A DNA stretch of 64,000 bases from Microbacterium psychrotolerans. Lineage in GTDB: Bacteria; Actinomycetota; Actinomycetes; Actinomycetales; Microbacteriaceae. This document shows, one piece after another, positions 1 to 64,000 of this stretch (its first letter is position 1; every line of letters starts with the position of its first letter). The position numbers and the translations under genes are program-made. The stretch covers positions 1-64,000 of the forward strand of contig NZ_JAVFWO010000004.1 of the NCBI RefSeq assembly GCF_031085295.1, in the 5' to 3' direction. Under the pieces are notes generated by a model. The model was given only the letters and a program-made list of their open reading frames with translations. It ran no database searches and was not told the DNA's origin.

Positions 1-1472
1 GCTGCCGCCGCCGTCGCGGCCGCAGCGGCCGCATCTCGGTGGGCGATCTCGGCCTCGCGCTGGGCGGCGGCGAGCCGCTCCGCCTCCTCGGCGGCGGCGA
101 GCCGGCTCTCCGTCTCGTCGCGTCGCACGCGCGCGGGGTCGCGCCGCGCCGCGGCTTCGCGCTCCGTCTCGAGCTCCGCCTCGAGGCGCGCGAGCTCGGC
201 GGGCACCTGGGCGCGCTGCGCGTCGAGGGCGACGACGTCGGCTTCGAGGCGCGCCGCCTCGGTCGAGGCATCCCTGACCTGTGCCTCGCCCTCGGCGAGG
301 GCGGCCTCATGCGTGAGCGCGGCGGTCCACACGGCAAGTTCCCCGGTGAGGCGCTCCACGAGCTCGGCGAGGTCGGCGGCGACCTCCTCGCCGCTTCCGG
401 CGGCGACACGCTGCCACGCCGCCTCCGCCGCCGTGACGGCGGCTTCGCTCGCCGCGGCCGCGTCGTCCGCTGCGAGCGCGGCTTCGAGCGGCGCCCGCAG
501 CACCTCGGCCGCGCGGGCATGCTGCAGCCGCCGACGGTCGATCGCGATCTGCGCGCCGGCATCCTCGAGCACCGTGAGGCGTTCGTGCGCTCGGGCGAGC
601 TCCTGCTGGGCCTTGGCCAGGGCGACCAGCTCCGCGTGGGCGGCCTCGGCGGCCGCGCGAGCCTCGTCGGCACTCGACCGTTCACGCCGGAGCGTGTCGA
701 GGCGGTACGCGGCACGCTGCTCTCCCAGCTCGACCGCGGCACGGCGGGCCACCAGGTCGACCGGCGCCGCCGCCTCGCCATGCTCCGCCGCGACCGGCTC
801 CTGCGCCGCGATGAGGCGCTCGGCCTGGTCGAGCAGGGTGCGCGCCCGTTCGCCGAGCGCGTCGAGCTCGTGCTGCGCGGCCTTGCTGCGCTCCCCCAGC
901 TCGCGCGCGTACTCCTCGTAGCGCCGGGTCCCGAAGAGCGCGCGCAGCAGCGACTGGCGTTCGGCGCCGGAGGCGAGCAGGAACCGCGAGAACCGGTTCT
1001 GCGCGAGCAGGATCACCTGCTGGAACTGCTGGGCGTTGAGGCCCAGCACCTCGTCGAGCAGCAGGCCGACGTCGCGGGGCTTGCCCGCCCGACCGATCCA
1101 GTCGCCGTCGACGAGCTCCTCCAGCTCGGCGCGGGTCGGCTCGGTGGTGAGTCCCCCGCCGCGGCGGGACGGACGCTGATACTCCGGGGCGCGGGTCACC
1201 CGCCAGCGACGGTCGCCGACGGTGAACTCGAGACGCACCTCTGTCGGATCCTCCGGCTCGCAGTGGTCGCTGCGCAGCCGCTTGTCGCCCGACTCGTAGC
1301 GGGGGACGCTGCCGTAGAGCGCGAAGCAGACGCCGTCGAGGATGCTCGACTTGCCGGCGCCGGTGCGGCCGGCGATGAGGAAGATGCCGTCGCGCTCGAA
1401 CGCCTCGAAGTCGACGCTCTGCCGTTCACGGAACGGCCCGAAGCCGGTGAGCTCGAGATGATGCAGCCTCAC
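1..1472 (-). CDS. sbcC: SbcC exonuclease ATPase subunit (partial, 3' end outside window)
   Basis: Large subunit of the cytoplasmic SbcCD (Rad50/Mre11-type) complex, which uses ATP to process hairpins and blocked DNA ends. Read leftwards, the protein begins MRLHHLELTGFGPF and has a Walker A motif GRTGAGKSS at about residues 35-43. From about residue 180 it becomes a long Ala/Glu/Arg-rich segment typical of the SMC coiled coil, still open at the window edge. About 490 residues of a family usually near 1000 are visible, so the hook and Walker B cannot be checked. The GTG start overlaps the sbcD stop by four bases (GTGA), indicating translational coupling. Family assignment is firm because of the sbcD partner. 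Confidence 0.93.
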   Translation of the reverse strand, partial: MRLHHLELTGFGPFRERQSVDFEAFERDGIFLIAGRTGAGKSSILDGVCFALYGSVPRYESGDKRLRSDHCEPEDPTEVRLEFTVGDRRWRVTRAPEYQRPSRRGGGLTTEPTRAELEELVDGDWIGRAGKPRDVGLLLDEVLGLNAQQFQQVILLAQNRFSRFLLASGAERQSLLRALFGTRRYEEYARELGERSKAAQHELDALGERARTLLDQAERLIAAQEPVAAEHGEAAAPVDLVARRAAVELGEQRAAYRLDTLRRERSSADEARAAAEAAHAELVALAKAQQELARAHERLTVLEDAGAQIAIDRRRLQHARAAEVLRAPLEAALAADDAAAASEAAVTAAEAAWQRVAAGSGEEVAADLAELVERLTGELAVWTAALTHEAALAEGEAQVRDASTEAARLEADVVALDAQRAQVPAELARLEAELETEREAAARRDPARVRRDETESRLAAAEEAERLAAAQREAEIAHRDAAAAAATAAA

Positions 1473-2629
1473 GCCGTGGCCTCCACGCGGGTGCGCTCGT
1501 CGAGCAGCTCGCCGACGAGCTCGGCCTCACGCTCCGACGCACCCTCCCCGTCGCGGACGTGGGCGAGGAACGCGTCGACGAGTTCGGCCTCGTTGCGCGC
1601 GGTCCGCACGCGCTGGGCGTAGGTGCGCGCGTCGTCGGTGCGGGCTGCCGCGGGCGCATGGCGGACCTCGGCGCAGTGCGGGAACCGCGCGAGAAGCCGG
1701 CGCATCGGGTCGCGCTGCGGCAGCGGGTCGGTGTACTCGGCGCGCACCCAGTCCCGGGCGTGCCCGGCGAAGCGCTCGTCGGCGAGCAGCTCGTCGAGCG
1801 TCGCCGTCAGCGTCACGAGGGTGCGGGGCACCGGCAGCGGCAGCCACTGCACCGTGGCGCCGTCGGCGGCGAGACCGTCGGCGTCGAGCTCGATGAGCCA
1901 CGACCCGCGGGGCTTGTGCCCCTCGTCGAAGCTGTAGTGCAGAGGTGCTCCGGCGTACCGGACGCGCGGCGAGAGCTGCTGGCGGCCGTGGATGTGGCCG
2001 AGCGCCATGTAGTCGACGCCGTCGAAGGTCGCCAGTGGCACGATGTCGAGCCCGCCCTGCTGGATGTCGCGCTCGAGGTGCGGTGTCGGTTCCACGCCGG
2101 CGGCGAAGCAGTGCGCCACGGCGATCGACCGGCCGCCGCGTTGTGCCGCGTCGGCGCGCACGAGGTCCATCGCGTGGGCCAGCACGTCGGCCTGGGTGCG
2201 CACCCCCGGCCAGACCGTGCGCAGCAGCACCGGCTCGAGATATGGGATGCCGTAGACGTGGACGGGTCCGTGCTCGTCCGTGAGGGTCACCGGCGTCCCC
2301 ACGGTCGCGGGCTCGGTGATCACGTGCACTCCGTCGCGCAGCAGCGCGGACTGGAACCCCAGTCGTGCGGCCGAGTCGTGGTTGCCGCTCGTGACGATGA
2401 CCGTCGCACCGGCGTCGGCCAGGCCGAGCAGCGTGTCGGAGAGAAGCGTGTAGGCGCCTGCCGCCGGGGTCGCGGAGTCGAACACATCGCCCGCGACGAT
2501 CACGAGGTCGACGTCGTGCTCGCGCACCTGCTCGACGAGGGAATCGAGCACGCGACGCAGCGCATCGAGCGTGGCGTGGCCGTGGAACGACCGCCCGATG
2601 TGCCAGTCCGAAGTGTGCAGGATCCGCAT
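1469..2629 (-). CDS. sbcD: SbcD exonuclease, Mre11-like metallophosphoesterase subunit
   Basis: Nuclease subunit of SbcCD. The N-terminus MRILHTSDWHIGR is the first phosphodiesterase motif (DxH). GDVFD and GNHDSA follow in the first 110 residues, and HGRQQLS-type sequence supplies later metal ligands; together they form the two-metal calcineurin-like site. At 386 residues it is of normal family length. I place the start at the ATG at 2629 rather than a GTG six bases upstream: TACCGT lies six bases before the ATG, fitting a leaderless transcript, and MRILHTSDWH is the usual family start. sbcC follows with a four-base overlap. Confidence 0.95.
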   Translation of the reverse strand: MRILHTSDWHIGRSFHGHATLDALRRVLDSLVEQVREHDVDLVIVAGDVFDSATPAAGAYTLLSDTLLGLADAGATVIVTSGNHDSAARLGFQSALLRDGVHVITEPATVGTPVTLTDEHGPVHVYGIPYLEPVLLRTVWPGVRTQADVLAHAMDLVRADAAQRGGRSIAVAHCFAAGVEPTPHLERDIQQGGLDIVPLATFDGVDYMALGHIHGRQQLSPRVRYAGAPLHYSFDEGHKPRGSWLIELDADGLAADGATVQWLPLPVPRTLVTLTATLDELLADERFAGHARDWVRAEYTDPLPQRDPMRRLLARFPHCAEVRHAPAAARTDDARTYAQRVRTARNEAELVDAFLAHVRDGEGASEREAELVGELLDERTRVEATA

Positions 2630-2635
2630 GCTCAC

Positions 2636-2641
2636 ACGGTA
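2636..2641 (-). promoter_or_regulatory. -10 element for leaderless sbcDC
   Basis: TACCGT on the minus strand ends six bases before the sbcD ATG. With initiation about seven bases downstream, the mRNA would begin at or next to the start codon. No Shine-Dalgarno sequence is present. Confidence 0.5.
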
Positions 2642-2723
2642 CGTTCGCCCCCTGACATCCGTGGCGAGGCAGGCCGCACGGCGGCGAACCGCAGCCTTCC
2701 CGGTCGCCCGCCCTACGGGCGCG

Positions 2724-2729
2724 TACTCT
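2724..2729 (+). promoter_or_regulatory. -10 element for leaderless Nudix gene
   Basis: TACTCT is followed by six bases and then the GTG at 2736. No ribosome binding site lies between, so a leaderless message is likely. The -35 region is not recognisable. Confidence 0.45.
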
Positions 2730-2735
2730 CGATCC

Positions 2736-3209
2736 GTGTCCTTGCCCGAGGTCTGCGTCGTCTATCTGCTGCGGCGCGGTCCGACGGGCGCCGAGGTGCT
2801 CCTGGGCGACAAGCGCACCGGGCTCGGCCAGGGCAGGATCGTCGGCATCGGCGGCAAGCTCGACCCGGGTGAGTCCGCCGAGGAGGCCGCCGTGCGAGAG
2901 GTCATGGAAGAGGTCGGCGTGCGGGTGACGGCATCCGATCTCCACCTCGCCGGGACGATCGACTACCACTTCCCGACCCGGCCGGCCTGGTCGCAGCGCT
3001 CGACGGTGTTCGTCTGCCGACGGTGGGTCGGCGTGCCCGTCGAGACCGACGAGATCACGCCGCGCTGGTACCCGCTCGACGCCGTGCCGTACCCGCGCAT
3101 GTGGGACGACGCCTCGCGGTGGCTGCCGGGCGTGCTGCGCGGCGGTGCGGTCGACGCCCGCTTCACCTTCGGCGCCGACCTGTCGACCGTGGTACTGAGC
3201 GCGGAGTGA
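2736..3209 (+). CDS. Nudix hydrolase, MTH1/MutT-like (8-oxo-dGTP diphosphatase type)
   Basis: Probable nucleotide-pool sanitising pyrophosphohydrolase of 157 residues. The Nudix box G-x5-E-x7-REV-x-EE-x-GV is complete (GKLDPGE ... REVMEEVGV, about residues 46-68). The preceding GIGGK and the following pattern resemble MTH1-type 8-oxo-dGTPases rather than ADP-sugar hydrolases. The GTG start is chosen because it directly precedes the conserved beta-strand (PEVCVVYLL) and lies six bases after a TACTCT box. It diverges from sbcD, so both flank one small promoter region with a DNA-quality theme. Substrate is inferred from family resemblance only. Confidence 0.85.
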   Translation: MSLPEVCVVYLLRRGPTGAEVLLGDKRTGLGQGRIVGIGGKLDPGESAEEAAVREVMEEVGVRVTASDLHLAGTIDYHFPTRPAWSQRSTVFVCRRWVGVPVETDEITPRWYPLDAVPYPRMWDDASRWLPGVLRGGAVDARFTFGADLSTVVLSAE

Positions 3210-3332
3210 AGGCCCGCGGCCGCCCACTACTCGGCGCCGGAACGCAGCGCGGGACCGCCGCTGCGCGGAGTGCCCGGCTCCGGGTCGGCGGGGCGCCCAC
3301 CCGCCGAGGCCCCGTTCGTCGTATCGTGAAAC

Positions 3333-3893
3333 ATGGCGCACAACGCAGACACCGCACCCCGATCCACCGTCGTGGCGCTCGTCGGTTCCGACAGCGACGA
3401 GCTGCTGACGGGCCTGGCCGACGTTCCCGCCCTGGTCGCGCTGTCACTGCGCGAGGCGGGGCCCGCCGTCGCGGCGCACCTGGTCGCCTCCGTGTCGACC
3501 CCCTACGTGGTGCACGATGCCGATCCGCTCGAGCACGTCGCCGCCGCATGGGTGGAGCTGTACGAGGAGCGCTGCACCCTCGGCTCGCTCGAGACCGAGG
3601 TCGACCTGCTGCTGTCGCTGTTCGACTCCGGCGAGGCCGTCATGCCGGACTACTACGTCGTCGCGGGGCCCGAGGCGATCGAGGGCACCTGGCGGCACTG
3701 GTGGCTGGGCGCCCTGGCTCACCACGCGCCGTCCCGCGTCCTGCCGGTCGAAGCCTCCGGCTCGGCGCTGCGGGCACGCCTGCGGTCGCTCCCGGCGTCA
3801 CGGCCGTGGCCGGAGCCGTCGGCATGGCTCCCGCATGTGCACTTCGACATCCCCGACCGCGTCGGACTGCGCGATCAGCCGGGCACCGCCTGA
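3333..3893 (+). CDS. hypothetical protein
   Basis: I do not recognise this 186-residue protein. It has no signal peptide or membrane segment, is acidic and Ala/Leu rich, and contains a Trp/His-rich stretch (GTWRHWWLGALAHHAP) near residues 112-127. TATCGT lies five bases before the ATG with no Shine-Dalgarno sequence, suggesting a leaderless message. The next gene, an alpha/beta hydrolase, starts one base after its stop, so the pair is probably translationally coupled and functionally linked. Codon use is that of a real coding frame (strong G/C in third positions). Confidence 0.8.
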   Translation: MAHNADTAPRSTVVALVGSDSDELLTGLADVPALVALSLREAGPAVAAHLVASVSTPYVVHDADPLEHVAAAWVELYEERCTLGSLETEVDLLLSLFDSGEAVMPDYYVVAGPEAIEGTWRHWWLGALAHHAPSRVLPVEASGSALRARLRSLPASRPWPEPSAWLPHVHFDIPDRVGLRDQPGTA

Positions 3894-3894
3894 C

Positions 3895-4626
3895 GTGCCG
3901 AGAGTCGAGGAGTTCGCGCACGGCGGCGCGACCATCATCGCCGAGCGCCGGGGTCACGGCGAGCGCGTGTACCTGCTCGTCCACGGCATCGGCATGGGCC
4001 GCGCCGTCTTCGCCGACCTCGCCCGCCACCTGGGCGATGGCGAGGTCATCGCGCTGGATCTCCCGGGCTACGGGGAGGCTCCCGAGCCCGCACGCGTGCT
4101 CACCATCGAGCGCATGGCCGATCTCGTGGCCGCCTATCTCCGCGAGCGGGTCGGCGTTCCCGCGGTCGTGGTGGGGCATTCGATGGGCGCGCAGATCGCG
4201 CTCGAGGTCGCGGTGCGCCATCCCGCGGTCGCCGACCGCATCGTCCTGGTCGGGCCCACCGTGGATCCCTCGGCCCGCACCGCGCCGAGACAGCTGTGGC
4301 GGCTGCTCCGCGACATCGCGGTCGAGAGTCCCCGCGTGATCGCTCTCGGCGCGCGCGAGTACGTGCACGCGGGCCCGCGGATCCGTGCGAAGTTCCGCGC
4401 CATGCTGACTCACCGTCCCGAGGACGTCCTCTCCCGCGCGCACGTGCCGGCGCTGGTGCTGCGCGGCGAGGACGACCTGGTGGCTCCGCAGGAGTGGTGC
4501 GCCCGGGTCGCCGAGAGCCTCCCCGACGGGCGCCTGGCGGAGGTGCCCGACCACGGTCACGAGACGATGATCCGGGATGCCGCGCCCGCCGCGCGCCTCA
4601 TCCGGACGTTCGCCGGAGAGGCCTGA
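3895..4626 (+). CDS. alpha/beta-fold hydrolase
   Basis: Soluble 243-residue serine hydrolase. The oxyanion strand LLVHGIGMGRAVF (about residues 24-36), nucleophile elbow GHSMGAQ (about 91-97), acid residue in LRGEDDLV and catalytic His in VPDHGHETM near the C-terminus are all in place and in the expected order. I use the GTG that begins one base after the previous stop codon, because the conserved fold starts about 20 residues later and nothing upstream in frame matches. Substrate unknown; the family includes esterases, lipases and C-C hydrolases. Confidence 0.85.
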   Translation: MPRVEEFAHGGATIIAERRGHGERVYLLVHGIGMGRAVFADLARHLGDGEVIALDLPGYGEAPEPARVLTIERMADLVAAYLRERVGVPAVVVGHSMGAQIALEVAVRHPAVADRIVLVGPTVDPSARTAPRQLWRLLRDIAVESPRVIALGAREYVHAGPRIRAKFRAMLTHRPEDVLSRAHVPALVLRGEDDLVAPQEWCARVAESLPDGRLAEVPDHGHETMIRDAAPAARLIRTFAGEA

Positions 4627-4736
4627 GTCCGGTCGCCGGACCGCCGCACTGCGACGGATTCCTGCCATCCGGCCGCGACGCGGCAATGTCGGAGCCCCCG
4701 CGTAGGTTCACTCTGTCGGAACCAACGGAGGAAACC

Positions 4737-4955
4737 ATGTTCGCTGTATACGCCGCCGAACAGCAGTACCGCCACGACACCTGGACGAGGGAACGCGAGC
4801 ACGCGCTCCTGGCGTCGATTCGCGAGCGGAAGCTGACCGCCACGCACCGGATGCCGTCGATCCCCGTCGTCGCGCGCCCCGCGCGCGTCGCGTGGCCGAG
4901 GCCGATCGGACTGCACACGGCCGAAGAGTGCACCACCGTGTGCGCGGTCGCCTAG
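4737..4955 (+). CDS. small hypothetical protein (72 aa)
   Basis: A 72-residue, Arg/His-rich basic protein preceded by a good ribosome binding site (GGAGGA, six bases before the ATG), which is what supports it as a gene. There is no membrane segment or recognised domain. It has two Cys residues near the C-terminus (EECTTVCAVA). It is convergent with the DUF1622 gene, with only four bases between the stops. Function unknown. Confidence 0.65.
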   Translation: MFAVYAAEQQYRHDTWTREREHALLASIRERKLTATHRMPSIPVVARPARVAWPRPIGLHTAEECTTVCAVA

Positions 4956-4959
4956 CTCG

Positions 4960-5412
4960 TCAGCCGGCGCGCGGGTCCGGAGTCGCGGACCCGCGAGCGG
5001 CTGACGCCTGCTGCTCCGCCGTGCGGTCGCGTGCGACGGCATCCCCGATCATCTGACCGCCGCTGCGCAGCAGAGCGCGACGCCACGGAAGCGTGCCCTC
5101 GATCTCGATCTGGATCGACATGGACAGGATCGTGCGGATGAGGACGATGAGCCCCAGGATCGCGGCATCCTCGAGTGACGGCTTCGAGGTGATGGTGCGG
5201 ATCAGGTCGGCAGCGACCAGCACCTCGAGCCCCAGCAGGATCGCGGCCCCGAGCGTGGTGCGCAACACCGTGAACGCGGCCTGTCCGCCCTCGTGCCGCG
5301 CGAGCGAGCGGGCGCCGAGCACGAGCGCGACCGCGAATCCGATGATCATCGCGGCGGCGCCGACCGCCTCGAACCCGACGGCGACGGCGGTGAACAACGC
5401 CTCCATCTGCAC
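4960..5412 (-). CDS. DUF1622 family membrane protein
   Basis: Small integral membrane protein of 150 residues with three hydrophobic segments (roughly residues 5-30, 45-70 and 80-102) and a cytoplasmic Arg/Ala-rich tail. The pattern of GAAILLGLEVLVAADLIRT followed by LIVLIRTILS is the DUF1622 signature; the family has no assigned function. The GTG start at 5412 is preferred over an ATG six bases further in, because a TAGGCT box sits six bases upstream of the GTG, as for other leaderless genes nearby. Confidence 0.85.
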   Translation of the reverse strand: MQMEALFTAVAVGFEAVGAAAMIIGFAVALVLGARSLARHEGGQAAFTVLRTTLGAAILLGLEVLVAADLIRTITSKPSLEDAAILGLIVLIRTILSMSIQIEIEGTLPWRRALLRSGGQMIGDAVARDRTAEQQASAARGSATPDPRAG

Positions 5413-5418
5413 GCGCCC

Positions 5419-5424
5419 AGCCTA
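5419..5424 (-). promoter_or_regulatory. -10 element for leaderless DUF1622 gene
   Basis: TAGGCT on the minus strand, six bases before the GTG start. Its position decides between two candidate in-frame starts. Confidence 0.45.
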
Positions 5425-5461
5425 GGGCCGGGCGGTGCACGATGAGTCGCGGATCGCGGTC

Positions 5462-6064
5462 TCAGCCCGACGTGGCGCGTCCCGGCTCCGCCGGGCTGTC
5501 GGCATCCCCGGTGGACAACTGGCGCGCGAGCTCCTGGATGTCGTTGTCGGGAAGGTCCACCCCCGACTGGCTGAGGCGCTGGCGCAGCACCTCAGCGATC
5601 CTCTCCATCGGCTCGGTGCCGAGGTCGGAGCGCGTCTGCGCGACGATGCCCGCGACCTTGTCGACGTCGGAGGCGTTGTTCTGCGACATGGCCGGCAGAC
5701 GCTGCTCCTGCTCGGTGCCGAGGCCCCCGGGGGTCTGCTGGGCCTGGCTGGCCGTCAACGTGTCGCGGCCCTCGTCGTGGCCGTGGTGGTCCTCGCCGTC
5801 CATGACGCCGATGCCCACTGCCTCGTGGCTCGGCTCGGCGGCCGGCGCGGCCGGGGGTTCGGCGCTCTGCTCGCTCGGCGGCGCTTCGTTCGCCGCGGGA
5901 GCGTCGCCCGCGTCGTGCGCCGGCTCGCTCATGGTGGGCGGCGCGGCGGGCGCCTCGTCGCGGACGGGCTCACCCGCACCGGGAGTGCCCTGCGCCCCGT
6001 CGGCGTCCCCGCGGTCGGGATAGTTCACGCCCGTCTGCTCGTACTCGTTGCCCGTCGTGCTCAT
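5462..6064 (-). CDS. hypothetical Pro/Ala/Glu-rich protein, second gene of a pair
   Basis: A 200-residue cytoplasmic protein that is mostly low complexity (Pro, Ala, Glu, Asp) over its first 120 residues, likely disordered. A better ordered C-terminal part (about 125-190) has predicted helices (DVDKVAGIVAQTRSD, ERIAEVLRQRLSQSG). The ATG overlaps the stop of the upstream gene by one base (TGATG), so the two are cotranslated. No family recognised. The ordered tail might be a helical interaction domain; nothing in the sequence gives a function. Confidence 0.7.
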   Translation of the reverse strand: MSTTGNEYEQTGVNYPDRGDADGAQGTPGAGEPVRDEAPAAPPTMSEPAHDAGDAPAANEAPPSEQSAEPPAAPAAEPSHEAVGIGVMDGEDHHGHDEGRDTLTASQAQQTPGGLGTEQEQRLPAMSQNNASDVDKVAGIVAQTRSDLGTEPMERIAEVLRQRLSQSGVDLPDNDIQELARQLSTGDADSPAEPGRATSG

Positions 6065-6303
6065 CACGGCTCCTCGCCCTCGGTCGTGTCTGCCACCAGA
6101 TCGGGATCGGCCCCCTGTCGGGCCGCCTCCCCCTCGACCGGGTCGTCGGGCTGCAGTGCGGCATCCGTCAGCAGGTCGGCTTCCGTCACCGCGGCGCTGC
6201 GCTCGCGCGACTCGCCGTGGCCCACTTCGTCCCAGCCGCCCCCGGGGTCGGCGTTGATCACACCCTCGGGCAGATCGTTCTGCGTAGACCGATCACGTTC
6301 CAT
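6064..6303 (-). CDS. small acidic hypothetical protein, first gene of a pair
   Basis: A 79-residue, strongly acidic and probably disordered protein. The ATG at 6303 has a ribosome binding site AGAGGAG seven bases upstream, which decides the start over longer possibilities. Its style (short, Asp/Glu/Gly rich) resembles the 72-residue acidic protein at 16212-16430. Overlap with the downstream gene indicates a two-gene operon. No function can be given. Confidence 0.65.
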   Translation of the reverse strand: MERDRSTQNDLPEGVINADPGGGWDEVGHGESRERSAAVTEADLLTDAALQPDDPVEGEAARQGADPDLVADTTEGEEP

Positions 6304-6398
6304 CGGGTACTCCTCTCGTCCATCCCCAGCCTCCGTCACGGCGGAGCACGACGACATGGGCTTGACAAGAGGATCCGCCGCAGTCGGCGACCCCGCCG

Positions 6399-6692
6399 CT
6401 ACGAACGCTGATTCAGGATGCCGCGGCGCGAGGGGTTCGCCTCGAACCAGTCCGCGACGTACCAGCACACCGGGACGACCTTCCGGTCGCCGCTCTGCTC
6501 GAGCTCCTCGATCGCCCGCTCGACCAGCGCGCCGGCGTAGCCGTGGCCGCGGAACGTCGGCACGGTGTAGGCGCGCGTCATGGCGACGGTACGGCCGTCG
6601 TCGCGGTAGTCGAGCACGCTGACCAGGTCGTCGCCGCGGTGCAGCGTGTACCTCGAGGCGTCCGTCTCTTTCTGGAAACGCAGCTCATTCAC
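6399..6692 (-). CDS. GNAT-family N-acetyltransferase (short YjdJ-like type)
   Basis: A 97-residue minimal GCN5-related acetyltransferase. The acetyl-CoA binding motif A is visible as VPTFRGHGYAGALVERAIEE (about residues 46-65; R/Q-x-x-G-x-G/A signature), and the C-terminal CWYVADWFEANP matches the short YjdJ/YidJ-like subgroup (DUF4287-free, single-domain). I choose the GTG at 6692 rather than the one at 6698 because TAGCCT (6699-6704) then lies six bases upstream, fitting leaderless transcription. The substrate is unknown. Confidence 0.8.
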   Translation of the reverse strand: MNELRFQKETDASRYTLHRGDDLVSVLDYRDDGRTVAMTRAYTVPTFRGHGYAGALVERAIEELEQSGDRKVVPVCWYVADWFEANPSRRGILNQRS

Positions 6693-6883
6693 CCGCACAG
6701 GCTACGCCCGGCGGGGGCCGGCGGGACGCATCTCGACCCACGTTCCGGCGATCGCTCAGCGTGCACGCAGAAAGTGTCCGGCGGCCATCTTCCTCGAGCG
6801 GGGCCGACGCGACAGCACCGCCGCCATGGGGATTGAGCAATCTGTCACATTCCGAAACGATCGGGGCTCGGCATGCGTGCGAT

Positions 6884-6913
6884 TTGACGTATTCCGACAA
6901 AGTCGGTCATAAT
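6884..6913 (+). promoter_or_regulatory. strong promoter for the leader-peptide/regulator transcript
   Basis: TTGACG (6884-6889), an 18-base spacer and CATAAT (6908-6913). This is one of the best -35/-10 pairs in the window. Initiation about seven to eight bases downstream falls on A6921, the first base of the leader ORF, so the mRNA would be leaderless. Confidence 0.75.
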
Positions 6914-6920
6914 CGGCCAC

Positions 6921-7022
6921 ATGACTGACAACGCGCTGTATCTGTCCGCCCGGGAGGCGAACAGGACTGCCGGCATGATGATGGCCGGTCGCGTTGCCAT
7001 GTGTTGTCGAATGTGCCACTAG
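6921..7022 (+). CDS. leaderless Cys-rich leader peptide (33 aa)
   Basis: A 33-codon ORF starting exactly where the promoter predicts the transcript to begin, ending in Met-Cys-Cys-Arg-Met-Cys-His and a TAG. The two adjacent Cys codons are TGT TGT followed by CGA, all uncommon in this GC-rich DNA. Short leaderless ORFs with clustered Cys codons are known in mycobacteria as cysteine-responsive attenuators (established knowledge). Here the downstream gene is a winged-helix regulator 231 bases away. The peptide is probably regulatory through ribosome pausing rather than a functional product. Confidence 0.7.
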   Translation: MTDNALYLSAREANRTAGMMMAGRVAMCCRMCH

Positions 7023-7038
7023 CACGGTGACCCCCGTC

Positions 7039-7079
7039 GGACTCCTCCTCCGCTTCTGAAAACGGATCGCACGGAGTCC
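7039..7079 (+). promoter_or_regulatory. nested hairpin downstream of the leader peptide (possible attenuator)
   Basis: GGACTCC (7039-7045) pairs with GGAGTCC (7073-7079), enclosing a second stem TCCG/CGGA. It lies 17 bases after the leader stop codon, where a stalled ribosome could change folding. A second small stem (CGGCCT-CCAC-AGGCCG) is at 7152-7167. No T-run follows, so any termination would be Rho-dependent or translational. Confidence 0.4.
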
Positions 7080-7252
7080 CCCGAAGCACCGGTTTCGTGC
7101 GTCGATCACGCGCACCCGGATCCGCTTCGCACACCGCCCAACGTCGGGCACCGGCCTCCACAGGCCGACGGCCTCATCGCCTCCGACGATCCGGGCCGCA
7201 GCACATCCAACCCGGTTCCGCTCTCCGGGTTCCTCCCGCAAGGACCATCATC

Positions 7253-7996
7253 ATGTCGACCACCGCTCTCCTCGACCGTCCCACCACCGCTCCCGTCCGC
7301 CACCTCCGCGCCGTGAACACGCCGGCCGCGGTCGAGGCGCCCGCCGCGCCGGCGGCCGACGCCCCGCAGGCCTCGCGCGCTCTTCCCGCCGGCACCGCAC
7401 CGCGAGGCTTCGCCCTCTACGTCGGCCTCGACGAGGCCAAGGCCGCCGCGTCCGGCGTCAGCCTCGGCGTGATCGTCGACGCGCTGCGGCGCACGATCGC
7501 CGAGCTCGCGCCCTCCGCCGAGACCTACGCCACCGTCGCCCTCGCGCCGGTCGGAGCCGGCGGCCGCGACGTCGACGTCGTGCGCCTCGCCCTCCACGAG
7601 CCCTCTGCGGTCGCCCGCACCAAGCAGGAAGAGCCCGAGGACGAAGACCCGTCGACCGGCGGGGTGGTCGTCGACATCTCGCGCAAGCGCGTGCTCATCG
7701 ACGGCGAGTCCGCGGCCTTCACCTTCAAGGAGTTCGAGCTGCTGCAGTACCTCGTGCTCCGCGAGGGCCGCACGATCGAGCGCACCGAGCTGGTCACCTC
7801 GCTCTGGCAGGGCACGACCGACGACGACGCTCCCGGCGAGCGCACCATCGACGTGCACGTGCGGCGCCTGCGCGCCAAGCTCGGCCGCTACGAGGACATC
7901 GTGCGCACCGTGCGCGGTGTCGGCTACCGGTTCGACCGCCACGCCGACGTCGTCATCCGCTACGGTCACGGCACCCCGTCGCCCGACCGCTTCTGA
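7253..7996 (+). CDS. orphan winged-helix (OmpR/PhoB-type) transcriptional regulator
   Basis: A 247-residue protein with an OmpR/GlnR-type C-terminal DNA-binding domain (about residues 140-230: VVVDISRKRVLIDGE, FTFKEFELLQYLVLREG, TIDVHVRRLRAKL, TVRGVGYRF). It has no receiver domain with phosphorylatable Asp; the first 130 residues are Ala/Pro-rich followed by a small alpha/beta segment. It is therefore not a classical response regulator. The ATG has AAGGA eight bases upstream. The Cys-codon leader ORF in the same transcript suggests expression tied to cysteine or sulfur status, which is inference. Confidence 0.8.
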   Translation: MSTTALLDRPTTAPVRHLRAVNTPAAVEAPAAPAADAPQASRALPAGTAPRGFALYVGLDEAKAAASGVSLGVIVDALRRTIAELAPSAETYATVALAPVGAGGRDVDVVRLALHEPSAVARTKQEEPEDEDPSTGGVVVDISRKRVLIDGESAAFTFKEFELLQYLVLREGRTIERTELVTSLWQGTTDDDAPGERTIDVHVRRLRAKLGRYEDIVRTVRGVGYRFDRHADVVIRYGHGTPSPDRF

Positions 7997-8034
7997 GCGC
8001 CGAGCCCTCGGCACGGATGTCGGAGGCCGGGGCG

Positions 8035-8040
8035 TAGGGT
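8035..8040 (+). promoter_or_regulatory. -10 element for leaderless DNA glycosylase gene
   Basis: TAGGGT, seven bases before the ATG at 8048, with no Shine-Dalgarno sequence in between. This supports the ATG at 8048 over one nine bases upstream. Confidence 0.45.
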
Positions 8041-8047
8041 GGGCGGC

Positions 8048-9058
8048 ATGACCACCTCGCTCTCGCGCATTCCTCGGGCGAGGGATGCCGAGCGCTTCGG
8101 TCAGCGAGCCGCCGCGGCCCGCGACCCGCGCCCGGACCCGGGCCGGCCACTCGAGACGGAGTACCGGCCGCGGCATCCCCTCGATCTTCGCCGCACCGTG
8201 CTGTACCAGCGGCGCGGTGCCGGCGATCCGACGATGACGGTCTCGGGATCGGTCATCTGGCGCGTGAGCCGCACGCCGGCGGGTATCGCCACCCTCGCGA
8301 TCCGCGAGACCCATCCCGGCGTGATCCGCGGCGCCGCGTGGGGACCCGGTCGCGAATGGGCGCTCTCGCAGCTGCCCGCCCTGTGCGGCGCAGACGACGA
8401 CGCGGCGGACTTCGATGCGAGCCGGCATCCGCTCATCGCCGACGCGCACCACCGCAACCCCGGCCTCCGCCTGTCGCGCACGGGTCTCGTGTTCGATGCG
8501 CTCGTGGGCGCGATCTTCGAGCAGAAGGTCACGGGCATGCAGGCCTTCGCCGCCTGGCGGCGCGTTGTGACGTGGTGCGGCGAACGCGCGCCCGGCCCCA
8601 CACCGGCACCGATGTTCGCGCCGCCGACCGTCGACGGCTGGCAGCACGTCCCCTCGTGGGTCTGGCATCGCGCCGGGCTCGAGCCGCCTCAGTCCCAGAC
8701 GATCGTGCGAGCGGCTCGCCGTGGCGATGCGATCGTGCGCACCGTGCTCGCCGCCGACGACGGCGAGGCCGTCGATCGTGTGCTCGTCAGCCAGCACGGC
8801 GTCGGCCCCTGGACCTCGGCCGAGACCCGCATCCGCGCGCTCGGCGACCCCGACGCCGTGAGCGTCGGCGACTACCACCTCGCCCACGAGGTCGGCTTCG
8901 CCCTCACCGGACACCGCGTCGACGACGACGGGATGCTGCGGCTCCTCGCCGCCTGGCCCGGTCAGCGCCAGCGCGTGATCCGGCTGATCGGCGCGAGCGG
9001 CGTGCGCGAGCCTCGCCGCGGACCGCGCCTGCACCCCCAGGACCACCGCGCCCGCTGA
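8048..9058 (+). CDS. DNA-3-methyladenine glycosylase family (HhH-GPD) protein
   Basis: Base-excision repair glycosylase of 336 residues in the AlkA-like HhH-GPD superfamily. LVFDALVGAIFEQKVT near residue 150 is the conserved helix following the N-terminal domain. HGVGPWTSAE is the helix-hairpin-helix turn, and the Asp of SVGDYHL about 20 residues later is in the position of the catalytic Asp. There is no Cys cluster, so no FeS group. It removes alkylated bases in the cytoplasm by family inference. The neighbouring genes give no operon partner. Confidence 0.85.
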   Translation: MTTSLSRIPRARDAERFGQRAAAARDPRPDPGRPLETEYRPRHPLDLRRTVLYQRRGAGDPTMTVSGSVIWRVSRTPAGIATLAIRETHPGVIRGAAWGPGREWALSQLPALCGADDDAADFDASRHPLIADAHHRNPGLRLSRTGLVFDALVGAIFEQKVTGMQAFAAWRRVVTWCGERAPGPTPAPMFAPPTVDGWQHVPSWVWHRAGLEPPQSQTIVRAARRGDAIVRTVLAADDGEAVDRVLVSQHGVGPWTSAETRIRALGDPDAVSVGDYHLAHEVGFALTGHRVDDDGMLRLLAAWPGQRQRVIRLIGASGVREPRRGPRLHPQDHRAR

Positions 9059-9208
9059 CCGGCGCGTCGGCGGCCTGAGCGTGGCCGGGTGCTCACCGTC
9101 GCTGCGCGAGCCGCGCCGCGGGTCCTTGTGGATGTCGGAGGCCACGGCCACACTGGGACGCGCCACGCGGCCGGGCGCGGCATCCACCATCCACTTCAGG
9201 AGTTCGAC

Positions 9209-9625
9209 ATGCCCAGCCTCAACCCGTATCTGTCCTTCCGCAACGAAGCCCGCGAGGCCATGACCTTCTACCAATCCGTGTTCGGCGGCGACCTCGACAT
9301 CTCGACGTTCGGCCAGTTCGAGGGCATGGTGCAGGACCCCGCCGAGAACGACCTCGTGATGCACGCGCAGCTCACCAGCCCCGACGGGTTCGTCCTCATG
9401 GGCGCCGACACGCCCACCGGCATGCCCTACGAGAAGCCCGCCGGCATCTCCGTATCGGTGAGCGGTGACGACGAGGCCGCGCTGCAGCGATTCTGGGACA
9501 AGCTCGCCGACGGGGGAACCATCACGATGCCCTACGACACACCGCCGTGGGGCGGCCGGTTCGGCATGCTCACCGACCGCTACGGCATCGACTGGATGAT
9601 CGCGGTCAACGCGCAGCAGTCCTGA
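9209..9625 (+). CDS. VOC-family protein, PhnB-like
   Basis: A 138-residue vicinal-oxygen-chelate fold protein. The start MPSLNPYLSFRNEAREAM, the central FGQFEGM...MHAQL and the C-terminal WGGRFGMLTDRYGIDWMI fit the PhnB-like subgroup (related to glyoxalases but of mostly unknown activity). Length is normal. AGGAG seven bases before the ATG fixes the start. A strong hairpin terminator follows immediately. Upstream, TTGTGG and CACACT around 9126-9154 could serve as promoter elements. Confidence 0.85.
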   Translation: MPSLNPYLSFRNEAREAMTFYQSVFGGDLDISTFGQFEGMVQDPAENDLVMHAQLTSPDGFVLMGADTPTGMPYEKPAGISVSVSGDDEAALQRFWDKLADGGTITMPYDTPPWGGRFGMLTDRYGIDWMIAVNAQQS

Positions 9626-9632
9626 GCGGACG

Positions 9633-9663
9633 ACCGGACCCCGGCGCGCCGCCGGGGTCCGGT
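9633..9663. terminator. hairpin terminator between convergent genes
   Basis: A perfect 13-bp stem (ACCGGACCCCGGC pairing with GCCGGGGTCCGGT) with a five-base loop lies just after the VOC stop and before the convergent aldo/keto reductase stop. It can act in both directions. Confidence 0.75.
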
Positions 9664-9710
9664 CTCAGGTTGCAGCGCCGCCCTCCCACGGGCGGGAGCG
9701 GGCGGCGGCG

Positions 9711-10628
9711 TCAGGCGTAGGCGCTGTCGTCGATGGTCGACGGCGCGGGCCCGAGCGAGTCGAGTTCGGTCCACAGATCGTCGGGCACGGGCGTCGCGGC
9801 GAGCTCGTCGAGTTGCGTGAGGCGGTGCGCCGACGACAGCCCCACCACGGTCGAGTCGACCAGGGGCGACCGCAGGGAGTAGTGCAGCGCCACGGCAGGC
9901 AGGCTCACGCCGAACGACACGCAGACGCGTTCCAGTCGCGAGACCCACTCCTGCAGCTCGGGCGTCGCGGGCCGGTAGCCGTACATCGCGCCCTCGCGCG
10001 GGCCGGTGGCGAGGATGCCGGCACCGAAGGGCGCCGCGTTGAACACCGTCATCCCCCGCTCGTGCGCGTCCGCGAACACCGGCGCAGCGGAGCTGTCGAC
10101 GACCGTGAAGCGATTGTGCACGAGCACCGCATCGAAGACGCCGGTGCCGACGTAGCGGGCCATGAGGCCGACGGGCCCGGCGGCGACGCCGATGGCGTCG
10201 ACCCGGCCCGACTCGCGCAACTCGATGAGTCCCTCCACCGCGCCGCCCTGCGCCATCGCCTCGTCGAACGTCGCTGTATACGGGTCGTGGAGGTGCAGGA
10301 GCGGAAGGCGGTCGACGCCCAGGCGGGCCACGGTCTCGTCGAACGAGCGCAGCACCCGTTCCCGATCGAACGCGCCCGTCTCGGGATCGCAGTCGACCTT
10401 CGAGATGACGCGGGTCGCGGCATCCGGCCCGATGCGGACGATCGCGAGGCCGAGCACCGCCTCCGAGCGTCCGCCCGCGTAGTTGTTCGAGGTGTCGAGG
10501 AACGCGTGCGTGCTCGCGAAGAGCTGCTCCGCGAAAGCGACGGCGCTCTCCTCCTCGGGTGAGCCCGGGACGGTGTCGCGTCCGAGGCCGGAGGTGCCGA
10601 GGGTGAGCGGGCTGACGTTCAGGGTCAT
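9711..10628 (-). CDS. aldo/keto reductase
   Basis: A 305-residue NADPH-dependent reductase fold protein. AFLDTSNNYAGGRSE (about residues 39-53) carries the Asp and Tyr of the active site; ISKVDCDPETGAF has the Lys position, and LLHLHDP has the His. The C-terminal region (STVVGLSSAHRL) binds the cofactor. It resembles the subgroup annotated as D-threo-aldose/L-fucose 1-dehydrogenases. The ATG at 10628 is chosen because the family begins shortly before the first strand. The ORF is open further upstream, but that part is Arg/His-rich and unlike the family. Confidence 0.85.
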   Translation of the reverse strand: MTLNVSPLTLGTSGLGRDTVPGSPEEESAVAFAEQLFASTHAFLDTSNNYAGGRSEAVLGLAIVRIGPDAATRVISKVDCDPETGAFDRERVLRSFDETVARLGVDRLPLLHLHDPYTATFDEAMAQGGAVEGLIELRESGRVDAIGVAAGPVGLMARYVGTGVFDAVLVHNRFTVVDSSAAPVFADAHERGMTVFNAAPFGAGILATGPREGAMYGYRPATPELQEWVSRLERVCVSFGVSLPAVALHYSLRSPLVDSTVVGLSSAHRLTQLDELAATPVPDDLWTELDSLGPAPSTIDDSAYA

Positions 10629-10712
10629 GGCATCCGTTCCGTGTACGTGGTCGTCGACGTCCAACCTACCGAGAGCATGACGGTCGAAGCGCCCGTGTCG
10701 CCTGTCGGGCCC

Positions 10713-10718
10713 TAGGCT
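10713..10718 (+). promoter_or_regulatory. -10 element for leaderless small membrane protein
   Basis: TAGGCT followed by six bases and ATG 10725; no Shine-Dalgarno sequence. Confidence 0.45.
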
Positions 10719-10724
10719 TTCGAC

Positions 10725-10949
10725 ATGACCACGACACGCAAGGGCTGGACGCGCGGGCACTCGGGCTGGGCGCTCGGGACGGCGCTGCTGTTCACGCTGG
10801 GGATCGTCTTCGGACTGATCTGGGGCAGCGTCCTGCTGGGCGTCGTTCTCGCCGCCGCGGTGTCGATCGGCTGGCTCATGGCCTACGAGTCGTGGCGCGG
10901 GCGCAGCGTCGGGCTCGAGAACCGCGACGACGACGGCGCACAGCTCTAG
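10725..10949 (+). CDS. small two-helix membrane protein (74 aa)
   Basis: Seventy-four residues with a basic N-terminus (MTTTRKGWTRGHSG) and two adjacent hydrophobic segments (about residues 15-33 and 36-54) joined by a tight Gly-rich turn, then a charged tail ending DDDGAQL. The topology suggests an inner-membrane hairpin with both ends in the cytoplasm. No family is recognised. The leaderless promoter and the sensible hydrophobic periodicity argue that it is real. Confidence 0.7.
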   Translation: MTTTRKGWTRGHSGWALGTALLFTLGIVFGLIWGSVLLGVVLAAAVSIGWLMAYESWRGRSVGLENRDDDGAQL

Positions 10950-11027
10950 CGCGACCGCGCGGCGTCGCCGACGCCCCTACCCCTCGTGCCCGCGGCGTCG
11001 TATCGTGAGCGCCAGGAGGTGGTCCGC

Positions 11028-11213
11028 ATGCAGGCGAGCGTCGGCGACCGCGTGGTGATCCACGGTCGCGTCGTAGGAGCGGCGGAGCGCGCCGGCGAGG
11101 TCATCGAGGTCCGAGGCGGCGGCGAGAGTCCGCTGCTGGTCGTGCGCTTCGACGACGGCCACGAGGCGATCCTGTCGCCGGGAAGCGACTGCGAAGTCCG
11201 GCACGCGTCCTGA
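11028..11213 (+). CDS. DUF1918 domain protein (61 aa)
   Basis: A single-domain DUF1918 protein: VGDRVVIHGRVVG, GEVIEVRG and VRFDDGHEAILSPG are the family blocks, forming a small SH3-like barrel of unknown function common in actinobacteria. A perfect AGGAGGT ribosome binding site lies seven bases before the ATG, so strong translation is expected. It is convergent with the S9 peptidase gene, 35 bases apart. Confidence 0.9.
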   Translation: MQASVGDRVVIHGRVVGAAERAGEVIEVRGGGESPLLVVRFDDGHEAILSPGSDCEVRHAS

Positions 11214-11248
11214 GTCGCGCGCCGGACTCCGTCAGTCGACGGCGAGGT

Positions 11249-13402
11249 TCAGCCGAGCAGTTGGGGTCGCTGGAACTCCTCGCCCCGCACATGCTCGGCG
11301 AGGAAGGCGAACACGGTCTCGTACCAGATCACGGCGTGCTGGGGCTTGAGCACCCAGTGGTTCTCGTCGGGGAAGTACAGGAAGCGGTGCGGCATCCGAC
11401 CGTCCGCGTCGGCGTGGTGCTCGGCCAGCTCCGACCACAGCCGCAGCCCCTCGCCGATCGGCACGCGGTAGTCCTTGTCTCCGTGCACGACGAGGAGCGG
11501 CGTGCGGACGTCGCGCACGAACCGGTGCGGTGAGTGCTCGACCATCGCCTCGGGCGTGAAGATCCGCTGCCAGTACTCGGAGCTGTCGGTGGTGCCGGCG
11601 AACTGATCGAGCGCCCACAGGCTGGCGTGCGTCACGATCGCGCGGAAGCGGTCGGTGTGACCGGCGACCCAGTTGGCCATGTAGCCGCCGAACGAGCCGC
11701 CCATCGCTGCCGTACGGGTCTGGTCGATGTCGTCGCGAGCCTCGACGGCGTCGGTGATCGCGAGAAGGTCGGTGTAGGGCTTGTGGCCCCAGCTGTTCCA
11801 GCCGCGAGCGATGAAATCGAGGCCGTAGCCGGTCGACAGCGCCGGGTCGGGGAGCAGCACCGCGTAGCCTCGCGCCACCGCGAGCAGTGGCGCCCAGCGC
11901 CAGCTCCAGGCGTTCCAGCTGTTGAGCGGACCGCCGTGGATCCACAGCAGCAGCGGCGCCGGCGCCTCGGCCGATGCGCCGTCGGGCAGCAGCAGCCAGC
12001 CGCGCACGCGAGCGCCGTCCTCGGCCGTGGTGTCGACCTCGGTGATCGAGCCCGGTGCGCGAGGAGTCGTCGCCGGCGTGGCGAGCGCGATGACCGTGCC
12101 GTCGCCCGAGATGCGGACCGGATGCGGCGGCACGACCCAGGAGGAGCGCAGGGCGACGAGGTCGCCCGTGCCGCGATCGACGAGCACGTTGGAGTACGCG
12201 AAGTCGTCGTCGGTGAGCCGCTCGGGCGCACCGCCGTCGAGCGGGAGGCGGAACACCGGTCCGCGGCCGTCGTCGTCCGCGGTGGCGATGAGGGCGGAGT
12301 CGTCGGCGGCGAACGCGAACGACGACGCCCAGCGGTCCCAGTCGGCGGCGATGCGGCGGGCGCCGGAGCCGTCGATGTCTGCGACCCACACCTCGTAGTC
12401 CGTCGGGGCGACCGGACTGCTCTTGACCGTGCGGAGATAGGCGATGAGCGTGCCGTCGTGGCTGACGGCGGGCATCTCGTAGTCGACGTCGACCTCGTCG
12501 AACAGCGTCGTGCGCTCGCCCGTCGCCGTGTCGATGGCGACGATCACGCGCCGGCCGGCGCGCTGCTCGCGATGCTCGATCGACGCGATCAGGGTGGTGC
12601 CGTCCGGGGTGAGGGCCGCCTCCGCGTGGTCGGCCGAGCGCCCGGGCTTCGGCGTGAGGTCGCGCGGGCGGGGCAGCGTGGCGGGGTACGGCTTCTCCTC
12701 CGCGGAGGATGCCGAAGCGTCGGCGCCGGGGACGGCATCCTTCACCGCCTCGGCGGCCTGCTCCTGTTCCGCCGCGGCCTCCGCGACCTCGGCGGCGATG
12801 GTGTCTTCGAGCGCGTCGACGTCGATCGAGAGCAGGTGCGGCTCCGCGGGGCCGAGGTCGTGATCCCAGAAGCGCACGGGATAGGTGTCGTGCAGGATGG
12901 CCGACACCTTCTTCTCCTTGCGCCTGCCGCGCAGGGAGGCCTCGCTCTCGAGCGTGTCGGCCCCCGGAAGGAGGGACGCCGAGATCACGAGGCGGTCGGA
13001 CGCCTCGGCCGTCGCGGCGATGCCGTCGACGCCGCCGGCGAGCCGCGTCACGGGACGCGCTTCGCCGCCGGCCGCCGGCAGCAGCCACAGCTGACCGGAC
13101 TCGTCGTCGGCGTCGCCTTCGGAGTCGGGACGCGCGGACACGAACAGGATGTCGCCGCTCGCGGTGAACGCGGCGCCCGCCTCGCCCTTGGCCGATCGCG
13201 TCAGCCGTCGGGGCGCGCCCCCACCGTCCGCCGGCACAGCCCAGAGCGCGCGCTCATAGCCCGTGCCGTCCTTCTTGAGCGCCGCCACGGTGAGCACGGC
13301 GGTCTGCCCGTCGGGAGAGAGGGCGAGGGCCTCGACGCGAGGGAGCGCGATGTAGTCGGCCAGCGAATCGAAGGGAGTGGAGTCGGTGGGGGTCGTCGCC
13401 AT
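11249..13402 (-). CDS. S9-family serine peptidase (acylaminoacyl-peptidase/prolyl oligopeptidase type)
   Basis: A 717-residue cytoplasmic peptidase. The first 430 or so residues are repeated beta-propeller blades (for example LSPDGQTAVLTV, LTPDGTTLIASI, VSHDGTLIAYL). The catalytic alpha/beta-hydrolase domain has the nucleophile in MGGSFGGYM (Ser near 568), the Asp in VHGDKDYRVP (near 644) and the His in ENHWVL (near 683). There is no signal peptide. It degrades short peptides by family inference. A TAGCGT box six bases before the ATG suggests a leaderless transcript. Confidence 0.93.
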   Translation of the reverse strand: MATTPTDSTPFDSLADYIALPRVEALALSPDGQTAVLTVAALKKDGTGYERALWAVPADGGGAPRRLTRSAKGEAGAAFTASGDILFVSARPDSEGDADDESGQLWLLPAAGGEARPVTRLAGGVDGIAATAEASDRLVISASLLPGADTLESEASLRGRRKEKKVSAILHDTYPVRFWDHDLGPAEPHLLSIDVDALEDTIAAEVAEAAAEQEQAAEAVKDAVPGADASASSAEEKPYPATLPRPRDLTPKPGRSADHAEAALTPDGTTLIASIEHREQRAGRRVIVAIDTATGERTTLFDEVDVDYEMPAVSHDGTLIAYLRTVKSSPVAPTDYEVWVADIDGSGARRIAADWDRWASSFAFAADDSALIATADDDGRGPVFRLPLDGGAPERLTDDDFAYSNVLVDRGTGDLVALRSSWVVPPHPVRISGDGTVIALATPATTPRAPGSITEVDTTAEDGARVRGWLLLPDGASAEAPAPLLLWIHGGPLNSWNAWSWRWAPLLAVARGYAVLLPDPALSTGYGLDFIARGWNSWGHKPYTDLLAITDAVEARDDIDQTRTAAMGGSFGGYMANWVAGHTDRFRAIVTHASLWALDQFAGTTDSSEYWQRIFTPEAMVEHSPHRFVRDVRTPLLVVHGDKDYRVPIGEGLRLWSELAEHHADADGRMPHRFLYFPDENHWVLKPQHAVIWYETVFAFLAEHVRGEEFQRPQLLG

Positions 13403-13408
13403 GGCTCC

Positions 13409-13414
13409 ACGCTA
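13409..13414 (-). promoter_or_regulatory. -10 element for leaderless S9 peptidase gene
   Basis: TAGCGT on the minus strand, six bases before the ATG at 13402. Confidence 0.4.
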
Positions 13415-13516
13415 ACCGACCCCCATCAGGCGAAGGAACGCCTCCGTCGCGCCTGCGGGATGAGGCGGTCGAGAGTGCGCATGATGGAGACATCGGTCGC
13501 CGGGAGGAGTGAGGTC

Positions 13517-14260
13517 ATGAGAGTCGCGGTCGCGGGAGGCACGGGTGTCGTCGGAAGCCGGGTCGTCGAGGCGTTGCGAGCGGACGGGCACGACGCCGTC
13601 GCGCTGAGTCGGCGCACCGGGGTCGACCTCTCCACCGGAGACGGTCTCGATGCCGCCGTCGCGGGCGTCGACGCGGTCGTCGACACCTCGAACGTGTCGA
13701 CGCTGTCGGCCGACGCCGCGATCCGCTTCTTCCAGACCGCGACCGGCAACCTCGTGTCGGCCTCCGCGCGGGCCGGCGTCCCTCACCTCGTGCTGCTCTC
13801 CATCGTCGGGATAGATCGGATGGCGCACGACTACTACGCCGGCAAGCTCGCGCAGGAGCGTGTGGTCGAGGCGTCCCAGGTGCCGTGGACCATCCTGCGG
13901 GCGACCCAGTTCCACGAGTTCGCAGGGCAGCTGTTCGACCGCGCCAAACTCGGGCCCCTGCACCTCGCCCCGCGGGCGCGCGTGCAGCCGATCGCAGCAC
14001 GGGACGTCGGGGCGCGTCTTGCCGCGCTCGCGACCGGCGCACCGCAGGGCCGCACCGCGGATCTCGCCGGGCCGCGCGAGGAGGCCATGGATCAGATGGT
14101 GAAGGCGTACGCGCGGCGCACAGGCCATCGTGGATGGGTCCCTTCGGTGAGCCTGCCGGGAGCGCAGATGAAGGCGATGCGCGCCGGCCTCGCCCTGCCG
14201 GGGAGCGACGCGGTGCTGACGACGCAGACCTTCGCGGACTGGTTGAGCGATCTGAACTGA
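13517..14260 (+). CDS. atypical SDR / NmrA-like NAD(P)-binding protein, copy A
   Basis: A 247-residue Rossmann-fold protein. The dinucleotide motif VAGGTGVVGSRVVE is at residues 5-18. YYAGKLAQE near residue 108 has the Tyr-x-x-x-Lys arrangement, and VPWTILRATQFHEF is typical of NmrA/YwnB-like atypical SDRs, which often act as redox sensors or quinone/flavin reductases. GGAGG lies before the ATG. The next gene encodes a close paralogue in the same orientation, so this is a local duplication. Substrate unknown. Confidence 0.85.
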   Translation: MRVAVAGGTGVVGSRVVEALRADGHDAVALSRRTGVDLSTGDGLDAAVAGVDAVVDTSNVSTLSADAAIRFFQTATGNLVSASARAGVPHLVLLSIVGIDRMAHDYYAGKLAQERVVEASQVPWTILRATQFHEFAGQLFDRAKLGPLHLAPRARVQPIAARDVGARLAALATGAPQGRTADLAGPREEAMDQMVKAYARRTGHRGWVPSVSLPGAQMKAMRAGLALPGSDAVLTTQTFADWLSDLN

Positions 14261-14333
14261 CGCGCGGGTATCTGCGGACCCTCTCGACCCCTCTGCCCGA
14301 TCGGACGCGGTGCGCTCGTCGTGCTGCCGCCGT

Positions 14334-14379
14334 GAGCGGCTCGGGCGCGTACTCTCCCCCGAGCGGACCCGGGCCGCTC
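14334..14379 (+). terminator. imperfect inverted repeat between the two SDR paralogues
   Basis: GAGCGGCTCGGG (14334-14345) faces CCCGGGCCGCTC (14368-14379), a 12-bp stem with one weak pair and a 22-base loop. It may terminate or attenuate the first SDR transcript. TACCCT at about 14415-14420 could then promote the second copy. Confidence 0.4.
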
Positions 14380-14469
14380 GTACCCCTCTCTCGAATCTGC
14401 CGGGTGCGGCGGATACCCTGGGTGTGAGTCGGCTCCGGGGCGCCGTGCCACACATGCGCAGGAGGATCC

Positions 14470-15216
14470 GTGAGACTCGCCATCGCCGGCGGCACTGGGA
14501 TGACGGGCGAGCACGTCGCCGCGATCGCCCGCGGGCGCGGCCACGACGTCGTCCTCCTGTCGCGGCGCACCGGGGTGGAGCTGCTGAGCGGCGCCGGTCT
14601 GGCGGGTGCGCTCGAGGGGATCGACGCGCTGATCGATGTCACGAACGTGGTGACGGCGAAGCCCGACGTGTCGGTGATGTTCTTCGCCGGGGCGACCAAG
14701 AACCTCCTCGCCGCGGAGCGCGCGGCCGGCGTGCCGCATCACCTCGTGCTGACCATCGTCGGCGCCGAGGCGGCGCCCGACGGCTATTACGCCGGCAAGC
14801 TCGCGCAGGAGCGACTGGTGGCCGGCGGCGTCGTTCCCTGGACCATCCTGCGCACCACGCAGTTCCACGAATACGCCGCGATGATGTTCCACCGCACCCA
14901 CGCCGGCGCCCACGTCGCCTCGACCGGGCGCATCCAGCCTGTGGCCGTCCGGGAGGTGGCGGAGCACCTCGTCGACCTCGCCGAACGCGGCCCGGCAGGA
15001 CGGACGACCGACCTCGGGGGCCCGCGCGAGGAGAGCCTCGCCGACATGGTGCATCGCTACGCGCACGCAATCGGCTATCGCGCGCCGTTGCCGGTCGTGA
15101 ACACACCGGGCACGCTCGGCCGGGCCTTCCGGTCGGGTGCGCTCCTGCCCGGCGCCGATGCCCTCCGCGGCACGCAGACCTTCAGCGAGTGGCTCGACGC
15201 CCTCCCCGACGCCTGA
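14470..15216 (+). CDS. atypical SDR / NmrA-like NAD(P)-binding protein, copy B
   Basis: A 248-residue paralogue of the preceding gene: IAGGTGMTGEHVAA is the dinucleotide motif, YYAGKLAQERLV and VPWTILRTTQFHEY are nearly the same as in copy A, and the same GPREE and TQTF-EWL blocks close the protein. The GTG start follows AGGAGGATCC. The duplication plus divergence outside these blocks suggests related but different substrates. Function within the family cannot be told from sequence. Confidence 0.85.
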   Translation: MRLAIAGGTGMTGEHVAAIARGRGHDVVLLSRRTGVELLSGAGLAGALEGIDALIDVTNVVTAKPDVSVMFFAGATKNLLAAERAAGVPHHLVLTIVGAEAAPDGYYAGKLAQERLVAGGVVPWTILRTTQFHEYAAMMFHRTHAGAHVASTGRIQPVAVREVAEHLVDLAERGPAGRTTDLGGPREESLADMVHRYAHAIGYRAPLPVVNTPGTLGRAFRSGALLPGADALRGTQTFSEWLDALPDA

Positions 15217-15238
15217 ACGGTCGCACACGCCCCCACCT

Positions 15239-15301
15239 GGAATCGCGAAAGGGCATGTTCCGTCGCGTCCGCGTGCGGAGACATACCCCTTTCGCGATTC
15301 C
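15239..15301. repeat. long inverted repeat between convergent genes
   Basis: GGAATCGCGAAAGGG (15239-15253) is exactly complementary to CCCTTTCGCGATTCC (15287-15301). Pairing continues inwards as ATGT/ACAT and TCCG/CGGA, so the whole 63 bases fold into one long hairpin. It sits between convergent stops and may be a bidirectional terminator, though no T-run follows and its length resembles a small REP- or MITE-like element. Confidence 0.6.
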
Positions 15302-15324
15302 TGCCGGGCCGTCGGATGCCGCGG

Positions 15325-16158
15325 CTACATCTCCTCGTGCGTGAGGGGATCGCCGTCCCAGAGGCGTCCGCGCTCGAGCGCGCTGATCGCGGCGACCTGG
15401 TCTTCGGTGAGCGTGAACCCGAACACGTCGGCGTTCTCGCGCTGGCGGTCGGGGTCGGCGGACTTCGGGATCGGCGTGCTGCCCAGCTGCGTGTGCCAGC
15501 GCAGCACGACCTGCGTCGGCGTCACGTCGTGGACGGTGGCGAGCTCGTGGATGAGCTGCTCGGTCAGCAGCTCGCTGCGGCGCGCGAGCGGGCTCCAGCT
15601 CTCGGTGCGAATGCCGTGCGTCCGGTGGAACGCGCGCAGCGCCTCCTGCGGGAAGTACGGATGCAGCTCCACCTGGTTCACGGCGGGCGCGACGCCGGTC
15701 TCTTCGATGAGCTCGGTGAGCTGGTCCTCTGTGAAGTTCGAGACGCCGATCGACCGCACGAGACCCAGGTCGCGGGCCTCGATCATGCCGCGCCACGTCT
15801 CGACGTACCGGCCGACGCTGGGGTTGGGCCAGTGGATCAGGTGCAGATCGATGCGGTCGAGGCCCAGCACGTCGAGGGATCCCTTGATGCTGTCGATGGC
15901 CTCCTGGCGGCCGTGGTGGCGCCCCGGGATCTTCGAGGTGACGAGGAGCTTGTCGCGATCCACTCCGCTGCGGCGAACGGCCTCGCCCACTTCGCCCTCG
16001 TTCTCGTAGTTGACGGCGGTATCGAGCAGGCGGTAGCCGGAGTCGATCGCCGCGACCATCGCCTCGATCCCCTCCTCGCCGCGCAGATTGTAGGTGCCCA
16101 GGCCCAGCTCGGGGAACCAGGCGCCGTCGTTGAGGATCACGGTGGGGATCGCGTTCAT
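15325..16158 (-). CDS. aldo/keto reductase (AKR5-like)
   Basis: A 277-residue reductase with the classical AKR layout: GLGTYNL, DSGYRLLDTAVNYENE (Asp and Tyr of the active site), LLVTSKIP (Lys), LHLIHWPNP (His), SIGVSNFTEDQL and the cofactor block STPIPKSADPDRQREN. It resembles 2,5-diketo-gluconate/prostaglandin-type reductases. I choose the ATG at 16158 as the family start. GGAGG is only one base from it, too close for normal use, while CAGGAT lies six bases upstream, so a leaderless start is possible here too. Confidence 0.87.
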   Translation of the reverse strand: MNAIPTVILNDGAWFPELGLGTYNLRGEEGIEAMVAAIDSGYRLLDTAVNYENEGEVGEAVRRSGVDRDKLLVTSKIPGRHHGRQEAIDSIKGSLDVLGLDRIDLHLIHWPNPSVGRYVETWRGMIEARDLGLVRSIGVSNFTEDQLTELIEETGVAPAVNQVELHPYFPQEALRAFHRTHGIRTESWSPLARRSELLTEQLIHELATVHDVTPTQVVLRWHTQLGSTPIPKSADPDRQRENADVFGFTLTEDQVAAISALERGRLWDGDPLTHEEM

Positions 16159-16211
16159 TCCTCCATCCTGGCCCTGTTCCGCCGCGCGCGCGTCGTCGCG
16201 CGCACCCGGCC

Positions 16212-16430
16212 TCACGGGCGATCGTCGACGTCGAGGGTGCCCTCGGTCGCGGCCCGCTCGTCTGCGGCGGCGCTGTCGAGCTGGTCGTCGTCCAGGTCGG
16301 GATCGAGCGGCCGGTCGTCGTCGCCGTCGAGGATCGGGTCGAGGATGCCGTCGGAGTCGTCGGCGGTGTCGTCCCGCATCGGGTCGTCGTCGTCGCCGAT
16401 CGGTCCGGGGTAGGGGTTCTGGGTGGTCAT
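16212..16430 (-). CDS. small Asp-rich protein (72 aa)
   Basis: Seventy-two residues, of which about a third are Asp or Glu, beginning MTTQNPYPGP and probably disordered. The ATG has GGGAG at a suitable distance. No domain is recognised. Similar highly acidic short proteins occur elsewhere in the window (6064-6303). It may be a stress-related hydrophilic protein, but nothing proves that. Confidence 0.6.
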   Translation of the reverse strand: MTTQNPYPGPIGDDDDPMRDDTADDSDGILDPILDGDDDRPLDPDLDDDQLDSAAADERAATEGTLDVDDRP

Positions 16431-16497
16431 GGCGTTCTCCCTTCGCTTGCCTTGAAAGTACGGCGGCACGCGTGCCGGCGGAGGGGGCTTGCGGCGG

Positions 16498-16587
16498 GAA
16501 GCGGGAGGCGGTAGCGCCATGTGCCGAGAAGCGGGAGGCGGTAGCGCCATGGGCCGGGAAGCGGGAGGCGGTAGCGCTATGAGCCGG
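16498..16587. repeat. three tandem copies of a 30-bp repeat
   Basis: Copies at 16498-16527, 16528-16557 and 16558-16587 share GAAGCGGGAGGCGGTAGCGC and differ at a few bases in the last third. The third copy runs into the last codons of the M23 peptidase gene. The period is a multiple of three, so the tract is open in one leftward frame (a MALPPPASR-like repeat) beyond the TAG used by the peptidase. Confidence 0.85.
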
Positions 16588-17287
16588 AGCCGGCCTCCAC
16601 CGAGCGGATCCGCTCGCGGGAGCCCGGGATCCCGCGTTCGACGCGTCGCCAGGAGCCGTCGTCCGCGCGCGCGTCGTAGGCGGCGAACGCGCACGGGATC
16701 CCCTTGGCGCTCATGAGGTCGGCGGAGTCCATCAGCTGGAAATGCAGATGCGGCGATGTCGAGTTGCCGGTGTGGCCGACGTTGCCGATGACGTCGCCCG
16801 TGGCGACGCGGTCGCCGACGCCCACGCGCACGGTGCCGGGGCGGAGGTGCGCGAAGCCCGCGTAGACGTCTCCGGCGCGAAGGATCACATGGTTGCCGAG
16901 GATCGCCGGGATCCTGTCGGGACGGAATGTGATGCCGTTCCACACCATCCGCGCCGCCTCGCGGAACGGATTGATCCACCGGCGCTCGGCGACGCCGTCG
17001 GATGCCGCCACCACCTCCGCGTCGAACGGCGCGTGGATCTGCGCGTTCCACGCGTAGCACTCGTCGGTGCGTCCGCCGACGGTGGAGGCGGTGAAGGTCG
17101 ACGCGGGATGCACGTGAACGCCCGGCCGGTCGTCGACGCGCACGAAATCGAAGGCGAAGCGCTGCCCGAGGATGTCGACGCCGTGGCTCGGGATGCGGGC
17201 GGCGGGGGTCGTGACGGCCATCCAGCCCTCTCCGCGGAGCGGGAACTCCACCACCACCGGATCGTCCAGTTCGCCCACGGTCGTCAA
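16577..17287 (-). CDS. M23-family (LytM-like) metallopeptidase
   Basis: A peptidase-M23 domain protein of up to 236 residues. SHGVDILGQRFAFDF provides the first His and Asp zinc ligands, and SPHLHFQLMDS the HxH motif; HVILRAG...YAGFAHL between them is the usual core. There is no clear signal peptide, unlike most cell-wall hydrolases, so a cytoplasmic or non-classical location is possible. Two starts are possible, a TTG at 17287 and a GTG at 17278; I report the longer one with low certainty. The stop lies inside a 30-bp tandem repeat, which suggests the 3' end has been remodelled. Confidence 0.8.
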   Translation of the reverse strand: MTTVGELDDPVVVEFPLRGEGWMAVTTPAARIPSHGVDILGQRFAFDFVRVDDRPGVHVHPASTFTASTVGGRTDECYAWNAQIHAPFDAEVVAASDGVAERRWINPFREAARMVWNGITFRPDRIPAILGNHVILRAGDVYAGFAHLRPGTVRVGVGDRVATGDVIGNVGHTGNSTSPHLHFQLMDSADLMSAKGIPCAFAAYDARADDGSWRRVERGIPGSRERIRSVEAGSGS

Positions 17288-17306
17288 ACCTTCCCACGGA
17301 CGCGGC

Positions 17307-17936
17307 TCATGCGCTGACCGGGACCGATCCTGGCCGTGCCCCCACGAGCGCCTCGGCGGCGCGGGCGGTGCGCAGGGCGAAGCGCGTGGTGTCGGTGCCG
17401 CGCGCCAGCGACTGGGCGTTGAGCCCGTCGATCATGCCGATGAGCTCCCACGCCACCTCGCCGGGCTCGGTCGTCGAGAACGCGCCGGTGCGGCATCCGT
17501 CCGCCACGATCGCCTCGACGAGCGTCTGCCACCGCTGCATCTGCGCGCGCACCGCGACGGCGAGCGCATCGTTGCGGCGGGCCATCGCCCAGCCTTCGAC
17601 CCAGACGACCGTGAGCTCGTCGCGTGCGCCGTCCATGAGCGTGTCGATGAGCGCGCCGAGCCGTGCCGCCGGGTCGGCGATGACGCCGACGACCTGCTCG
17701 ACGTCACGCACCTCCTCCTCGACGAGGTCGGCGTACACACGTGCCACGAGGTCGTCCATCGACGGCTGGTAGTGGGCGACGAGCCCTGAGGCCACTCCCG
17801 CCCGCTCGGCTACGGCGCGGAGCGTGAGTGCGCTGAGGCCGTGCTCGCGCGCGATGGCGGTCGCCGCGGCGACGATCTCGGCGGCGCGTTCGGCGGGAGC
17901 CTTGCGGGTGCGCGGTCGTGACGATGTGCTTGACAT
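17307..17936 (-). CDS. TetR/AcrR-family regulator of the adjacent amidase cluster
   Basis: A 209-residue TetR-type repressor. ERAAEIVAAATAIAREHGLSALTLRAVAERAGVASGLVAHY (residues about 15-55) is the helix-turn-helix domain; the rest is an all-helical ligand domain. It is divergent from the agmatine deiminase gene across a 100-base region holding a perfect 7-4-7 palindrome, so it most likely represses both itself and that operon. The ATG at 17936 begins the usual short basic arm (SSTSSRPRTRKAP). Confidence 0.88.
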   Translation of the reverse strand: MSSTSSRPRTRKAPAERAAEIVAAATAIAREHGLSALTLRAVAERAGVASGLVAHYQPSMDDLVARVYADLVEEEVRDVEQVVGVIADPAARLGALIDTLMDGARDELTVVWVEGWAMARRNDALAVAVRAQMQRWQTLVEAIVADGCRTGAFSTTEPGEVAWELIGMIDGLNAQSLARGTDTTRFALRTARAAEALVGARPGSVPVSA

Positions 17937-17963
17937 GTTCTCGCCAGCATAGATATCTTCTTT

Positions 17964-17981
17964 ATTGATCGACAGATCAAT
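17964..17981. promoter_or_regulatory. TetR operator, ATTGATCGACAGATCAAT
   Basis: A palindrome with perfect seven-base arms and a four-base centre in the shared promoter region of the TetR gene and the deiminase operon. On the minus strand TTGATC could double as a -35 with TATCTA or TATGCT downstream as -10, so binding would block the regulator's own promoter. Confidence 0.7.
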
Positions 17982-18035
17982 TACGACCACCCGAAGCCGG
18001 ACCTCCCCGCGAGCCGAGCAGAGATGAGGGCGACG

Positions 18036-19106
18036 ATGGCCTGGAGGATGCCGCACGAAGGCGATCCGCACGAGCGCACCTGGATGGCGTTCCCCAACGA
18101 GGGGCCGACGCTCGGCGACGATCCGGCCGAGCAGGAGCGCTTCTACGCGGCGTGGAGCGCCGTCGCCAACGCCGTCGCCGACTTCGAGCCGGTGACGATC
18201 CTCGTCGATCCGTCGAAGTCCGAACGCGCACGGCGCATGCTCGACTCGGCCATCGAGATCGTCGAGACGCCCGTGGACGAGTTCTGGTTCCGCGACCACG
18301 GGCCCACGTTCGTCGTCGACGACGAGCGCCCCGGCATCCTCGGCGCGGTCGACTGGGTGTTCAACGGCTGGGGCGCCCCCGAGTGGGCGTCGTGGGCCAA
18401 GGCCGCCGAGCACGCCCGTTTCACGGCCGGGCTGGTGGGAGCCGAGGTGGTCAGCTCGCTGCTCGTGAACGAGGGCGGCGGCATCCACGTCGACGGCGAG
18501 GGCACCGTCCTCGTCACCGAGACTGTGCAGCTCGACCCGCGGCGAAACCGGTTCGCGGACAAGGCGCGCGTCGAGGCGGAGCTTCACCGGACGATCGGCG
18601 CGACGAAGGCCGTGTGGCTCCCCCGCGGCCTCACCCGCGACTACGACGACTTCGGCACGAACGGGCACGTCGACATCGTCGCGACCATCCCGACTCCCGG
18701 CCGCCTGCTGCTGCACGCGCAGCAGAGCCCGGAGCACCCCGACTTCGAGGTGTCGCGCGCGCTGCGCGCCTTCCTGTCGGAGCAGACGGATGCCGCCGGC
18801 CGCGCCTTCGACATCATCGACCTGCCCGCGCCCGAGGCGCTGCGCGACGACGAGGGCTTCGTCGACTACAGCTACGTCAACCACCTCGTCGTCAACGGCG
18901 GCGTGATCGCCTGCGGCTTCGGCGAGGAGCGCGCGGACGCGCAGGCGCGCGAGATCCTCGAGGCGGCCTACCCGGGTCGCCGCGCGGTGACCGTCGACGC
19001 CCGCCAGATCTTCGCCGGCGGCGGCGGCATCCACTGCATCACGCAGCAGCAGCCGGCGCTTCACCCGGGCGGCGTGTCCGTCGAACCCCAGGGAACGAAG
19101 CGATGA
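18036..19106 (+). CDS. aguA: agmatine deiminase (peptidyl-arginine deiminase fold)
   Basis: Converts agmatine to N-carbamoylputrescine and ammonia. The 356-residue protein has the family blocks ERTWMAFP, EFWFRDHGPTFVV, NEGGGIHVDGEGTVLVTE, TNGHVDIVA (catalytic His near 210) and GGGGIHCITQQQP (nucleophilic Cys near 333). It is first in a three-gene operon and overlaps the amidase by four bases (ATGA). I use the ATG at 18036, preceded by AGGG, but an ATG 12 bases upstream is also possible. Related PAD-fold enzymes act on other guanidines, so the exact substrate is likely but not proven. Confidence 0.85.
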   Translation: MAWRMPHEGDPHERTWMAFPNEGPTLGDDPAEQERFYAAWSAVANAVADFEPVTILVDPSKSERARRMLDSAIEIVETPVDEFWFRDHGPTFVVDDERPGILGAVDWVFNGWGAPEWASWAKAAEHARFTAGLVGAEVVSSLLVNEGGGIHVDGEGTVLVTETVQLDPRRNRFADKARVEAELHRTIGATKAVWLPRGLTRDYDDFGTNGHVDIVATIPTPGRLLLHAQQSPEHPDFEVSRALRAFLSEQTDAAGRAFDIIDLPAPEALRDDEGFVDYSYVNHLVVNGGVIACGFGEERADAQAREILEAAYPGRRAVTVDARQIFAGGGGIHCITQQQPALHPGGVSVEPQGTKR

Positions 19107-20830
19107 CCCGTCACTTCCCCGTCGTCGAGGCGACGATCGCCCAGCTCCGATCGGCACTGGACTCCGGCGCGGTCAGCGCCGTCGAGCTCCTCGACGCGTA
19201 CCTCGCCCGCATCGAGGCGTTCGACGTCCCGGGCACGGCCACCGCGCTCAACGCCGTGGTCGTGCGCAATCCCGACGCGCGGGCAGAGGCTGCGGCATCC
19301 GATCTCCGCCGCGCCGAAGGCCGCACGCTCGGACCGCTCGACGGCATCCCGTACACGGCGAAGGACTCGTTCCTCGCGAAGGGACTCACCGTTGCGGCGG
19401 GCTCTCCCGCGTTCGCCGGCCTCGTCGCCCAGCGCGACGCGTTCTCGATCGAGCGGCTGCGCGCGGCCGGCTGCGTGCTGATCGGCCTCACCAACATGCC
19501 CCCGATGGCCAACGGCGGCATGCAGCGCGGCGTGTACGGCCGCGCCGAGAGTCCCTACAACGCGGACTACCTCACGTCGGCGTTCGGATCGGGATCGTCC
19601 AACGGCTCGGGCACCGCGACCGCTGCGTCGTTCGCCGCCTTCGGACTCGGCGAGGAGACCTGGTCGAGCGGCCGGGCGCCGGCGTCGAACAACGCGCTGT
19701 GCGCATACACGCCGTCGCGCGGTGTGATCTCGGTGCGCGGCAACTGGCCGCTCGTGCCCACGATGGACGTCGTCGTGCCGCACACGCGCACGATGGCCGA
19801 CATGCTCGAGATCCTCGACGTGCTCGTCGCCCGCGACCCCGAGACCCGTGGCGACTTCTGGCGCGCGCAGCCGTGGATCCCGCTCCCCGATGCCGCCGCC
19901 ACGCGTCCCGGCTCGTACCCCGCGCTCGGCTCCGCCGACATCGACAACGCGCGCGCGACGCTCACCGGCCGCCGCTTCGGCGTGCCACGGATGTACATCA
20001 ACGCCGACGCCGAGGCCGGCACGAACCCCGACGGGGGAATCGGCGGACCGACGGGCACGCGTGTCGAGACCCGCGCTCCCGTGATCGCGCTCTGGGAGAC
20101 GGCACGCCGCGATCTCGAGTCCGCGGGCGCCGAGGTCGTGGAGGTCGACTTCCCCGTCGTGACGAACTACGAGGGCGACCGCCCGGGTGCGCCCACCATC
20201 ATGACGCGCGGACTCGTGACCCCGGAGTTCCTGCACCGCGAGATCGTCGACCTCTCGGCATGGGCGTGGGACGACTTCCTGCGGGCGAACGGCGACCCGG
20301 CGCTCGACCGGCTGGAGGACGTCGACCCCGCCGCGATCTTCCCGCATCCGCCCGGCGCCCTCCCCGACCGCTACACCGGGTTCGACGACGACATCGCCGC
20401 CTATCCCGCGCAGGTGCGGGAGCACCCGTACGCGTCGTTCACCGACATCCCCGAGATCGAGGGCGGCCTTCGCGGGCTCGAGGAGACCCGCCGCCGTGAC
20501 CTGGAGGAGTGGATGTCGGACCTCGGCCTCGACGCCGTGGTCTTCCCCGCTGTCGCCGACGTCGGCCCGGCCGACATGGACGTGAACGAGGCGTCCGCCG
20601 ATCTCGGCTGGCGCAACGGCGTCTGGGTGGCCAATGGCAACCTCGCGATCCGCCACCTCGGGGTGCCGACGGTCACCGTTCCGATGGGCACGATGGACGA
20701 CATCGGGATGCCGGTCGGACTCACGCTCGCCGGGCGCGCATACAGCGACCCCGAGCTGCTCGCCTGGGCCGCCGCGTTCGAGGCGCTCCGTCCGCGGCGA
20801 ACCGCTCCCCCGCGTACGCCCGAGCTCTGA
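19103..20830 (+). CDS. amidase-signature family hydrolase
   Basis: A 575-residue Ser-cisSer-Lys hydrolase. The Lys is in PYTAKDSF (near 87), the Gly/Ser-rich loop is GSGSSNGSGTATA (about 160-172), and the usual TDTGGS block is replaced by ETWSSGRAPASNN (about 185-198), a variant seen in one amidase subfamily. The ATG overlaps the aguA stop. No N-carbamoylputrescine amidase of the nitrilase type (AguB) is present, so this enzyme is the local candidate for hydrolysing the deiminase product; that is inference. Confidence 0.87.
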   Translation: MTRHFPVVEATIAQLRSALDSGAVSAVELLDAYLARIEAFDVPGTATALNAVVVRNPDARAEAAASDLRRAEGRTLGPLDGIPYTAKDSFLAKGLTVAAGSPAFAGLVAQRDAFSIERLRAAGCVLIGLTNMPPMANGGMQRGVYGRAESPYNADYLTSAFGSGSSNGSGTATAASFAAFGLGEETWSSGRAPASNNALCAYTPSRGVISVRGNWPLVPTMDVVVPHTRTMADMLEILDVLVARDPETRGDFWRAQPWIPLPDAAATRPGSYPALGSADIDNARATLTGRRFGVPRMYINADAEAGTNPDGGIGGPTGTRVETRAPVIALWETARRDLESAGAEVVEVDFPVVTNYEGDRPGAPTIMTRGLVTPEFLHREIVDLSAWAWDDFLRANGDPALDRLEDVDPAAIFPHPPGALPDRYTGFDDDIAAYPAQVREHPYASFTDIPEIEGGLRGLEETRRRDLEEWMSDLGLDAVVFPAVADVGPADMDVNEASADLGWRNGVWVANGNLAIRHLGVPTVTVPMGTMDDIGMPVGLTLAGRAYSDPELLAWAAAFEALRPRRTAPPRTPEL

Positions 20831-20915
20831 TCCGCCTCCAGCCGCCCGCGCCACTCTGTTCGAGGGCAGAATCGCCTGGGGCGCGCTTCGAACCCGACCC
20901 TCCGAAGGAACAGTC

Positions 20916-21995
20916 ATGCAGCTTCGCACCGCAGCGTCGACCTCGCAGGATCCGGCCATCCGGGGCCGCGAGCTGGGAACGGCGTTCGCGCCGCAGTTCC
21001 AGCGCACGGCGGCGCTGTACCTCGCGCATTTCGCCGAGCTCGGCATGCCGGCCGACGAAGTGCGCGGCATCGCCGAGCGCAGCGGCGCCGCCCTCGCGGT
21101 GTGGGCGCCCGACCTCGCGGCGGAGGCGGACGCGATCGCCGACGCCGCACGGCTCGACCGGTGGCGTCTCGCGGCCGTCGGCGCGCGCACCGAGATCCTC
21201 GCGGCGGCACCCCCCGGCACCGAGGGCGAGTGCTCGACCGCTGTCCACGTCGGTGCCGGCCAGGCGGCCGAGTCGATCCAGACGTGGGACTGGCACGACT
21301 TCCTCGTGCCGGAGGGGCTGCTCTGGGCGTTCTCGTCGGGTGCGGGACTCGAGGTGAAGCTCTTCACCGAGTTCGGCACGGCGGCCAAGATCGGCGTCAA
21401 CAGCGCCGGGCTGGGCCTGCACTTCAACATCCTGTCGCACGCGTCCGACTCCGATGAGGGCGGCGTGCCCGTCCATGCGGTCGCGCGGCGCATCCTCGAC
21501 GAGGCGCGTTCGATCGCCGACGCCCGGCGCATCACGGAAGGCGCGACGGTGAGCGCCTCGACGGTGCTGACCGTCTTCGAGACCGTCCCCGGTGCGGGCG
21601 GCTCCCGCGCCGCATCGCTCGAGCTGTCCCCCGCCGGGCTGGGCGTCGTCGAGCCCGGCGCCGACGGGTGGCTGTTCCACACGAACCACTTCCTCGACGA
21701 CGCCCTGTTCGCCGGCGACACGATGCCGGCCGACTCGACGACCCTCGAGCGGTTCGCCCACCTCGATGCCGTCCGCGGCGACCTCGCGGGCCTCGATCCC
21801 ACCGCGCGGGCGCTGGCCGTCTGCGGTGGTCTGGGCGCCGACGCGGCCGTCTGCATGACACCGGACCCTGCGCTGCCCCGCGTGGATCAGTGGGCGACGC
21901 TCCTCACGATCAGCGTCGACACGGCCGGCTTCGGGCTCGACGTGTTCCCGGGCCGCCCCGACGAGGCCGCTGCGGCAGGTCTCACGCGGTTCTGA
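20916..21995 (+). CDS. C45-family autoproteolytic acyltransferase/hydrolase
   Basis: A 359-residue Ntn-hydrolase-like protein related to acyl-CoA:6-aminopenicillanate acyltransferase (peptidase family C45). The Cys in EGECSTAVHVG (near 106) would become the N-terminal nucleophile after self-cleavage; QTWDWHDFL, GVNSAGLGLHFNIL and HTNHFLD are the other conserved blocks. It follows the amidase by 85 bases with GAAGGA before the ATG. With deiminase and amidase upstream the three enzymes all break C-N bonds, so a conjugated polyamine or N-acyl guanidine might be the substrate. Confidence 0.83.
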   Translation: MQLRTAASTSQDPAIRGRELGTAFAPQFQRTAALYLAHFAELGMPADEVRGIAERSGAALAVWAPDLAAEADAIADAARLDRWRLAAVGARTEILAAAPPGTEGECSTAVHVGAGQAAESIQTWDWHDFLVPEGLLWAFSSGAGLEVKLFTEFGTAAKIGVNSAGLGLHFNILSHASDSDEGGVPVHAVARRILDEARSIADARRITEGATVSASTVLTVFETVPGAGGSRAASLELSPAGLGVVEPGADGWLFHTNHFLDDALFAGDTMPADSTTLERFAHLDAVRGDLAGLDPTARALAVCGGLGADAAVCMTPDPALPRVDQWATLLTISVDTAGFGLDVFPGRPDEAAAAGLTRF

Positions 21996-22095
21996 CCTCG
22001 AGTCCAGGAGCACGAGCGCAGGCCAGAGCGCAGGCCGTCCCGCCGTGGCCGGTCGCGGCGGCCCCGCTCCCGGCCGCGCCCGACCGCGCCGGGCG

Positions 22096-23562
22096 TCAGC
22101 GCAGGCCCGAGCGCAGATCGTCTGCCGCCGGGCTGGCGCCCGCCGCGGCGGCGTCCGCCCCCTCTTCCTCGGTGGGCAGCGACGGCGGCGCTGCGGCGTA
22201 CGCATCCGACAGCTCGCGGTAGGGCTTCGAGAAGAAGGCGAGCAGCACGACGAGCAGCAGCACCAGGCTCGCCCCGACGAACGCCAGCGCGATGCCCCTG
22301 GCCTCGCCGTCGCCCAGCAGCCAGCCGAACGAGTCCTGGCCCTCCGGCGATTCCATGAACGGGATGAGCCAGAACTGGGCGATCGGACCGATCAGGAACG
22401 CCGAGACCGGCGCCGCCGCCGATTCCACGCTCGCGGCGAAGCCGAAGACGCGGCCCTGCTTGTCGTACGGCACCACGCGCTGCACGATCGTCTGCTCGGA
22501 GGCCTCGGCGATCGGCATGAGCGCCATGAAGATCAGGATGCCGAGCGCGTACAGCCACCACCACTCGCGGATGGCGAAGCTCATTCCGAGCAGCGCGATG
22601 CCGATGTTCACGAGCAGCATGGTGCGCACCGGATTCTTGCCGAGACCGAACTTGGCGACGAGCGCGCCGCCGATGATGAACCCGAAGCTCGTCACGCCGA
22701 GCACGATGCCCCACGCCTCGACCGAGAAGAGCGTCAGCCCGTAGGGGTCCATGAGGGCCATGAACACGCCGCCGACGAGGTTGTTGAACGTCGAGAACAG
22801 GATGAGGGCCAGCAGCCCGGGAACCGCCATCACGGCGGGGATCACTCCGCGGAACCCGAACCCCTGCGGCGCAGCGGCGGGGTTGTCGCCGGCGACGTGG
22901 GCGACGCCCCGCTCGGGGATCGGCACGAACAGCAGATGCACCAGCGCGACGCCCGTCGCCGCGATGGCGATCGCGACTGTCCATCCCATGCCCAGAAGGC
23001 CGATCGACAGGCCCGAGAACACGCTCGTCACCATGAAGGCGATGCCCTGCACGGCACCGACCAGGCCGTTCGCGCGGTCGCGGCGCTCGGCGGGAACCAG
23101 CAGCGTGACCGTGGTCGACAGCGCGATGTTGCGGAGGTTCTCCACGACGCCGCCGATGAGGATGACGCCGGCGAACGCCCAGAACCACAGCCCACCCCAG
23201 TCCAGGAGCGCGCTCTCGGGGATCGTCAGGAAGATCGCGCCCGCGAGCAGGTAGGCGACCGCGGTCACGATGCTCGAGAGCAGCATGACCGCCTTCTTCT
23301 TCATGCGGTCGACGATCACGCCGAACACGACGCCGAACACGGCGACGAGCAGCATGTACGACCCGCCGATGATCGCGGTGGCGAGCACGGACTTCGTCTC
23401 GAGGTACACCCAGAACGTGAGCGCGAACCAGAGGTAGCTGCTCGTCACGTTCGCCAGCGCGGTGTTGACGAGCACCTGGTAGAAGGCGCGCAGCGTCCGC
23501 GGACCCGGGTGTGCGTGAAGATCCTCGTCGGAGGCGGGCCCCGCGGGGCTCGTCTGACTCAT
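22096..23562 (-). CDS. MFS transporter, probable drug/metabolite exporter
   Basis: A 488-residue major-facilitator protein with 12 predicted membrane helices, a large cytoplasmic loop around residue 210 and an Ala/Glu-rich tail. GVIVDRMKKKAV after the second helix is the loop motif A of MFS exporters (G-x-x-x-D-R/K). The subgroup resembles MefA/DHA3-type macrolide pumps. It is divergent from a TetR gene, and that intergenic region carries two copies of a shared operator, so export is likely induced by the transported compound. AAGGA precedes the ATG. Confidence 0.88.
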   Translation of the reverse strand: MSQTSPAGPASDEDLHAHPGPRTLRAFYQVLVNTALANVTSSYLWFALTFWVYLETKSVLATAIIGGSYMLLVAVFGVVFGVIVDRMKKKAVMLLSSIVTAVAYLLAGAIFLTIPESALLDWGGLWFWAFAGVILIGGVVENLRNIALSTTVTLLVPAERRDRANGLVGAVQGIAFMVTSVFSGLSIGLLGMGWTVAIAIAATGVALVHLLFVPIPERGVAHVAGDNPAAAPQGFGFRGVIPAVMAVPGLLALILFSTFNNLVGGVFMALMDPYGLTLFSVEAWGIVLGVTSFGFIIGGALVAKFGLGKNPVRTMLLVNIGIALLGMSFAIREWWWLYALGILIFMALMPIAEASEQTIVQRVVPYDKQGRVFGFAASVESAAAPVSAFLIGPIAQFWLIPFMESPEGQDSFGWLLGDGEARGIALAFVGASLVLLLVVLLAFFSKPYRELSDAYAAAPPSLPTEEEGADAAAAGASPAADDLRSGLR

Positions 23563-23620
23563 GTCGATTCCTTAGGCGTGTTCTCGGTCAGGGAGGCAAG
23601 AGCGAGGGTCTAAGCTCGAT

Positions 23621-23635
23621 GTGGACAGTGTTCAC
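23621..23635. promoter_or_regulatory. TetR operator copy 1 (MFS/TetR promoter)
   Basis: GTGGACAGTGTTCAC, a palindrome with one mismatched pair. It matches the other two copies at 12 of 15 positions and lies between the divergent MFS and TetR genes. Confidence 0.65.
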
Positions 23636-23640
23636 ATGCA

Positions 23641-23658
23641 ATGTTCACACCGTACACA
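23641..23658. promoter_or_regulatory. TetR operator copy 2 (MFS/TetR promoter)
   Basis: ATGTTCACACCGTACACA, identical at 17 of 18 bases to the sequence at 32654-32671 upstream of the DUF899 gene. Its right end overlaps a possible -10 (TACACA) of the TetR gene. Confidence 0.7.
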
Positions 23659-23676
23659 CTCGGGCGGGAGGATGCA

Positions 23677-24327
23677 ATGACTTCACCCGTGCGGACCTAT
23701 CATCACGGGGACCTCCGACAGGCCCTCATCGGTCACGGACTGCAGCTCGCGCGCACCGGCGGCCCCGGCGCCGTGACACTCCGAGAGGCGACCCGTGCCG
23801 CCGGCGTCTCTCCCAACGCGGCCTACCGGCACTTCGCCGACCGGGACGCTCTCGTGCGGGCCGTCGCCCGCGAGGCGCAGCTCGCCCTCGCCGGCGCGAT
23901 CACCTCACGCGTCGCCGCGACCCCCGACGGCCTCGCGCCCGCTGCCGCCACGATCGAGCGCCTGCGCCGTGTCGGGCTGGCGTACATCGACTTCGCCCGC
24001 GCGGAGCCCGGCTGGTTCGAGACCGCGTTCTTCACGCAGGACACCCACGCCAGCGACGCCATCGTCACGCTCGACGACGAGCTCGTCGCCCCGTTCCGCC
24101 TGCTCATGGACACGCTCGACGCGATGGTGGATGCCGGCGCCCTCGCGCCCGATCGGCGACCCTTCGCCGAATGGGCGTGCTGGTCCTCGGTCCACGGCTT
24201 CGCCGAGATCGCCGTGCACGGCCCGGTGCGCTGGCAGCCGGCGCCCATCGTCGACGCGCTCGCGGCATCCGTCGTGGAAGCGGCGATCACGGGCGTGCGG
24301 GGCACGGCTGTGCCGCCCCCCTCGTAG
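23677..24327 (+). CDS. TetR/AcrR-family regulator of the MFS exporter
   Basis: A 216-residue regulator. YHHGDLRQALIGHGLQLARTGG and VTLREATRAAGVSPNAAYRHFADRDAL (residues 8-60) form the DNA-binding domain, typical of the TetR_C_33/WHG-type group; the C-terminal part (FAEWACWSSVHGFAEIAVHG) is the WHG-like ligand domain. GGGAGG is six bases before the ATG. Two operator-like repeats lie directly upstream, and a third copy far away suggests that it also controls the DUF899 gene. Confidence 0.88.
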   Translation: MTSPVRTYHHGDLRQALIGHGLQLARTGGPGAVTLREATRAAGVSPNAAYRHFADRDALVRAVAREAQLALAGAITSRVAATPDGLAPAAATIERLRRVGLAYIDFARAEPGWFETAFFTQDTHASDAIVTLDDELVAPFRLLMDTLDAMVDAGALAPDRRPFAEWACWSSVHGFAEIAVHGPVRWQPAPIVDALAASVVEAAITGVRGTAVPPPS

Positions 24328-24330
24328 ACT
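24325..24330 (+). promoter_or_regulatory. -10 element for leaderless alpha/beta hydrolase
   Basis: TAGACT overlaps the TetR stop codon and is followed by seven bases and the ATG at 24338. Confidence 0.4.
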
Positions 24331-24337
24331 GCGCACC

Positions 24338-25180
24338 ATGGTCGACCGTGCCGCATCCGGCGCAGCCCCGCGCTCCTCGCCGGTACGGCATGCGCTGTGG
24401 TGGGCCGCCGACTACCTCTATGCCGCGCGACGGCAGTTCGCCGTGCTCTCGCTCCCTTGGTCGATCGGCCGGCCGCGTCCCATCCCGGCATCCTGGCGCC
24501 AGGGCGACCCCGCCCTTCCCGAGGTGTACCTCGTCCCCGGGGTGTACGAGCACTGGACGTTCCTCCGCCCCCTCGGCGATGCCCTGGCGGCCGCAGGCCA
24601 CCGGGTGCGGGTGGTCCACGGACTGGGCGTGAACCGCCGCAGCATCCCCGATACCGCCGACCGTCTCGAGCGCGTGCTCGCCGACGCCCCGCCGCCACGG
24701 GCCGGCGTGGTTCTCGTGGCGCACAGCAAGGGCGGGCTCATCGGCAAGCACGTGCTGGTGACCTCCGGTGCCGCGGTCGAAGCGGCGAGGGCCGCGACCT
24801 CGGGCGAGGATCCGACGGATGCCGCCGCCGCTGCGACGCCGCGCACCGGCACACGTCCGCTCGGCCTCCTCGGGCTGGTGGCCGTCGCGACGCCGTTCGC
24901 CGGCGCCCGACGGGCTCGCATCTTCGTCGACCCGAGCATCCGGGCATTCCTCCCCGACGACGAGACGATCGTCATGCTCGGGCGCGAGACGTCGATCAAC
25001 GGGCGCATCGTGTCGATCTTCGGCCCGTTCGACCCGCACATCCCCGAAGGCAGCGCCCTGGACGGCGCCACCAACATCTCGGTGCCCGCGGCCGGGCACT
25101 TCCGGGTGCTGGACTCACCGGCGACCCATCGTGCGGTGCTCGACGGCATCGCGCTGCTCGGGCGCCCCGACGACGGCTGA
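24338..25180 (+). CDS. alpha/beta hydrolase, lipase-like
   Basis: A 280-residue serine hydrolase. VYLVPGVYEHWTFL is the oxyanion strand, VAHSKGGLIGKH (near residues 127-138) the nucleophile elbow with Ser, and the C-terminal GHFRVLDSPATH gives the His. GLVAVATPFAGAR resembles triacylglycerol lipase/PGAP1-like hydrolases. A low-complexity Ala/Thr insert follows the elbow. It starts 10 bases after the TetR stop and may be cotranscribed, but it also has its own TAGACT box. Confidence 0.8.
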   Translation: MVDRAASGAAPRSSPVRHALWWAADYLYAARRQFAVLSLPWSIGRPRPIPASWRQGDPALPEVYLVPGVYEHWTFLRPLGDALAAAGHRVRVVHGLGVNRRSIPDTADRLERVLADAPPPRAGVVLVAHSKGGLIGKHVLVTSGAAVEAARAATSGEDPTDAAAAATPRTGTRPLGLLGLVAVATPFAGARRARIFVDPSIRAFLPDDETIVMLGRETSINGRIVSIFGPFDPHIPEGSALDGATNISVPAAGHFRVLDSPATHRAVLDGIALLGRPDDG

Positions 25181-25195
25181 GCGACGTCCGTGGAG

Positions 25196-25777
25196 TCAGA
25201 CCACGGGACGATGCGGCCACCACTCCGGCAGCAGCGCCAGATAGACGCGCAGGAAGTCCTCCACGCGGGGACGAGGATGCCGCAGCCACCCGTCGATGGC
25301 TCCCACCGTGCCGTCGGCGAGGAAGCGCGCGGCGGCATCCGCGACGGCCGCGTCCGGGACGCCGTCAGCGGTGAGCGGCAGCTGCACCCGCCCGCGTTCG
25401 AGCAGGATCTCGGTGGTGCCGCGGAAGTGCCGGCTCAGCATCGCGTGCAGCGCCCCTCCCCCGTGCGCCAGCTCGCGGCGGTAGATGTCGACGTGGCGCA
25501 GGATGTGGCGAAGGACGCCCTCGGTGACCGTGGCGACGGCGGTGGCGGCATCCGATCGGTCCTTCATCAGCTCGTCGCGCAGGACGTCGAGCTCGGCCGT
25601 CAGGGCGGCGTCGACGAGTCCGGAAGGCGAATCGGCGTGCTCGTAGAACGTCGAGCGGTGCACGCCGGCCGCGTCGGCGAGCTGTGTCACGGTGAGGCTC
25701 GAGATCGGTCGCTCGGCAGCGAGCGCAAGCGCGGCGGAGTACAGGCGATCGCGGCTGCGCTGCTTGCGGGGGTCCAT
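25196..25777 (-). CDS. TetR/AcrR-family regulator of the adjacent SDR
   Basis: A 193-residue regulator with the helix-turn-helix in SSLTVTQLADAAGVHRSTFYEHADSPSGLV (residues about 25-55) and a helical ligand domain containing HGGGALHAMLSRHF. GGAGG is four bases before the ATG. Divergent from an SDR gene over a 109-base region that contains CGACA-N2-TGTCG-type repeats, so autoregulation plus control of the SDR is likely. Confidence 0.87.
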   Translation of the reverse strand: MDPRKQRSRDRLYSAALALAAERPISSLTVTQLADAAGVHRSTFYEHADSPSGLVDAALTAELDVLRDELMKDRSDAATAVATVTEGVLRHILRHVDIYRRELAHGGGALHAMLSRHFRGTTEILLERGRVQLPLTADGVPDAAVADAAARFLADGTVGAIDGWLRHPRPRVEDFLRVYLALLPEWWPHRPVV

Positions 25778-25825
25778 TCCACCTCCGGGAATCTTTTCGA
25801 CAGGTGTAGGTTAACCCATGAGTAA

Positions 25826-25839
25826 CCGACATGTGTCGG
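25826..25839. promoter_or_regulatory. TetR operator CCGACATGTGTCGG with a half-like copy nearby
   Basis: Six-base arms CCGACA and TGTCGG around a two-base centre. A weaker copy, CGACAGGTGTAG, lies at 25798-25809. Both are in the TetR/SDR divergent region, 40-90 bases before the SDR start. Confidence 0.6.
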
Positions 25840-25886
25840 AGAAACAACCCGGCGCCACGCGCTGACGCCGCCTACGGAGGTACATC

Positions 25887-26642
25887 ATGGCTACGTACGA
25901 TGTCGCGGAGCGTTCCGCGATCGTCACGGGCGCCGGATCCGGCATCGGCCGGGCTGTCGCCCTCACTCTCGCCGAGAACGGTGCGGCGGTGGTCGTCGCG
26001 GACGTGCGACAGGATGCCGCGGACGCGGTCGTCGCGGAGATCACGGGCGCCGGCGGCACGGCGGTCGCGTTCGTCGGCGACGTCTCCGACCCCGCAGTCG
26101 GACAGGCGGCCGTCGACGCCGCAGAGGCGCTCGCGCCCCTGCGCATCGCGGTCAACAACGCCGGCATCGGCGGCGCAGCCGCGCCGATCGGCGAGTACCC
26201 GATTGACTCGTGGCAGAAGGTCATCGAGATCAACCTGAACGCGGTGTTCTACGGCACGCGCGCTCAGGCGCCCGCGATCGCCCGCAACGGCGGCGGGTCC
26301 ATCGTCAACATCTCGTCGGTGCTCGGCTCGGTGGGCATCCCGATGTCGTCGGCATACGTCACGGCGAAGCACGGCGTCGTCGGCCTCACCAAGAACGCAG
26401 CACTCGAGTACGGCGCTCAGGGCGTCCGCGTCAACGCGGTCGGCCCCGGCTTCATCCACACACCGCTCGTCGACGCCAACCTCGACGCCGACGCGCAGGC
26501 GGCGCTGGCCGCCAAGCACGCCCTCGGCCGTCTGGGCGAGTCGCAGGAGGTCGCGAACCTCGTCGCGTTCCTCGCATCGGATGCCGCCACCTTCATCAGC
26601 GGCAGCTACCACCTCGTCGACGGCGGCTACGCCGCCCAGTAG
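25887..26642 (+). CDS. classical short-chain dehydrogenase/reductase
   Basis: A 251-residue SDR of the FabG/3-oxoacyl type. VTGAGSGIGRAVA (residues 14-26) binds NAD(P), NNAGIGG follows, Ser in NISSVLG with Tyr and Lys in AYVTAKHG form the catalytic triad, and VNAVGPGFIHTPL closes the site. D38 after the second strand (VVADVRQDA) suggests NAD preference. GGAGG lies six bases before the ATG, and a terminator follows. Its TetR neighbour suggests ligand-induced expression; substrate unknown. Confidence 0.92.
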   Translation: MATYDVAERSAIVTGAGSGIGRAVALTLAENGAAVVVADVRQDAADAVVAEITGAGGTAVAFVGDVSDPAVGQAAVDAAEALAPLRIAVNNAGIGGAAAPIGEYPIDSWQKVIEINLNAVFYGTRAQAPAIARNGGGSIVNISSVLGSVGIPMSSAYVTAKHGVVGLTKNAALEYGAQGVRVNAVGPGFIHTPLVDANLDADAQAALAAKHALGRLGESQEVANLVAFLASDAATFISGSYHLVDGGYAAQ

Positions 26643-26661
26643 CGTCCGCCCTCCCGAACCA

Positions 26662-26694
26662 GCGGCCCGCGCGAACCCGAATCGCGCGGGCCGC
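26662..26694. terminator. hairpin terminator, convergent SDR/GNAT
   Basis: GCGGCCCGCGCGA (26662-26674) pairs perfectly with TCGCGCGGGCCGC (26682-26694) around a seven-base loop, then TTCCTC. It lies between convergent genes. Confidence 0.75.
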
Positions 26695-26714
26695 TTCCTC
26701 GTCCCTGCCGTCGG

Positions 26715-27188
26715 TCAGGGCTGCGCCGGAGTCCACACGAGGGTGTGGCCGGTCGCGGCGAAGGTCTCGTTGCCGGCGAGCTTGCCCGTGGTCGTCGCGG
26801 TGCGTACGAAGCCGAGCGACTCGTAGAAGTCGCGGGCGGCGTTGCCGTCCAGCACCTCGAGCTCGACCGGCCCGCCCGCCCGCGCCAGGAAGTGCTCGAC
26901 GAGTGCGCGGCCGATGCCCCGGCGGTAGAGGGCGGGGTCGACGTAGATCCACGTGATCTCGCCGCCCTCCGCGCCGACACGGCCCGCGATGAAGCCGGCG
27001 ACACGCCCCTCGTACTCGGCGACCCACACCTGGTCGTCGAACAGGCCCTCGTTCTCGTAGGTGTCGGCCAGGGTGAGGAACGCCTCGAGGAGGCCCGCAC
27101 CGCGAAGCTCGTCGATGCGCGCGGCATCGTGGATGCGTGCGATGTCGCCCCAGTCGCCAGACTCGTACGGGCGGATGCCGACCGTCAC
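26715..27188 (-). CDS. GNAT-family N-acetyltransferase
   Basis: A 157-residue acetyltransferase. WIYVDPALYRRGIGRALVEHFL (residues about 83-105) is motif A with the R-x-x-G-I-G acetyl-CoA loop; DGNAARDFYESLGFVR is the conserved motif B. The GTG start overlaps the HNH gene stop by four bases (GTGA), so it is translated after that gene. The substrate is unknown; closest resemblance is to RimI/ribosomal-type and small-amine acetyltransferases. Confidence 0.85.
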   Translation of the reverse strand: MTVGIRPYESGDWGDIARIHDAARIDELRGAGLLEAFLTLADTYENEGLFDDQVWVAEYEGRVAGFIAGRVGAEGGEITWIYVDPALYRRGIGRALVEHFLARAGGPVELEVLDGNAARDFYESLGFVRTATTTGKLAGNETFAATGHTLVWTPAQP

Positions 27189-27595
27189 GGCGCGCCCACC
27201 TCCTCGTCGACCACCGCCACCGCCTGCCCGGCCTCCTCGATGGCCGCTTCCGCGACACCGCGCCAGGCGCGGAGCACCTCGACGTGCCGCAGCAGGAAGG
27301 CACGCTCGTCGAGTCGCTTGCGGCGCAGCCACCCGGTGACCTCGTCGTTGCTCTTGCTCGCGTTGCACGAACGGCACGCGGGGACGACGTTCTCGAACGT
27401 GTACCTGCCGCCGCGCGAAATGGGCAGCACGCAGTCCTTCTGGAACGGGCCGGCCTCGGTGCCGCAGTAGGCGCACGAGGCCCACGCCTCGAGGAGCGCC
27501 TGCCACTCGTCGACGGTGAGGTCATTGTCGGCGGCGGCCACGCGTCGTGCACGGCGCCGAGCCGCGCGGGCCCGCCTGGTCTGACTCACCGCCAT
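27185..27595 (-). CDS. HNH-endonuclease-like protein with altered first His
   Basis: A 136-residue protein with a zinc-bound HNH fold: CAYCG near residue 41 and CRSCNASKSN near residue 74 supply four Cys ligands, and SRGGRYTFENVVPAC the Asn. In active HNH enzymes the first motif is DHV-x-P; here it is DCVLP, with Cys in place of the general-base His. Activity is thus doubtful unless the Cys replaces it. The N-terminus is very Arg-rich, suggesting nucleic-acid contact. TAGGCT lies six bases before the ATG. Confidence 0.8.
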   Translation of the reverse strand: MAVSQTRRARAARRRARRVAAADNDLTVDEWQALLEAWASCAYCGTEAGPFQKDCVLPISRGGRYTFENVVPACRSCNASKSNDEVTGWLRRKRLDERAFLLRHVEVLRAWRGVAEAAIEEAGQAVAVVDEEVGAP

Positions 27596-27601
27596 GCCGG
27601 G

Positions 27602-27607
27602 AGCCTA
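27602..27607 (-). promoter_or_regulatory. -10 element for leaderless HNH/GNAT pair
   Basis: TAGGCT on the minus strand, six bases before ATG 27595, no Shine-Dalgarno sequence. Confidence 0.45.
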
Positions 27608-27687
27608 GCCCGGCGGCCCGCGCGAGACTCACAACCGGACCGCACGGTCGGTGAGTAACCCGTAACCACGGCGCGCGTCGCCGCGGG

Positions 27688-27693
27688 TACGTT
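27688..27693 (+). promoter_or_regulatory. -10 element for leaderless pgi
   Basis: TACGTT, six bases before the GTG start of pgi, with no ribosome binding site. Confidence 0.45.
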
Positions 27694-27699
27694 AAGGGC

Positions 27700-29382
27700 G
27701 TGACCGCTCCCGTCGATGCCACCACCACGTCCGCCTGGGCCGAGCTCAGCTCCCTCCGCGATTCGTTCGCCCCCGATCTGCGCGATTGGTTCGCGATCGA
27801 TCCGCGCCGCGCCGAACGGCTGAGCTTCGAGCTCGCCGACCTGCACGTCGATCTGTCGAAGAACCTCGTGACCGACGAGATCCTCGCCGCGCTCGTGCGT
27901 CTGGCCGAGGACACCGGCGTCGCCGAGCGCTACGCCGCGATGATCGCCGGCGAGCACATCAACACCACCGAGGACCGCGCGGTGCTGCACACCGCGCTCC
28001 GCCGCCCCGCGGGCGCCCAGCCCGCCCTGGTCGTCGACGGCCAGGACATCGACGCCGACGTGCAGTCGGTGCTGACCGCGATGACGGCGTTCGCCGACCG
28101 CCTGCGCTCCGGCGAGTGGGCGGGGGCGACCGGCAAGAAGGTCACCCACATCGTCAACATCGGCATCGGCGGATCCGACCTCGGCCCCGTCATGATCTCC
28201 GCGGCCCTGGAGCCCTACGCGACCGCCGGCATCGAGGCTCGGTTCGTCTCGAACATCGACCCCACCGACCTCGCGCAGAAGACGAAGGGGCTCGACCCCG
28301 AGACGACGTTGTTCATCGTCGCGTCGAAGACCTTCACGACCCTCGAGACGCTGACGAACGCGCGCCTCGCCCGCGATTGGCTCTGGGCCGGTCTCGAGGC
28401 GGCCGGCGCGATCGACGGCTCGGAGGAGGCGAGGACGGATGCCGTCGCCCACCACTTCGTCGCCGTGTCGACCGCACTCGACAAGGTCGCGGCCTTCGGC
28501 ATCGACACCGCGAACGCCTTCGGGTTCTGGGACTGGGTCGGCGGCCGCTACTCGGTCGACTCGGCCATCGGGCTGTCGCTCATGATCGAGCTCGGACCCG
28601 ACGTGTTCCGCGAGCTGCTCGCCGGATTCCACGCGGTCGACGAGCACGTGCGCACGACTCCGCTCAGGAGCAACGTCCCCGTCCTGATGGGGCTCCTGAA
28701 CGTCTGGTACACGAACTTCCTCGGCGCCCAGTCCCACGCCGTGCTCCCCTACGCACAGCAGCTGAGCCGCTTCGCCGCGTACCTGCAGCAGCTGACGATG
28801 GAATCGAACGGCAAGTCGGTGCGCTGGGACGGTTCCCCCGTGACGACCGACACCGGCGAGGTCTTCTGGGGCGAGCCCGGCACGAACGGCCAGCACGCCT
28901 TCTATCAGCTGATCCACCAGGGCACCCGGCTCATCCCGGCGGACTTCATCGCGTTCGCGAACCCCGCCTACCCGCTGTCGGACGACGGGCGCGACGTGCA
29001 CGGGCTGTTCCTCTCGAACTTCCTCGCGCAGACCAAGGCGCTGGCGTTCGGGAAGACGGCCGAGGAGGTGGAGGCGGAGGGCACCACCGGCGCCCTCGTG
29101 GCCGCCCGCACCTTCGCGGGCAACAAGCCCACCACGTCGATCTTCGCGCCCGCACTGACCCCGTCGGTGCTCGGCCAGCTGGTGGCGCTGTACGAGCACA
29201 TCACCTTCACCCAGGGCGTGATCTGGGGAGTGAACTCGTTCGACCAGTGGGGTGTCGAGCTGGGCAAGCAGCTCGCCCTGCAGATCGCCCCGGCCATCGA
29301 GGGCGACGAGGCGGCGATCGCCGCGCAGGACGCCTCGACCCGCGCCCTGCTCGCGTACTACACGGCGCACCGCACGGTCTGA
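27700..29382 (+). CDS. pgi: glucose-6-phosphate isomerase
   Basis: Interconverts glucose 6-phosphate and fructose 6-phosphate in glycolysis. The 560-residue protein has [10 protein letters not shown] (phosphate loop, near 150), [13 protein letters not shown] (family signature 1, near 280), [14 protein letters not shown] (catalytic Glu region, near 390) and [14 protein letters not shown] (signature 2 with the catalytic Lys, near 515). It is a normal full-length enzyme, single gene, followed by a very strong terminator. GTG start chosen from the TACGTT box and the family N-terminus. Confidence 0.97.
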
Positions 29383-29396
29383 ATCGCTTCCCTGGA

Positions 29397-29432
29397 GGGG
29401 GGAGGATGCCGGGAATCCGGCATCCTCCCCCC
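29397..29432 (+). terminator. strong Rho-independent terminator of pgi
   Basis: A perfect 16-bp stem, GGGGGGAGGATGCCGG pairing with CCGGCATCCTCCCCCC, with a GAAT loop, followed by TTCGTCTT. Confidence 0.9.
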
Positions 29433-29480
29433 TTCGTCTTCGGCGTCCGAGCGGACCTTCTCCAGCCTCGGATCAGGACT

Positions 29481-29521
29481 TTCAGGGAAAACGCCTCCCA
29501 CGTTTCGTTCAGGAAAACACC
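29481..29521 (+). repeat. direct repeat upstream of the lytic transglycosylase gene
   Basis: TTCAGGGAAAACGCC (29481-29495) and GTTCAGGAAAACACC (29507-29521) differ by one indel and a few bases. They sit about 110-150 bases before the start of a secreted cell-wall enzyme and could be a two-site regulator target or part of a 5' leader. Confidence 0.4.
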
Positions 29522-29629
29522 GGGAGTCGTCCAGACGGCATGAGGCAGACTCGGGCACTTGTGCGTCCGACCCGAGGGCGCACGGCGCCGATACCCGCGG
29601 CGCGAAACCCGAAGGATCGTACGTTCGTC

Positions 29630-30514
29630 ATGCACTCAGACTCGTCACTCACTCCTGCCCGCCGCCGCCGCGGCCGCTTCTTCGTCCCCGCCGTCGCCGC
29701 CGGCGCCGCCCTCGGCATCGTCCTCACGACGGGCCTCACGCTCGCCTCGCCGACGCTCGCCAACGCCGCCCCGCTGGCTGCGTCAGCCATCGCCTCGGCC
29801 ACCGCGCCCGAAGCGACTCTGCGCGACATCCGGGTCGACGCCCAGAGCACCGTGCTCGCCGCGCGCGTCGCGCTCACCGAGGCCACCGCCGTGACCGCCG
29901 ACATCGCCGCATCCGGCCTCGACCTCGGCCTGCCCGACACGTCGATCGAGACCGCTCCGCTCGAGCAGGCCACCGACCGCCTGTCGAAGCTCGATCTCGT
30001 CCCCATGCTGCTCGTCCCCGGGCTCACCGCCGACGCGACCCGCGTCACCGCCGGGGTCTCCGCGCGCATCTCCGAACTGCGCGAGCGCCTCGACGCCGCC
30101 AAGGCGCAGAAGGCCGCCGAAGAGGCGGCCGCAGCGGCCGCCGCAGCCGCCGCCGAGGCGCAGCGCCAGGCCGAGGCGGCAGCCGCCGCCCTCGCCGCCG
30201 CCAACACCCCCGAGGGCGCCAAGGCGACCGCGCGCCAGATGGCCGCCTCGCAGTACGGGTGGGGCGACGGCCAGTTCTCGTGCCTCGAGTCGCTGTGGGA
30301 CAAGGAGTCGGACTGGAACTACCAGGCCTACAACTCCGGAAGCGGTGCCACCGGCATCCCGCAGTCCCTCCCCGGCAACAAGATGGCCAGCGCCGGCGCC
30401 GACTGGCAGACCAACGCCGCGACGCAGATCGCCTGGGGCCTCGGCTACATCGCCGGCTCGTACGGCACCCCCTGCGCCGCATGGGGGCACTCGCAGGCCA
30501 CCGACTGGTACTGA
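29630..30514 (+). CDS. secreted lytic-transglycosylase-like cell-wall protein
   Basis: A 294-residue exported protein. The N-terminus is Arg-rich, then a hydrophobic segment (about residues 18-40) ending in ANA, a signal peptidase I site. An Ala/Glu-rich coiled-coil stretch (about 140-195) leads into a C-terminal domain of about 90 residues with CLESLWDKESDWNYQAYN, in which the Glu of LWDKESDW matches the catalytic Glu of SLT-like transglycosylases, followed by ATGIPQSLPG and a Cys/Trp-containing end. It resembles actinobacterial aggregation-promoting-factor C-terminal domains. It likely cleaves peptidoglycan outside the cell. Confidence 0.85.
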   Translation: MHSDSSLTPARRRRGRFFVPAVAAGAALGIVLTTGLTLASPTLANAAPLAASAIASATAPEATLRDIRVDAQSTVLAARVALTEATAVTADIAASGLDLGLPDTSIETAPLEQATDRLSKLDLVPMLLVPGLTADATRVTAGVSARISELRERLDAAKAQKAAEEAAAAAAAAAAEAQRQAEAAAAALAAANTPEGAKATARQMAASQYGWGDGQFSCLESLWDKESDWNYQAYNSGSGATGIPQSLPGNKMASAGADWQTNAATQIAWGLGYIAGSYGTPCAAWGHSQATDWY

Positions 30515-30554
30515 TCCGTCGGCCGCCGGTCGCTGAGCAAGCGTGTGACGCGAG

Positions 30555-30592
30555 ACGCGGATGCCGCACCCGTCCGGGTGCGGCATCCGCGT
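30555..30592. terminator. bidirectional hairpin terminator
   Basis: Eighteen-base arms (ACGCGGATGCCGCACCCG and its complement) separated by two bases lie between the convergent transglycosylase and DUF4232 genes. Confidence 0.85.
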
Positions 30593-30596
30593 TCCT

Positions 30597-31754
30597 TCAT
30601 CTCGAGGGGAACGGGTTCGGATCGAGCGCCCACGCGGTGATCGCGACGGTCGATCCCTCCACGATGTCGAGGTCGAAGTCCAGTCCCCACGAGCCACGTA
30701 CCATGCCGGCGGTGGGCGCAGCGTAGACCGTCTTCGTGACGAGCGCGCCGTGCGGCGAAGCCGCGTCCCACCCGAGGTAGGTCACGGCGTACCCGCCGGC
30801 GGGCACCTCGATGCGCTGCGGTCCGGGGTCCTGCGTCATGAACGAGCCGCCCTGCTCGATCGTGACCGCGAGCAGGTGCTGGTTCTGGTCGCCGAATGCC
30901 ACGTCGGGGTAGCCCTCGATGACGCAGGGCTCATCCGAGAAGTTCATCAGCCGGATCGGCAGGCCGCGATGTCCGGTCGCCGCGTCCGGTTCGCCGAGCA
31001 GCGGCGTCGCCTTGTCGGGCGTGCACCACTGTGGGTCGAGATCGCCGGATGCCGGAGCGGCCGTGGGCACCGGCTCGCCCGGTGCGTGCGGGTCGGGCAG
31101 CGCGCCGAAGGTGTTCTGCGCTTCGATCTCACGTTGGGCGTCGGCCTCCGCCTGGATCGCGTCGGTGCGCGCCTGGTCGGCCAGGACCCCGCCCGCGACC
31201 ACGGCCACGACCGCGACGGCCGCCGCCGGCACCAGCCAGACCGGACGCCGGGCCTGCGGTGCCGCATCAGCGTCTGCGCGCGCCGGAGCGGGGGTTCGAG
31301 CGACGAGGCCCGGCAGCCATCCCACGGCCAGACCCCAGAGGGCGCCCGCCGCCGCCAGAGCGCCGAACTCGCCCACCAGGATTCCGCGGGGTCCGGACAC
31401 CGCGACGAAGCTCCACGCCGCGGCGACGTCGAAGGCGAGTCCGACGACCGCACCCGCGGCGACGGCGGCGAACCACGCGCCCACGAGGAGCGCGCCGTGA
31501 CGCGCGGCGAGCGCGGTGAACAGAAGATGGCAGAGCCCGACGGCGATCGCGCCGCCCAGCCCGATCACGATGAGCCATCCGCCGACCGGACCCCAGAGCA
31601 GCGACGGCGAGACGAGGTCGGGCACGAGGCTTCCGAGCTGGGCGCCCCCGCCGGGGAGCTGCGAGAACACCCATCGCGCGCCGACGACGAGCATCCAGAG
31701 CGCCGCGGCGAGCGCGCTCGATGCGAGCAGGCGGCGGGAGGTGACAGTACGCAT
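30597..31754 (-). CDS. membrane protein with extracellular DUF4232 domain
   Basis: A 385-residue protein. Residues 1-200 hold about five hydrophobic segments with small loops; a coiled, Ala/Glu-rich linker follows (near 200-220), then an outside domain with WCTPDKATPLLG, GHRGLPIRLMNFSDEPCVIEGYPDV and AGGYAVTYLGW, the DUF4232 pattern with two Cys that may form a disulfide. The family is common in actinobacterial lipoproteins and surface proteins of unknown role; here it is fused to a membrane module. TATGAG lies five bases before the ATG. Confidence 0.8.
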   Translation of the reverse strand: MRTVTSRRLLASSALAAALWMLVVGARWVFSQLPGGGAQLGSLVPDLVSPSLLWGPVGGWLIVIGLGGAIAVGLCHLLFTALAARHGALLVGAWFAAVAAGAVVGLAFDVAAAWSFVAVSGPRGILVGEFGALAAAGALWGLAVGWLPGLVARTPAPARADADAAPQARRPVWLVPAAAVAVVAVVAGGVLADQARTDAIQAEADAQREIEAQNTFGALPDPHAPGEPVPTAAPASGDLDPQWCTPDKATPLLGEPDAATGHRGLPIRLMNFSDEPCVIEGYPDVAFGDQNQHLLAVTIEQGGSFMTQDPGPQRIEVPAGGYAVTYLGWDAASPHGALVTKTVYAAPTAGMVRGSWGLDFDLDIVEGSTVAITAWALDPNPFPSR

Positions 31755-31800
31755 CGCCTCTCATACTGGCGAGCCCCACCCACATCCGCGAAACGCCGGC

Positions 31801-31910
31801 GCGCCGGGCGGACGTCGCCGCGGGTGCGAGGGAGGTCAGCCGGCCGCGCGCGCCGGGCGCACGTCGCCGCGGGCGCGAGGGGGTCAGCCGGCCGCGCGCG
31901 CCGGGCGCGG
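31801..31910. repeat. tandem 48/49-bp repeat, two and a quarter copies
   Basis: Units 31801-31849 and 31850-31897 differ at about four positions, and a 13-base third copy follows. The unit is GC-only in feel (GCGCCGGGCG, GTCGCCGCGGG, GGTCAGCCGGCCGCGC). It lies between two leftward genes and encodes nothing convincing. Confidence 0.8.
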
Positions 31911-31922
31911 CATCCGTCGTCC

Positions 31923-32627
31923 TCAGCCCTGAGCCTGACCCGCGCCGTACAGCTCGGCGATCTTCTGCGACGTGAACCAGCCGTCGTAGGTGTCGGACTT
32001 CGGCCACCCCTCCGGCGAGTCCTGCCACACCTCCTGCCTGCCGTACGGCAGCAGGTCGATGAGCGGGAAGGTGTGGCTCAGCTGCTCGGTGCCACGGCCG
32101 TTCGTGTGCCACGTGCGATACACCGTGTCGCCGTCGCGGAGGAACACGTTCACGGCGAACCCGCCGCCCGCGGGCGCGTCCATGTCGGCGCCGAACGGGC
32201 TGTCGGCCGTCGAGTACCACTCCATGCGGTTGCCGGTCTTCTCGCGGTACGCGAGCGCCTCGTCGATCGGCCCCTGGGTCACGATCACGAACCGGGCGTC
32301 GTACGCCTCGAGGAAGTCGAGACGCGTGTATTGCGAGGTGAAGCCGGTGCAGCCGGGGCAGTGCCATTCCTTGCCCTCGAACCACATGTGGTTGTAGACG
32401 ATGAGCTGCGACTTGCCCTCGAAGATGTCGGCCAGACGCACGGGGCCGTCCTTGCCGACGAGCGTGTACTCCGGCAGCTCGACCATCGGCAGTCGCCGCC
32501 GCTGTGCGGCGATCGCGTCGAGTTCTCGCGTCGCCGCCTTCTCGCGAACCCGGAGGTCGGCGAGCTCACGCCGCCACGTCTCGGCGTCGACGACGGGCGG
32601 AAGGGCTTGCTGGGTCGTGCTCTGCAT
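31923..32627 (-). CDS. DUF899 thioredoxin-fold protein
   Basis: A 234-residue DUF899 protein. The family blocks are VDAETWRRELADLRVREKAATRE, FEGKSQLIVYNHMWF, WHCPGCTGFTSQYTRLDFL (Cys-x-x-Cys of a thioredoxin-like fold, near residues 89-92) and a C-terminal WYDGWFTSQK-like end. The biochemical role is unknown; a redox or detoxifying activity is likely from the fold. Upstream is an 18-bp operator almost identical to one at the MFS/TetR promoter, so it probably belongs to that TetR regulon. Confidence 0.88.
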   Translation of the reverse strand: MQSTTQQALPPVVDAETWRRELADLRVREKAATRELDAIAAQRRRLPMVELPEYTLVGKDGPVRLADIFEGKSQLIVYNHMWFEGKEWHCPGCTGFTSQYTRLDFLEAYDARFVIVTQGPIDEALAYREKTGNRMEWYSTADSPFGADMDAPAGGGFAVNVFLRDGDTVYRTWHTNGRGTEQLSHTFPLIDLLPYGRQEVWQDSPEGWPKSDTYDGWFTSQKIAELYGAGQAQG

Positions 32628-32653
32628 CGGAACCTCCGAGTGTGCGAGTGCGT

Positions 32654-32690
32654 ATGTTCACACTGTACACATCAGGATGCCGAGGTCAAG
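32654..32690 (-). promoter_or_regulatory. promoter and TetR operator copy 3 of the DUF899 gene
   Basis: On the minus strand TTGACC, a 16-base spacer and TACAGT form a promoter whose -10 lies inside the operator ATGTTCACACTGTACACA (32654-32671). That arrangement fits simple repression. Confidence 0.65.
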
Positions 32691-32781
32691 GGGTGGAAAC
32701 AGTGTCGTCGCCGACGACGATGCCGCGACCGTTGATCGCGATGCACACGCGGCCGAACACGTCGGGATCGCTTCGACCGCT

Positions 32782-32967
32782 CCGCCGGCGTGGTCGTCCA
32801 CCGCGGTGTACGACGAGGGCGACGTCGTGACGTATGACGGCGCCGTGTGGACCGCCTCGTGGTGGACGAAGGGCCAGGAGCCGGGGTCGAAGAAGAACGG
32901 GGCGGGTGTCGCCGGCCGCCCCTCGGCCTGCGTCGTAGTGCCGGCGGCGGCAGCGGCGCTGCCGTAG
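32782..32967 (+). pseudogene. remnant of a chitin-binding (CBM5/12) domain
   Basis: The rightward frame reads PPAWSSTAVYDEGDVVTYDG, then AVWTASWWTKGQEPGSK, the hallmark of a CBM5/12 chitin- or cellulose-binding module: AW-x5-Y-x3-D-V-Y at the start and W-T-x-W-W-T-x-G-x-E-P-G at the end. There is no start codon context, no catalytic domain and no signal sequence upstream, and the frame degenerates after the motif before a TAG. I read it as the 3' end of a decayed chitinase or LPMO-like gene. Confidence 0.65.
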
Positions 32968-32984
32968 CGCGCGTTCGGGGGCGC

Positions 32985-33821
32985 TCAGGGTCCGGCTTTC
33001 CCGGCGTCGGCGGCGGCAGCGGCGAGCTCATCGAGGAGCCGATCGAGGACCTGCGCCACGCCTTCCTCGGCGCAGGGTGGGGCGATGTGATCGGCGGCAC
33101 GGATCACCGATTCATGCGCGTTCGCGACCGCGTAGGAGGTGCCGGCCCAGGTGAGCAGGGAGATGTCGTTGGGCATGTCGCCGAACGCGATGACGTCCGC
33201 GGCATCGATCCCGAGGCGCCGGCACAGGTGGCGGAGTGCGCTCGCCTTCGTGATGCCTGCGGAGCTGATCTCGACGAGTCCCGACACGGACCATGTCACG
33301 GTCGCACGATCCCCCACGATCGCCTCGACGCGGTCGTGCAGAACCGCTGCCGGCACGTCCGGATGCCGCACCAGCAGCTTTACGGCCGGATCGGTCCAGA
33401 TCTCGGCGAGCGTGCCGCGCGGCGCGCCGGGCGACGGATACGGCTCGACATATTCGGGCGCGAAGCGGATGCCGTCCGCACACTCGATCGCGAACCAGGC
33501 GCCGGGAAGCTCGGCCTCGATGGCTGCGCAGATCGCCATGCCCGCCTCGGCCTCTATGCCGGCCAGCGTGATGATCGTGCCGGCGTGGGCATCGAAGGTC
33601 AGTGCGCCGTTCGAGACGACCGCGAGGCCATGGCTTCCGACGTGCGGCCAGAACCCCGACATCCATCGCAGCGGCCGGCCCGTGACGAAGACGACGGGCA
33701 CTCCGGCGTCGTCGAGGCGCCGCAGCACGCTCGCCGTGTGCGGCGGCAGCGCGACGGTGTCGTCGGGCACGAGGGTGCCGTCGAGATCCGTCGCGATCAG
33801 GATGCGGCGGCGGGCGTCCAT
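32985..33821 (-). CDS. HAD-family hydrolase, Cof-type phosphatase
   Basis: A 278-residue sugar- or cofactor-phosphate phosphatase of the Cof subfamily (HAD IIB). DLDGTLVPDD (residues 12-21) carries the nucleophilic Asp, FVTGRPLRW the motif II Thr, KASALRHL the motif III Lys and FGDMPNDISLL the motif IV Asp pair. GGAGG is four bases before the ATG. It follows the Nudix gene by 10 bases and is cotranscribed with it, a pairing that suggests nucleotide or sugar-phosphate housekeeping. Confidence 0.9.
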   Translation of the reverse strand: MDARRRILIATDLDGTLVPDDTVALPPHTASVLRRLDDAGVPVVFVTGRPLRWMSGFWPHVGSHGLAVVSNGALTFDAHAGTIITLAGIEAEAGMAICAAIEAELPGAWFAIECADGIRFAPEYVEPYPSPGAPRGTLAEIWTDPAVKLLVRHPDVPAAVLHDRVEAIVGDRATVTWSVSGLVEISSAGITKASALRHLCRRLGIDAADVIAFGDMPNDISLLTWAGTSYAVANAHESVIRAADHIAPPCAEEGVAQVLDRLLDELAAAAADAGKAGP

Positions 33822-33831
33822 GAACCTCCAC

Positions 33832-34398
33832 TCATGGCACCCGCTCCTTCGACGCAAGGAACACCGAGAAGATCTTCGCCATCACGTGGTGGTCGGAGGA
33901 TGCCGCCAGGCGATCCAGCGCCTCGCTGAGGGAGACGATCGAGATCTCCGAATGGCCGTCGCCGGCTCCCCACCCTGTCGGCTGCCGGATGCCGGCCACG
34001 TCGACGCACCCGAGCAGCAGGTTGAACTCGGGATGCGGAAGGTGGACTCGGGCGGGCTGCGCCGCGGTCGAGCGGCACCGCAGGACGCCGACGGGCGTGA
34101 ATCGTGCGAGCGAGGCGCCGATCTCCTCCTCCAGCTCGCGGTGGACCGCCTCCTCGAGCGTCTCACCGGGCTCGATCGTGCCGCCCGGCAGCTCCCACTG
34201 ACCTTGCGTGCGGACCAGCACCGCCATGTCGCCGAGCATCGGCAGCACGTGGATGTTGCTGACGAGGGCCAGATCACCCTCTGCGACCTCCGCATCGAAA
34301 CGTCCTGTGACCGGACCCCACTCGACGACGAGGCCGCGTACGGTGTCGGCCCCGTCGAACGGCGCGCTCCGGACAACACGATCTCGGATGCTGATCAC
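33832..34398 (-). CDS. Nudix hydrolase (ADP-sugar pyrophosphatase-like)
   Basis: A 188-residue Nudix protein with complete box GGTIEPGE ... REL-EEEIG (about residues 87-108). The N-terminal strand part (RGLVVEWGPVTGRFDAEV) and overall length resemble ADP-ribose/GDP-mannose-type hydrolases. I choose the GTG at 34398, which has GAGAGGAG at the right distance, over a GTG/ATG further upstream. First gene of a two-gene operon with the HAD phosphatase. Confidence 0.85.
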   Translation of the reverse strand: MISIRDRVVRSAPFDGADTVRGLVVEWGPVTGRFDAEVAEGDLALVSNIHVLPMLGDMAVLVRTQGQWELPGGTIEPGETLEEAVHRELEEEIGASLARFTPVGVLRCRSTAAQPARVHLPHPEFNLLLGCVDVAGIRQPTGWGAGDGHSEISIVSLSEALDRLAASSDHHVMAKIFSVFLASKERVP

Positions 34399-34540
34399 AG
34401 CGGCTCCTCTCGGTCTGACCATTGTGGGCGACGCGGGGTGCGGGGAGCGACGAAAGGGCCCGCATCAGGGCGCCGGCGGACTCACAGGAAATGAATCACA
34501 AAAAGATAACGACGAACCCTTCCCTTCGTTACCTCGCCGT

Positions 34541-34655
34541 TATAGAGTGCATGCACGGTAGTTGTTTTGCTGTGGCAGCTACCGGCATGTGATTGCAGGA
34601 CACTCTTGGTGCAAGGGACAAGGGCCGGTCGGTAGCCTCTCCGACCGGCCCTTAC
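34541..34655 (+). ncRNA. candidate structured small RNA ending in a terminator
   Basis: TATAGA at 34541-34546 could start a transcript near 34553. The following 100 bases fold into a 10-bp stem with one bulge (ATGC-A-CGGTAG with CTACCG-GCAT, 34551-34588), a small TTGCA/TGCAA stem (34593-34614) and a perfect terminator hairpin (34620-34653). No ORF here looks coding, the DNA is less GC-rich than its surroundings, and the divergent flanking genes do not need a terminator at this place. No known RNA family is recognised, and the -35 is weak. Confidence 0.5.
34620..34653 (+). terminator. terminator hairpin in a divergent intergenic region
   Basis: AAGGGCCGGTCGG pairs perfectly with CCGACCGGCCCTT around an eight-base loop; ACTCTTGCC follows. 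The neighbours on both sides are transcribed away from it, so it must end a separate transcript. Confidence 0.7.
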
Positions 34656-34788
34656 TCTTGCCCTCAGCGGCGTCCTCTCCTCCACAGCAGACGCGGTGTG
34701 CACGTCCACGCGGGTTTTCCACAGAAATCGCCCTTGACCTGCGATTTGACTCCGCTCGAACGTCGGAACCCCTCGGCATGATGGGGGT

Positions 34789-36210
34789 ATGACCTTCCCC
34801 CTCGCCGACCTCCGCGACATCGCAGCGGTGCTCGGCGACGCGCTGAGGCAGGCCCTCTATCGCGAAGGGCATCGCGTGCTTTCCGACCACGATCTCGTGG
34901 CGGCCTTGAAGATCGTCGAAGAGATCGGCCGATGGGCGGATGCCGCCCGCCTCAGCGTCGCCGGAGAGGTCGGGCGACGCAGCGAGCCGAGTGCCGCCGA
35001 CGTCACGCTGACGGCGGCGTTCGGCTGCGACAGCGCGATCGAGCTGCTGGAGCGTGCCACTCACGTGTCGAACGCCACCGCTCGCGCGCGTCTGCGCACC
35101 GCCCGTGCCATCACGACACGACCGACGCTGACCGGACAGGATCGGCCTGCGCCGCTCGATCACGCTCGGCGGGAACTCGCCACGGGTCGGCTCAGCCTCG
35201 ACGCCGTCACCACGATCGCGGATGCGCTCCGTCCCCTTCAGCGGAGGTGCACCGCCGACGACCTCGCTTCCGCCGAAGCCGAGCTCGTGCAGGCTGCCGT
35301 CGGCGAAGCCGGGACCCCGCCCTGCAGCATCTACGAGCTGCGGATCATGGCGCAGACGTGGGCGCTGTTCCTCGATCCTGACGGAACGCTGCCGGACGAA
35401 GACAGCGAGCGCATGCGCACCTTCCGGCTCGGACGCGAACGCAACAGCCTCTTCCCGGTGCATGGCAACGTGACAGCCGACGTCGCTGCCACGCTGCAAC
35501 GGCTGCTCGACGCCAGCCTCAATCCTCGCGTCCAGGACCGCACTCCGCGATTCGTCGACGTCAAGCCGCCCGGCGCCGGCGGGTCGGCCGAAGACGAGCA
35601 CGTCCACGACCCGCGGACCGCCGATCAGAAGCGGCACGACGCGTTCGCCGGCATCCTCGCGGCGGCGGCAGCGTCCGCCGACAGCCCCACCTTGGGCGGA
35701 GCCGCGCCCACGCTCGTGGTCACCGTGGCCGCAGATCAACTGGAGCGCGCAGACGGCGTCGCCTTCGTCGACGGGCCGGACGGCGAGGTGCCGGTTCCGG
35801 CGACCTTCGCGCGTCACATCGGATGCCACGGCACCATCCATCGCGTCACGCTCGGCGCGAACGGCCGCATCAAGGCCCTCGCGGTCACCGACCGGGTGTT
35901 CAGCCACTGGCAGCGGAAGGCCATCAGCGCCCGCGACGGCGGCTGCGTCATCCCCGGGTGCCGGGTCCGCGCTGCGTGGTGCGAGATCCACCACGTCGTC
36001 GAGCACGCGAGGGGCGGCCCGACCCAGGTCGACAACGGCGTGATGCTCTGCTGGCATCATCACCGCACGATCGAGACCAGCGGGTGGGAGATCCGCATGC
36101 TCGATGGCATGCCCCAGGTGCGGCCGCCGACGTGGGTGGATGCGCGAAGGCCGTGGCGATCCGCCAACCGGGTCCTCCACGCCGAACTGCAGCGCGCGCG
36201 ATCCGCCTGA
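34789..36210 (+). CDS. DUF222 and HNH-endonuclease domain protein (13E12-type)
   Basis: A 473-residue member of the actinobacterial 13E12 repeat family. Residues about 25-330 are the helical DUF222 region; the C-terminal HNH nuclease is clear as GGCVIPGCRVRAAWCEIHHV, then EHARGGPTQVDNGVMLCWHHH (two Cys, His-His, Asn, His). It is usually multicopy in Microbacteriaceae genomes and may be a domesticated mobile nuclease. The GTATG context has no strong ribosome binding site. It is convergent with the DUF2207 gene. Confidence 0.9.
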   Translation: MTFPLADLRDIAAVLGDALRQALYREGHRVLSDHDLVAALKIVEEIGRWADAARLSVAGEVGRRSEPSAADVTLTAAFGCDSAIELLERATHVSNATARARLRTARAITTRPTLTGQDRPAPLDHARRELATGRLSLDAVTTIADALRPLQRRCTADDLASAEAELVQAAVGEAGTPPCSIYELRIMAQTWALFLDPDGTLPDEDSERMRTFRLGRERNSLFPVHGNVTADVAATLQRLLDASLNPRVQDRTPRFVDVKPPGAGGSAEDEHVHDPRTADQKRHDAFAGILAAAAASADSPTLGGAAPTLVVTVAADQLERADGVAFVDGPDGEVPVPATFARHIGCHGTIHRVTLGANGRIKALAVTDRVFSHWQRKAISARDGGCVIPGCRVRAAWCEIHHVVEHARGGPTQVDNGVMLCWHHHRTIETSGWEIRMLDGMPQVRPPTWVDARRPWRSANRVLHAELQRARSA

Positions 36211-36242
36211 CCTGCACTGCCGCGCTGCGCGCCAGCAGGTCA
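36208..36242. terminator. inverted repeat after the HNH gene
   Basis: TGACCTGC (containing the HNH stop codon) pairs with GCAGGTCA at 36235-36242, with a GC-rich inner stem. It is a weak bidirectional terminator candidate because no T-run follows. Confidence 0.4.
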
Positions 36243-36301
36243 GCCCGCCACCGGGCGGCACGTCACCCGCGCCGCGAGGTGTCCTCGCAGTGACCGAGCA
36301 C

Positions 36302-38101
36302 TCACACCCCTCCGCCGCCGCCACCACCGCCGCCACCGCCGGCGGAACCGCCACCCGACGAACCGCCCGAGGACGACGAAGCGGAGGCCGACGACGAGAG
36401 TGTCGAGATGCCCGCAGAGAAGGCCGCCGCATGGAAGCCCGAAGATCCGGCGTACCAGGTGGGCGAGTTGCCCTCGCCGTACAGGACGGCGAGCTCCTCC
36501 GCCCACCGCTTCTCCTGGCCGAACACGACGGCGTACGGAAGGAGGGTCTCGTACAGCTTGAGCTTCACCCGCGGATCCGAGACGTCGACGGGCACCCGTT
36601 CGGCGCCCTGCGGCGACTGCAGCATCCGGATCCGATCGGCCTCCGCCCACTCGATGAACTGCTTCAGACCCAGCAGGTGGTCGCGGGTCTCGGCTCCGGC
36701 GGCGGTGAGCGGCTTGTGCGACACCAACCCCGCCACCACCAGCACGACGAGCACCGCCCCGATGATCAGCACCACGGGAATCCACGGCGTCACGTAGGCG
36801 ACGAGGGCTCCGATGCCGAAGAGCAGGACGAGCACGGCGGAGACGATCGCGATCACCACCGGCCATGCCCGCGGGCCGACCGGCACTCTGCGACGCAGCC
36901 CACGCGTCGTCAGCTCGGAGGTTGCCGCCTTCAGCACCTTCTGCGCCGTCGACGAGAACCTGGTGTCGGTGCGACCGAACTCGAACTCCTCGCCCGGCAT
37001 GCCGGACGGGAAGAGGCCGGGAAGCAGCATCCGTCCATCTCCGTCGGCGAGCGATGGATTCTGGAGCACGGCCTTCAGACGTGTGCCGCCGAACAGCTTC
37101 TGCGGGCCTTCTTCGATGCGGATGCTGCCGACCACCGCCTGCTCGAGCACCTCGGCCGGGATCGCCTTAGACGTGTGGCCGAGGAGAACGGCGCTCTCGA
37201 GGGCGTCGATTCCGCGCGGGGGCGTGTACTCGGCGATGATGACCGGTCGCCCGGGCTCGTCGCGGAGGTGCCGCGCACGCGTGATGACCGCGAAGACCAC
37301 AGCGGTGCCGAGCCCGAGAAGCGCGACCGTCCCCTGCAGCCAACCCCACGGCGACGCCAGATACGAGGCGTCGAACTCGGTGAAGGTGTCGGGCTCGAAC
37401 CCGATCGCGATCGTCATCGTCTGGTACGGCTGGACCCCTTCGACGGTTGCCACGACCGCCCTGTCGGAGTCGCCGATGGCGCACGTCCGGGTCTCGTCCT
37501 GGTAGCCGACGTAGCAGGACTGCGCACCCGTGCGTGCGGCATCCACGTCGTCCGGCATGGTCACGCGTGCCGTGACGCGGCCGAATGACTGGGACCAGAG
37601 AGTGCCGTTCACGTCCCAGTAGAACTCGTCCGAGCCCGTGTCCGCGAAGTACCGCGTGACGTTCTCGAGCGTGTAGGTGAAGACGTACGTCTGGCGACCG
37701 TGGACGAACTCGTCGGCACGCGAGGTCATGGAGAAGACCCCGTCTTCCTCCTCGGTCTCGGCGTCACGCGCTGCACCGTTCTCGTCCGTGATGGAGACGA
37801 GGTGCGGGTTCAACGGCGCCCCCTGGTAGTTGTCGGGGATGAGCCGCCGCATGCCGTGGTTCTGGTCGGACTCGGGGAAGAGCGCGACGAACGTCTCGAC
37901 CACGGTGAGCGTGCTCGTGCCGTCCTCGGCACGACCGAGCTGGTACTCGACATCGAGGCTCTCGAACGAGAAGTCGTCGACGTCCGCATGAGCCGGAGCA
38001 GCGACGACGCCTGCGAGGAGAAGGCCCGCGAAGAGGGCGAGCAGCAGTGCCGTCGCTCCGAGACGGCGCGCGCGCCACGACGCGGTTGCAGAAGACGCCA
38101 T
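36302..38101 (-). CDS. DUF2207 membrane protein
   Basis: A 599-residue protein with a signal sequence (hydrophobic residues 14-35, AHA cleavage), an extracellular DUF2207 beta domain (about 40-240, with a Cys pair near 195 and 206), a membrane helix (about 250-270), a cytoplasmic segment (HTSKAIPAEVLEQAV), two more helices (about 395-440) and a C-terminal Ser/Gly tail ending in a run of eleven Gly. This is the full family architecture; function is unknown but the family is common in Gram-positive envelopes. TAGGCT lies six bases before the ATG. Confidence 0.88.
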   Translation of the reverse strand: MASSATASWRARRLGATALLLALFAGLLLAGVVAAPAHADVDDFSFESLDVEYQLGRAEDGTSTLTVVETFVALFPESDQNHGMRRLIPDNYQGAPLNPHLVSITDENGAARDAETEEEDGVFSMTSRADEFVHGRQTYVFTYTLENVTRYFADTGSDEFYWDVNGTLWSQSFGRVTARVTMPDDVDAARTGAQSCYVGYQDETRTCAIGDSDRAVVATVEGVQPYQTMTIAIGFEPDTFTEFDASYLASPWGWLQGTVALLGLGTAVVFAVITRARHLRDEPGRPVIIAEYTPPRGIDALESAVLLGHTSKAIPAEVLEQAVVGSIRIEEGPQKLFGGTRLKAVLQNPSLADGDGRMLLPGLFPSGMPGEEFEFGRTDTRFSSTAQKVLKAATSELTTRGLRRRVPVGPRAWPVVIAIVSAVLVLLFGIGALVAYVTPWIPVVLIIGAVLVVLVVAGLVSHKPLTAAGAETRDHLLGLKQFIEWAEADRIRMLQSPQGAERVPVDVSDPRVKLKLYETLLPYAVVFGQEKRWAEELAVLYGEGNSPTWYAGSSGFHAAAFSAGISTLSSSASASSSSGGSSGGGSAGGGGGGGGGGGV

Positions 38102-38107
38102 GGGGCC

Positions 38108-38113
38108 AGCCTA
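38108..38113 (-). promoter_or_regulatory. -10 element for leaderless DUF2207 gene
   Basis: TAGGCT on the minus strand, six bases from ATG 38101. It lies back to back with the MarR promoter. Confidence 0.45.
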
Positions 38114-38130
38114 GGGTCCGCGGCCTGCCC

Positions 38131-38136
38131 TACTCT
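38131..38136 (+). promoter_or_regulatory. -10 element for leaderless marR-type gene
   Basis: TACTCT, seven bases before ATG 38144, no Shine-Dalgarno sequence. It is 18 bases from the divergent DUF2207 box. Confidence 0.45.
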
Positions 38137-38143
38137 TGACGAT

Positions 38144-38584
38144 ATGACCGACCGCCGTCTCGCCATCGACGCCTGGGAGAGCCTCTTCCGGGCCCAGCAC
38201 GAGGTGTTCGGCGACATCAACGGCGACTTCGACGAAGAGATGCTGAGTCAGGCCGAGTACGACGTGCTCCTCACCGTCACTCGCTCCGACGACCTCACCG
38301 CCCGGCTGCGGGACGTCACCGCGAACATGCTCATCAGCCAGCCCAGCGTCTCACGGCTCGTCGACCGCATGGTGGCGCGCGGACTGCTCACGAAGTGCGC
38401 GGATCCCGACGACGGGCGCGGGTCGCTCGTCCACGCGACGGACGCCGGCGCCTCGCTGTTCCGCCGCATCGCCAGCGCCCACGGCAGGGCCATCGCCGAG
38501 CGGATGTCGCTGCTCTCGGACGACGAGCTCAGCCAGCTGCGCGACCTCACCGCCAAGCTGCGGAAGAAGCAGCCCAGCTGCTGA
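38144..38584 (+). CDS. MarR-family transcriptional regulator
   Basis: A 146-residue winged-helix regulator. DVTANMLISQPSVSRLVDRMVARGLL (residues about 63-88) is the recognition region and CADPDDGRGSLVHATDAG the wing, in the usual MarR layout. No Cys sensor pair is evident. It is divergent from DUF2207 and convergent with the ABC permease; either could be its target. A leaderless start is supported by TACTCT. Ligand unknown. Confidence 0.88.
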   Translation: MTDRRLAIDAWESLFRAQHEVFGDINGDFDEEMLSQAEYDVLLTVTRSDDLTARLRDVTANMLISQPSVSRLVDRMVARGLLTKCADPDDGRGSLVHATDAGASLFRRIASAHGRAIAERMSLLSDDELSQLRDLTAKLRKKQPSC

Positions 38585-38594
38585 TCGCCCGCCG

Positions 38595-39329
38595 CTACGG
38601 GGTCCGGCGCCGGAGCGTGAGCGAGGCCAGGATCAGCGCTCCGACGGCGAACGCCACCACGACGAGAAGTGGACCGAACACGTCCCAGCCCTCGTCGCCG
38701 GCCGTCACCGCATTGATCGTGTCGATGGCGTAGCTCAGCGGCAGCACCTTCGAGATCTGGTACAGCGCCTCGGGCATGTCCTCGCGCGGCATGAACAAGC
38801 CGCCGAGGATGATCTGCGGAAACACGATCAACGGCATGAACTGCACGGCCTGGAACTCGGTGCGGGCGAACGCGCTGGCGAGCAGCCCGAGCGCGCTGCC
38901 GAGGATCGCGTCGACGACGGCCACCAGCCCCAGCTGCCACAGCGGCCCCTCGACGTCGAGCCCGCACACCCAGACGGCGAAGGAGACGGTGATGACGGCC
39001 TGCAGCGTCGCCATCAGCCCGAACGCGAGGGCGTATCCGACGATGAAGTCGGGCTTGGCGATCGGAGTCGTCATCAGCCGCTCGAGGGTGCCCGATCGGC
39101 GCTCGCGGAGCGTTGTGATCGACGTGATGAGGAACATCACGATGAAGGGGAACAGCGCCAGGATCGGTCCGCCGAACTGGTCGAACACGCCCTCCTGGTC
39201 GCTGAACAGCCAGGCGAACAAGCCGACGAGCAGGCTCGGCGCGACGAGCATGAGCGCGATCGACCGCGGGTCGTGGCTGAGCTGCCGCAGCACGCGTCCG
39301 GCGGTCGCCAGCGTCAGCACGCCGTTCAC
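38595..39329 (-). CDS. ABC-2 type transporter permease
   Basis: A 244-residue permease with six predicted membrane helices. RERRSGTLERLMTTPI after the second helix and LPLSYAIDTINAV near the C-terminus are hallmarks of ABC-2 (DrrB-like) exporters. The stop of the ATPase gene overlaps its start by four bases, so the two form one export system, probably for a drug or lipid-like molecule, under control of the TetR gene upstream. Confidence 0.9.
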   Translation of the reverse strand: MNGVLTLATAGRVLRQLSHDPRSIALMLVAPSLLVGLFAWLFSDQEGVFDQFGGPILALFPFIVMFLITSITTLRERRSGTLERLMTTPIAKPDFIVGYALAFGLMATLQAVITVSFAVWVCGLDVEGPLWQLGLVAVVDAILGSALGLLASAFARTEFQAVQFMPLIVFPQIILGGLFMPREDMPEALYQISKVLPLSYAIDTINAVTAGDEGWDVFGPLLVVVAFAVGALILASLTLRRRTP

Positions 39330-40180
39330 GAGCCGCTCCCTTCGTCTGTGGGGTTCGCCGGCGCCTCGGGCGGGTGCGCTTCTCGAAGTTCGCGGCGCGT
39401 CAGCGGGTGGGGTTCAGCGGGCGAACCGCCCGGAGCGCGCGGTCCCTGGGCCTGCCGAACCGCGTCGCGTTCGATGAGGGTGAGAAAGGCGGCATCCGGA
39501 TCCGTCGTCCCGGTATCGGCGAGCAGGCCGTCCGGCGTCGTGTCGGCGATGATGCGACCGGCCCGCATCAGCACGAGTCGATCGCACCGCACCGCCTCGT
39601 CCATCACATGGCTCGAGACGACGAGCGTCGCGCCGGCGTCGGCCAGAGCGCGGAAGACCGCCCACAGCTCGGCCCGGAGCACGGGGTCGAGGCCCACCGT
39701 CGGCTCGTCGAGGACGAGCAGCTCGGGATCGCCGAGCATCGCCACGGCCAGCGAGACGCGGCTCTCCTGCCCGCCGCTCAGCGAGTCGATGGTCTGATCC
39801 CGCTGGTCGGCGAGGCCGACCTGTTCGATGACGCGATCGACGTCGCGACCGGGCGCCCCGACCAGCCGCGCGAAGTAGCGGAGGTTCTGCTGGATCGTGA
39901 GGTCGCCGTACACCGACGCCGCCTGCGTGTCGTACGCCACTCGCCTGCGGAGGGCCCGCGATCCCCCCGGCTCGCCGAGCACGGTCACCGAGCCGCCGGC
40001 GATCTTCTGCACGCCTACGATCGCGCGCATGAGCGTCGTCTTCCCGCACCCCGATGGACCCATCAAGCCGGTGATCTGACCGCGCGGGATGTCGAGATCG
40101 AGCGAGGTGAAGACCTCGGTCTTGCCGCGTCGCACGTGCAGATCACGCACGCTGACGGCATCCGTCCCCGCGCTATTCAT
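39326..40180 (-). CDS. ABC exporter ATP-binding protein (DrrA-like)
   Basis: A 284-residue ATPase with Walker A GPSGCGKTTL (near 40), signature LSGGQESRVS (near 137), Walker B LLVLDEPTVGLDP and the switch His in SSHVMDE. The tail is Pro/Glu-rich. The start ATG lies inside a 20-bp perfect palindrome and 10 bases after a CATTAT box, so the message is leaderless or nearly so; the codon before is a GTG in frame, which could be the real first codon. Confidence 0.9.
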   Translation of the reverse strand: MNSAGTDAVSVRDLHVRRGKTEVFTSLDLDIPRGQITGLMGPSGCGKTTLMRAIVGVQKIAGGSVTVLGEPGGSRALRRRVAYDTQAASVYGDLTIQQNLRYFARLVGAPGRDVDRVIEQVGLADQRDQTIDSLSGGQESRVSLAVAMLGDPELLVLDEPTVGLDPVLRAELWAVFRALADAGATLVVSSHVMDEAVRCDRLVLMRAGRIIADTTPDGLLADTGTTDPDAAFLTLIERDAVRQAQGPRAPGGSPAEPHPLTRRELREAHPPEAPANPTDEGSGS

Positions 40181-40193
40181 CACGTGATGAATA
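40174..40193. promoter_or_regulatory. TetR operator: perfect 20-bp palindrome over the ABC start codon
   Basis: TATTCATCACGTGATGAATA is its own reverse complement. It covers the transcription start region and the first codon of the ABC ATPase gene. The TetR gene that ends 52 bases away is the obvious binder. Confidence 0.8.
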
Positions 40194-40219
40194 ATGCGCC
40201 CGCTGTGACCGCGTGTCAA
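40191..40219 (-). promoter_or_regulatory. promoter of the ABC exporter operon
   Basis: TTGACA (minus strand, 40219-40214), a 17-base spacer and CATTAT (40196-40191). This is a near-consensus promoter whose -10 overlaps the palindromic operator. Confidence 0.8.
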
Positions 40220-40244
40220 GGGGTCGGGCCGTCCCGCCCTGGCG

Positions 40245-40856
40245 TCACGAGCCGTAGAGGTAGCCCTGCACCGTCGGCCCCACGCGCCGGACCAGCTCGT
40301 CGACGGATGCCTCTCCCAGCGCCGGCAGTCGCAGGACGTAGCGGGCGATCAGCAGGCCGGCGACCTGCGAGGCCACGAGCGCCGCTCTCAGTTCGGCGTC
40401 CTGGACGTCGAGCGCGCGGACGATGCGCGCGAGCAGCTCGCGCGAGATGAACCCCGCCAGCAGCGGCGTCGTCAGCTTGTTTCCGATCGTCGTACGCAGC
40501 AGGGCGACGCCACGACGGCGCACGTCGGCGTCCTCCCAGGTCTCCAGCAGGTACCGCACGATCCGATTCCCCACCTCGTCGCGGGGTCCGGCGAGGATCT
40601 CGATGATGGCCAGGTCGGGCCGCATCGGCGCGCCCACCGTCTCGCCGAAGAGGTCGGCCTTCGTGCCGAAGTAGTGGTGCACGAGGGCCGCATCGACGCC
40701 GGCCCTGCCGGCGATGCCGCGCATCGTGGCGCCGTCGTACCCGAGTTCGCCGAACTCGTCCATGGCGGCGGTGAGGATCCGCTCGCGCGCATCGGACTGC
40801 CCGGCCCGCGGGCGACCGCGACGTCGCTTCGGCGCCGGCACGACGTACTCCACCAC
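40245..40856 (-). CDS. TetR/AcrR-family regulator of the ABC exporter
   Basis: A 203-residue repressor: RERILTAAMDEFGELGYDGATMRGIAGRAGVDAALVHHYFGTK (residues about 24-66) is the DNA-binding domain, preceded by a basic arm RRRGRPR. It lies directly upstream of, and in the same direction as, the ABC operon, which has its own promoter with a palindromic operator, so it likely represses the exporter. The GTG at 40856 has TAGGCT six bases upstream. Divergent from tdk. Confidence 0.88.
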   Translation of the reverse strand: MVEYVVPAPKRRRGRPRAGQSDARERILTAAMDEFGELGYDGATMRGIAGRAGVDAALVHHYFGTKADLFGETVGAPMRPDLAIIEILAGPRDEVGNRIVRYLLETWEDADVRRRGVALLRTTIGNKLTTPLLAGFISRELLARIVRALDVQDAELRAALVASQVAGLLIARYVLRLPALGEASVDELVRRVGPTVQGYLYGS

Positions 40857-40862
40857 GGGGTC

Positions 40863-40868
40863 AGCCTA
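40863..40868 (-). promoter_or_regulatory. -10 element for leaderless tetR-type gene
   Basis: TAGGCT on the minus strand, six bases before the GTG at 40856. Confidence 0.45.
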
Positions 40869-40915
40869 CGTCTGCACTCGGCCGGCGACCACGTGATCCG
40901 GTCCCGGGTCCGACG

Positions 40916-40921
40916 TAGTCT
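40916..40921 (+). promoter_or_regulatory. -10 element for leaderless tdk
   Basis: TAGTCT, seven bases before ATG 40929; no Shine-Dalgarno sequence. Confidence 0.45.
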
Positions 40922-40928
40922 GGGCGCC

Positions 40929-41513
40929 ATGCACACGCGCACTCAGGCGAGGCTGCAGGTCGTCGCGGGTCCGATGTTCGCCGGCAAGTCCGAGGACCTC
41001 ATGCGTCGCGTCCGCCGCGCCCGCATCGCCGGCCTGTCGGTCGACGTCGTCAGCCACGCCCTCGACGACCGTCGCGGCGAGGGGCAGGTCAGCTCCCACT
41101 CCGGGCTCAGCGTGCCGTCGCGCTCGGTGCCCGACGTCGAGGCGCTGGTCGCCTCGGTCCAGGGGCGCGGGCTCGATCTCGTCGCGATCGACGAGGCGCA
41201 GTTCTTCGGCCCGGGACTCGTCGACGCCGTCGATGCGCTGGTCGCCGAAGGCGTGGACGTCGTCGTGTCGGGCCTCTGCGTCACCTTCGATGGCCGGCCG
41301 TTCGAGCCGCTGCCGGCGCTCATGGCGATCGCCGAGGACGTCCTCAAGCTCACGGCGGTGTGCGCGGTCTGCGGCGAGGACGCGGCGTTCCATCAGCGCC
41401 TGTCGACCGGCGGTGGCGGCGATCCGCTCCGTCCGACGAGCGACCAGGTGGGAGGCATCGAGTCGTACCAGGCGCGATGCCGACGGCACTTCACAGGGGC
41501 GGCCCGAACCTAA
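40929..41513 (+). CDS. tdk: thymidine kinase
   Basis: Phosphorylates thymidine in the salvage pathway. The 194-residue type II enzyme has the P-loop AGPMFAGKSEDL (near residues 13-24), DEAQFF (near 87), the LID/lasso region and zinc-site Cys residues CAVCG near 140 with a later Cys near the C-terminus (RCRRH), one of the four usual ligands apparently being elsewhere or changed. Length is normal. It is leaderless by the TAGTCT box. A strong terminator separates it from hsp20. Confidence 0.93.
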   Translation: MHTRTQARLQVVAGPMFAGKSEDLMRRVRRARIAGLSVDVVSHALDDRRGEGQVSSHSGLSVPSRSVPDVEALVASVQGRGLDLVAIDEAQFFGPGLVDAVDALVAEGVDVVVSGLCVTFDGRPFEPLPALMAIAEDVLKLTAVCAVCGEDAAFHQRLSTGGGGDPLRPTSDQVGGIESYQARCRRHFTGAART

Positions 41514-41526
41514 GGCGCCCAGAACG

Positions 41527-41562
41527 ACGGATGCCCCGTCCCGGCCGGGACGGGGCATCCGT
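41527..41562. terminator. bidirectional terminator, tdk/hsp20
   Basis: A perfect 36-base palindrome of 18-base arms (ACGGATGCCCCGTCCCGG and its complement) between convergent genes. Confidence 0.85.
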
Positions 41563-41576
41563 GTGAATGAGCGTGC

Positions 41577-42032
41577 CTACTGCTCGATCGGCTGCGGCGC
41601 GTCGTTGGACTCGTGCGCCTTGATCGTCGGCGTCCCACCCTCGGACATGACCTCGATCTTGCGCGGCTTGGCCTTCTCGCTCACCGGGATCGTGACGCTC
41701 AGCACACCGTTGTCGTAGCTGGCCGAGATGCGCTCCGTGTCGATGCCCTGGCCGAGGTTGAGCTGGCGCAGGAAGCTCGCCGCCTCGCGCTCGCGGGTGA
41801 TCCACTTGACGTCCTCGCCGCTGGTCAGAGTGCGCTCGGCGCGGATCGTCAGCAGCTGCCCGTCGACGTCGATGTCGACCGAGCCCGGGTCGATGCCCGG
41901 CAGGTCGGCGGTCAGCACGTAGTGGTCGCCGTCGCGGTAGAGGTCCATCGGCATGCGGCGCGGGCCGCGGCGCGTGTCGAAGAGACTCGATGCAAGACGG
42001 TCGAGGTCACGGAACGGGTCGTAGGTGGCCAT
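41577..42032 (-). CDS. small heat-shock protein, Hsp20/alpha-crystallin
   Basis: ATP-independent chaperone that holds unfolding proteins. The 151-residue protein has the N-terminal MATYDPFRDLDRLASSLF, an alpha-crystallin domain (about 30-125: YVLTADLPGIDPGSVDIDVDG, LTIRAER, FLRQLNLGQGID, ASYDNGVLSVTIPVSEKAKPRKI) and a short flexible tail. GAGAGGAG lies before the ATG. The promoter carries both a CIRCE and a HAIR-like element, so heat control by HrcA and perhaps HspR is likely. Confidence 0.93.
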   Translation of the reverse strand: MATYDPFRDLDRLASSLFDTRRGPRRMPMDLYRDGDHYVLTADLPGIDPGSVDIDVDGQLLTIRAERTLTSGEDVKWITREREAASFLRQLNLGQGIDTERISASYDNGVLSVTIPVSEKAKPRKIEVMSEGGTPTIKAHESNDAPQPIEQ

Positions 42033-42055
42033 GGGAATCTCCTCTCTGTCTGGGA

Positions 42056-42076
42056 GTTGAGCCCACCCGGCTCAAC
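42056..42076. promoter_or_regulatory. HAIR-like element (possible HspR site)
   Basis: GTTGAGC-N7-GCTCAAC, the same geometry as the HAIR consensus CTTGAGT-N7-ACTCAAG, with the TTGAG and CTCAA cores intact. It starts near the predicted transcription start of hsp20. In RNA it would also form a nine-bp stem. Confidence 0.6.
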
Positions 42077-42086
42077 TACGTCCAGA

Positions 42087-42113
42087 TTAGCACTCTCCCC
42101 ATGCGAGTGCTAA
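42087..42113. promoter_or_regulatory. CIRCE element (HrcA operator) of hsp20
   Basis: TTAGCACTC-N9-GAGTGCTAA is an exact match to CIRCE. The -35 (TTAGCA) and -10 (TAATCT) candidates of the hsp20 promoter fall on its two ends, 18 bases apart. Confidence 0.95.
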
Positions 42114-42150
42114 ATGATTCAGCGTTCGCTCTGAACGAACGGACCGCCGC

Positions 42151-43746
42151 TCAGCACTCGATGACATTGACCGCGAGGCCGCCCTCGCTCGTCTCCTTGT
42201 ATTTGTGCGACATGTCGATGCCGGTCTGCCGCATGGTCTCCACGACGGCGTCGAGAGAGACGTAGTGCGAGCCGTCGCCGCGAAGTGCGAGACGCGCCGC
42301 CGTCACGGCCGTCGACGCGGCTATGGCGTTGCGCTCGATGCAGGGGATCTGCACGAGACCGCCGACAGGGTCGCACGTCAGGCCGAGATGATGCTCCATC
42401 GCGATCTCGGCCGCGTTCTCGATCTGCCGGTTGGTGCCGCCCATGACCGCCGTCAGCCCACCGGCGGCCATCGCGCACGCCGACCCGACCTCGGCCTGAC
42501 AGCCACCCTCGGCGCCCGAGATCGACGCGTTGGCCTTGAACAGCGACCCCAGTGCGGTGGCGGTGAGGAGGAAGCGACGGATGCCGCGGCGACGGTTCGC
42601 CTCAGCCCTCTGCTGCTCGTTCCACCGCGACGGCTCGGCAGCGTCCGCGCCATGGCCGGGGTATCCGAGCAGGGCGCTGCCCACGAGCTCGCCGTACGGG
42701 GTGACCGCGTTGCCCGCGCCGAGCCCCGAGTCGGCGAGGAAGCGCCACCAGTACATGGCCACCGCGGGAACGATGCCCGCAGCGCCGTTGGTGGGCGCGG
42801 TGACCACCCTGCCGCCCGCGGCGTTCTCTTCGTTGACGGCGAGCGCGAACGCCCCCAGCCACTCCCCCGGCAGCTCACGTCGCCCGTCGGCCTCGGCGGC
42901 CTCGAGCTGCTCGCGGATCGACGCCGCACGCCGCTTGACGCCGAGCATCCCCGGCAGCACGCCGCCGGATCCGAGGCCCGCCTCGACGCAGGCGGCCATC
43001 GCATCCCAGATGGCGTCCAGGCCGGCGGCGATCTCCTCGTCGGGGCGCAGCGACTCCTCGTTGAGCCGTGCCGCCTCCGCCATCGTGATGCCGCGTTCAT
43101 CGCACAGCGCCAGCAGCTGCTCGGCGCTCGCGAAGTCCAGGGGGAACACGGCCGCGCCCGCAGCACCGGCACCCGCGGGCGGGTCGCCCTCGCGGCGGAT
43201 GAACCCGCCGCCGACGGAGTAGTAGGTCTCGCGGACGAGGAGTCCGGCATCCGTGGCGGGAGCGACAGCCGTCACCGACGACGATCCGGTCTCGCGCACG
43301 CCTGCCGCGGCCACCGCGCGGGCCGGCCCCTCGGCGGGAGAGGCCCACGCTTCGAGCGTCATCGCGTTCGGGTGCCCGGGGAGCCGCGTGCGCGGTGCGA
43401 AGACGATGTCGCCGCGTTCGAAGCGCACGGCCTGGGCGCCGGCGAGCTCGAGCGCCTGCCCGTCGGGCCATGCGCTCCACGCCGAGCGCACCGCATCCGG
43501 ATCCACCGTCTCGGGCTCGAGTCCCCGGAGTCCCGCGACGACGGCATCCGGGGTTCCGTGACCGATGCCGGTGGCGCCGAGCGAGCCGTACAGCGTGCAG
43601 GTCACCCGGCCGACCTGCCGCAGCACGCCCGTGTCTCGCAGGCGGACGACGAAGTCGTGGGCGGCCCGCATGGGTCCGACCGTGTGGGAGCTCGAGGGTC
43701 CTACGCCGATGGAGAACAGCTCGAACGCCGAGACGTAGGCGCTCAT
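42151..43746 (-). CDS. sdaA: L-serine ammonia-lyase (iron-sulfur L-serine dehydratase)
   Basis: Deaminates L-serine to pyruvate. The 531-residue single-chain enzyme has the N-terminal ELFSIGVGPSSSHTVGPMRAA, and the 4Fe-4S ligands in EGGCQAEVG (near 413), LTCDPVGG (near 457) and PCIERN (near 468), with the 42- and 11-residue spacing known for the family. It ends in IEC, the tail Cys that occupies the active site. It is longer than usual because of a Gly/Ala insert near residues 205-215. ATG 43746 is chosen from the TAGCCT box seven bases upstream. Confidence 0.95.
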   Translation of the reverse strand: MSAYVSAFELFSIGVGPSSSHTVGPMRAAHDFVVRLRDTGVLRQVGRVTCTLYGSLGATGIGHGTPDAVVAGLRGLEPETVDPDAVRSAWSAWPDGQALELAGAQAVRFERGDIVFAPRTRLPGHPNAMTLEAWASPAEGPARAVAAAGVRETGSSSVTAVAPATDAGLLVRETYYSVGGGFIRREGDPPAGAGAAGAAVFPLDFASAEQLLALCDERGITMAEAARLNEESLRPDEEIAAGLDAIWDAMAACVEAGLGSGGVLPGMLGVKRRAASIREQLEAAEADGRRELPGEWLGAFALAVNEENAAGGRVVTAPTNGAAGIVPAVAMYWWRFLADSGLGAGNAVTPYGELVGSALLGYPGHGADAAEPSRWNEQQRAEANRRRGIRRFLLTATALGSLFKANASISGAEGGCQAEVGSACAMAAGGLTAVMGGTNRQIENAAEIAMEHHLGLTCDPVGGLVQIPCIERNAIAASTAVTAARLALRGDGSHYVSLDAVVETMRQTGIDMSHKYKETSEGGLAVNVIEC

Positions 43747-43753
43747 CGTCACC

Positions 43754-43759
43754 AGGCTA
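43754..43759 (-). promoter_or_regulatory. -10 element for leaderless sdaA
   Basis: TAGCCT on the minus strand, seven bases before ATG 43746. Confidence 0.45.
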
Positions 43760-43851
43760 ACGCCGCTGACGATGCGATCTGCACGCCGTTACCGAGTCGT
43801 GAGGGGCAGGATGCCTGGAGAAGAGTCATCCGACGAGGCAGTGTGCCGAGT

Positions 43852-44220
43852 TCACGCCCGTGGGTGGAACGAGACGAGACCGACGGTGTTGCCCTCGGAG
43901 TCCTCCACGAACGCCTGCCACTCCTCGTGACCGGCCGGACCGAGCGCGTCGTCCTCGTGCGTGAAGATCACGTGCGGGCCGGTGACGACGTGGGTGCGGT
44001 GCTCAAGGCGTTCGACGGCGGCGCGCACGTCGTCGACCTGCAGATAGAGCAGAGCCGTCGGCGCCCCGCGGTCGAGCAGCAGCCGGACGCCGTCGAGGTC
44101 GAAGAAGAGAAGTCCCGGCGGATCGAACACCGCCGCGGGCGCCACACCGAGGAGGTCGGTGTAGAAGCCGGCGGCGCGCTCGAGATCGTCGGCGTGCTGA
44201 GCGACCTGGACGAGTTTCAT
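43852..44220 (-). CDS. VOC-family (glyoxalase/bleomycin-resistance-like) protein
   Basis: A 122-residue protein of the vicinal-oxygen-chelate superfamily. VQVAQHADDLERAAGFYTDLLG begins the first beta-alpha-beta unit with a His in the metal position; GLLFFDLDGVRLLL, LYLQVDDVRAAVERL and the C-terminal FVEDSEGNTVGLVSF complete the fold, the Glu of EDSEGN being a second ligand. No substrate can be assigned. GAGAAT is six bases before the ATG, perhaps a weak leaderless promoter. Confidence 0.85.
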   Translation of the reverse strand: MKLVQVAQHADDLERAAGFYTDLLGVAPAAVFDPPGLLFFDLDGVRLLLDRGAPTALLYLQVDDVRAAVERLEHRTHVVTGPHVIFTHEDDALGPAGHEEWQAFVEDSEGNTVGLVSFHPRA

Positions 44221-44341
44221 GGCGCCATTCTCGCGTGACACCGACGGTGCGCCAGTGCCCCTGGTGAATCGCTCGGCGTTGCGATAGGCAAGTAGCAGCT
44301 CCGCGCGCACGCGACGGAGGTGGTTCGAGAGAGGGTCCGCG

Positions 44342-44515
44342 ATGCTCTTCGTCCTTTACCTCATCCTGCTCCTGGGCGGCATGTACCTGGTCGGCTCGGC
44401 CTTCGCGGCGCCGTTCCTGCCGGCGCTGGTGTTCGTCGCCGGAGTCCTCTGCATCTCGCTGGCGGTGGCACTGCCCATCGCGGCGCAGCGGATCGACAGC
44501 GGCCCCCGGAAATAG
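44342..44515 (+). CDS. small membrane protein (57 aa)
   Basis: Fifty-seven residues, almost entirely two hydrophobic helices (about residues 2-22 and 25-47) with a short charged tail IDSGPRK. GAGAGGG lies seven bases before the ATG, and the frame is clearly coding-like in composition. No family recognised. It could be a holin-like or regulatory membrane peptide; nothing more can be said. Confidence 0.6.
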   Translation: MLFVLYLILLLGGMYLVGSAFAAPFLPALVFVAGVLCISLAVALPIAAQRIDSGPRK

Positions 44516-44728
44516 CTCGCGCTCCGCCCCCCGTCGGCCGTCATTGCCGGGTCGTGGCAGCCCCGTCGCGGCATGCCGGGTGCCCTGTGCGGAGTTTGTC
44601 AACCCCGCGAACGCCAGGCTCCTCGTCGGTGAGAATCGACTCGCTGCATCAGCGTGGAGGCACCGAAATGAGAACAGCGAAATCCGCATCGCCGTGGTCC
44701 GGCACCGGACAGGAGAGGTGATCGAACG

Positions 44729-45040
44729 ATGGTGATGCTTGACCCCCAGGTCCGTCCGACAGGGCGGCAGTACGACCTGCAGCGCGTGGATCAGTCGACG
44801 TGGATCATCCGCGACGCGCACGTAGCCACGACCGACGCGAGAAGCGTCGTCGCGTGCGTCAGCAAGGCCCCGTTGGACGGCGTCGATGTGGTGTGGCTCC
44901 ACCCGGTGGGCCTGCCCACCCACTACCGCACCGCCGACGCGGTGCTGCGCGATCTGATCCGCCACGGTCGGCGCAGTTCCGGGACGACCCGGCCCATACC
45001 GATCCCGCATCGTCCGCCGGTGAAGCCCGAGCGCTGCTGA
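44729..45040 (+). CDS. hypothetical protein upstream of the P450
   Basis: A 103-residue soluble protein with AGGAGAGG before the ATG. It starts MVMLDPQVRPTGRQYDL and has a compact middle (STWIIRDAHVATTDARSVVACVSKAPLDG broken over two strands) and a Pro/Arg-rich tail. It ends 13 bases before the CYP152 gene and is in the same direction, so the two are probably one operon. No family recognised; an accessory role for the P450 cannot be claimed. Confidence 0.6.
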   Translation: MVMLDPQVRPTGRQYDLQRVDQSTWIIRDAHVATTDARSVVACVSKAPLDGVDVVWLHPVGLPTHYRTADAVLRDLIRHGRRSSGTTRPIPIPHRPPVKPERC

Positions 45041-45053
45041 TGCGGGCGCCTCG

Positions 45054-46346
45054 ATGAGGCCGGCACTGGCCGACGACTCGCTGTCGGTCCTCGTCCGCGG
45101 CTACGACTTCGGCGCGCGGATCTGGCGACGGGTACGCGACGGTGCGAGATCCGCCCCGATGCGACTGCTGGGCCGGGAAGCGCTTCTCGTGCGCGGCTCA
45201 GCGGGCGTGGCGGTCTTCTACGACGAGACGCGGATCGCCCGGCACGGTGCGATGCCCGCGATCGTGCAGCACACGCTGTTCGGCAACGGCTCGGTGCACA
45301 GCCTCGACGGCGACGAGCACCGCCACCGGAAGGCGACCTTCGTCGACGTCGCCTACGAGGATGCAGAGGTCCGACGACTGCAGCCGCTGCTGGAGCGGGA
45401 GTGGCGCCACGAGCGCGACGCGTGGCTCGACGGCGGTCACCGCTCCGCCTACGATGCAGCGGTCGGTGCGCTGGGCCGCGCGATCATGGCGTGGGCCGGC
45501 TTGCCGGGTACGCCCGCTGCCAAGACCCGCTGGGCGGCGCGCCTCGCGCAGATCGTGGACGGCTTCGGCGCCCCCTACTCCCCCGCCTATGTCGCCGCCG
45601 CGGTGAATCGACGCTGGTCCGACCGGCATGCGCGACGGGTCATCGAGGCGGTGCGCGCGGGCGACCTCGCTGCGGCGCAGGGGACGGCCCTGCATTCCTG
45701 GGCCTGGCACCGCGATCCGGCCGGTGAGCTGCTGCCCGCACAGCTCGCGGGGGTGGAGCTGCAGAATTCGATCCGGCCGATGATCGCCGTCGCGCGCTTC
45801 GTCGCGTTCGCCGCCAAAGAGCTGCACGACCGGCCCGAGTGGCGAGCCCGCATCGCCGCCGAGACGGCGGAACGGGCGACGCTGGTGGGCGGTCCCCTGG
45901 CGATCATGTTCGCCCAGGAGATCCGGCGGACCGCGCCGTTCGTGCCGATGCTGCCCGGGTGGGCCACCCAGGATGTCGACCTCGACGGTCAGCACCTCGC
46001 CGCCGGCGGTCGGGTGGTGCTCGACATCCTCGGCACCAACACGGACGCCCGCTCCTGGGAGGACCCCACGGCCTTCGATCCCGAGCGCTTCCGCGGCGTC
46101 GAAGACTACGAGGCGCTGTCCGCCTTCATCCCGCATGGCGGCGCCGGTGTGGCGACCGGCCATCGCTGCCCGGGTGAGAAGATCGCGATCGCCGGCCTCG
46201 CGGCTGCGATCGCCGCGCTGAGTGATCCCCGGCTGACTGTCCTGGACTCCGGCCTCTCCGTGAACCGTCGCCGGCTTCCGACGAAGCCGAGGTCGGGAGC
46301 CCGGGTGCGGGCCGTTGGTACGTCCTCACGCCGCCCGATCCACTGA
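45054..46346 (+). CDS. CYP152-type cytochrome P450 peroxygenase (fatty-acid hydroxylase)
   Basis: A 430-residue P450 that most resembles the H2O2-using CYP152 family (P450 SP-alpha, BS-beta, OleT), which hydroxylates or decarboxylates fatty acids. An Arg-Pro pair in NSIRPMIAVARF (Arg about 241) is where CYP152 binds the substrate carboxylate, replacing the usual acid-Thr pair. EIRRTAPFVPMLPG is the ExxR-region equivalent, and GGAGVATGHRCPGEKI holds the haem Cys (about 372). No redox partner is nearby, as expected for a peroxygenase. Confidence 0.87.
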   Translation: MRPALADDSLSVLVRGYDFGARIWRRVRDGARSAPMRLLGREALLVRGSAGVAVFYDETRIARHGAMPAIVQHTLFGNGSVHSLDGDEHRHRKATFVDVAYEDAEVRRLQPLLEREWRHERDAWLDGGHRSAYDAAVGALGRAIMAWAGLPGTPAAKTRWAARLAQIVDGFGAPYSPAYVAAAVNRRWSDRHARRVIEAVRAGDLAAAQGTALHSWAWHRDPAGELLPAQLAGVELQNSIRPMIAVARFVAFAAKELHDRPEWRARIAAETAERATLVGGPLAIMFAQEIRRTAPFVPMLPGWATQDVDLDGQHLAAGGRVVLDILGTNTDARSWEDPTAFDPERFRGVEDYEALSAFIPHGGAGVATGHRCPGEKIAIAGLAAAIAALSDPRLTVLDSGLSVNRRRLPTKPRSGARVRAVGTSSRRPIH

Positions 46347-46435
46347 CGGCGGTGAGCCAGCCGTTTCCGCGGTCAACCCACTCGACGCATCGCTGAGGAC
46401 GCCGAAGGATGGCGGGAACACCTACGGGAGGAATC

Positions 46436-46645
46436 ATGGCCGAGACCGAGCACACCGTCGTCACCCGTTCGAACCGCGGACAGTGGGAGGTGGCCGTGGC
46501 GGAGCGGCCCGACCTCTCGCAGAGCTTCTCCAGCCGCGAGGAGGCGATCGATGCGGGTCGCACGACCGCCGACGAGCTGGGCTGGCGTCACATCGTGGAG
46601 GAAGCGGAGCCCACCGGCGTCATCACCGACCCGGCCGACGAGTGA
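46436..46645 (+). CDS. DUF2188 family protein (69 aa)
   Basis: A single-domain DUF2188 protein: HTVVTRSNRGQWEVAV, SFSSREEAIDAGRTTADELGW and HIVEEAEPTG match the family, which is small, soluble and of unknown function. GGGAGGA is five bases before the ATG. It follows the P450 gene by about 90 bases. Confidence 0.85.
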   Translation: MAETEHTVVTRSNRGQWEVAVAERPDLSQSFSSREEAIDAGRTTADELGWRHIVEEAEPTGVITDPADE

Positions 46646-46683
46646 GCCACGGCGGGGCGTCGGCCGACGTCCCGCCCGCGCGT

Positions 46684-46827
46684 TCACGGATTCGGGAAGT
46701 GGTGGTCCTCGGCACGGCGAACGTCTGCGAGGGTCGCCTTCCAGGTGCTCCGCCGCGGGCGCCGACGGTCGAAGAGCTTCCGCAGGGTGTCTCCGACGGA
46801 GCGGAGAGCTGATCCGAATGTGATCAT
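46684..46827 (-). CDS. possible small basic protein (47 aa)
   Basis: A 47-codon frame on the minus strand starting MITFGSALRSVGDTLRKLFD, with GAAGGTGA six bases before the ATG. The N-terminal 20 residues form a plausible amphipathic helix, followed by an Arg-rich stretch RRRPRRSTWK and a short charged end. Evidence is only the ribosome binding site and composition, so this could be a chance frame. Confidence 0.35.
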   Translation of the reverse strand: MITFGSALRSVGDTLRKLFDRRRPRRSTWKATLADVRRAEDHHFPNP

Positions 46828-46976
46828 GTCTGCTCACCTTCAAGCAGTGGGGGTTGTCTGTGGAATAGGGATATCCGCTGGGCGCCACCGCGTCTTGGGG
46901 CTTGACCTGACGCGCCGGGTGTGGTGTCCCCGGTAGGTGCGATGATCCGCACGGGGACGATCGGCGGGAGGGCGGG

Positions 46977-48863
46977 ATGCGGAGCGAGGCGACCGTGCTG
47001 CACGCCGACCTCGACGCCTTCTACGCCTCGGTCGAGCAGCGCGACGCACCTGCGCTGCGCGGACGGCCTGTCATCGTCGGCGGCGGCGTGGTGCTGGCGG
47101 CGAGCTACGAGGCGAAGGCACGCGGCGTGCGCACGGCGATGGGCGGCCGGCAGGCCCGCGAGCTCTGCCCGGATGCCGTGGTCGTGCCGCCGCGGATGGA
47201 CGCGTACTCCGCGGCCAGCCGAGACGTGTTCGCCATCTTCCGCGACACGACGCCGCTCGTGGAGGGGCTCTCGATCGATGAGGCCTTCCTGGAGGTCGGT
47301 GGTCTGCGACGCATCGCAGGCACGCCCGAGCAGGTCGCGGTGCGATTGCGTGAACGGGTCCGCACAGAGGTCGGGCTCGCCATCTCGGTCGGAGTGGCGC
47401 GGACGAAGTTCCTCGCCAAGGTCGCCAGCGCCGTCAGCAAGCCCGACGGCTTACTGGTCGTCGAGCCCGACCAGGAAGAGGCGTTCCTGCTGCCGCTGCC
47501 GGTCGAACGGCTGTGGGGCGTCGGCGCCGTGACCGCCGACAAGCTCCACCGCCTCGGCATCCACACCGTCGGGCAGCTCGCCGAGCTCGAAGCCGCGACC
47601 GCCGAGAGGCTGCTGGGCAAGGCGACCGGTGCGCACCTCCACGCGCTCGCCCGGCTGCGCGACCCGCGCCCCGTCGACACCACGCGGCGCCGTGGGTCGA
47701 TCGGCTCTCAGCGCGCCCTCGGCAACCACCCGCGCACGGCGGAAGAGCTCGACCTCTTCCTGACGCAGATCGTCGATCGGCTGGCTCGCCGCCTGCGCGA
47801 CCGCGACCGCGTGTGCCGGACGGTCGTGCTGCGCCTCCGCTACGGGGATTACGCGAAGGCCACCCGATCCCGCACGTTCCGCTTCGCGACCGATCGCACC
47901 GCCCTGCTGCTCGAGGTCGCGCGGGGGCTGCTCGCCTCCGCACAACCCGAGATCGACGAGCGCGGCATCACCCTCATCGGCGTCTCGCTGTCTCAGCTCG
48001 GCCGCGCCGACAGCGTCCCGCCGGAGCTGCCCATCGACTGGGAAGACGGGTCTCGCCTCGATGGGGTGCTCGATGCGGTTCGCGACCGCTTCGGCGCGGC
48101 GTCGGTCGCCCGCGCCGCACAGCTCGGTCGCGATCCGGGTTGGTCGACGCCGTTGCTGCCCGAACACGAGTGCCCCCGAGAAATCGCCTCCGACCGGCCA
48201 CGGCAGCGATGTCGTCGGCCGCGCTTACCCTGCTCCCATGGCGGAGCGTGTCGAACTGTGGTGGGCCCGCCGCCAGTTCTCCAAAGGGTCGGAAGTCCCC
48301 TACCCGGTGGGGAGCTACCGCGAAGCGTGGGCGCCGTTCCCTGCGCTCATCCGCCAGTACCATCCGGAGCTCAACGCCGGCATCGTCTTGAGCCAGGTGC
48401 CGCCCGCCGCCGACGTGCTGCTGCTGTGGCAGTGCGAGGCCGGCCACAAGTTCGCCGCCACTCCCGACGAGCAGCGCAACCGCCCCGGACGCGAACGCCG
48501 TCGCTCCGCCTGGTGCCCCGAGTGCGTGGACCTCGCCCGACCCACCCGCGCCCTGCCGATGCGGGACGTGGTGACCCCACTCGACTCCCCCGTCCCGGCC
48601 GCCGTCGCCAACCCCACCGGCCGTGCGGTCCTCCGGTCCCGCACGCCGAGACGCAAGCTGCAGGTGTGCGCGAAGACACCCGAGCTGCCCGTCGGCGAGC
48701 CGTTCCACTCGGAATGCGCGCCGAAGCCTGCGTCCGCGGTCGAAGCGCAGCTGCGCGCCGACCTGTTCGCCCGTCTCTCGGTCACACCGGGCGCGAACGC
48801 CGTGCGCGTCGCGCGGCCGTTCTTCGACCACGTCGAGGTGTGGCCCGACATCCTGCTTCCTGA
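46977..48863 (+). CDS. dinB: DNA polymerase IV (Y family) lacking a stop at the expected place
   Basis: Translesion polymerase. The first 400 residues are a complete DinB: LHADLDAFYASVEQ (metal Asp), SYEAKARGVRTAMG, GLSIDEAFLEVGG (catalytic Asp-Glu), SVGVARTKFLAKVAS, LWGVGAVTADKL and the little-finger domain to about residue 400 (LGRDPGWSTPLLPEHE). A stop would be expected there, near 48175. Instead the frame continues 230 codons through the next gene in another phase, giving an Arg/Pro-rich nonsense-like tail. The functional protein is likely about 400 residues plus an unwanted extension, or a frameshift is present. GGGAGG precedes the ATG. Confidence 0.88.
   Translation: MRSEATVLHADLDAFYASVEQRDAPALRGRPVIVGGGVVLAASYEAKARGVRTAMGGRQARELCPDAVVVPPRMDAYSAASRDVFAIFRDTTPLVEGLSIDEAFLEVGGLRRIAGTPEQVAVRLRERVRTEVGLAISVGVARTKFLAKVASAVSKPDGLLVVEPDQEEAFLLPLPVERLWGVGAVTADKLHRLGIHTVGQLAELEAATAERLLGKATGAHLHALARLRDPRPVDTTRRRGSIGSQRALGNHPRTAEELDLFLTQIVDRLARRLRDRDRVCRTVVLRLRYGDYAKATRSRTFRFATDRTALLLEVARGLLASAQPEIDERGITLIGVSLSQLGRADSVPPELPIDWEDGSRLDGVLDAVRDRFGAASVARAAQLGRDPGWSTPLLPEHECPREIASDRPRQRCRRPRLPCSHGGACRTVVGPPPVLQRVGSPLPGGELPRSVGAVPCAHPPVPSGAQRRHRLEPGAARRRRAAAVAVRGRPQVRRHSRRAAQPPRTRTPSLRLVPRVRGPRPTHPRPADAGRGDPTRLPRPGRRRQPHRPCGPPVPHAETQAAGVREDTRAARRRAVPLGMRAEACVRGRSAAARRPVRPSLGHTGRERRARRAAVLRPRRGVARHPAS
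48226..48231 (+). promoter_or_regulatory. -10 element for leaderless zinc-ribbon/Vsr-like gene
   Basis: TACCCT, six bases before ATG 48238, inside the extended dinB frame. Confidence 0.4.
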
Positions 48864-49125
48864 ACTGCGCGTCGCCATCGAGTACGACAGCACCGGCCGC
48901 CACGGTCTCGAACACGTCGGCAAGCGCGAGGACGCCGACCTCCGCAAAGACCGTGCCCTGCGCTCTGCGCGATGGGAGGTGGTCCGCATCCGCACGGGCA
49001 GGCTCGAACCTCTGGGCCCGTTCGATCTGCAGATGTCGGCATGGAACCCGAAGGGCCTCGAGCGCCTCATCGACGCGCTCCGCGACATCCGCGGACCACT
49101 GCTCGTCGACCCGTACCTCGCCTGA
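48238..49125 (+). CDS. zinc-ribbon (DUF4379-like) protein with Vsr-like nuclease domain
   Basis: A 295-residue protein. LLWQCEAGHKFAATPDEQRNR followed by AWCPEC (residues about 60-100) is a treble-clef zinc ribbon of the DUF4379 type (C-x2-GH-x-F ... C-P-x-C). The C-terminal part, VWPDILLPELRVAIEYDSTG, KREDADLRKDRAL and WEVVRIRTG, has the PD-(D/E)xK layout of Vsr/DUF559-like endonucleases (Asp, Glu-Tyr-Asp, Lys-Asp). It overlaps the extended dinB frame in another phase. A DNA-repair or anti-invader nuclease is likely from the domains. Confidence 0.8.
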   Translation: MAERVELWWARRQFSKGSEVPYPVGSYREAWAPFPALIRQYHPELNAGIVLSQVPPAADVLLLWQCEAGHKFAATPDEQRNRPGRERRRSAWCPECVDLARPTRALPMRDVVTPLDSPVPAAVANPTGRAVLRSRTPRRKLQVCAKTPELPVGEPFHSECAPKPASAVEAQLRADLFARLSVTPGANAVRVARPFFDHVEVWPDILLPELRVAIEYDSTGRHGLEHVGKREDADLRKDRALRSARWEVVRIRTGRLEPLGPFDLQMSAWNPKGLERLIDALRDIRGPLLVDPYLA

Positions 49126-49167
49126 CGACTGGTCATCGGCGACAGCGGAGCCGCGGACCGACCGCGT

Positions 49168-49629
49168 CTACGTGAGGTGGCCGGCGAGCGCCTCGAGCAG
49201 GCCTCGCGTTCCTTCCTCGCGGTTGTCACCGTCTGCCCAGAACCGGTCGAAGAAGACGCCGTGTTCAGCATGCGTGAACCGGGTGCCCTCGGGGATCCGC
49301 TCGAATTCGAGGGATGCCACCGAGGTGGACATGTGGATGCCGTCGAGCCACATGTCGTAGGTCGTGACGATGCGCACGTGCTCGACGATGTCGGTGTAGA
49401 CGGCCTCGTACCGTGACAGCGGTCCACTGTGGAACTGCGCCTCGTCGACGTCGCGTCCGCCGACACGGAAGTCGAATGCCCACTCGCGCGAGTCGAAGGC
49501 ATCGCCGTCGCCGAACCAGCTGCGCTTCTGCGTCCCATCGGCGAACGCCTGCCAGACCTGCTCGACGGGCACGGGATAGTCGCGAGTGAGGGTGAACCCG
49601 GCGTGGGCGAGCCGGCGCTCGATCGTCAT
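49168..49629 (-). CDS. SRPBCC (AHSA1-like) domain protein
   Basis: A 153-residue START/AHSA1-type hydrophobic-pocket protein: FTLTRDYPVPVEQVWQAFAD, WFGDGDAFDSREWAFDFRVGG and FTHAEHGVFFD are typical. Last gene of a three-gene operon (ArsR, RibD-like reductase, SRPBCC); its ATG overlaps the reductase stop by four bases and also has GAGAGGAG. The ArsR-SRPBCC pairing is widespread, and the domain may bind or detoxify a small hydrophobic ligand sensed by the regulator. Confidence 0.88.
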   Translation of the reverse strand: MTIERRLAHAGFTLTRDYPVPVEQVWQAFADGTQKRSWFGDGDAFDSREWAFDFRVGGRDVDEAQFHSGPLSRYEAVYTDIVEHVRIVTTYDMWLDGIHMSTSVASLEFERIPEGTRFTHAEHGVFFDRFWADGDNREEGTRGLLEALAGHLT

Positions 49630-50285
49630 CGCTGCTCCTCTCGGGTGAAGGTGACGTGGATGGTGCCGCTTTCGGCGACCTCGGTGGTCACGCGGTGCGT
49701 GTGCTCGAGGCCGCGAAGGTCGTCCCACACGCGGTTGCCCCGGGCGAGCACGATCGGCGCGATCCCGACGTGCAGATCGTCGACGAGACCGGCCCGCAGG
49801 AACTCCTGTGCGGTCCGCACGCCGCCCCCGACCCGGACGTCGAGCCCGCCGGCGGCGGCGGTGGCCTCCGCGAGCACCTCCTCGATCGCCCCGCTGCGGA
49901 AATGGAAGGTCGTGCCATTGACCATGGCGATCGACGGGCGGGGTGCGGAGTGCGTGAGCACGTAGACGGGGCAGCCGAACGGCGGCTCATCGCCCCACCA
50001 CCCCTTCCAGTCCGGGTCGTCGGGATTCGCGTGCAGGCCGAACATGGCCGCGCCCATGATCTCGGCACCCACGCCGGTGAAGAACGCCGCGGCATAGGAC
50101 TCGTCGACGCCGGTCGTGCCCGCGCCGCTGGTGTCGCCGAAGACCTTCTGCCGGAAGGTGCGGGTGGCCGCGTAGGCCGCCGTGAGAGGGCCCCAATCCT
50201 CACCCATGGGGTTGTCGGCCATGGGATCGGGAGCCGCGGTGTATCCGTCGAGCGACGAGAACAGGTCGATGCGGACTCGGGTCAT
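49626..50285 (-). CDS. RibD C-terminal-like (dihydrofolate-reductase-fold) protein
   Basis: A 219-residue protein of the bacterial bifunctional deaminase-reductase C-terminal family: VRIDLFSSLDGYTAAPD at the start, GAEIMGAAMFG (NADPH contact), PVYVLTHSAPRP, VRVGGGVRTAQEFLRAGLVDDLHVGIAPIVL and a hydrophobic end. Such stand-alone proteins are usually uncharacterised NADPH reductases and are not riboflavin enzymes. Both ends overlap their neighbours by four bases. Confidence 0.88.
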   Translation of the reverse strand: MTRVRIDLFSSLDGYTAAPDPMADNPMGEDWGPLTAAYAATRTFRQKVFGDTSGAGTTGVDESYAAAFFTGVGAEIMGAAMFGLHANPDDPDWKGWWGDEPPFGCPVYVLTHSAPRPSIAMVNGTTFHFRSGAIEEVLAEATAAAGGLDVRVGGGVRTAQEFLRAGLVDDLHVGIAPIVLARGNRVWDDLRGLEHTHRVTTEVAESGTIHVTFTREEQR

Positions 50286-50626
50286 TGCGAGGTCTCCTTG
50301 TCGGTGATGCGGGTCAGGTGGTTGCCGAGGCGGTCTGCCTGTCGCTCGGCGGGTGTCCGCTGCTCGCCCAGCCAGACGCGCACGACATCGAGGGCGCCCG
50401 GTCGCAGGCTCACAGTGCGGACGCGTCCCTGCTTGCTGGACGTGATGACTCCCGCGTCCTCGAGGATGCGCAGGTGCTGAAGCAGCGACGGCAGCGTCAT
50501 CGCGACCAGCCCCAGGAGGTCGGACACGACCGCCGGGGACTTCGCGAGGCGCTCGACGACCATCCGCCGGGTCGGATCCGCGAGTGCTCGGAGCACCGCG
50601 TCCAGCTCGGCAGAATAGTTAGGCAT
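50282..50626 (-). CDS. ArsR-family winged-helix regulator
   Basis: A 114-residue regulator: DAVLRALADPTRRMVVERLAKSPAVVSDLLGLVAMTLPSLLQHLRILEDAGVI is the complete ArsR helix-turn-helix, with the wing at SKQGRVRTVSLRP. No metal-binding Cys is present, so the signal is not a metal in the usual way. The start codon is within the centre of a 28-bp inverted repeat, so the protein probably represses its own leaderless transcript. Confidence 0.9.
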   Translation of the reverse strand: MPNYSAELDAVLRALADPTRRMVVERLAKSPAVVSDLLGLVAMTLPSLLQHLRILEDAGVITSSKQGRVRTVSLRPGALDVVRVWLGEQRTPAERQADRLGNHLTRITDKETSQ

Positions 50627-50640
50627 ATACCTAACTATTC
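50613..50640. promoter_or_regulatory. ArsR operator containing the start codon
   Basis: GAATAGTTAGG (50613-50623), six central bases, CCTAACTATTC (50630-50640): perfect 11-base arms. The ATG of the ArsR gene lies in the centre. Upstream on the minus strand TTGACA and, 17 bases later, AATAGT form a promoter that would start transcription on that ATG. Confidence 0.85.
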
Positions 50641-50667
50641 ACGATGCCCCGCCAGATGTCAATGCAC

Positions 50668-51060
50668 TCAGGGCTCACCTGGGCGGTCAAGCCGCCGGAT
50701 CCGCGCGGTGACGTGTGCGGCGATGATCACCCACCCACCTCCCCGGCTCTGCCAGATCTGGGTCTGCACCCCACGGCCGCCGTCTTCGTACTGGGACTCC
50801 GAGACGAGGAGCGCGGTGGTGTCGCCGAGCCGGCGGTAATGGATGTCCGAGATCCGACGCGGCCGGATCCCGCCTCGTCCCGCTCGGAACGCGCTGATGG
50901 CGCCGTGTCCGACGAGCAGTCCGCTGTCGTCGGAGCGGATGGTGTCGTCGGCACGAGCGAAGCTCGCATCCAGTGCGGCGAGGTCGTTGGCAGCGAGCGC
51001 ACGCTCGTACGCGTCGAACGCCGCGAGGAGGGCGGCAGGGGCCTCGTCGACGCCGGTCAC
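50668..51060 (-). CDS. AtzH-like (DUF3225, NTF2-fold) protein
   Basis: A 130-residue NTF2-like protein. AYERALAANDLAALDASFA, TIRSDDSGLLVGHGAISAFRAGR and the beta strands QTQIWQSRGGGWVIIAAHVT follow the AtzH-like domain, whose members are found beside amidases in N-heterocycle degradation clusters. It is the last gene of the long leftward operon, its GTG overlapping the acetamidase stop by four bases. It may assist or stabilise one of the hydrolases; activity unknown. Confidence 0.82.
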   Translation of the reverse strand: MTGVDEAPAALLAAFDAYERALAANDLAALDASFARADDTIRSDDSGLLVGHGAISAFRAGRGGIRPRRISDIHYRRLGDTTALLVSESQYEDGGRGVQTQIWQSRGGGWVIIAAHVTARIRRLDRPGEP

Positions 51061-52208
51061 CGCGCGACCTCGCTGAAGTCCGATTCGCGGATGCGGGCGT
51101 GCACGCCGACCGTGATGTCGACCACCTGCGAGATGTCGAAGTCCGTCGCCGCACTCAGATAGGCGTAGGCGAGATGCTCGTCCATCCCCCAGCGCGCCTG
51201 CAGAAGAGACAGCGCTGCCCGGACGCATGAGCGCATGGCCGAGTCCAGATCCGGGCCGAGTCCGGTGGGCACGATCCATCCGCTCGCGCGGATCAAGGGG
51301 CCGCTCAGCATCCCGAACGCGGCGACCGCCTGTGCCGCGGGGACGACATCGATTCGGAGCGTCGCGCGCAGGGATGCCTCCAGGGCGGTGAGCGCCACCT
51401 CGCCGTCTCCTTGGGCGAAGTGCGGGTCGCCGACGTAGGCAAGCGCTCCGTCCACCTGCACCGGGAGGTAGAGCACCGTTCCCTCGACGAGCAGGTTGAT
51501 GTCGATGTTCCCCCCGTGGGGGCCCGGCGGGACCGAGTGCGGTCGCACGGACCCGGCCACGGCGACGCCCATCGTTCCGAGGAAGGGCGCCAGAGGGAAC
51601 GACACGGCCGGCTCTCCGCCCTCGACGACCGGCAGCAGCCCGAACATGCCCTCTGGACGGGTCATCAGGGGGGCGAACACGCTCACGTTGGCAGTGCCGC
51701 GCGGAAGCTCTCCGGCCAGGGCTCCTCGGCCGTGCCGATTCGAGATGACCCCGTACGGAACGCGAGGCTGCAACCGCACGACGGTGATCTTGAGCAGGTC
51801 TCCCGGTGCCGCGCCCTCGACCCTGATCGGCCCCGTCACGACGTGCGGACCGTCGGTCTCGGCGTTGCGGCGACTCGATGCGGCGATGGCGACGGCGTCG
51901 TCGAGGACGTCGGATGCCGCAACGCCGTGAGCCGCGAAGAAGGCAACCGGGTCGGAACCCTGATCTTCGAGGAGACCCTCATGGCTCACCGTGTCGATGG
52001 TGACCGATTCACCCGGCCGGATCGAGAGCACCGGCGCATCCGTCTCGCACGGCAGACGACCCCACATCGTCGTCTCATCGCCGGCGCGCAGGTAGTGGTC
52101 TCCCGGTATCTCACCGCTGCCCGGCTGCAGCGGGCGGAACCGAGGGACCGCTGCCGCCGAAGCGGGGGCGGCGGGGCGTGGGCGCGCGATATCGCTCATC
52201 GTCATCAT
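51057..52208 (-). CDS. acetamidase/formamidase family protein
   Basis: A 383-residue FmdA/AmdA-like amidohydrolase: RAGDETTMWGRLP, VSHEGLL, HVVTGPIRVEGAAPGDLL, GVISNRHGRGALAGE, VRPHSVPPGPHGGNIDINLL and YVGDPHFAQGDGEVALTALE (His/Asp-rich zinc site) are the family blocks in order. The family hydrolyses formamide, acetamide or larger amides with release of ammonia. Twelfth visible gene of the operon, starting four bases after the previous stop. Start may be the ATG at 52208 or a second one three codons in. Confidence 0.88.
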   Translation of the reverse strand: MMTMSDIARPRPAAPASAAAVPRFRPLQPGSGEIPGDHYLRAGDETTMWGRLPCETDAPVLSIRPGESVTIDTVSHEGLLEDQGSDPVAFFAAHGVAASDVLDDAVAIAASSRRNAETDGPHVVTGPIRVEGAAPGDLLKITVVRLQPRVPYGVISNRHGRGALAGELPRGTANVSVFAPLMTRPEGMFGLLPVVEGGEPAVSFPLAPFLGTMGVAVAGSVRPHSVPPGPHGGNIDINLLVEGTVLYLPVQVDGALAYVGDPHFAQGDGEVALTALEASLRATLRIDVVPAAQAVAAFGMLSGPLIRASGWIVPTGLGPDLDSAMRSCVRAALSLLQARWGMDEHLAYAYLSAATDFDISQVVDITVGVHARIRESDFSEVAR

Positions 52209-52212
52209 TTCG

Positions 52213-53532
52213 TCACGCAGGCGCAGTCAGTGGAGTCGGGAGGGCCCCGAGATGATCGGCGAGCGAGCCATGGAACCGCTCGGACACGGTCGACGAGTAC
52301 ACGATCCGCCCGCGTGCGACCACGAGGCGGCGGGCAGGCTGGTCGACGACGACACTCTCCGGGTCCTGCGAGTCGAGCACGACGAGTTCCGCAGGAGCAC
52401 CGACGGAGATGCCCTCAGCTCGCGCGGAGCCCATGACACGCGCCGCATCCGACGTGACCGCGCGATGCAGCGCGGCGAAATCCCTCACATCGGACGCGAA
52501 GGTCACGCGTCCCAGCAGGAGGGCCATGTCGAGCGGATCGACCGTGCCCGTCGGGGTGAAGGCGTTGCGGATGTTGTTGGACGACACCGCGGTGCGTACG
52601 CCATGGCGCCACAGCTCGCCGATCGGCGCGACGCCTCGGCGCACGGATCTCCGATCGTTCCGGCCGACGAGGTAGAGGTCGGTGGCCGGCAGCACCACCA
52701 CTGCGACACCGGCGCCGGCCAGTGCATCGAGCGTGCGTGCGCGTCGGTCGGGCTCGAGCGCGCCGAGTGTCGTGACGTGGCCGATGGCGACACGCCCGTA
52801 CAGCCCTCGCGCCGCCGTCGCCTGGGCCACGTAGTCGGCGAGCGCGAAGCGCTCATCGGTCGCGTCGTCCGCGAGGTCGAGGTGCAGGTCGGCGAGGGTG
52901 CCGAATTCGACCGCGAGGTCGAGCACGGTGTCGACGTGCGCCCGCGCATCCGCCAGATCGGCCTCGGTGTACGGGCAGCCGCCGACCACCGTGCCCGGGA
53001 TCAGCAGCGCCTCGCGCATGAGTGCGAGGGTGCCGGGACGGGAGCGGATGCCCTCCTGCGGGAACACGGCGATCTGCAGGTCGAGCCAGTCCCGGTGCCG
53101 CGCGGCGAGGTCGTGCATGACGTCCACGCTGAGCAGGCCGACGGTCGGGTCGACCTCCGTCTGCGCCCGGATCGCGGTCGTGCCCGCCCGCAGCGCGGCC
53201 GCCAGCACGCGCTCGGCCCGCGCCTCGACATCCGCGTGGGTGAAGGAGCGCTTGCGCTCGGCGGTGTAAGCGATCGCGGCATCGAGCGCACCGCCGCTGG
53301 ACGGGCCGCCGAGCAGCGCCTTGTCGAGATGGAGGTGAGGCTCGGAGAACGCCGGAGCGACGACGCGCCCGTCGACGTCCGCGATCTCGGCGGAGGGCGG
53401 GAGCATCCCCTCGCCCGCCGCTGTGATGCCGGTGATGCGACCGTCCTCGAGCAGGATGTCGACGAGGCCGTCCGCGTCGCGCACCGACGCGCGCGTCAGC
53501 ACGAGTGCGCCGGTGCGCGCGCCGGCGCTCAT
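52213..53532 (-). CDS. amidohydrolase, cytosine deaminase/AtzC-like
   Basis: A 439-residue metal-dependent deaminase/hydrolase. AFSEPHLHLDKALLGG (metal HxH at about 66-68), AERKRSFTHADVEARAERVL, VRTHVD-like TTAIRAQTEVDPTVG, DLHLDLADD, IGHVTTLGAL, VVVLPATDLYL and VSSNNIRNAFTPTGTVDPLDMALL match cytosine deaminase and N-isopropylammelide hydrolase in block order. These enzymes deaminate pyrimidine- or triazine-like rings. Overlaps the amidase gene by four bases. Confidence 0.87.
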   Translation of the reverse strand: MSAGARTGALVLTRASVRDADGLVDILLEDGRITGITAAGEGMLPPSAEIADVDGRVVAPAFSEPHLHLDKALLGGPSSGGALDAAIAYTAERKRSFTHADVEARAERVLAAALRAGTTAIRAQTEVDPTVGLLSVDVMHDLAARHRDWLDLQIAVFPQEGIRSRPGTLALMREALLIPGTVVGGCPYTEADLADARAHVDTVLDLAVEFGTLADLHLDLADDATDERFALADYVAQATAARGLYGRVAIGHVTTLGALEPDRRARTLDALAGAGVAVVVLPATDLYLVGRNDRRSVRRGVAPIGELWRHGVRTAVSSNNIRNAFTPTGTVDPLDMALLLGRVTFASDVRDFAALHRAVTSDAARVMGSARAEGISVGAPAELVVLDSQDPESVVVDQPARRLVVARGRIVYSSTVSERFHGSLADHLGALPTPLTAPA

Positions 53533-54785
53533 GCCGTCGCGGCGGGCACCGCGCTCGACGCGCGCCCCCGGGTCAGCGCATCGGCGGATCGCGCGGCCGC
53601 CAGCAGCAGCTCGTCGTCGCCCGGGCGGCCGACGAGGCAGACGCCCACCGGAAGCCCGTCGACCTCGGCGAGCGGCAGCGACACGGCGGGCAGTCCCGCT
53701 AGTCCCGCGATGCAGGTCATGGCGATGGTCCGGCCACGGAGCGACCCCTTCGCCGCGGCATCCAGATCGATGAGCGGCGCTGGACCGGATGCCGCGGCGA
53801 AGGCGAGGACCGCACCCTGCGGAAGGATCTCGGCGAGTCGCGCGAGGATCTCGTCGCGCGCCTCGTCGGCGAGGTGCATCGCGTCGGTCGGGGCGTTGCG
53901 GGCGTCGTTCATGCGCGCGGTGATGCCCGGGCCGAAGGACGGCTCCCTCGCCGTGACCCATGCGCCGTGAGTGCGCCAGATCTCGGGGAGCTGACGCGCC
54001 ATGAACGCCGAGCGCCAGCGACCCAGGGTCTCCGGACCGGCGAGGTCGACGAGGGTGCGCTCCGCCCCCAGCTGCTCGGCGAGCCGATCGACGGCCGCAG
54101 CCACGGCGTCGGCCGTGTCGGGGTCGGCGAGAGCAAGCACGTCTCGCGCGAGCACGATGCGCGGCACCGCACGTGCGACGTCGGGCGTGGGCGCGGAGCC
54201 CAGCAGCACCCGCGTCGCACGCTCCAGGTCCTCGCCGGTGGCGGCGAGCACCCCCACGGTGTCGAAGCGGGGCACGAGGGGCACCAGACCCGCGGTGGGC
54301 ACGCGGCCGTGCGTCGTGCGGATGCCGAAGATGCCGCAGTACGACGCGGGCACGCGGGTCGAGCCGCCGGTGTCTGTCGCCAGGGCGTAATCCACGAGCC
54401 CGGCGGCGACCGCGGCCGCCGAGCCGCTGGACGAGCCGCCGGGGATGCGGTCCGGATCGTGCGGGTTGCGCGGGGTGCCGTAGTGCACGTTGGTACCCGA
54501 CAGGCTGAAGGCGAGTTCGTCCGTGTGCGAGATGCCGACGACGCTCGCCCCAGCGTCGACCCAGCGCTGCACCGCTGCCGCGTTGCGCGTCGCGACCTCC
54601 GCATCGGCGAGCCAGTCGGGGTTGCCCGCGGCGATGCGCTGGCCGGCGACGTCGAACAGATCCTTGGTGACGGTGACCGTGCCGGCGAGCGGGCCGGTCG
54701 CCGCACCGCGTGCGAGCATCGCGGGCCCGACGCGCAGCGCGCCGGTGGCCGCGGCCGCCTCGGCCGAAGGGACGACGGCGCTCAT
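53529..54785 (-). CDS. amidase-signature family enzyme (AtzE/GatA-like)
   Basis: A 418-residue Ser-cisSer-Lys amidase with Lys at about 41 (VTKDLFD), PGGSSSGSAAAVAAG (about 115-129) and nucleophilic Ser in TDTGGSTRVPASYCG (about 142). The catalytic set is complete and canonical, unlike the variant amidase at 19103-20830. It overlaps both neighbours by four bases. In AtzE-like enzymes the substrate is a biuret- or ureido-type amide, but GatA-like and aryl-amidase roles remain possible. Confidence 0.88.
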   Translation of the reverse strand: MSAVVPSAEAAAATGALRVGPAMLARGAATGPLAGTVTVTKDLFDVAGQRIAAGNPDWLADAEVATRNAAAVQRWVDAGASVVGISHTDELAFSLSGTNVHYGTPRNPHDPDRIPGGSSSGSAAAVAAGLVDYALATDTGGSTRVPASYCGIFGIRTTHGRVPTAGLVPLVPRFDTVGVLAATGEDLERATRVLLGSAPTPDVARAVPRIVLARDVLALADPDTADAVAAAVDRLAEQLGAERTLVDLAGPETLGRWRSAFMARQLPEIWRTHGAWVTAREPSFGPGITARMNDARNAPTDAMHLADEARDEILARLAEILPQGAVLAFAAASGPAPLIDLDAAAKGSLRGRTIAMTCIAGLAGLPAVSLPLAEVDGLPVGVCLVGRPGDDELLLAAARSADALTRGRASSAVPAATA

Positions 54786-56047
54786 GCGTCGACCACCACG
54801 AGACGGTTCGGGATGGTGTTGAGCTCTTCGATCCCCCGGCTGGTCAGCATGACGGTGCCGCCGATGCAGACGCGCTTGCCGTCGCGGAGGGCGTTCGGCT
54901 CGAACGCGAACGCTACGCCCTCGCCGATCTCGAAGTCGCCGTCCAGCGCCACACCCGACGGCAGCGTGGGCAGGTGCGCGAGTGCCGGATCGACGCTCGG
55001 GTCGATGCGCGTCGCGGAGTTGTAGAGCACGCCCGACACCGTCTGCACCATCGGCCCGGTGTTCCACGTCTTCGAGCGCTTGAGCGGCTCGTCCATGATC
55101 TCGGCCAGCTCTGCGAAGCGCATGCCGGGACGCAGCGCCGCGATGCCGGCGTGGTACGACTCCAGGCACACGTCCTCGAGCTCCCGCAGCAGGCGGTCCG
55201 GCTGACCGAGGACGACGTCGATCTGCTGCTGCGACTCGAACCCGCCGTAGTACGCGAAGATCTCGGAGGCGATGCTGTCGCCGGCCTCCAGGACGTACGG
55301 GGCGCCGCCCATGCCGAACCACTCCGGCTGTCCCCAGCCGAAGCGATGCGAGCCGGCTCGCTCGAGGATGAAGGGGGCGCGCATCCACCCGCCGCCCGCG
55401 ACGATGGCGTTGATCGCCGCAGCCGTCACGACGCTCTCTCGCACGCCGACCCGGGTGGCCTCGACGTAGGCGGCGCAGGCGGCCTCGCCGATGGCGGCCG
55501 CCTTGCGGATCATCTCCTGCTCCTCGGCGCTCTTGAACTGGGTGAGCGTCTCGAAGGCGTCGGCCACGTCCACCCAGGTGACCTTCGGGAGCGCGCCCAG
55601 CACGTTCGTCCACGTGCGGAACGGGATGACGCCGTTCCACTGCCCGACGGCGCGGCTGGTGAGGCCGACGACGCCGATCGTGGCGGCATCCAGCGACCGC
55701 TCCTTCAGCACCGCGGTGAGGTTGGCGATCGGGTTGCCGTGCAGCCAGCTGTCGGTCCAGCGCTCGTAGCGCGCGCCCGCGCCGTCGTAGCGGTTGATCG
55801 GCACGTCGCCGACCAGCATGAGGGGCTCCTCGGTCGGGGTGAAGAGCACTGTCGCGTGCGACTCCTCGTTGGTCAGGTACGAGTCGTTGGCGTTGCGCCC
55901 CTGGCCGAAGATCACGAGGGCGTCGATCCCCTGCTCGGAGAGGAACGCGCGCACGTTCGCCCAGCGCCGGTCGCGTTCGGCCAGGCTCAGCGTGGGGAAG
56001 TAGTCGCTGTCGGTGGCGACGGAGTTGGGGACGATGGTCAGGGTCAT
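54782..56047 (-). CDS. M24 pita-bread-fold hydrolase without metal ligands (creatinase-like)
   Basis: A 421-residue protein with a creatinase-type N-terminal domain (RDRRWANVRAFLSEQGIDALVI) and C-terminal pita-bread domain (FKSAEEQEMIRKAAAIGEAAC, EIGEGVAFAFEPNAL). In metallo-aminopeptidases the ligands are two Asp, His and two Glu. Here the first two are replaced (ASEIF and FESQQ), the GHGIG His motif is missing, and the last Glu is Gly (RVCIGGTVM). Creatinase itself is a metal-free member of this fold that releases urea from creatine, so a non-peptide amidino- or ureido-hydrolase is a better guess than a peptidase. Confidence 0.8.
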   Translation of the reverse strand: MTLTIVPNSVATDSDYFPTLSLAERDRRWANVRAFLSEQGIDALVIFGQGRNANDSYLTNEESHATVLFTPTEEPLMLVGDVPINRYDGAGARYERWTDSWLHGNPIANLTAVLKERSLDAATIGVVGLTSRAVGQWNGVIPFRTWTNVLGALPKVTWVDVADAFETLTQFKSAEEQEMIRKAAAIGEAACAAYVEATRVGVRESVVTAAAINAIVAGGGWMRAPFILERAGSHRFGWGQPEWFGMGGAPYVLEAGDSIASEIFAYYGGFESQQQIDVVLGQPDRLLRELEDVCLESYHAGIAALRPGMRFAELAEIMDEPLKRSKTWNTGPMVQTVSGVLYNSATRIDPSVDPALAHLPTLPSGVALDGDFEIGEGVAFAFEPNALRDGKRVCIGGTVMLTSRGIEELNTIPNRLVVVDA

Positions 56048-56077
56048 GTTCGCTCCTCGGAGTCGGTCGGATGCGGC

Positions 56078-57139
56078 TCAGGCCGCGGTGGATGTCGGGA
56101 CGCGGGCGGCGAGAGCGGCGCGCAGGGCCGCCGCGCTCTCGGTGATGAAGGCGAGCGCCTCATCGGAGTCGACGCGAGCGCGGAGGCCGTCCAGCCCGGG
56201 AGCCGTGCCCGCCCGTGCGCGCTCCTCATAGCGATCGGTGAGCCCTTCGACGACCGCGAACTCGTCGGCCGTGAGATCGGGATGACCCGTCCACCAGCGC
56301 GGGTCGTCGACGTACAGCGGCATCTCGGCGTTCATGCCGAGGACGCCCTCGATCGACAGGTTGGCCGTCGCACCTCCCCGGTCCAGCTCGCCGAGCAGCG
56401 CCTCCCAGTCGATGACGCCCCTGCCCACGGGGGCGAGGAAGCGGCCGATGCCGTCATCGGTGCGGTGCAGGGCGACGTCGCGCACGTGCGTCGAGCGCGT
56501 GTAGGGCGCGACGCGGCGCGCAGCGGCCACGGGGTCCTCGCCGCGGACCAGCACGTTCGCGGTGTCGAACGTGATGCCGAACGCGTCGGGTCCCGCCGCC
56601 TCGACCAGGCGCACCACCTCGAACGAGCTGATCTCCTCGTGGGTCTCGATATTGAGGTGCGCGCCGGTCTCGCGCAGCAGCGGAGCGAGCCGGTCGAGCA
56701 CCTTGGCCGTGGCGGCGAGCTGATCGACCCAGTCCACGTCCGTCCGGAACCGGTCGCAGGCATACAGGCCGCGGATGCGGAACTGGTAGTTCGCGGTCGC
56801 GCTCCACAGCTCGGTGATGCCCGCCGCGGTCACGGCGCGGATGATCCGCTCCATCCCGAGCAGGTAGTCCCCTTCGCCCAGGCGGCGGATCTCGGGCGCC
56901 TCCGGCGTCGCGAACGGGTTGACCTTGGCGACGCCGACCTCGAGGTACAGTCCGAGGTCGGCGGCGGCATCCGTCACCGCCGACAGCTCGCCGCCGTCGA
57001 GCGTCGGGCTCAGCGCGAACGCCGAGCGGAAGAACGCGCCCTCGAGCCCGAGGGCGGCGACCTGCTCGAGGGTGCCGATGGCGCCGAGTTCGGCAGCCCC
57101 GGGGAACTTGCTGGTGTCGGTGCCGACGCGGCGCATCAT
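56078..57139 (-). CDS. sugar phosphate isomerase/epimerase-like TIM barrel, paralogue 1
   Basis: A 353-residue xylose-isomerase-like protein. NIETHEEISSFE (Glu), TFDTANVLV (Asp), STHVRDVAL (His) and LSIEGVLG (Glu) give a complete metal site in the expected order. The N-terminus RRVGTDTSKFPG and LGLYLEVGVAKVNPF are shared with a second copy 2.5 kb upstream. It overlaps the FAD oxidase stop (ATGATGA). Such barrels catalyse isomerisation, epimerisation or elimination on sugars and keto-sugars. Confidence 0.85.
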   Translation of the reverse strand: MMRRVGTDTSKFPGAAELGAIGTLEQVAALGLEGAFFRSAFALSPTLDGGELSAVTDAAADLGLYLEVGVAKVNPFATPEAPEIRRLGEGDYLLGMERIIRAVTAAGITELWSATANYQFRIRGLYACDRFRTDVDWVDQLAATAKVLDRLAPLLRETGAHLNIETHEEISSFEVVRLVEAAGPDAFGITFDTANVLVRGEDPVAAARRVAPYTRSTHVRDVALHRTDDGIGRFLAPVGRGVIDWEALLGELDRGGATANLSIEGVLGMNAEMPLYVDDPRWWTGHPDLTADEFAVVEGLTDRYEERARAGTAPGLDGLRARVDSDEALAFITESAAALRAALAARVPTSTAA

Positions 57140-58575
57140 CCGAGCTCCCCTGCCGTCGGGCTCAGGTCGACCAGGCCGCGCGAGAAGACGTTCGCCGGAT
57201 CGTACGAGCGCTTGACCGCCACGAGACGCTCGTACTTGGCGCCGTAGACGGCGCGCGCCACCGCCTCGTCGCCGGCGACCGAGGTGAAGTTGATGTAGGT
57301 CCCGGCCTTGTGCGGCGCCAGCGCCTCGTCGAACCGCTTGGCCCACGCGACGAGCGGCGCCTTCTCGCCGGGATACTCCCAGTCCGCTCCGATGTTGGCG
57401 CCGAACGGAGCGCCGACGCCGGCCGTCGAGTCGTTCGACGAGTCCCGCGGCGTGCGTCGGCCGGCGATGATCTCGAACGGGCACATCACCTGGTGGGCGA
57501 TGTGGGCGCTCGAGTTGAGGGCGCGGCCCGTGTAGGCGTCGCTCATCTCGATCACGGTCTCGATCGCTGCGTCCGATAAGTCCTGCAGGAATAGGTGCTT
57601 CCAGTAGTGCGAGATGCCGTATCGGAACTCGTCGTCGGTCGCGTGCTGCAGCGTCACGTGCGGCATCGTGCGCAGGCTCTGGTAGATCGGCGTGCCGAGC
57701 GCGAACATCCCCGCCGTGGCCGCCGGCTCGTCGGCAGGGTCGCCGTAGAACACGGTCGCCAGCGAAAGGATCGGCTGTCCGCGGTGCTCGGCGGGGATCT
57801 GCGACCAGTACTCGGGGGCACGGAGCAGCCGCAGGTAGGTGCCGATGTTGCCGGGGGCGTCGAGACCCCACTCGCGGAAGTGCCGCATGATCGCGGTGCG
57901 GTCGGATGCCGGGAAGAGCGCCTGACGCACCGTCGCGAGGCCCGGGAGCGGCACGGTGCGGAACGTGAACCGCGTCGCGATGCCGAAGTTGTGACCGGCG
58001 CCCTTGAGCGCCCAGAACAGGTCGGGGTTCTCCTCGGCGTTCGCGGTCAGGATGCGGCCGTCCGCGACGACCACCTCGATCTCGACGACGTGGTCGACGG
58101 TCGCGCCGTGCATCCGCGCGAGGTAGCCGAAGCCGCCGCCGAGCGTGAGTCCGGCGACGCCCGTGTGCGAGACGACACCGGCGGGAACGGCGAGGTCGTA
58201 CGGCTGGGCGGCGCGGTCGACGTCGCCCCACCGGCATCCGGCTCCGACCGTCACCGTGCCCGCCTCGAGGTCGAACGCGACCCCGTCGAGCAGCGCCGTG
58301 TCGATGAGCACCGCGCCGTCGGCGACCGCGGTGCCCGCGAGGTTGTGGCCTCCGCCGCGCACGGTGAGGGGCACCTGGTTGCCGACGCACCAGCGCAGGG
58401 CGTCCGACACGTCGCGCGCGTCGCGGCAGCGCACGATGGCGGCGGGAAGCCGGTCGATGTCGGCGTTCCAGACGCGCCGGAGCAGGTCGTAGTCGGGGTG
58501 GTCCGGATAGACGACCTCGCACGAGACGGCGGCACCCAGCTCGGAGAGCGCGGCGGGGGCATGGGTGAGGGTCAT
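57136..58575 (-). CDS. FAD-linked oxidase, berberine-bridge/6-hydroxynicotine-oxidase type
   Basis: A 479-residue VAO/PCMH-fold flavoprotein. VRGGGHNLAG gives the His (about 77) used for covalent FAD attachment; GAGCRWGDVDRA, GVAGLTLGGGFGYLARMHG and NPDLFWALKGAGHNFGIAT complete the FAD domain. The second (Cys) attachment site of bicovalent enzymes is replaced by Ser/His (VVSHTG). The C-terminal RSYDPANVF is the BBE domain. Known relatives oxidise C-N bonds or sugar hydroxyls with O2. GAAGGAG precedes the ATG. Confidence 0.9.
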   Translation of the reverse strand: MTLTHAPAALSELGAAVSCEVVYPDHPDYDLLRRVWNADIDRLPAAIVRCRDARDVSDALRWCVGNQVPLTVRGGGHNLAGTAVADGAVLIDTALLDGVAFDLEAGTVTVGAGCRWGDVDRAAQPYDLAVPAGVVSHTGVAGLTLGGGFGYLARMHGATVDHVVEIEVVVADGRILTANAEENPDLFWALKGAGHNFGIATRFTFRTVPLPGLATVRQALFPASDRTAIMRHFREWGLDAPGNIGTYLRLLRAPEYWSQIPAEHRGQPILSLATVFYGDPADEPAATAGMFALGTPIYQSLRTMPHVTLQHATDDEFRYGISHYWKHLFLQDLSDAAIETVIEMSDAYTGRALNSSAHIAHQVMCPFEIIAGRRTPRDSSNDSTAGVGAPFGANIGADWEYPGEKAPLVAWAKRFDEALAPHKAGTYINFTSVAGDEAVARAVYGAKYERLVAVKRSYDPANVFSRGLVDLSPTAGELG

Positions 58576-58589
58576 GGGGGCTCCTTCGG

Positions 58590-59690
58590 TCATCGGGTCG
58601 GCACGGGGGCGGGCTCGGCGGTGTACGGGCCTGCGTCGGGCAGGGCGGGGGGCGTGCGCCCGGCGAGGGTCGCGCGCAGGTGGGCGGCGCAGCGCAGCAG
58701 GAACTGCTCCAGCTCGCTGTCGGGCCGGAGCGCCCGCAGCTGCGCGAGCGACTCGGCGTCGCCGGCGGCAGCGCGGGCCTCGTATGCGACGGCCAGCGCA
58801 TCGAGGCTCTGCAGCGCTTCGTCGGTGAGATCGGGATGCCCCGCCCGCCACGTCGGGTCGGCGACGTGCAGCTTCATCTCGGCGCGGACGACGCCGATCG
58901 GCTCGATCGTGAGGTTGATCGACGGGTTCTGCGCGAGGACGAGATCGAGCGCGGCATCCCAGTCGATGACGCCCTCACCGCAGGGGGCGATGAAGCGCGA
59001 CAGCCCCTCCTCGGTGCGCCATAGCGCGGCGTCGCGGAGCTGGGTCGTGCGCACGTGGGGCGCGATGCGGGCGATCCCCTCGAGCGGGACCTCGGCGCGC
59101 ACCGCGAGGTTGGCGGGATCGAGGCACACGCCCAGCACGTCCTCGCCGACCGCGTCGATGAGCCGCAGCAGCTCGAACGTGGTGATCTCCTCGTGCGTCT
59201 CGAGGTTGAGTCGCACACCCGTCTCGCGGAGCACCGGTGCCAGCCGATGCAGGAATCCCTCGGTCGCGGCCAGCTGATCGGCCCAGTCGGCGTCGGTGCG
59301 GAAGCGGTCGGTGAAGAAGATGCCGGGGTAGGGCTTGTAGCCGCCGACCGCTGTCCAGGTCTCGGTCCAGCCGAACTCGGCGCACGTGCGGATCATCCGC
59401 TCCATGCCGGCGAGGTAGCTCCCGTCCCCGAGGTCCCGCACCCGCGGCAGCTCTGCGGTCATGTACGGGTTGACCTTGCCGACCCCCATCTCGACGTAGA
59501 GGTCGAGCTCGTCCGCGAGCTGCGCGAAGTCCCGCAGGAACCCCGGATCGAGGGTCGGTGCGATCTCATCCAGGGTGCGCACGTTGACGCCTTCGAGCCC
59601 CATGGCGGCGACGGCACGCAGCGTCTGGAGGGGGTCGCCCCATCCGCTCCTGCCGTCGGTGAACTTGACGTCGGTTCCCACGCGGGTCAT
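58590..59690 (-). CDS. sugar phosphate isomerase/epimerase-like TIM barrel, paralogue 2
   Basis: A 366-residue paralogue of the protein at 56078-57139, alike along its whole length: RVGTDVKF, LYVEMGVGKVNPYM, NLETHEEITTFE (Glu), CLDPANLAV (Asp), TIEPIGVV (Glu). The His ligand position is changed to Gln (TTQLRDAAL), so metal use or activity may differ from paralogue 1. The first 20 residues also include DGRSGWGDP not found in the other. Overlaps the ABC gene by four bases. Confidence 0.85.
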   Translation of the reverse strand: MTRVGTDVKFTDGRSGWGDPLQTLRAVAAMGLEGVNVRTLDEIAPTLDPGFLRDFAQLADELDLYVEMGVGKVNPYMTAELPRVRDLGDGSYLAGMERMIRTCAEFGWTETWTAVGGYKPYPGIFFTDRFRTDADWADQLAATEGFLHRLAPVLRETGVRLNLETHEEITTFELLRLIDAVGEDVLGVCLDPANLAVRAEVPLEGIARIAPHVRTTQLRDAALWRTEEGLSRFIAPCGEGVIDWDAALDLVLAQNPSINLTIEPIGVVRAEMKLHVADPTWRAGHPDLTDEALQSLDALAVAYEARAAAGDAESLAQLRALRPDSELEQFLLRCAAHLRATLAGRTPPALPDAGPYTAEPAPVPTR

Positions 59691-60556
59691 GCGGCGATCT
59701 CCTTGTCGAGGTGCGGGACGAGGGCGGCCGCCGCTCGGCGGCGGTTCTCGCGTCGCTGCCGCTCGGCGGCGGGATCCGCCCGTGGCACGGCCTCCAGCAG
59801 CGACTGCGTGTAGGGGTGGGTGGGGCGCTCGTAGACCTGCTCGCGCGTCCCCTGTTCGACGACGCGGCCCTTCTCGAGGATCACGAGGCGGTCGCACAGG
59901 TACCGGACGACGGCGAGGTCGTGCGCGATGAACAGGACCGACAGGCCGAACTCGGCCTGCATGTCCTTGATGAGGTTGAGCACCTGGGCCTGCACCGACA
60001 CATCGAGCGCCGAGACGGGCTCGTCGCACACGAGCACGCGGGGCCTCACCACGAGCGCCCGCGCGATCGCGATGCGCTGTCGCTGGCCTCCCGAGAAACT
60101 GCGCGGGTACCGTTTGACGTGCGCCGGATCGAGGCCGACCCGCTCGAGCATCTCGGCGGTGCGGGCCCGACGGCCGGCGGCGTCGAGGTCGGTGTGCACG
60201 CGGAGCGGCTCCGACACGATCTGCCCGATCGTCATGCGGGGATCCAGGCTCGAGTAGGGGTCCTGGAACACCATCTGCACCTGCGAGCGGAACACGCGCT
60301 CGGCGCGATAGGTCATGCGGCGCAGGTTGAGGCCGTTGTAGACCAGGGACCCGGCCTGCGGCCGCTCGAGTCCCATCAGACAGCGGACGGTGGTCGACTT
60401 GCCCGACCCGGATTCGCCCACCAGTCCCAGCGTCTCCCCCGCGCCGAGGCTGAACGAGACGTGATCCACGGCGGTGAACTCCCGCGATTCCCGCCCGAAG
60501 CGCTTGACGAGATCTTCGACCCGCAGGTCGACGCCGTCGGTGGTCAGCGTGTTCAT
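59687..60556 (-). CDS. oligopeptide/dipeptide-type ABC importer ATPase (DppF-like)
   Basis: A 289-residue ATPase of an Opp/Dpp-type importer: Walker A GESGSGKST, signature SFSGGQRQRIAIARAL, Walker B VLVCDEPVSALDVSVQAQ and the family tail ending HPYTQSLLEAVP. It belongs to the five-gene transporter set that begins the operon. The four-base overlap on either side means strict cotranslation. Opp/Dpp importers carry peptides but also sugars, opines, nickel and plant metabolites, so the ligand is open. Confidence 0.93.
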   Translation of the reverse strand: MNTLTTDGVDLRVEDLVKRFGRESREFTAVDHVSFSLGAGETLGLVGESGSGKSTTVRCLMGLERPQAGSLVYNGLNLRRMTYRAERVFRSQVQMVFQDPYSSLDPRMTIGQIVSEPLRVHTDLDAAGRRARTAEMLERVGLDPAHVKRYPRSFSGGQRQRIAIARALVVRPRVLVCDEPVSALDVSVQAQVLNLIKDMQAEFGLSVLFIAHDLAVVRYLCDRLVILEKGRVVEQGTREQVYERPTHPYTQSLLEAVPRADPAAERQRRENRRRAAAALVPHLDKEIAA

Positions 60557-61467
60557 CGCCGTGCCTCCTCGAGGATGGCGCCGCTTACGAGCGCGGGTGG
60601 GACGGATGCCGCGGCATCCGCTCGCATGACGTCCTCGACGGTCTGCAGCCTGACGTTCGGATCGGCGTCGACACTCGGAATGGATGCCAGCAGCCCGCGG
60701 GTGTAGGCGTGCTCGGGCGACCGGAACAGGTCGTCGACCGGGCGGTCCTCGACGATGCGGCCGTGACGCATCACCGCGACGCGATGGGCGAGCCCCGCGA
60801 CGATCGCCAGGTCGTGGGTGATCAGCAGCACGGCGAGCCCGAGCTCGCGGGACTGCTCCTCGAGGAGGTCGAGCACCTGCTCCTGCACGCGCACGTCCAG
60901 TGCGGTGGTCGGCTCGTCGGCGATGAGCAGCTGCGGTCCGGCGATCAGCGCCGCGGCCATCACGACCCGCTGGCGCATCCCTCCGGAGAACTCGTGGGGG
61001 TAGGCGCCGAGGCGCGTGGCCGCGGAGGGCACACCCAGCCGATCGAGCATCTCGACGGCCTGGCGTCGCGCCGCCCGGCGGCCGACGCCTCGGATCACGA
61101 GGGGTTCGGCCACCTGGTCGCCGATCGTGAGGACGGGGTTGAGGGCCGTCATCGGGTCCTGGAACACCATGGAGACCGTGGATCCGCGCAGCTGACGCAG
61201 TCGTCGCTCCGGGGCACCCACCACCTCCTGGCCCGCCACCCGCACGGAGCCGGACAGCTCGACCGTGGGATCCAGCCGCAGTACGGCCTTCGCGGTCATG
61301 GACTTGCCCGAGCCGGACTCGCCGACGAGCGCGACGCGCTCTCCGCGCGCGATCGTCAGGCTGACCCTGTCGACCAGCGTGAGGTCGCCGTGACCGGAGT
61401 CGGTGCGTGTGGCGGCAGGGACGCGCACCGTGAGATCGGTGATCTTCAGGACGGGTGCGTCGGTCAT
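60553..61467 (-). CDS. oligopeptide/dipeptide-type ABC importer ATPase (DppD-like)
   Basis: A 304-residue ATPase: Walker A GESGSGKSM, signature EFSGGMRQRVVMAAAL, Walker B LLIADEPTTALDVRVQEQ and the OppD/DppD tail PEHAYTRGLLASIPS. Four-base overlaps with both neighbours. Together with DppF it powers the transporter. Unlike many DppD proteins there is no Cys cluster near the C-terminus, so no 4Fe-4S cluster is expected. Confidence 0.93.
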   Translation of the reverse strand: MTDAPVLKITDLTVRVPAATRTDSGHGDLTLVDRVSLTIARGERVALVGESGSGKSMTAKAVLRLDPTVELSGSVRVAGQEVVGAPERRLRQLRGSTVSMVFQDPMTALNPVLTIGDQVAEPLVIRGVGRRAARRQAVEMLDRLGVPSAATRLGAYPHEFSGGMRQRVVMAAALIAGPQLLIADEPTTALDVRVQEQVLDLLEEQSRELGLAVLLITHDLAIVAGLAHRVAVMRHGRIVEDRPVDDLFRSPEHAYTRGLLASIPSVDADPNVRLQTVEDVMRADAAASVPPALVSGAILEEARR

Positions 61468-62426
61468 CGCTTCCTCCGCAGGCTCGGGTCGAGACGGACG
61501 CGGAGGGCATCGCCCAGCAGCCCGAAGGCGATCGCCGCGATGGTGATGGCCAGTCCCGGGAACGTGGTGACCCACCACGCGGTGGTGATGTACTCGCGGC
61601 CCTGGGCGACCATGGCGCCCCAGTCGGCGCTGGGCGGGGGTGCGCCCACGCCGAGGAAGGCGAGACCCGCCATGAGGACGACGGCGCCCGAGATCTCCAT
61701 GCTCGCCTGGACGTACACCGAATCCATCGAGTTCGGCAGCACGTGGCGGACGAGGGTCGGGATACGGCGGATGCCGTTCACCCTCGCCGACTCGACGTAC
61801 GCCGAGTTCATCGACACCCGCAGGATGCCGCGGACGAGGCGGGTCGTGCCGGGCCACATGGCGATGACCATGGCGAGAACGACCGAGCCGAGCGACGGGC
61901 CGAGAGCGGCGGCGATGCCGAGCGCGAGCACCATCGACGGCAGCGCCATGAACATGTCGCAGATCCGCATGATGGTGGCGTCGACCCCCCGAGGCGAGAG
62001 CACCGCCGCGCAGGCGACGACGACGCCGACGAGCGTGGACAGCGCGACGACGGCGATCGCCGCGAGCAGCGTCATGCCGGCACCGACGAGGAGCCGCGAG
62101 AGCACGTCGCGCCCCGCGTCGTCGGTCCCCATCCAGTGCGCGGCGCTGGGCGGCAGCAGCGCGTCGGACGGGATGGCGAGGTACGGGTCGTACGGAGCGA
62201 GCAGCGGGCCGATGATCGCGACGACCACGAGCGCCGCCGAGACGACGATGGCGACGCGGTCCAGCGCTCCCGCGTGCGTCCCGAACAGACCCCGCAGCCC
62301 CTTCGAGATCCCGCCGCCGAGACCGGCGGGTGTGAGCCACTCCGCCGTGCGTGGCGGGCGTGGACGCGGGTCGTCGGGCGAGGAGGTCTCCTCATCGAGT
62401 CCCGGCGGATCGGTGGTCAGCGTCAT
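61464..62426 (-). CDS. ABC importer permease (DppC-like)
   Basis: A 320-residue permease with an extended Pro-rich cytoplasmic N-terminus, six membrane helices, MGTDDAGRDVLSRLLVGA (typical DppC entry) and the EAA loop SAYVESARVNGIRRIPTLVRHVLPN. It pairs with DppB. Gene order and overlaps are those of a standard importer operon. Confidence 0.93.
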   Translation of the reverse strand: MTLTTDPPGLDEETSSPDDPRPRPPRTAEWLTPAGLGGGISKGLRGLFGTHAGALDRVAIVVSAALVVVAIIGPLLAPYDPYLAIPSDALLPPSAAHWMGTDDAGRDVLSRLLVGAGMTLLAAIAVVALSTLVGVVVACAAVLSPRGVDATIMRICDMFMALPSMVLALGIAAALGPSLGSVVLAMVIAMWPGTTRLVRGILRVSMNSAYVESARVNGIRRIPTLVRHVLPNSMDSVYVQASMEISGAVVLMAGLAFLGVGAPPPSADWGAMVAQGREYITTAWWVTTFPGLAITIAAIAFGLLGDALRVRLDPSLRRKR

Positions 62427-63448
62427 GCGCGGGCTCCCGTCAGATGCGACTCGCGCACGCGCGGGTCTGTCCAGATCTGCACGACGTCGACGACGAGGCT
62501 CGCGACGGTGAAGACGACGCCGATGACCAGGACGCAGCCCAGGACGGCGAAGGTGTCCTGGTTGAGGACGGCCTGATTGAGGTAGGTCCCGATGCCGGGC
62601 AGGGCGAACACGCTCTCGACGAGCAGGGCGGCGCCCATCATCCAGCCGAACTGCATGCCGAGCAGGGTCAGCGTCGACCCCATGGTCGACCGCAGTCCGT
62701 GGTGCAGCACCACGCGCGCAGGCCCCGCACCCTTCGAGACGGCGAACGAGACGTAGTCCGAGTCGAGGGCGCCGATCATGTTCGACCGCACGTTGCGGGC
62801 GATGGTGGACATGAACGGCGCGCTCAAAGCCAGAGCCGGGAGGATCAGATGCGACAGCGAGTCGGCGAACATCGGCGGGCTGCCGGCGAGCAGCGAGTCG
62901 ACGAGCGTGAAGCCGGTGACCGGCGGCGGCGCCATGCTGAAGGAGTTGGCTCCCGAGATGGGGAGCCACCCCAGTGTGGATGCGAACCCCCACTGGAAGA
63001 GGATGGCGAGCCAGAACACGGGCACGCCGCCCGCGAGGACGAACAGGATGCGCGCCGACACATCCGGGGCGCGGTCGCGGAGCGCGGCCGAGAGCGCCCC
63101 GAGCGGTACCGCGACGATCACGGTCAGGATCATGGTGACCACGACCAGCTGCAGCGTCGTGGGGACGGTCCCGGACAGGTCGCTCACCACGCTCTGGTGT
63201 GTCGACGCGGACTGGCCCAGGTCGCCGCGCAGCGCGCGGCCGAGGAACACCACGTACTGCTCGATCACCGGCAGATCGAGGCCCAGGCGTTCGCGGGCCT
63301 GCGCGATCTGGTCGGCGGTGGCGGTGCGTCCTGCGGCGACGCGCGCCGCGTCGCCGGGGATCAGCTTCGTCATGAAGAAGACGATCGTGATGATGCCCCA
63401 CACGCTCAGGAGCGCGAGTCCCAGCCGCTTGGCGATATAGGTCGCCAT
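62423..63448 (-). CDS. ABC importer permease (DppB-like)
   Basis: A 341-residue permease beginning MATYIAKRLGLALLSVWGIITIVFFM, with the DppB signature PGDAARVAAG, RERLGLDLPVIEQY and EAA loop DYVSFAVSKGAGPARVVLHHGLR. Six or seven hydrophobic segments are visible. The gene follows the binding-protein gene after a 70-base spacer containing a strong hairpin, and overlaps dppC by four bases. Confidence 0.93.
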   Translation of the reverse strand: MATYIAKRLGLALLSVWGIITIVFFMTKLIPGDAARVAAGRTATADQIAQARERLGLDLPVIEQYVVFLGRALRGDLGQSASTHQSVVSDLSGTVPTTLQLVVVTMILTVIVAVPLGALSAALRDRAPDVSARILFVLAGGVPVFWLAILFQWGFASTLGWLPISGANSFSMAPPPVTGFTLVDSLLAGSPPMFADSLSHLILPALALSAPFMSTIARNVRSNMIGALDSDYVSFAVSKGAGPARVVLHHGLRSTMGSTLTLLGMQFGWMMGAALLVESVFALPGIGTYLNQAVLNQDTFAVLGCVLVIGVVFTVASLVVDVVQIWTDPRVRESHLTGARA

Positions 63449-63482
63449 TCGGGCCTCCTCGTTTCGGTTCGGTCGGGGTGGA

Positions 63483-63512
63483 CGGTGGCCCCGCCGTGCG
63501 GCGGGGCCACCG
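63483..63512 (-). terminator. intercistronic hairpin between binding-protein and permease genes
   Basis: A perfect 13-bp stem (CGGTGGCCCCGCC with its complement) around a four-base loop, between the ABC binding-protein gene and dppB. With no T-run it is more likely a partial terminator or mRNA-stabilising element that lets the binding protein be made in excess. Confidence 0.6.
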
Positions 63513-63517
63513 CGGCG

Positions 63518-64000
63518 TCACTCGGTGACGACGAGCATCGTCGGGTCGAACAGCTGGTACGTCGGCGAGTAGCTGATGCCGCCCACGCCGTCGCGGAGCA
63601 TGATCGTGGTCACCGGGTTCGACACGTTGACGCTGACGTCGTCGGCGAGGATCTGCTCCTGCGCCTGTGTGAAAAGGTCGCAGGCGGCGTCGGGGTCGAC
63701 GGTCGAGATGCCCTCCTCGAGCAGCGCGTCCACCTCGGGGTTGGAGTAGAGCGCGTAGTTCGTCTGGCCGATGAACTGCGAGTCGTAGACCCGGAAGAGC
63801 ATCGGTCCGATCTCGGGGTAGTACGGGAAGTCCCAGAGCAGGCCGAGGTCCGGCGTCGTCTCGGGAGACTCGATCATCGCGACGTACTCGGGGTAGGTCA
63901 CGGTCTGCAGCTCCAGCGTCAGGCCGATGTCCTTGAGGTTCGACTGCAGGAGCGTGGCGGCCTTCTGGTGCTCGGGGATCTGCGCCTGGTAGGCCATCGT
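63518..64000 (-). CDS. ABC importer substrate-binding protein (partial, 5' end outside window)
   Basis: The C-terminal 160 residues of an SBP_bac_5 (DppA/OppA-like) protein: QAQIPEHQKAATLLQSNLKDIGLTLEL, TPDLGLLWDFPYYPEIGPMLF and NPEVDALLEEGISTVDP are the family's C-lobe blocks. It is the first visible gene of the 13-gene operon; the signal peptide and promoter are beyond the right edge. Its Trp/Tyr-rich segment (WDFPYYPEIG) would line the ligand cleft, but the ligand cannot be told from this part. Confidence 0.9.
   Translation of the reverse strand, partial: TMAYQAQIPEHQKAATLLQSNLKDIGLTLELQTVTYPEYVAMIESPETTPDLGLLWDFPYYPEIGPMLFRVYDSQFIGQTNYALYSNPEVDALLEEGISTVDPDAACDLFTQAQEQILADDVSVNVSNPVTTIMLRDGVGGISYSPTYQLFDPTMLVVTE

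Follow-up and report, generated by a model that had tools for sequence, protein, structure and literature searches.

At the start of a contig of Microbacterium psychrotolerans (NZ_JAVFWO010000004.1), in the 64,000-nucleotide stretch that we analyzed (hereafter the window), the gene for an orphan winged-helix regulator is preceded on the same strand by a predicted promoter, a short leader ORF with clustered Met and Cys codons, and an untranslated stretch of 230 nt (Table 1). An earlier, sequence-only reading of the window had singled out this ORF as a possible cysteine-sensing leader.

Table 1. Features of the leader and regulator locus, with positions in the window and the evidence for each.
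Feature	Position	Strand	Evidence
Upstream element GTCACATTCCG, candidate operator, 77 nt before the leader ATG	6844–6854	+	Motif counts in relatives
-35 element TTGACG	6884–6889	+	TTGAC columns 1.9–2.0 bits in 93 sequences; two TTGCC by eye
18-nt spacer, candidate operator overlapping the promoter	6890–6907	+	GAC in 10-bp phase with the -35 GAC and with the GTC before the -10
-10 element CATAAT	6908–6913	+	Predicted transcription start A6921 (leaderless)
Leader ORF MTDNALYLSAREANRTAGMMMAGRVAMCCRMCH, 33 codons	6921–7022	+	ORF reading and conservation in relatives
Predicted hairpin within the leader ORF (CUGU-CGCC / GGCG-ACRG)	6941–6965	+	Consensus fold
Three Met codons, ATG ATG ATG	6975–6983	+	Codon conservation in relatives
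Candidate sensor codons TGT TGT CGA ATG TGC (Cys Cys Arg Met Cys)	7002–7016	+	Conservation
C-rich structured untranslated leader	7023–7252	+	Composition and fold z
Stem-loop 3' of the ORF stop (7039–7045 with 7073–7079), followed by CCCC, not U	7039–7079	+	Predicted fold
Hairpin AACCCGG/CCGGGTT directly 5' of the Shine-Dalgarno	7209–7231	+	Fold and two-sided changes
Shine-Dalgarno AAGGA of the regulator	7240–7244	+	Sequence
Orphan OmpR-type winged-helix regulator, 247 aa, without receiver domain	7253–7996	+	Pfam, profile, and structure searches

The regulator contains the C-terminal winged helix-turn-helix domain of OmpR/PhoB-type regulators. Its single significant Pfam match is Trans_reg_C (PF00486), at residues 152–227 (E 1.6e-20), and Pfam gave no match to a receiver domain, as the earlier reading had maintained. 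Among solved structures the DNA-binding domain lies nearest to GlnR (8hml, 8hig, and 8hih), with an E of 1.7e-23 for 8hml in a profile search and, in Foldseek, an E of 7.5e-9 and 42% identity to the regulator model for 8hig. The model has a mean pLDDT of 71; it is confident only in the winged helix, moderate at residues about 50–90, and below 50 at residues 1–44 and 104–131. The N-terminal segment was also seen within longer frames (799 aa, G274:C1:438687; 562 aa, G188:C7:193944), and the sequences leave room for this segment perhaps forming a wider domain family. Among 80 named loci, a GNAT gene lies nearby in 58 and a glycosylase-like gene in 75; these neighbors gave no clue to function.

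A clear regulator orthologue, at an E of about 1e-57 or better, is found in 144 of 149 Microbacterium genomes, and some match in all 149. The best matches in the other five (G039, G044, G046, G065, and G104), at E 1e-9 to 1e-20, are at the level of other winged-helix proteins. Two of these genomes, G065 and G104, are 99% complete; the absence there may be real, and the regulator may thus be dispensable in places. Upstream of the regulator, the leader ORF is present in 109 of 111 loci, mostly from Microbacterium, and the two loci without it (L019 and L051) begin at a contig edge and have no upstream DNA. The 111 loci count the window's own locus twice and combine named and unnamed sets that overlap; the 109 contain 93 distinct upstream sequences, which are related, so these counts do not represent independent events. 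Of the 80 named records, seven carry titles other than Microbacterium: three as Microbacteriaceae isolates, three under broader actinobacterial names, and one as Planococcus. This last record (L048, JASDDH010000010.1, 'Planococcus sp. APC 4015') carries a Microbacterium-type regulator locus with 85% protein identity and is probably misnamed or contaminated. Within the genome of the window itself, the CCRMC codon pattern occurs once, with no second copy elsewhere.

The predicted promoter (TTGACG-18-CATAAT, 6884–6913) is the sole sigma-70-like match in 6600–7400, where 0.1 would be expected from shuffled sequence, and 7 nt separate its -10 element from the leader ATG. The distance from the -35 element to the ATG is 37 nt in 72 and 36 nt in 21 of the 93 Microbacterium-type upstream sequences, an outcome favored by our anchoring, in which the TTGAC-like site nearest to 37 nt was chosen; in sequences from other genera the promoter-to-ATG spacing is 35–38 nt in 50 of 51. 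Because the -35-to-ATG distance is held at 36–37 nt in 93 of 93 sequences, a leaderless start at A6921 is a well-supported prediction, and both the near-consensus promoter and the leaderless-type geometry proposed for the 33-codon ORF fit these comparisons.

Conservation of the Cys codons had been named beforehand as a check on the leader, and it was clearly seen. Among the 62 distinct 33-codon ORFs of Microbacterium type, Cys29, Arg30, Met31, and Cys32 are each present in all 62 and Cys28 in 60. The peptide does end in Cys-Cys-Arg-Met-Cys as had been read, except that a His follows the final Cys, making its C-terminus CCRMCH. Codon choice is retained along with the residues: TGT stands at codon 28 in 55 and at codon 29 in 48 of the 62 ORFs, and Arg30 is encoded by CGA in all 62. 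In 40 crudely called genes of the window, TGT accounts for 6 of 118 Cys codons and CGA for 90 of 1109 Arg codons, in agreement with the remark that an uncommon codon is used twice here (TGT at 7002–7007, the third Cys codon being TGC). The Met codons of the leader are about as strongly conserved as the Cys codons, so what is sensed could be sulfur amino acids as a group and not Cys alone.

We then compared selection on the two halves of the ORF using uncorrected, pairwise dN/dS. Codons 19–33 gave 0.38 in Microbacterium and 0.40 in 37 ORFs from other genera, compared with 0.69 and 1.12, respectively, for codons 2–18. Over the whole ORF the true frame gave 0.49 in Microbacterium and 0.73 in other genera, moderately under the remaining frames (0.82–1.06 and 0.80–0.85), and the frame signal over the whole ORF is therefore modest. 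By these ratios, the behavior expected of a selected peptide appears to be limited to the C-terminal, Met- and Cys-bearing half. The N-terminal half carries a different signature in Microbacterium, where codons 9, 10, 12, 13, and 14 do not vary at any of their three positions among the 62 ORFs. Because of this invariance and the consensus fold, an RNA hairpin is suggested at codons 9–14 in that genus. Its letters are largely invariant and most of its pairs are constant or vary on one side, which gives no covariation support; its fold has a mean z of -1.47 relative to shuffles (40 sequences).

These observations bear on whether translation matters here at all. If a hairpin, a protein site, or a rut site were the conserved element, in RNA or DNA, the ORF could be open in one frame by chance and its translation secondary. 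The synonymous invariance of codons 9, 10, 12, 13, and 14, the hairpin predicted there, and the dN/dS of 0.69–1.12 in codons 2–18 fit such an explanation, but constraint in codons 19–33 is at the protein level, and the spacing of ATG and promoter, the open frame, and the terminal Cys/Met content survive nucleotide divergence. We regard this explanation as improbable. A Cys-rich peptide acting in trans as a small protein, for instance as a binder of a metal or of the regulator, is more improbable still. Its conserved Cys and Met residues are possible ligands, but the peptide matched no NCBIfam family and no significant Pfam family (best E 0.23), its N-terminal half shows weak or no protein-level constraint, and its position upstream of the regulator is kept.

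In the family as a whole, the Cys-Cys-Arg-Met-Cys pattern occurs in 251 of 398 Microbacteriaceae genomes, chance matches included. In 140 Microbacteriaceae genomes from 85 genera, we found the N-terminal segment of the regulator in 138 genomes and 84 genera, the carriers including several genomes of 1.1–1.8 Mb. The stricter string TGY TGY CGA ATG TGY (TGYTGYCGAATGTGY) was found at 89 places in 84 of the 140 genomes. At 81 of these places it lies on the same strand as the regulator and 217–575 nt before its conserved segment; in the window this segment begins about 150 nt into the gene, so the start codon is nearer than these distances. The other eight places are not so positioned, one of them being in a genome without a detected regulator. 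A stricter pattern, Met-Met...CCRMC, searched for in 297 genomes of the order, occurred in 20, all of them among the 23 sampled Microbacteriaceae.

Fifty-seven genomes have the regulator and lack the exact string. They yielded 55 upstream stretches (in G223 and G271 the regulator lies close to a contig start, and these two were omitted), in which we searched for ORFs of the leaderless type, defined as a TTGAC/T element 35–37 nt before an ATG ORF of 15–60 codons. A diverged ORF of this type precedes 43 of the 55 regulators, whereas the reverse strand has one in 1 of 55 stretches and shuffling yields 0.034 per stretch. The last 14 residues of these 43 leaders contain at least two Cys in 37 cases, one in 5, and none in 1, and they contain Met in all 43, in rearranged orders such as CSMCMCMCMCR, CACRRMCCSN, MCMCMCMCR, CACRMCCCC, and CMMMCCSMML. 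The 12 regulators without a leaderless-type ORF include 6 that have a Cys/Met-rich ORF by eye (G153, G160, G175, G194, G236, and G242).

Cys/Met content that is kept while its order shifts is as expected of codon sensing. This pattern also bears on a further explanation, an arrest peptide, in which the nascent chain MMM...CCRMC would stall the ribosome on a small-molecule, redox, or metal signal and not through tRNA shortage. CCRMC is near-invariant in Microbacterium and frequent in other genera, and the C-terminal half has a low dN/dS, as an arrest peptide would have; however, the diverged leaders retain Cys and Met but not their order, which fits codon sensing better, and the rare TGT and CGA codons are retained at the nucleotide level. 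We consider an arrest peptide unlikely. For codon sensing, the most likely sensor would be the ribosome, since it is the content of Cys and Met codons before the stop that is conserved, not their order, and the rare codons are kept.

The regulator domain also occurs in two other families, f6 and f7 (E 1e-10 or better). At the 16 orthologue loci from these families (L305–L320), a Cys/Met-rich ORF lies upstream in 8, with no convincing one in the other 8. Three f6 loci have ORFs ending in CCRRMQA or CCRMHA, at three f7 loci the ORFs follow the type MCPAGM.M.CVRCR (MCPAGMCMLCVRCR, ...MCMLCVRCR, and similar endings were seen outside Microbacteriaceae), and two further loci have ORFs ending in MPMLCVRDLTC. 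None of the eight Cys-rich ORFs passed the leaderless-promoter rule, and for this reason an extension of the leader into f6 and f7 is suggestive only. Separately, at L138 (genome G298, genus g6) an ORF ending in CCRMCTH lies about 300 nt upstream of an ORF that by eye resembles superoxide dismutase, an arrangement that may be due to chance.

The stretch between leader ORF and regulator is 147–251 nt long in Microbacterium. In the window it contains 100 C and 57 G among its 230 nt, and C exceeds G in all 132 relatives. Equally C-rich stretches of 230 nt make up 0.4% of the window, counting either strand, and none of 53 control stretches upstream of ORFs is as C-rich. Folding energy of the whole leader lies below that of shuffles, with mean z values of -1.67 and -2.23 in two sets of 40 sequences each, and the window's own leader gave -2.27 and its full transcript -1.23. 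Two-sided changes affect only 1 of the 23 pairs in the full-leader consensus fold (55 of 72 sequences), so a conserved global structure is not shown. Locally, the hairpin at 7209–7231 has two-sided changes at 4 of 6 pairs (5 cells), with 97.6% of cells paired, in 35 sequences, which are the alignable part of 72 non-redundant ones, and the figure holds for that part and not for all. Of the nested hairpin that had been read after the stop, the predicted fold keeps a 7-bp stem (7039–7045/7073–7079) and lacks the nested outer stem; compensation in this stem was seen in relatives by eye and is uncounted. No Rfam family matched 6700–7400 at E up to 5.

How this leader could act on the regulator was addressed by searches for terminators and for RNA pairing. 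Unlike a classical attenuator with an intrinsic terminator, the locus has no G+C hairpin followed by a U run (0 sites in 6600–7400). Because the leader is C-rich and without a U-run terminator, Rho-dependent control is favored. In mycobacterial polycysteine attenuators, folding of the leader masks the downstream ribosome-binding site (RBS). Such masking is weakly supported here, because pairing between the Cys-codon stretch and the leader is no stronger than in shuffles (RNAduplex, 132 sequences; mean z 0.06 for 85 from Microbacterium and -0.36 for 47 from other genera), and folding of the 78 nt that lead up to the regulator does not exceed shuffles in Microbacterium, at a mean z of 0.22 as compared with -0.99 in other genera. 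A complementarity between the ATGATGATGG codons and CCATCATCATG at the regulator start, striking in the window, was set aside: by eye, the Met codons are still present in relatives that lack that start region.

Leader peptides with cysteine codons, established or predicted, have been reported ahead of cysteine-metabolism genes (PMC4633059, PMC9094748, PMC9031893, PMC1262725). The mycobacterial polycysteine attenuators are described there as leaderless short ORFs with clustered Cys codons (Canestrari et al., 2020, as cited in PMC9094748 and PMC9031893). The leader described here is like them in having a short ORF, predicted to be leaderless, with conserved, clustered Cys codons near the stop. 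It differs in its brief run of Cys (CCRMC), interspersed with conserved Met, in its C-rich intervening leader (147–251 nt in Microbacterium), and in its target: the mycobacterial type precedes cysteine-metabolism genes, whereas the next gene here is the OmpR-type regulator, an unusual target that the earlier reading had already pointed out. The cysteine passages of PMC1262725 predict leaders at cys operons of Mycobacterium and P. acnes and at cbs of B. longum, with runs of Cys codons near the stop and no obvious terminator hairpin, and suggest Rho; as far as those passages go, our locus is alike in its Cys codons near the stop and lack of a terminator hairpin and different in its downstream gene.

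Leifsonia xyli is a member of Microbacteriaceae. It was among the genomes of the 2005 study, which surveyed the regions upstream of amino-acid and aminoacyl-tRNA synthetase operons (PMC1262725), and the cysteine passages of that paper name leaders in Mycobacterium, P. acnes, and B. longum only, and none in L. xyli. The literature matches listed in our search included no cysteine leader of Microbacteriaceae, no such leader before an orphan regulator, and no account of this regulator, which does not establish absence from print.

A cysteine or sulfur amino-acid signal is plausible from the codon content of the leader, and we looked for links to sulfur metabolism. The sulfate-assimilation genes of this genome are located away from the leader and regulator. 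At its sulfate-assimilation operon, a single locus of which 12 kb was inspected, no Cys-rich leader was found (ORF of 8–45 codons with at least three Cys in the last 12). Genes of the PAPS reductase family (PF01507) are present in only 23 of 140 Microbacteriaceae genomes, and much of the family may therefore rely on sulfur sources that are already reduced. We saw no association of PF01507 with the exact leader string, which occurs in 13 of 23 genomes with the gene and 68 of 117 without it.

The promoter itself may be a site of regulation. Some positions in its spacer are strongly conserved in Microbacterium (G 1.8, A 1.0, C 1.5, and T 1.7 bits) and weakly elsewhere. Further upstream, the motif GWCAYRTTNCG is present in 45 of 93 Microbacterium-type upstream regions, exactly at -77 in 41 of them; the reverse strand gave none in the same 93 regions, and other genera gave 7 of 51. 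Across 6844–6913 in the window, and in relatives, GTCAC/GAC elements recur at 10-bp phase, upstream of and within the leader promoter. Their resemblance to an OmpR-type direct-repeat site hints at autoregulation, although the binder could be some other regulator; MtrA, for one, binds GTCAC-type repeats. A search for a regulon with the full promoter pattern returned the locus itself and one place with three mismatches only, and a search with the upstream repeat returned one match, inside an open frame. The cysteine-tuned master regulator of the earlier reading is accordingly a conjecture.

GlnR is described in PMC10704036 as an orphan OmpR-family nitrogen regulator of actinomycetes. The regulator studied here resembles it in being of the orphan OmpR type, in having GlnR as the closest solved DNA-binding domain, and in its direct-repeat boxes; GlnR, however, keeps a receiver domain, and the candidate boxes here follow a 10-bp phase, as opposed to 11 bp for GlnR. 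We offer as a tentative idea, rather doubtful in its full extent, that this is a sulfur-amino-acid counterpart of GlnR: a core, receiver-less orphan regulator of Microbacteriaceae and related families whose sensor would be the ribosome, whose amount would be set by a Cys and Met leader, and which would autoregulate through 10-bp GTCAC-type repeats.

A narrower reading is one that we hold to be probable given the sequence comparisons above, namely that the locus is a leader-peptide attenuator responding to Cys, possibly to Cys and Met, and controlling an orphan regulator that is widespread and has a GlnR-like DNA-binding domain. In this attenuator the leaderless start, the pausing, the direction of the response, and the step at Rho or the RBS are all inferred. 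Transcription would begin at the A of the leader ATG, and a ribosome initiating at the 5' end would read the 33 codons and, near the stop, encounter Met and Cys codons together with the rare TGT and CGA. With charged Cys-tRNA scarce, and possibly Met-tRNA too, the ribosome would pause and expression of the regulator would go up; by analogy with the mycobacterial attenuators, stalling should have this effect. With ample supply, the ribosome would complete the ORF and depart, and the C-rich, structured untranslated leader would block regulator expression, most likely by Rho-dependent premature termination and less likely by hiding of the RBS through folding. Lacking a receiver domain, the regulator may have no input other than its own amount, the ribosome serving as the sensor.

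Leader-peptide attenuators normally control enzymes of the amino acid that they sense, and here one would be kept before a transcription factor. A translational sulfur signal could in this way reach many genes, through a regulator present in 138 of 140 Microbacteriaceae genomes. The arrangement points to a way of regulating a response regulator that has no receiver domain, and it provides a concrete entry point to an uncharacterized, widespread regulator.
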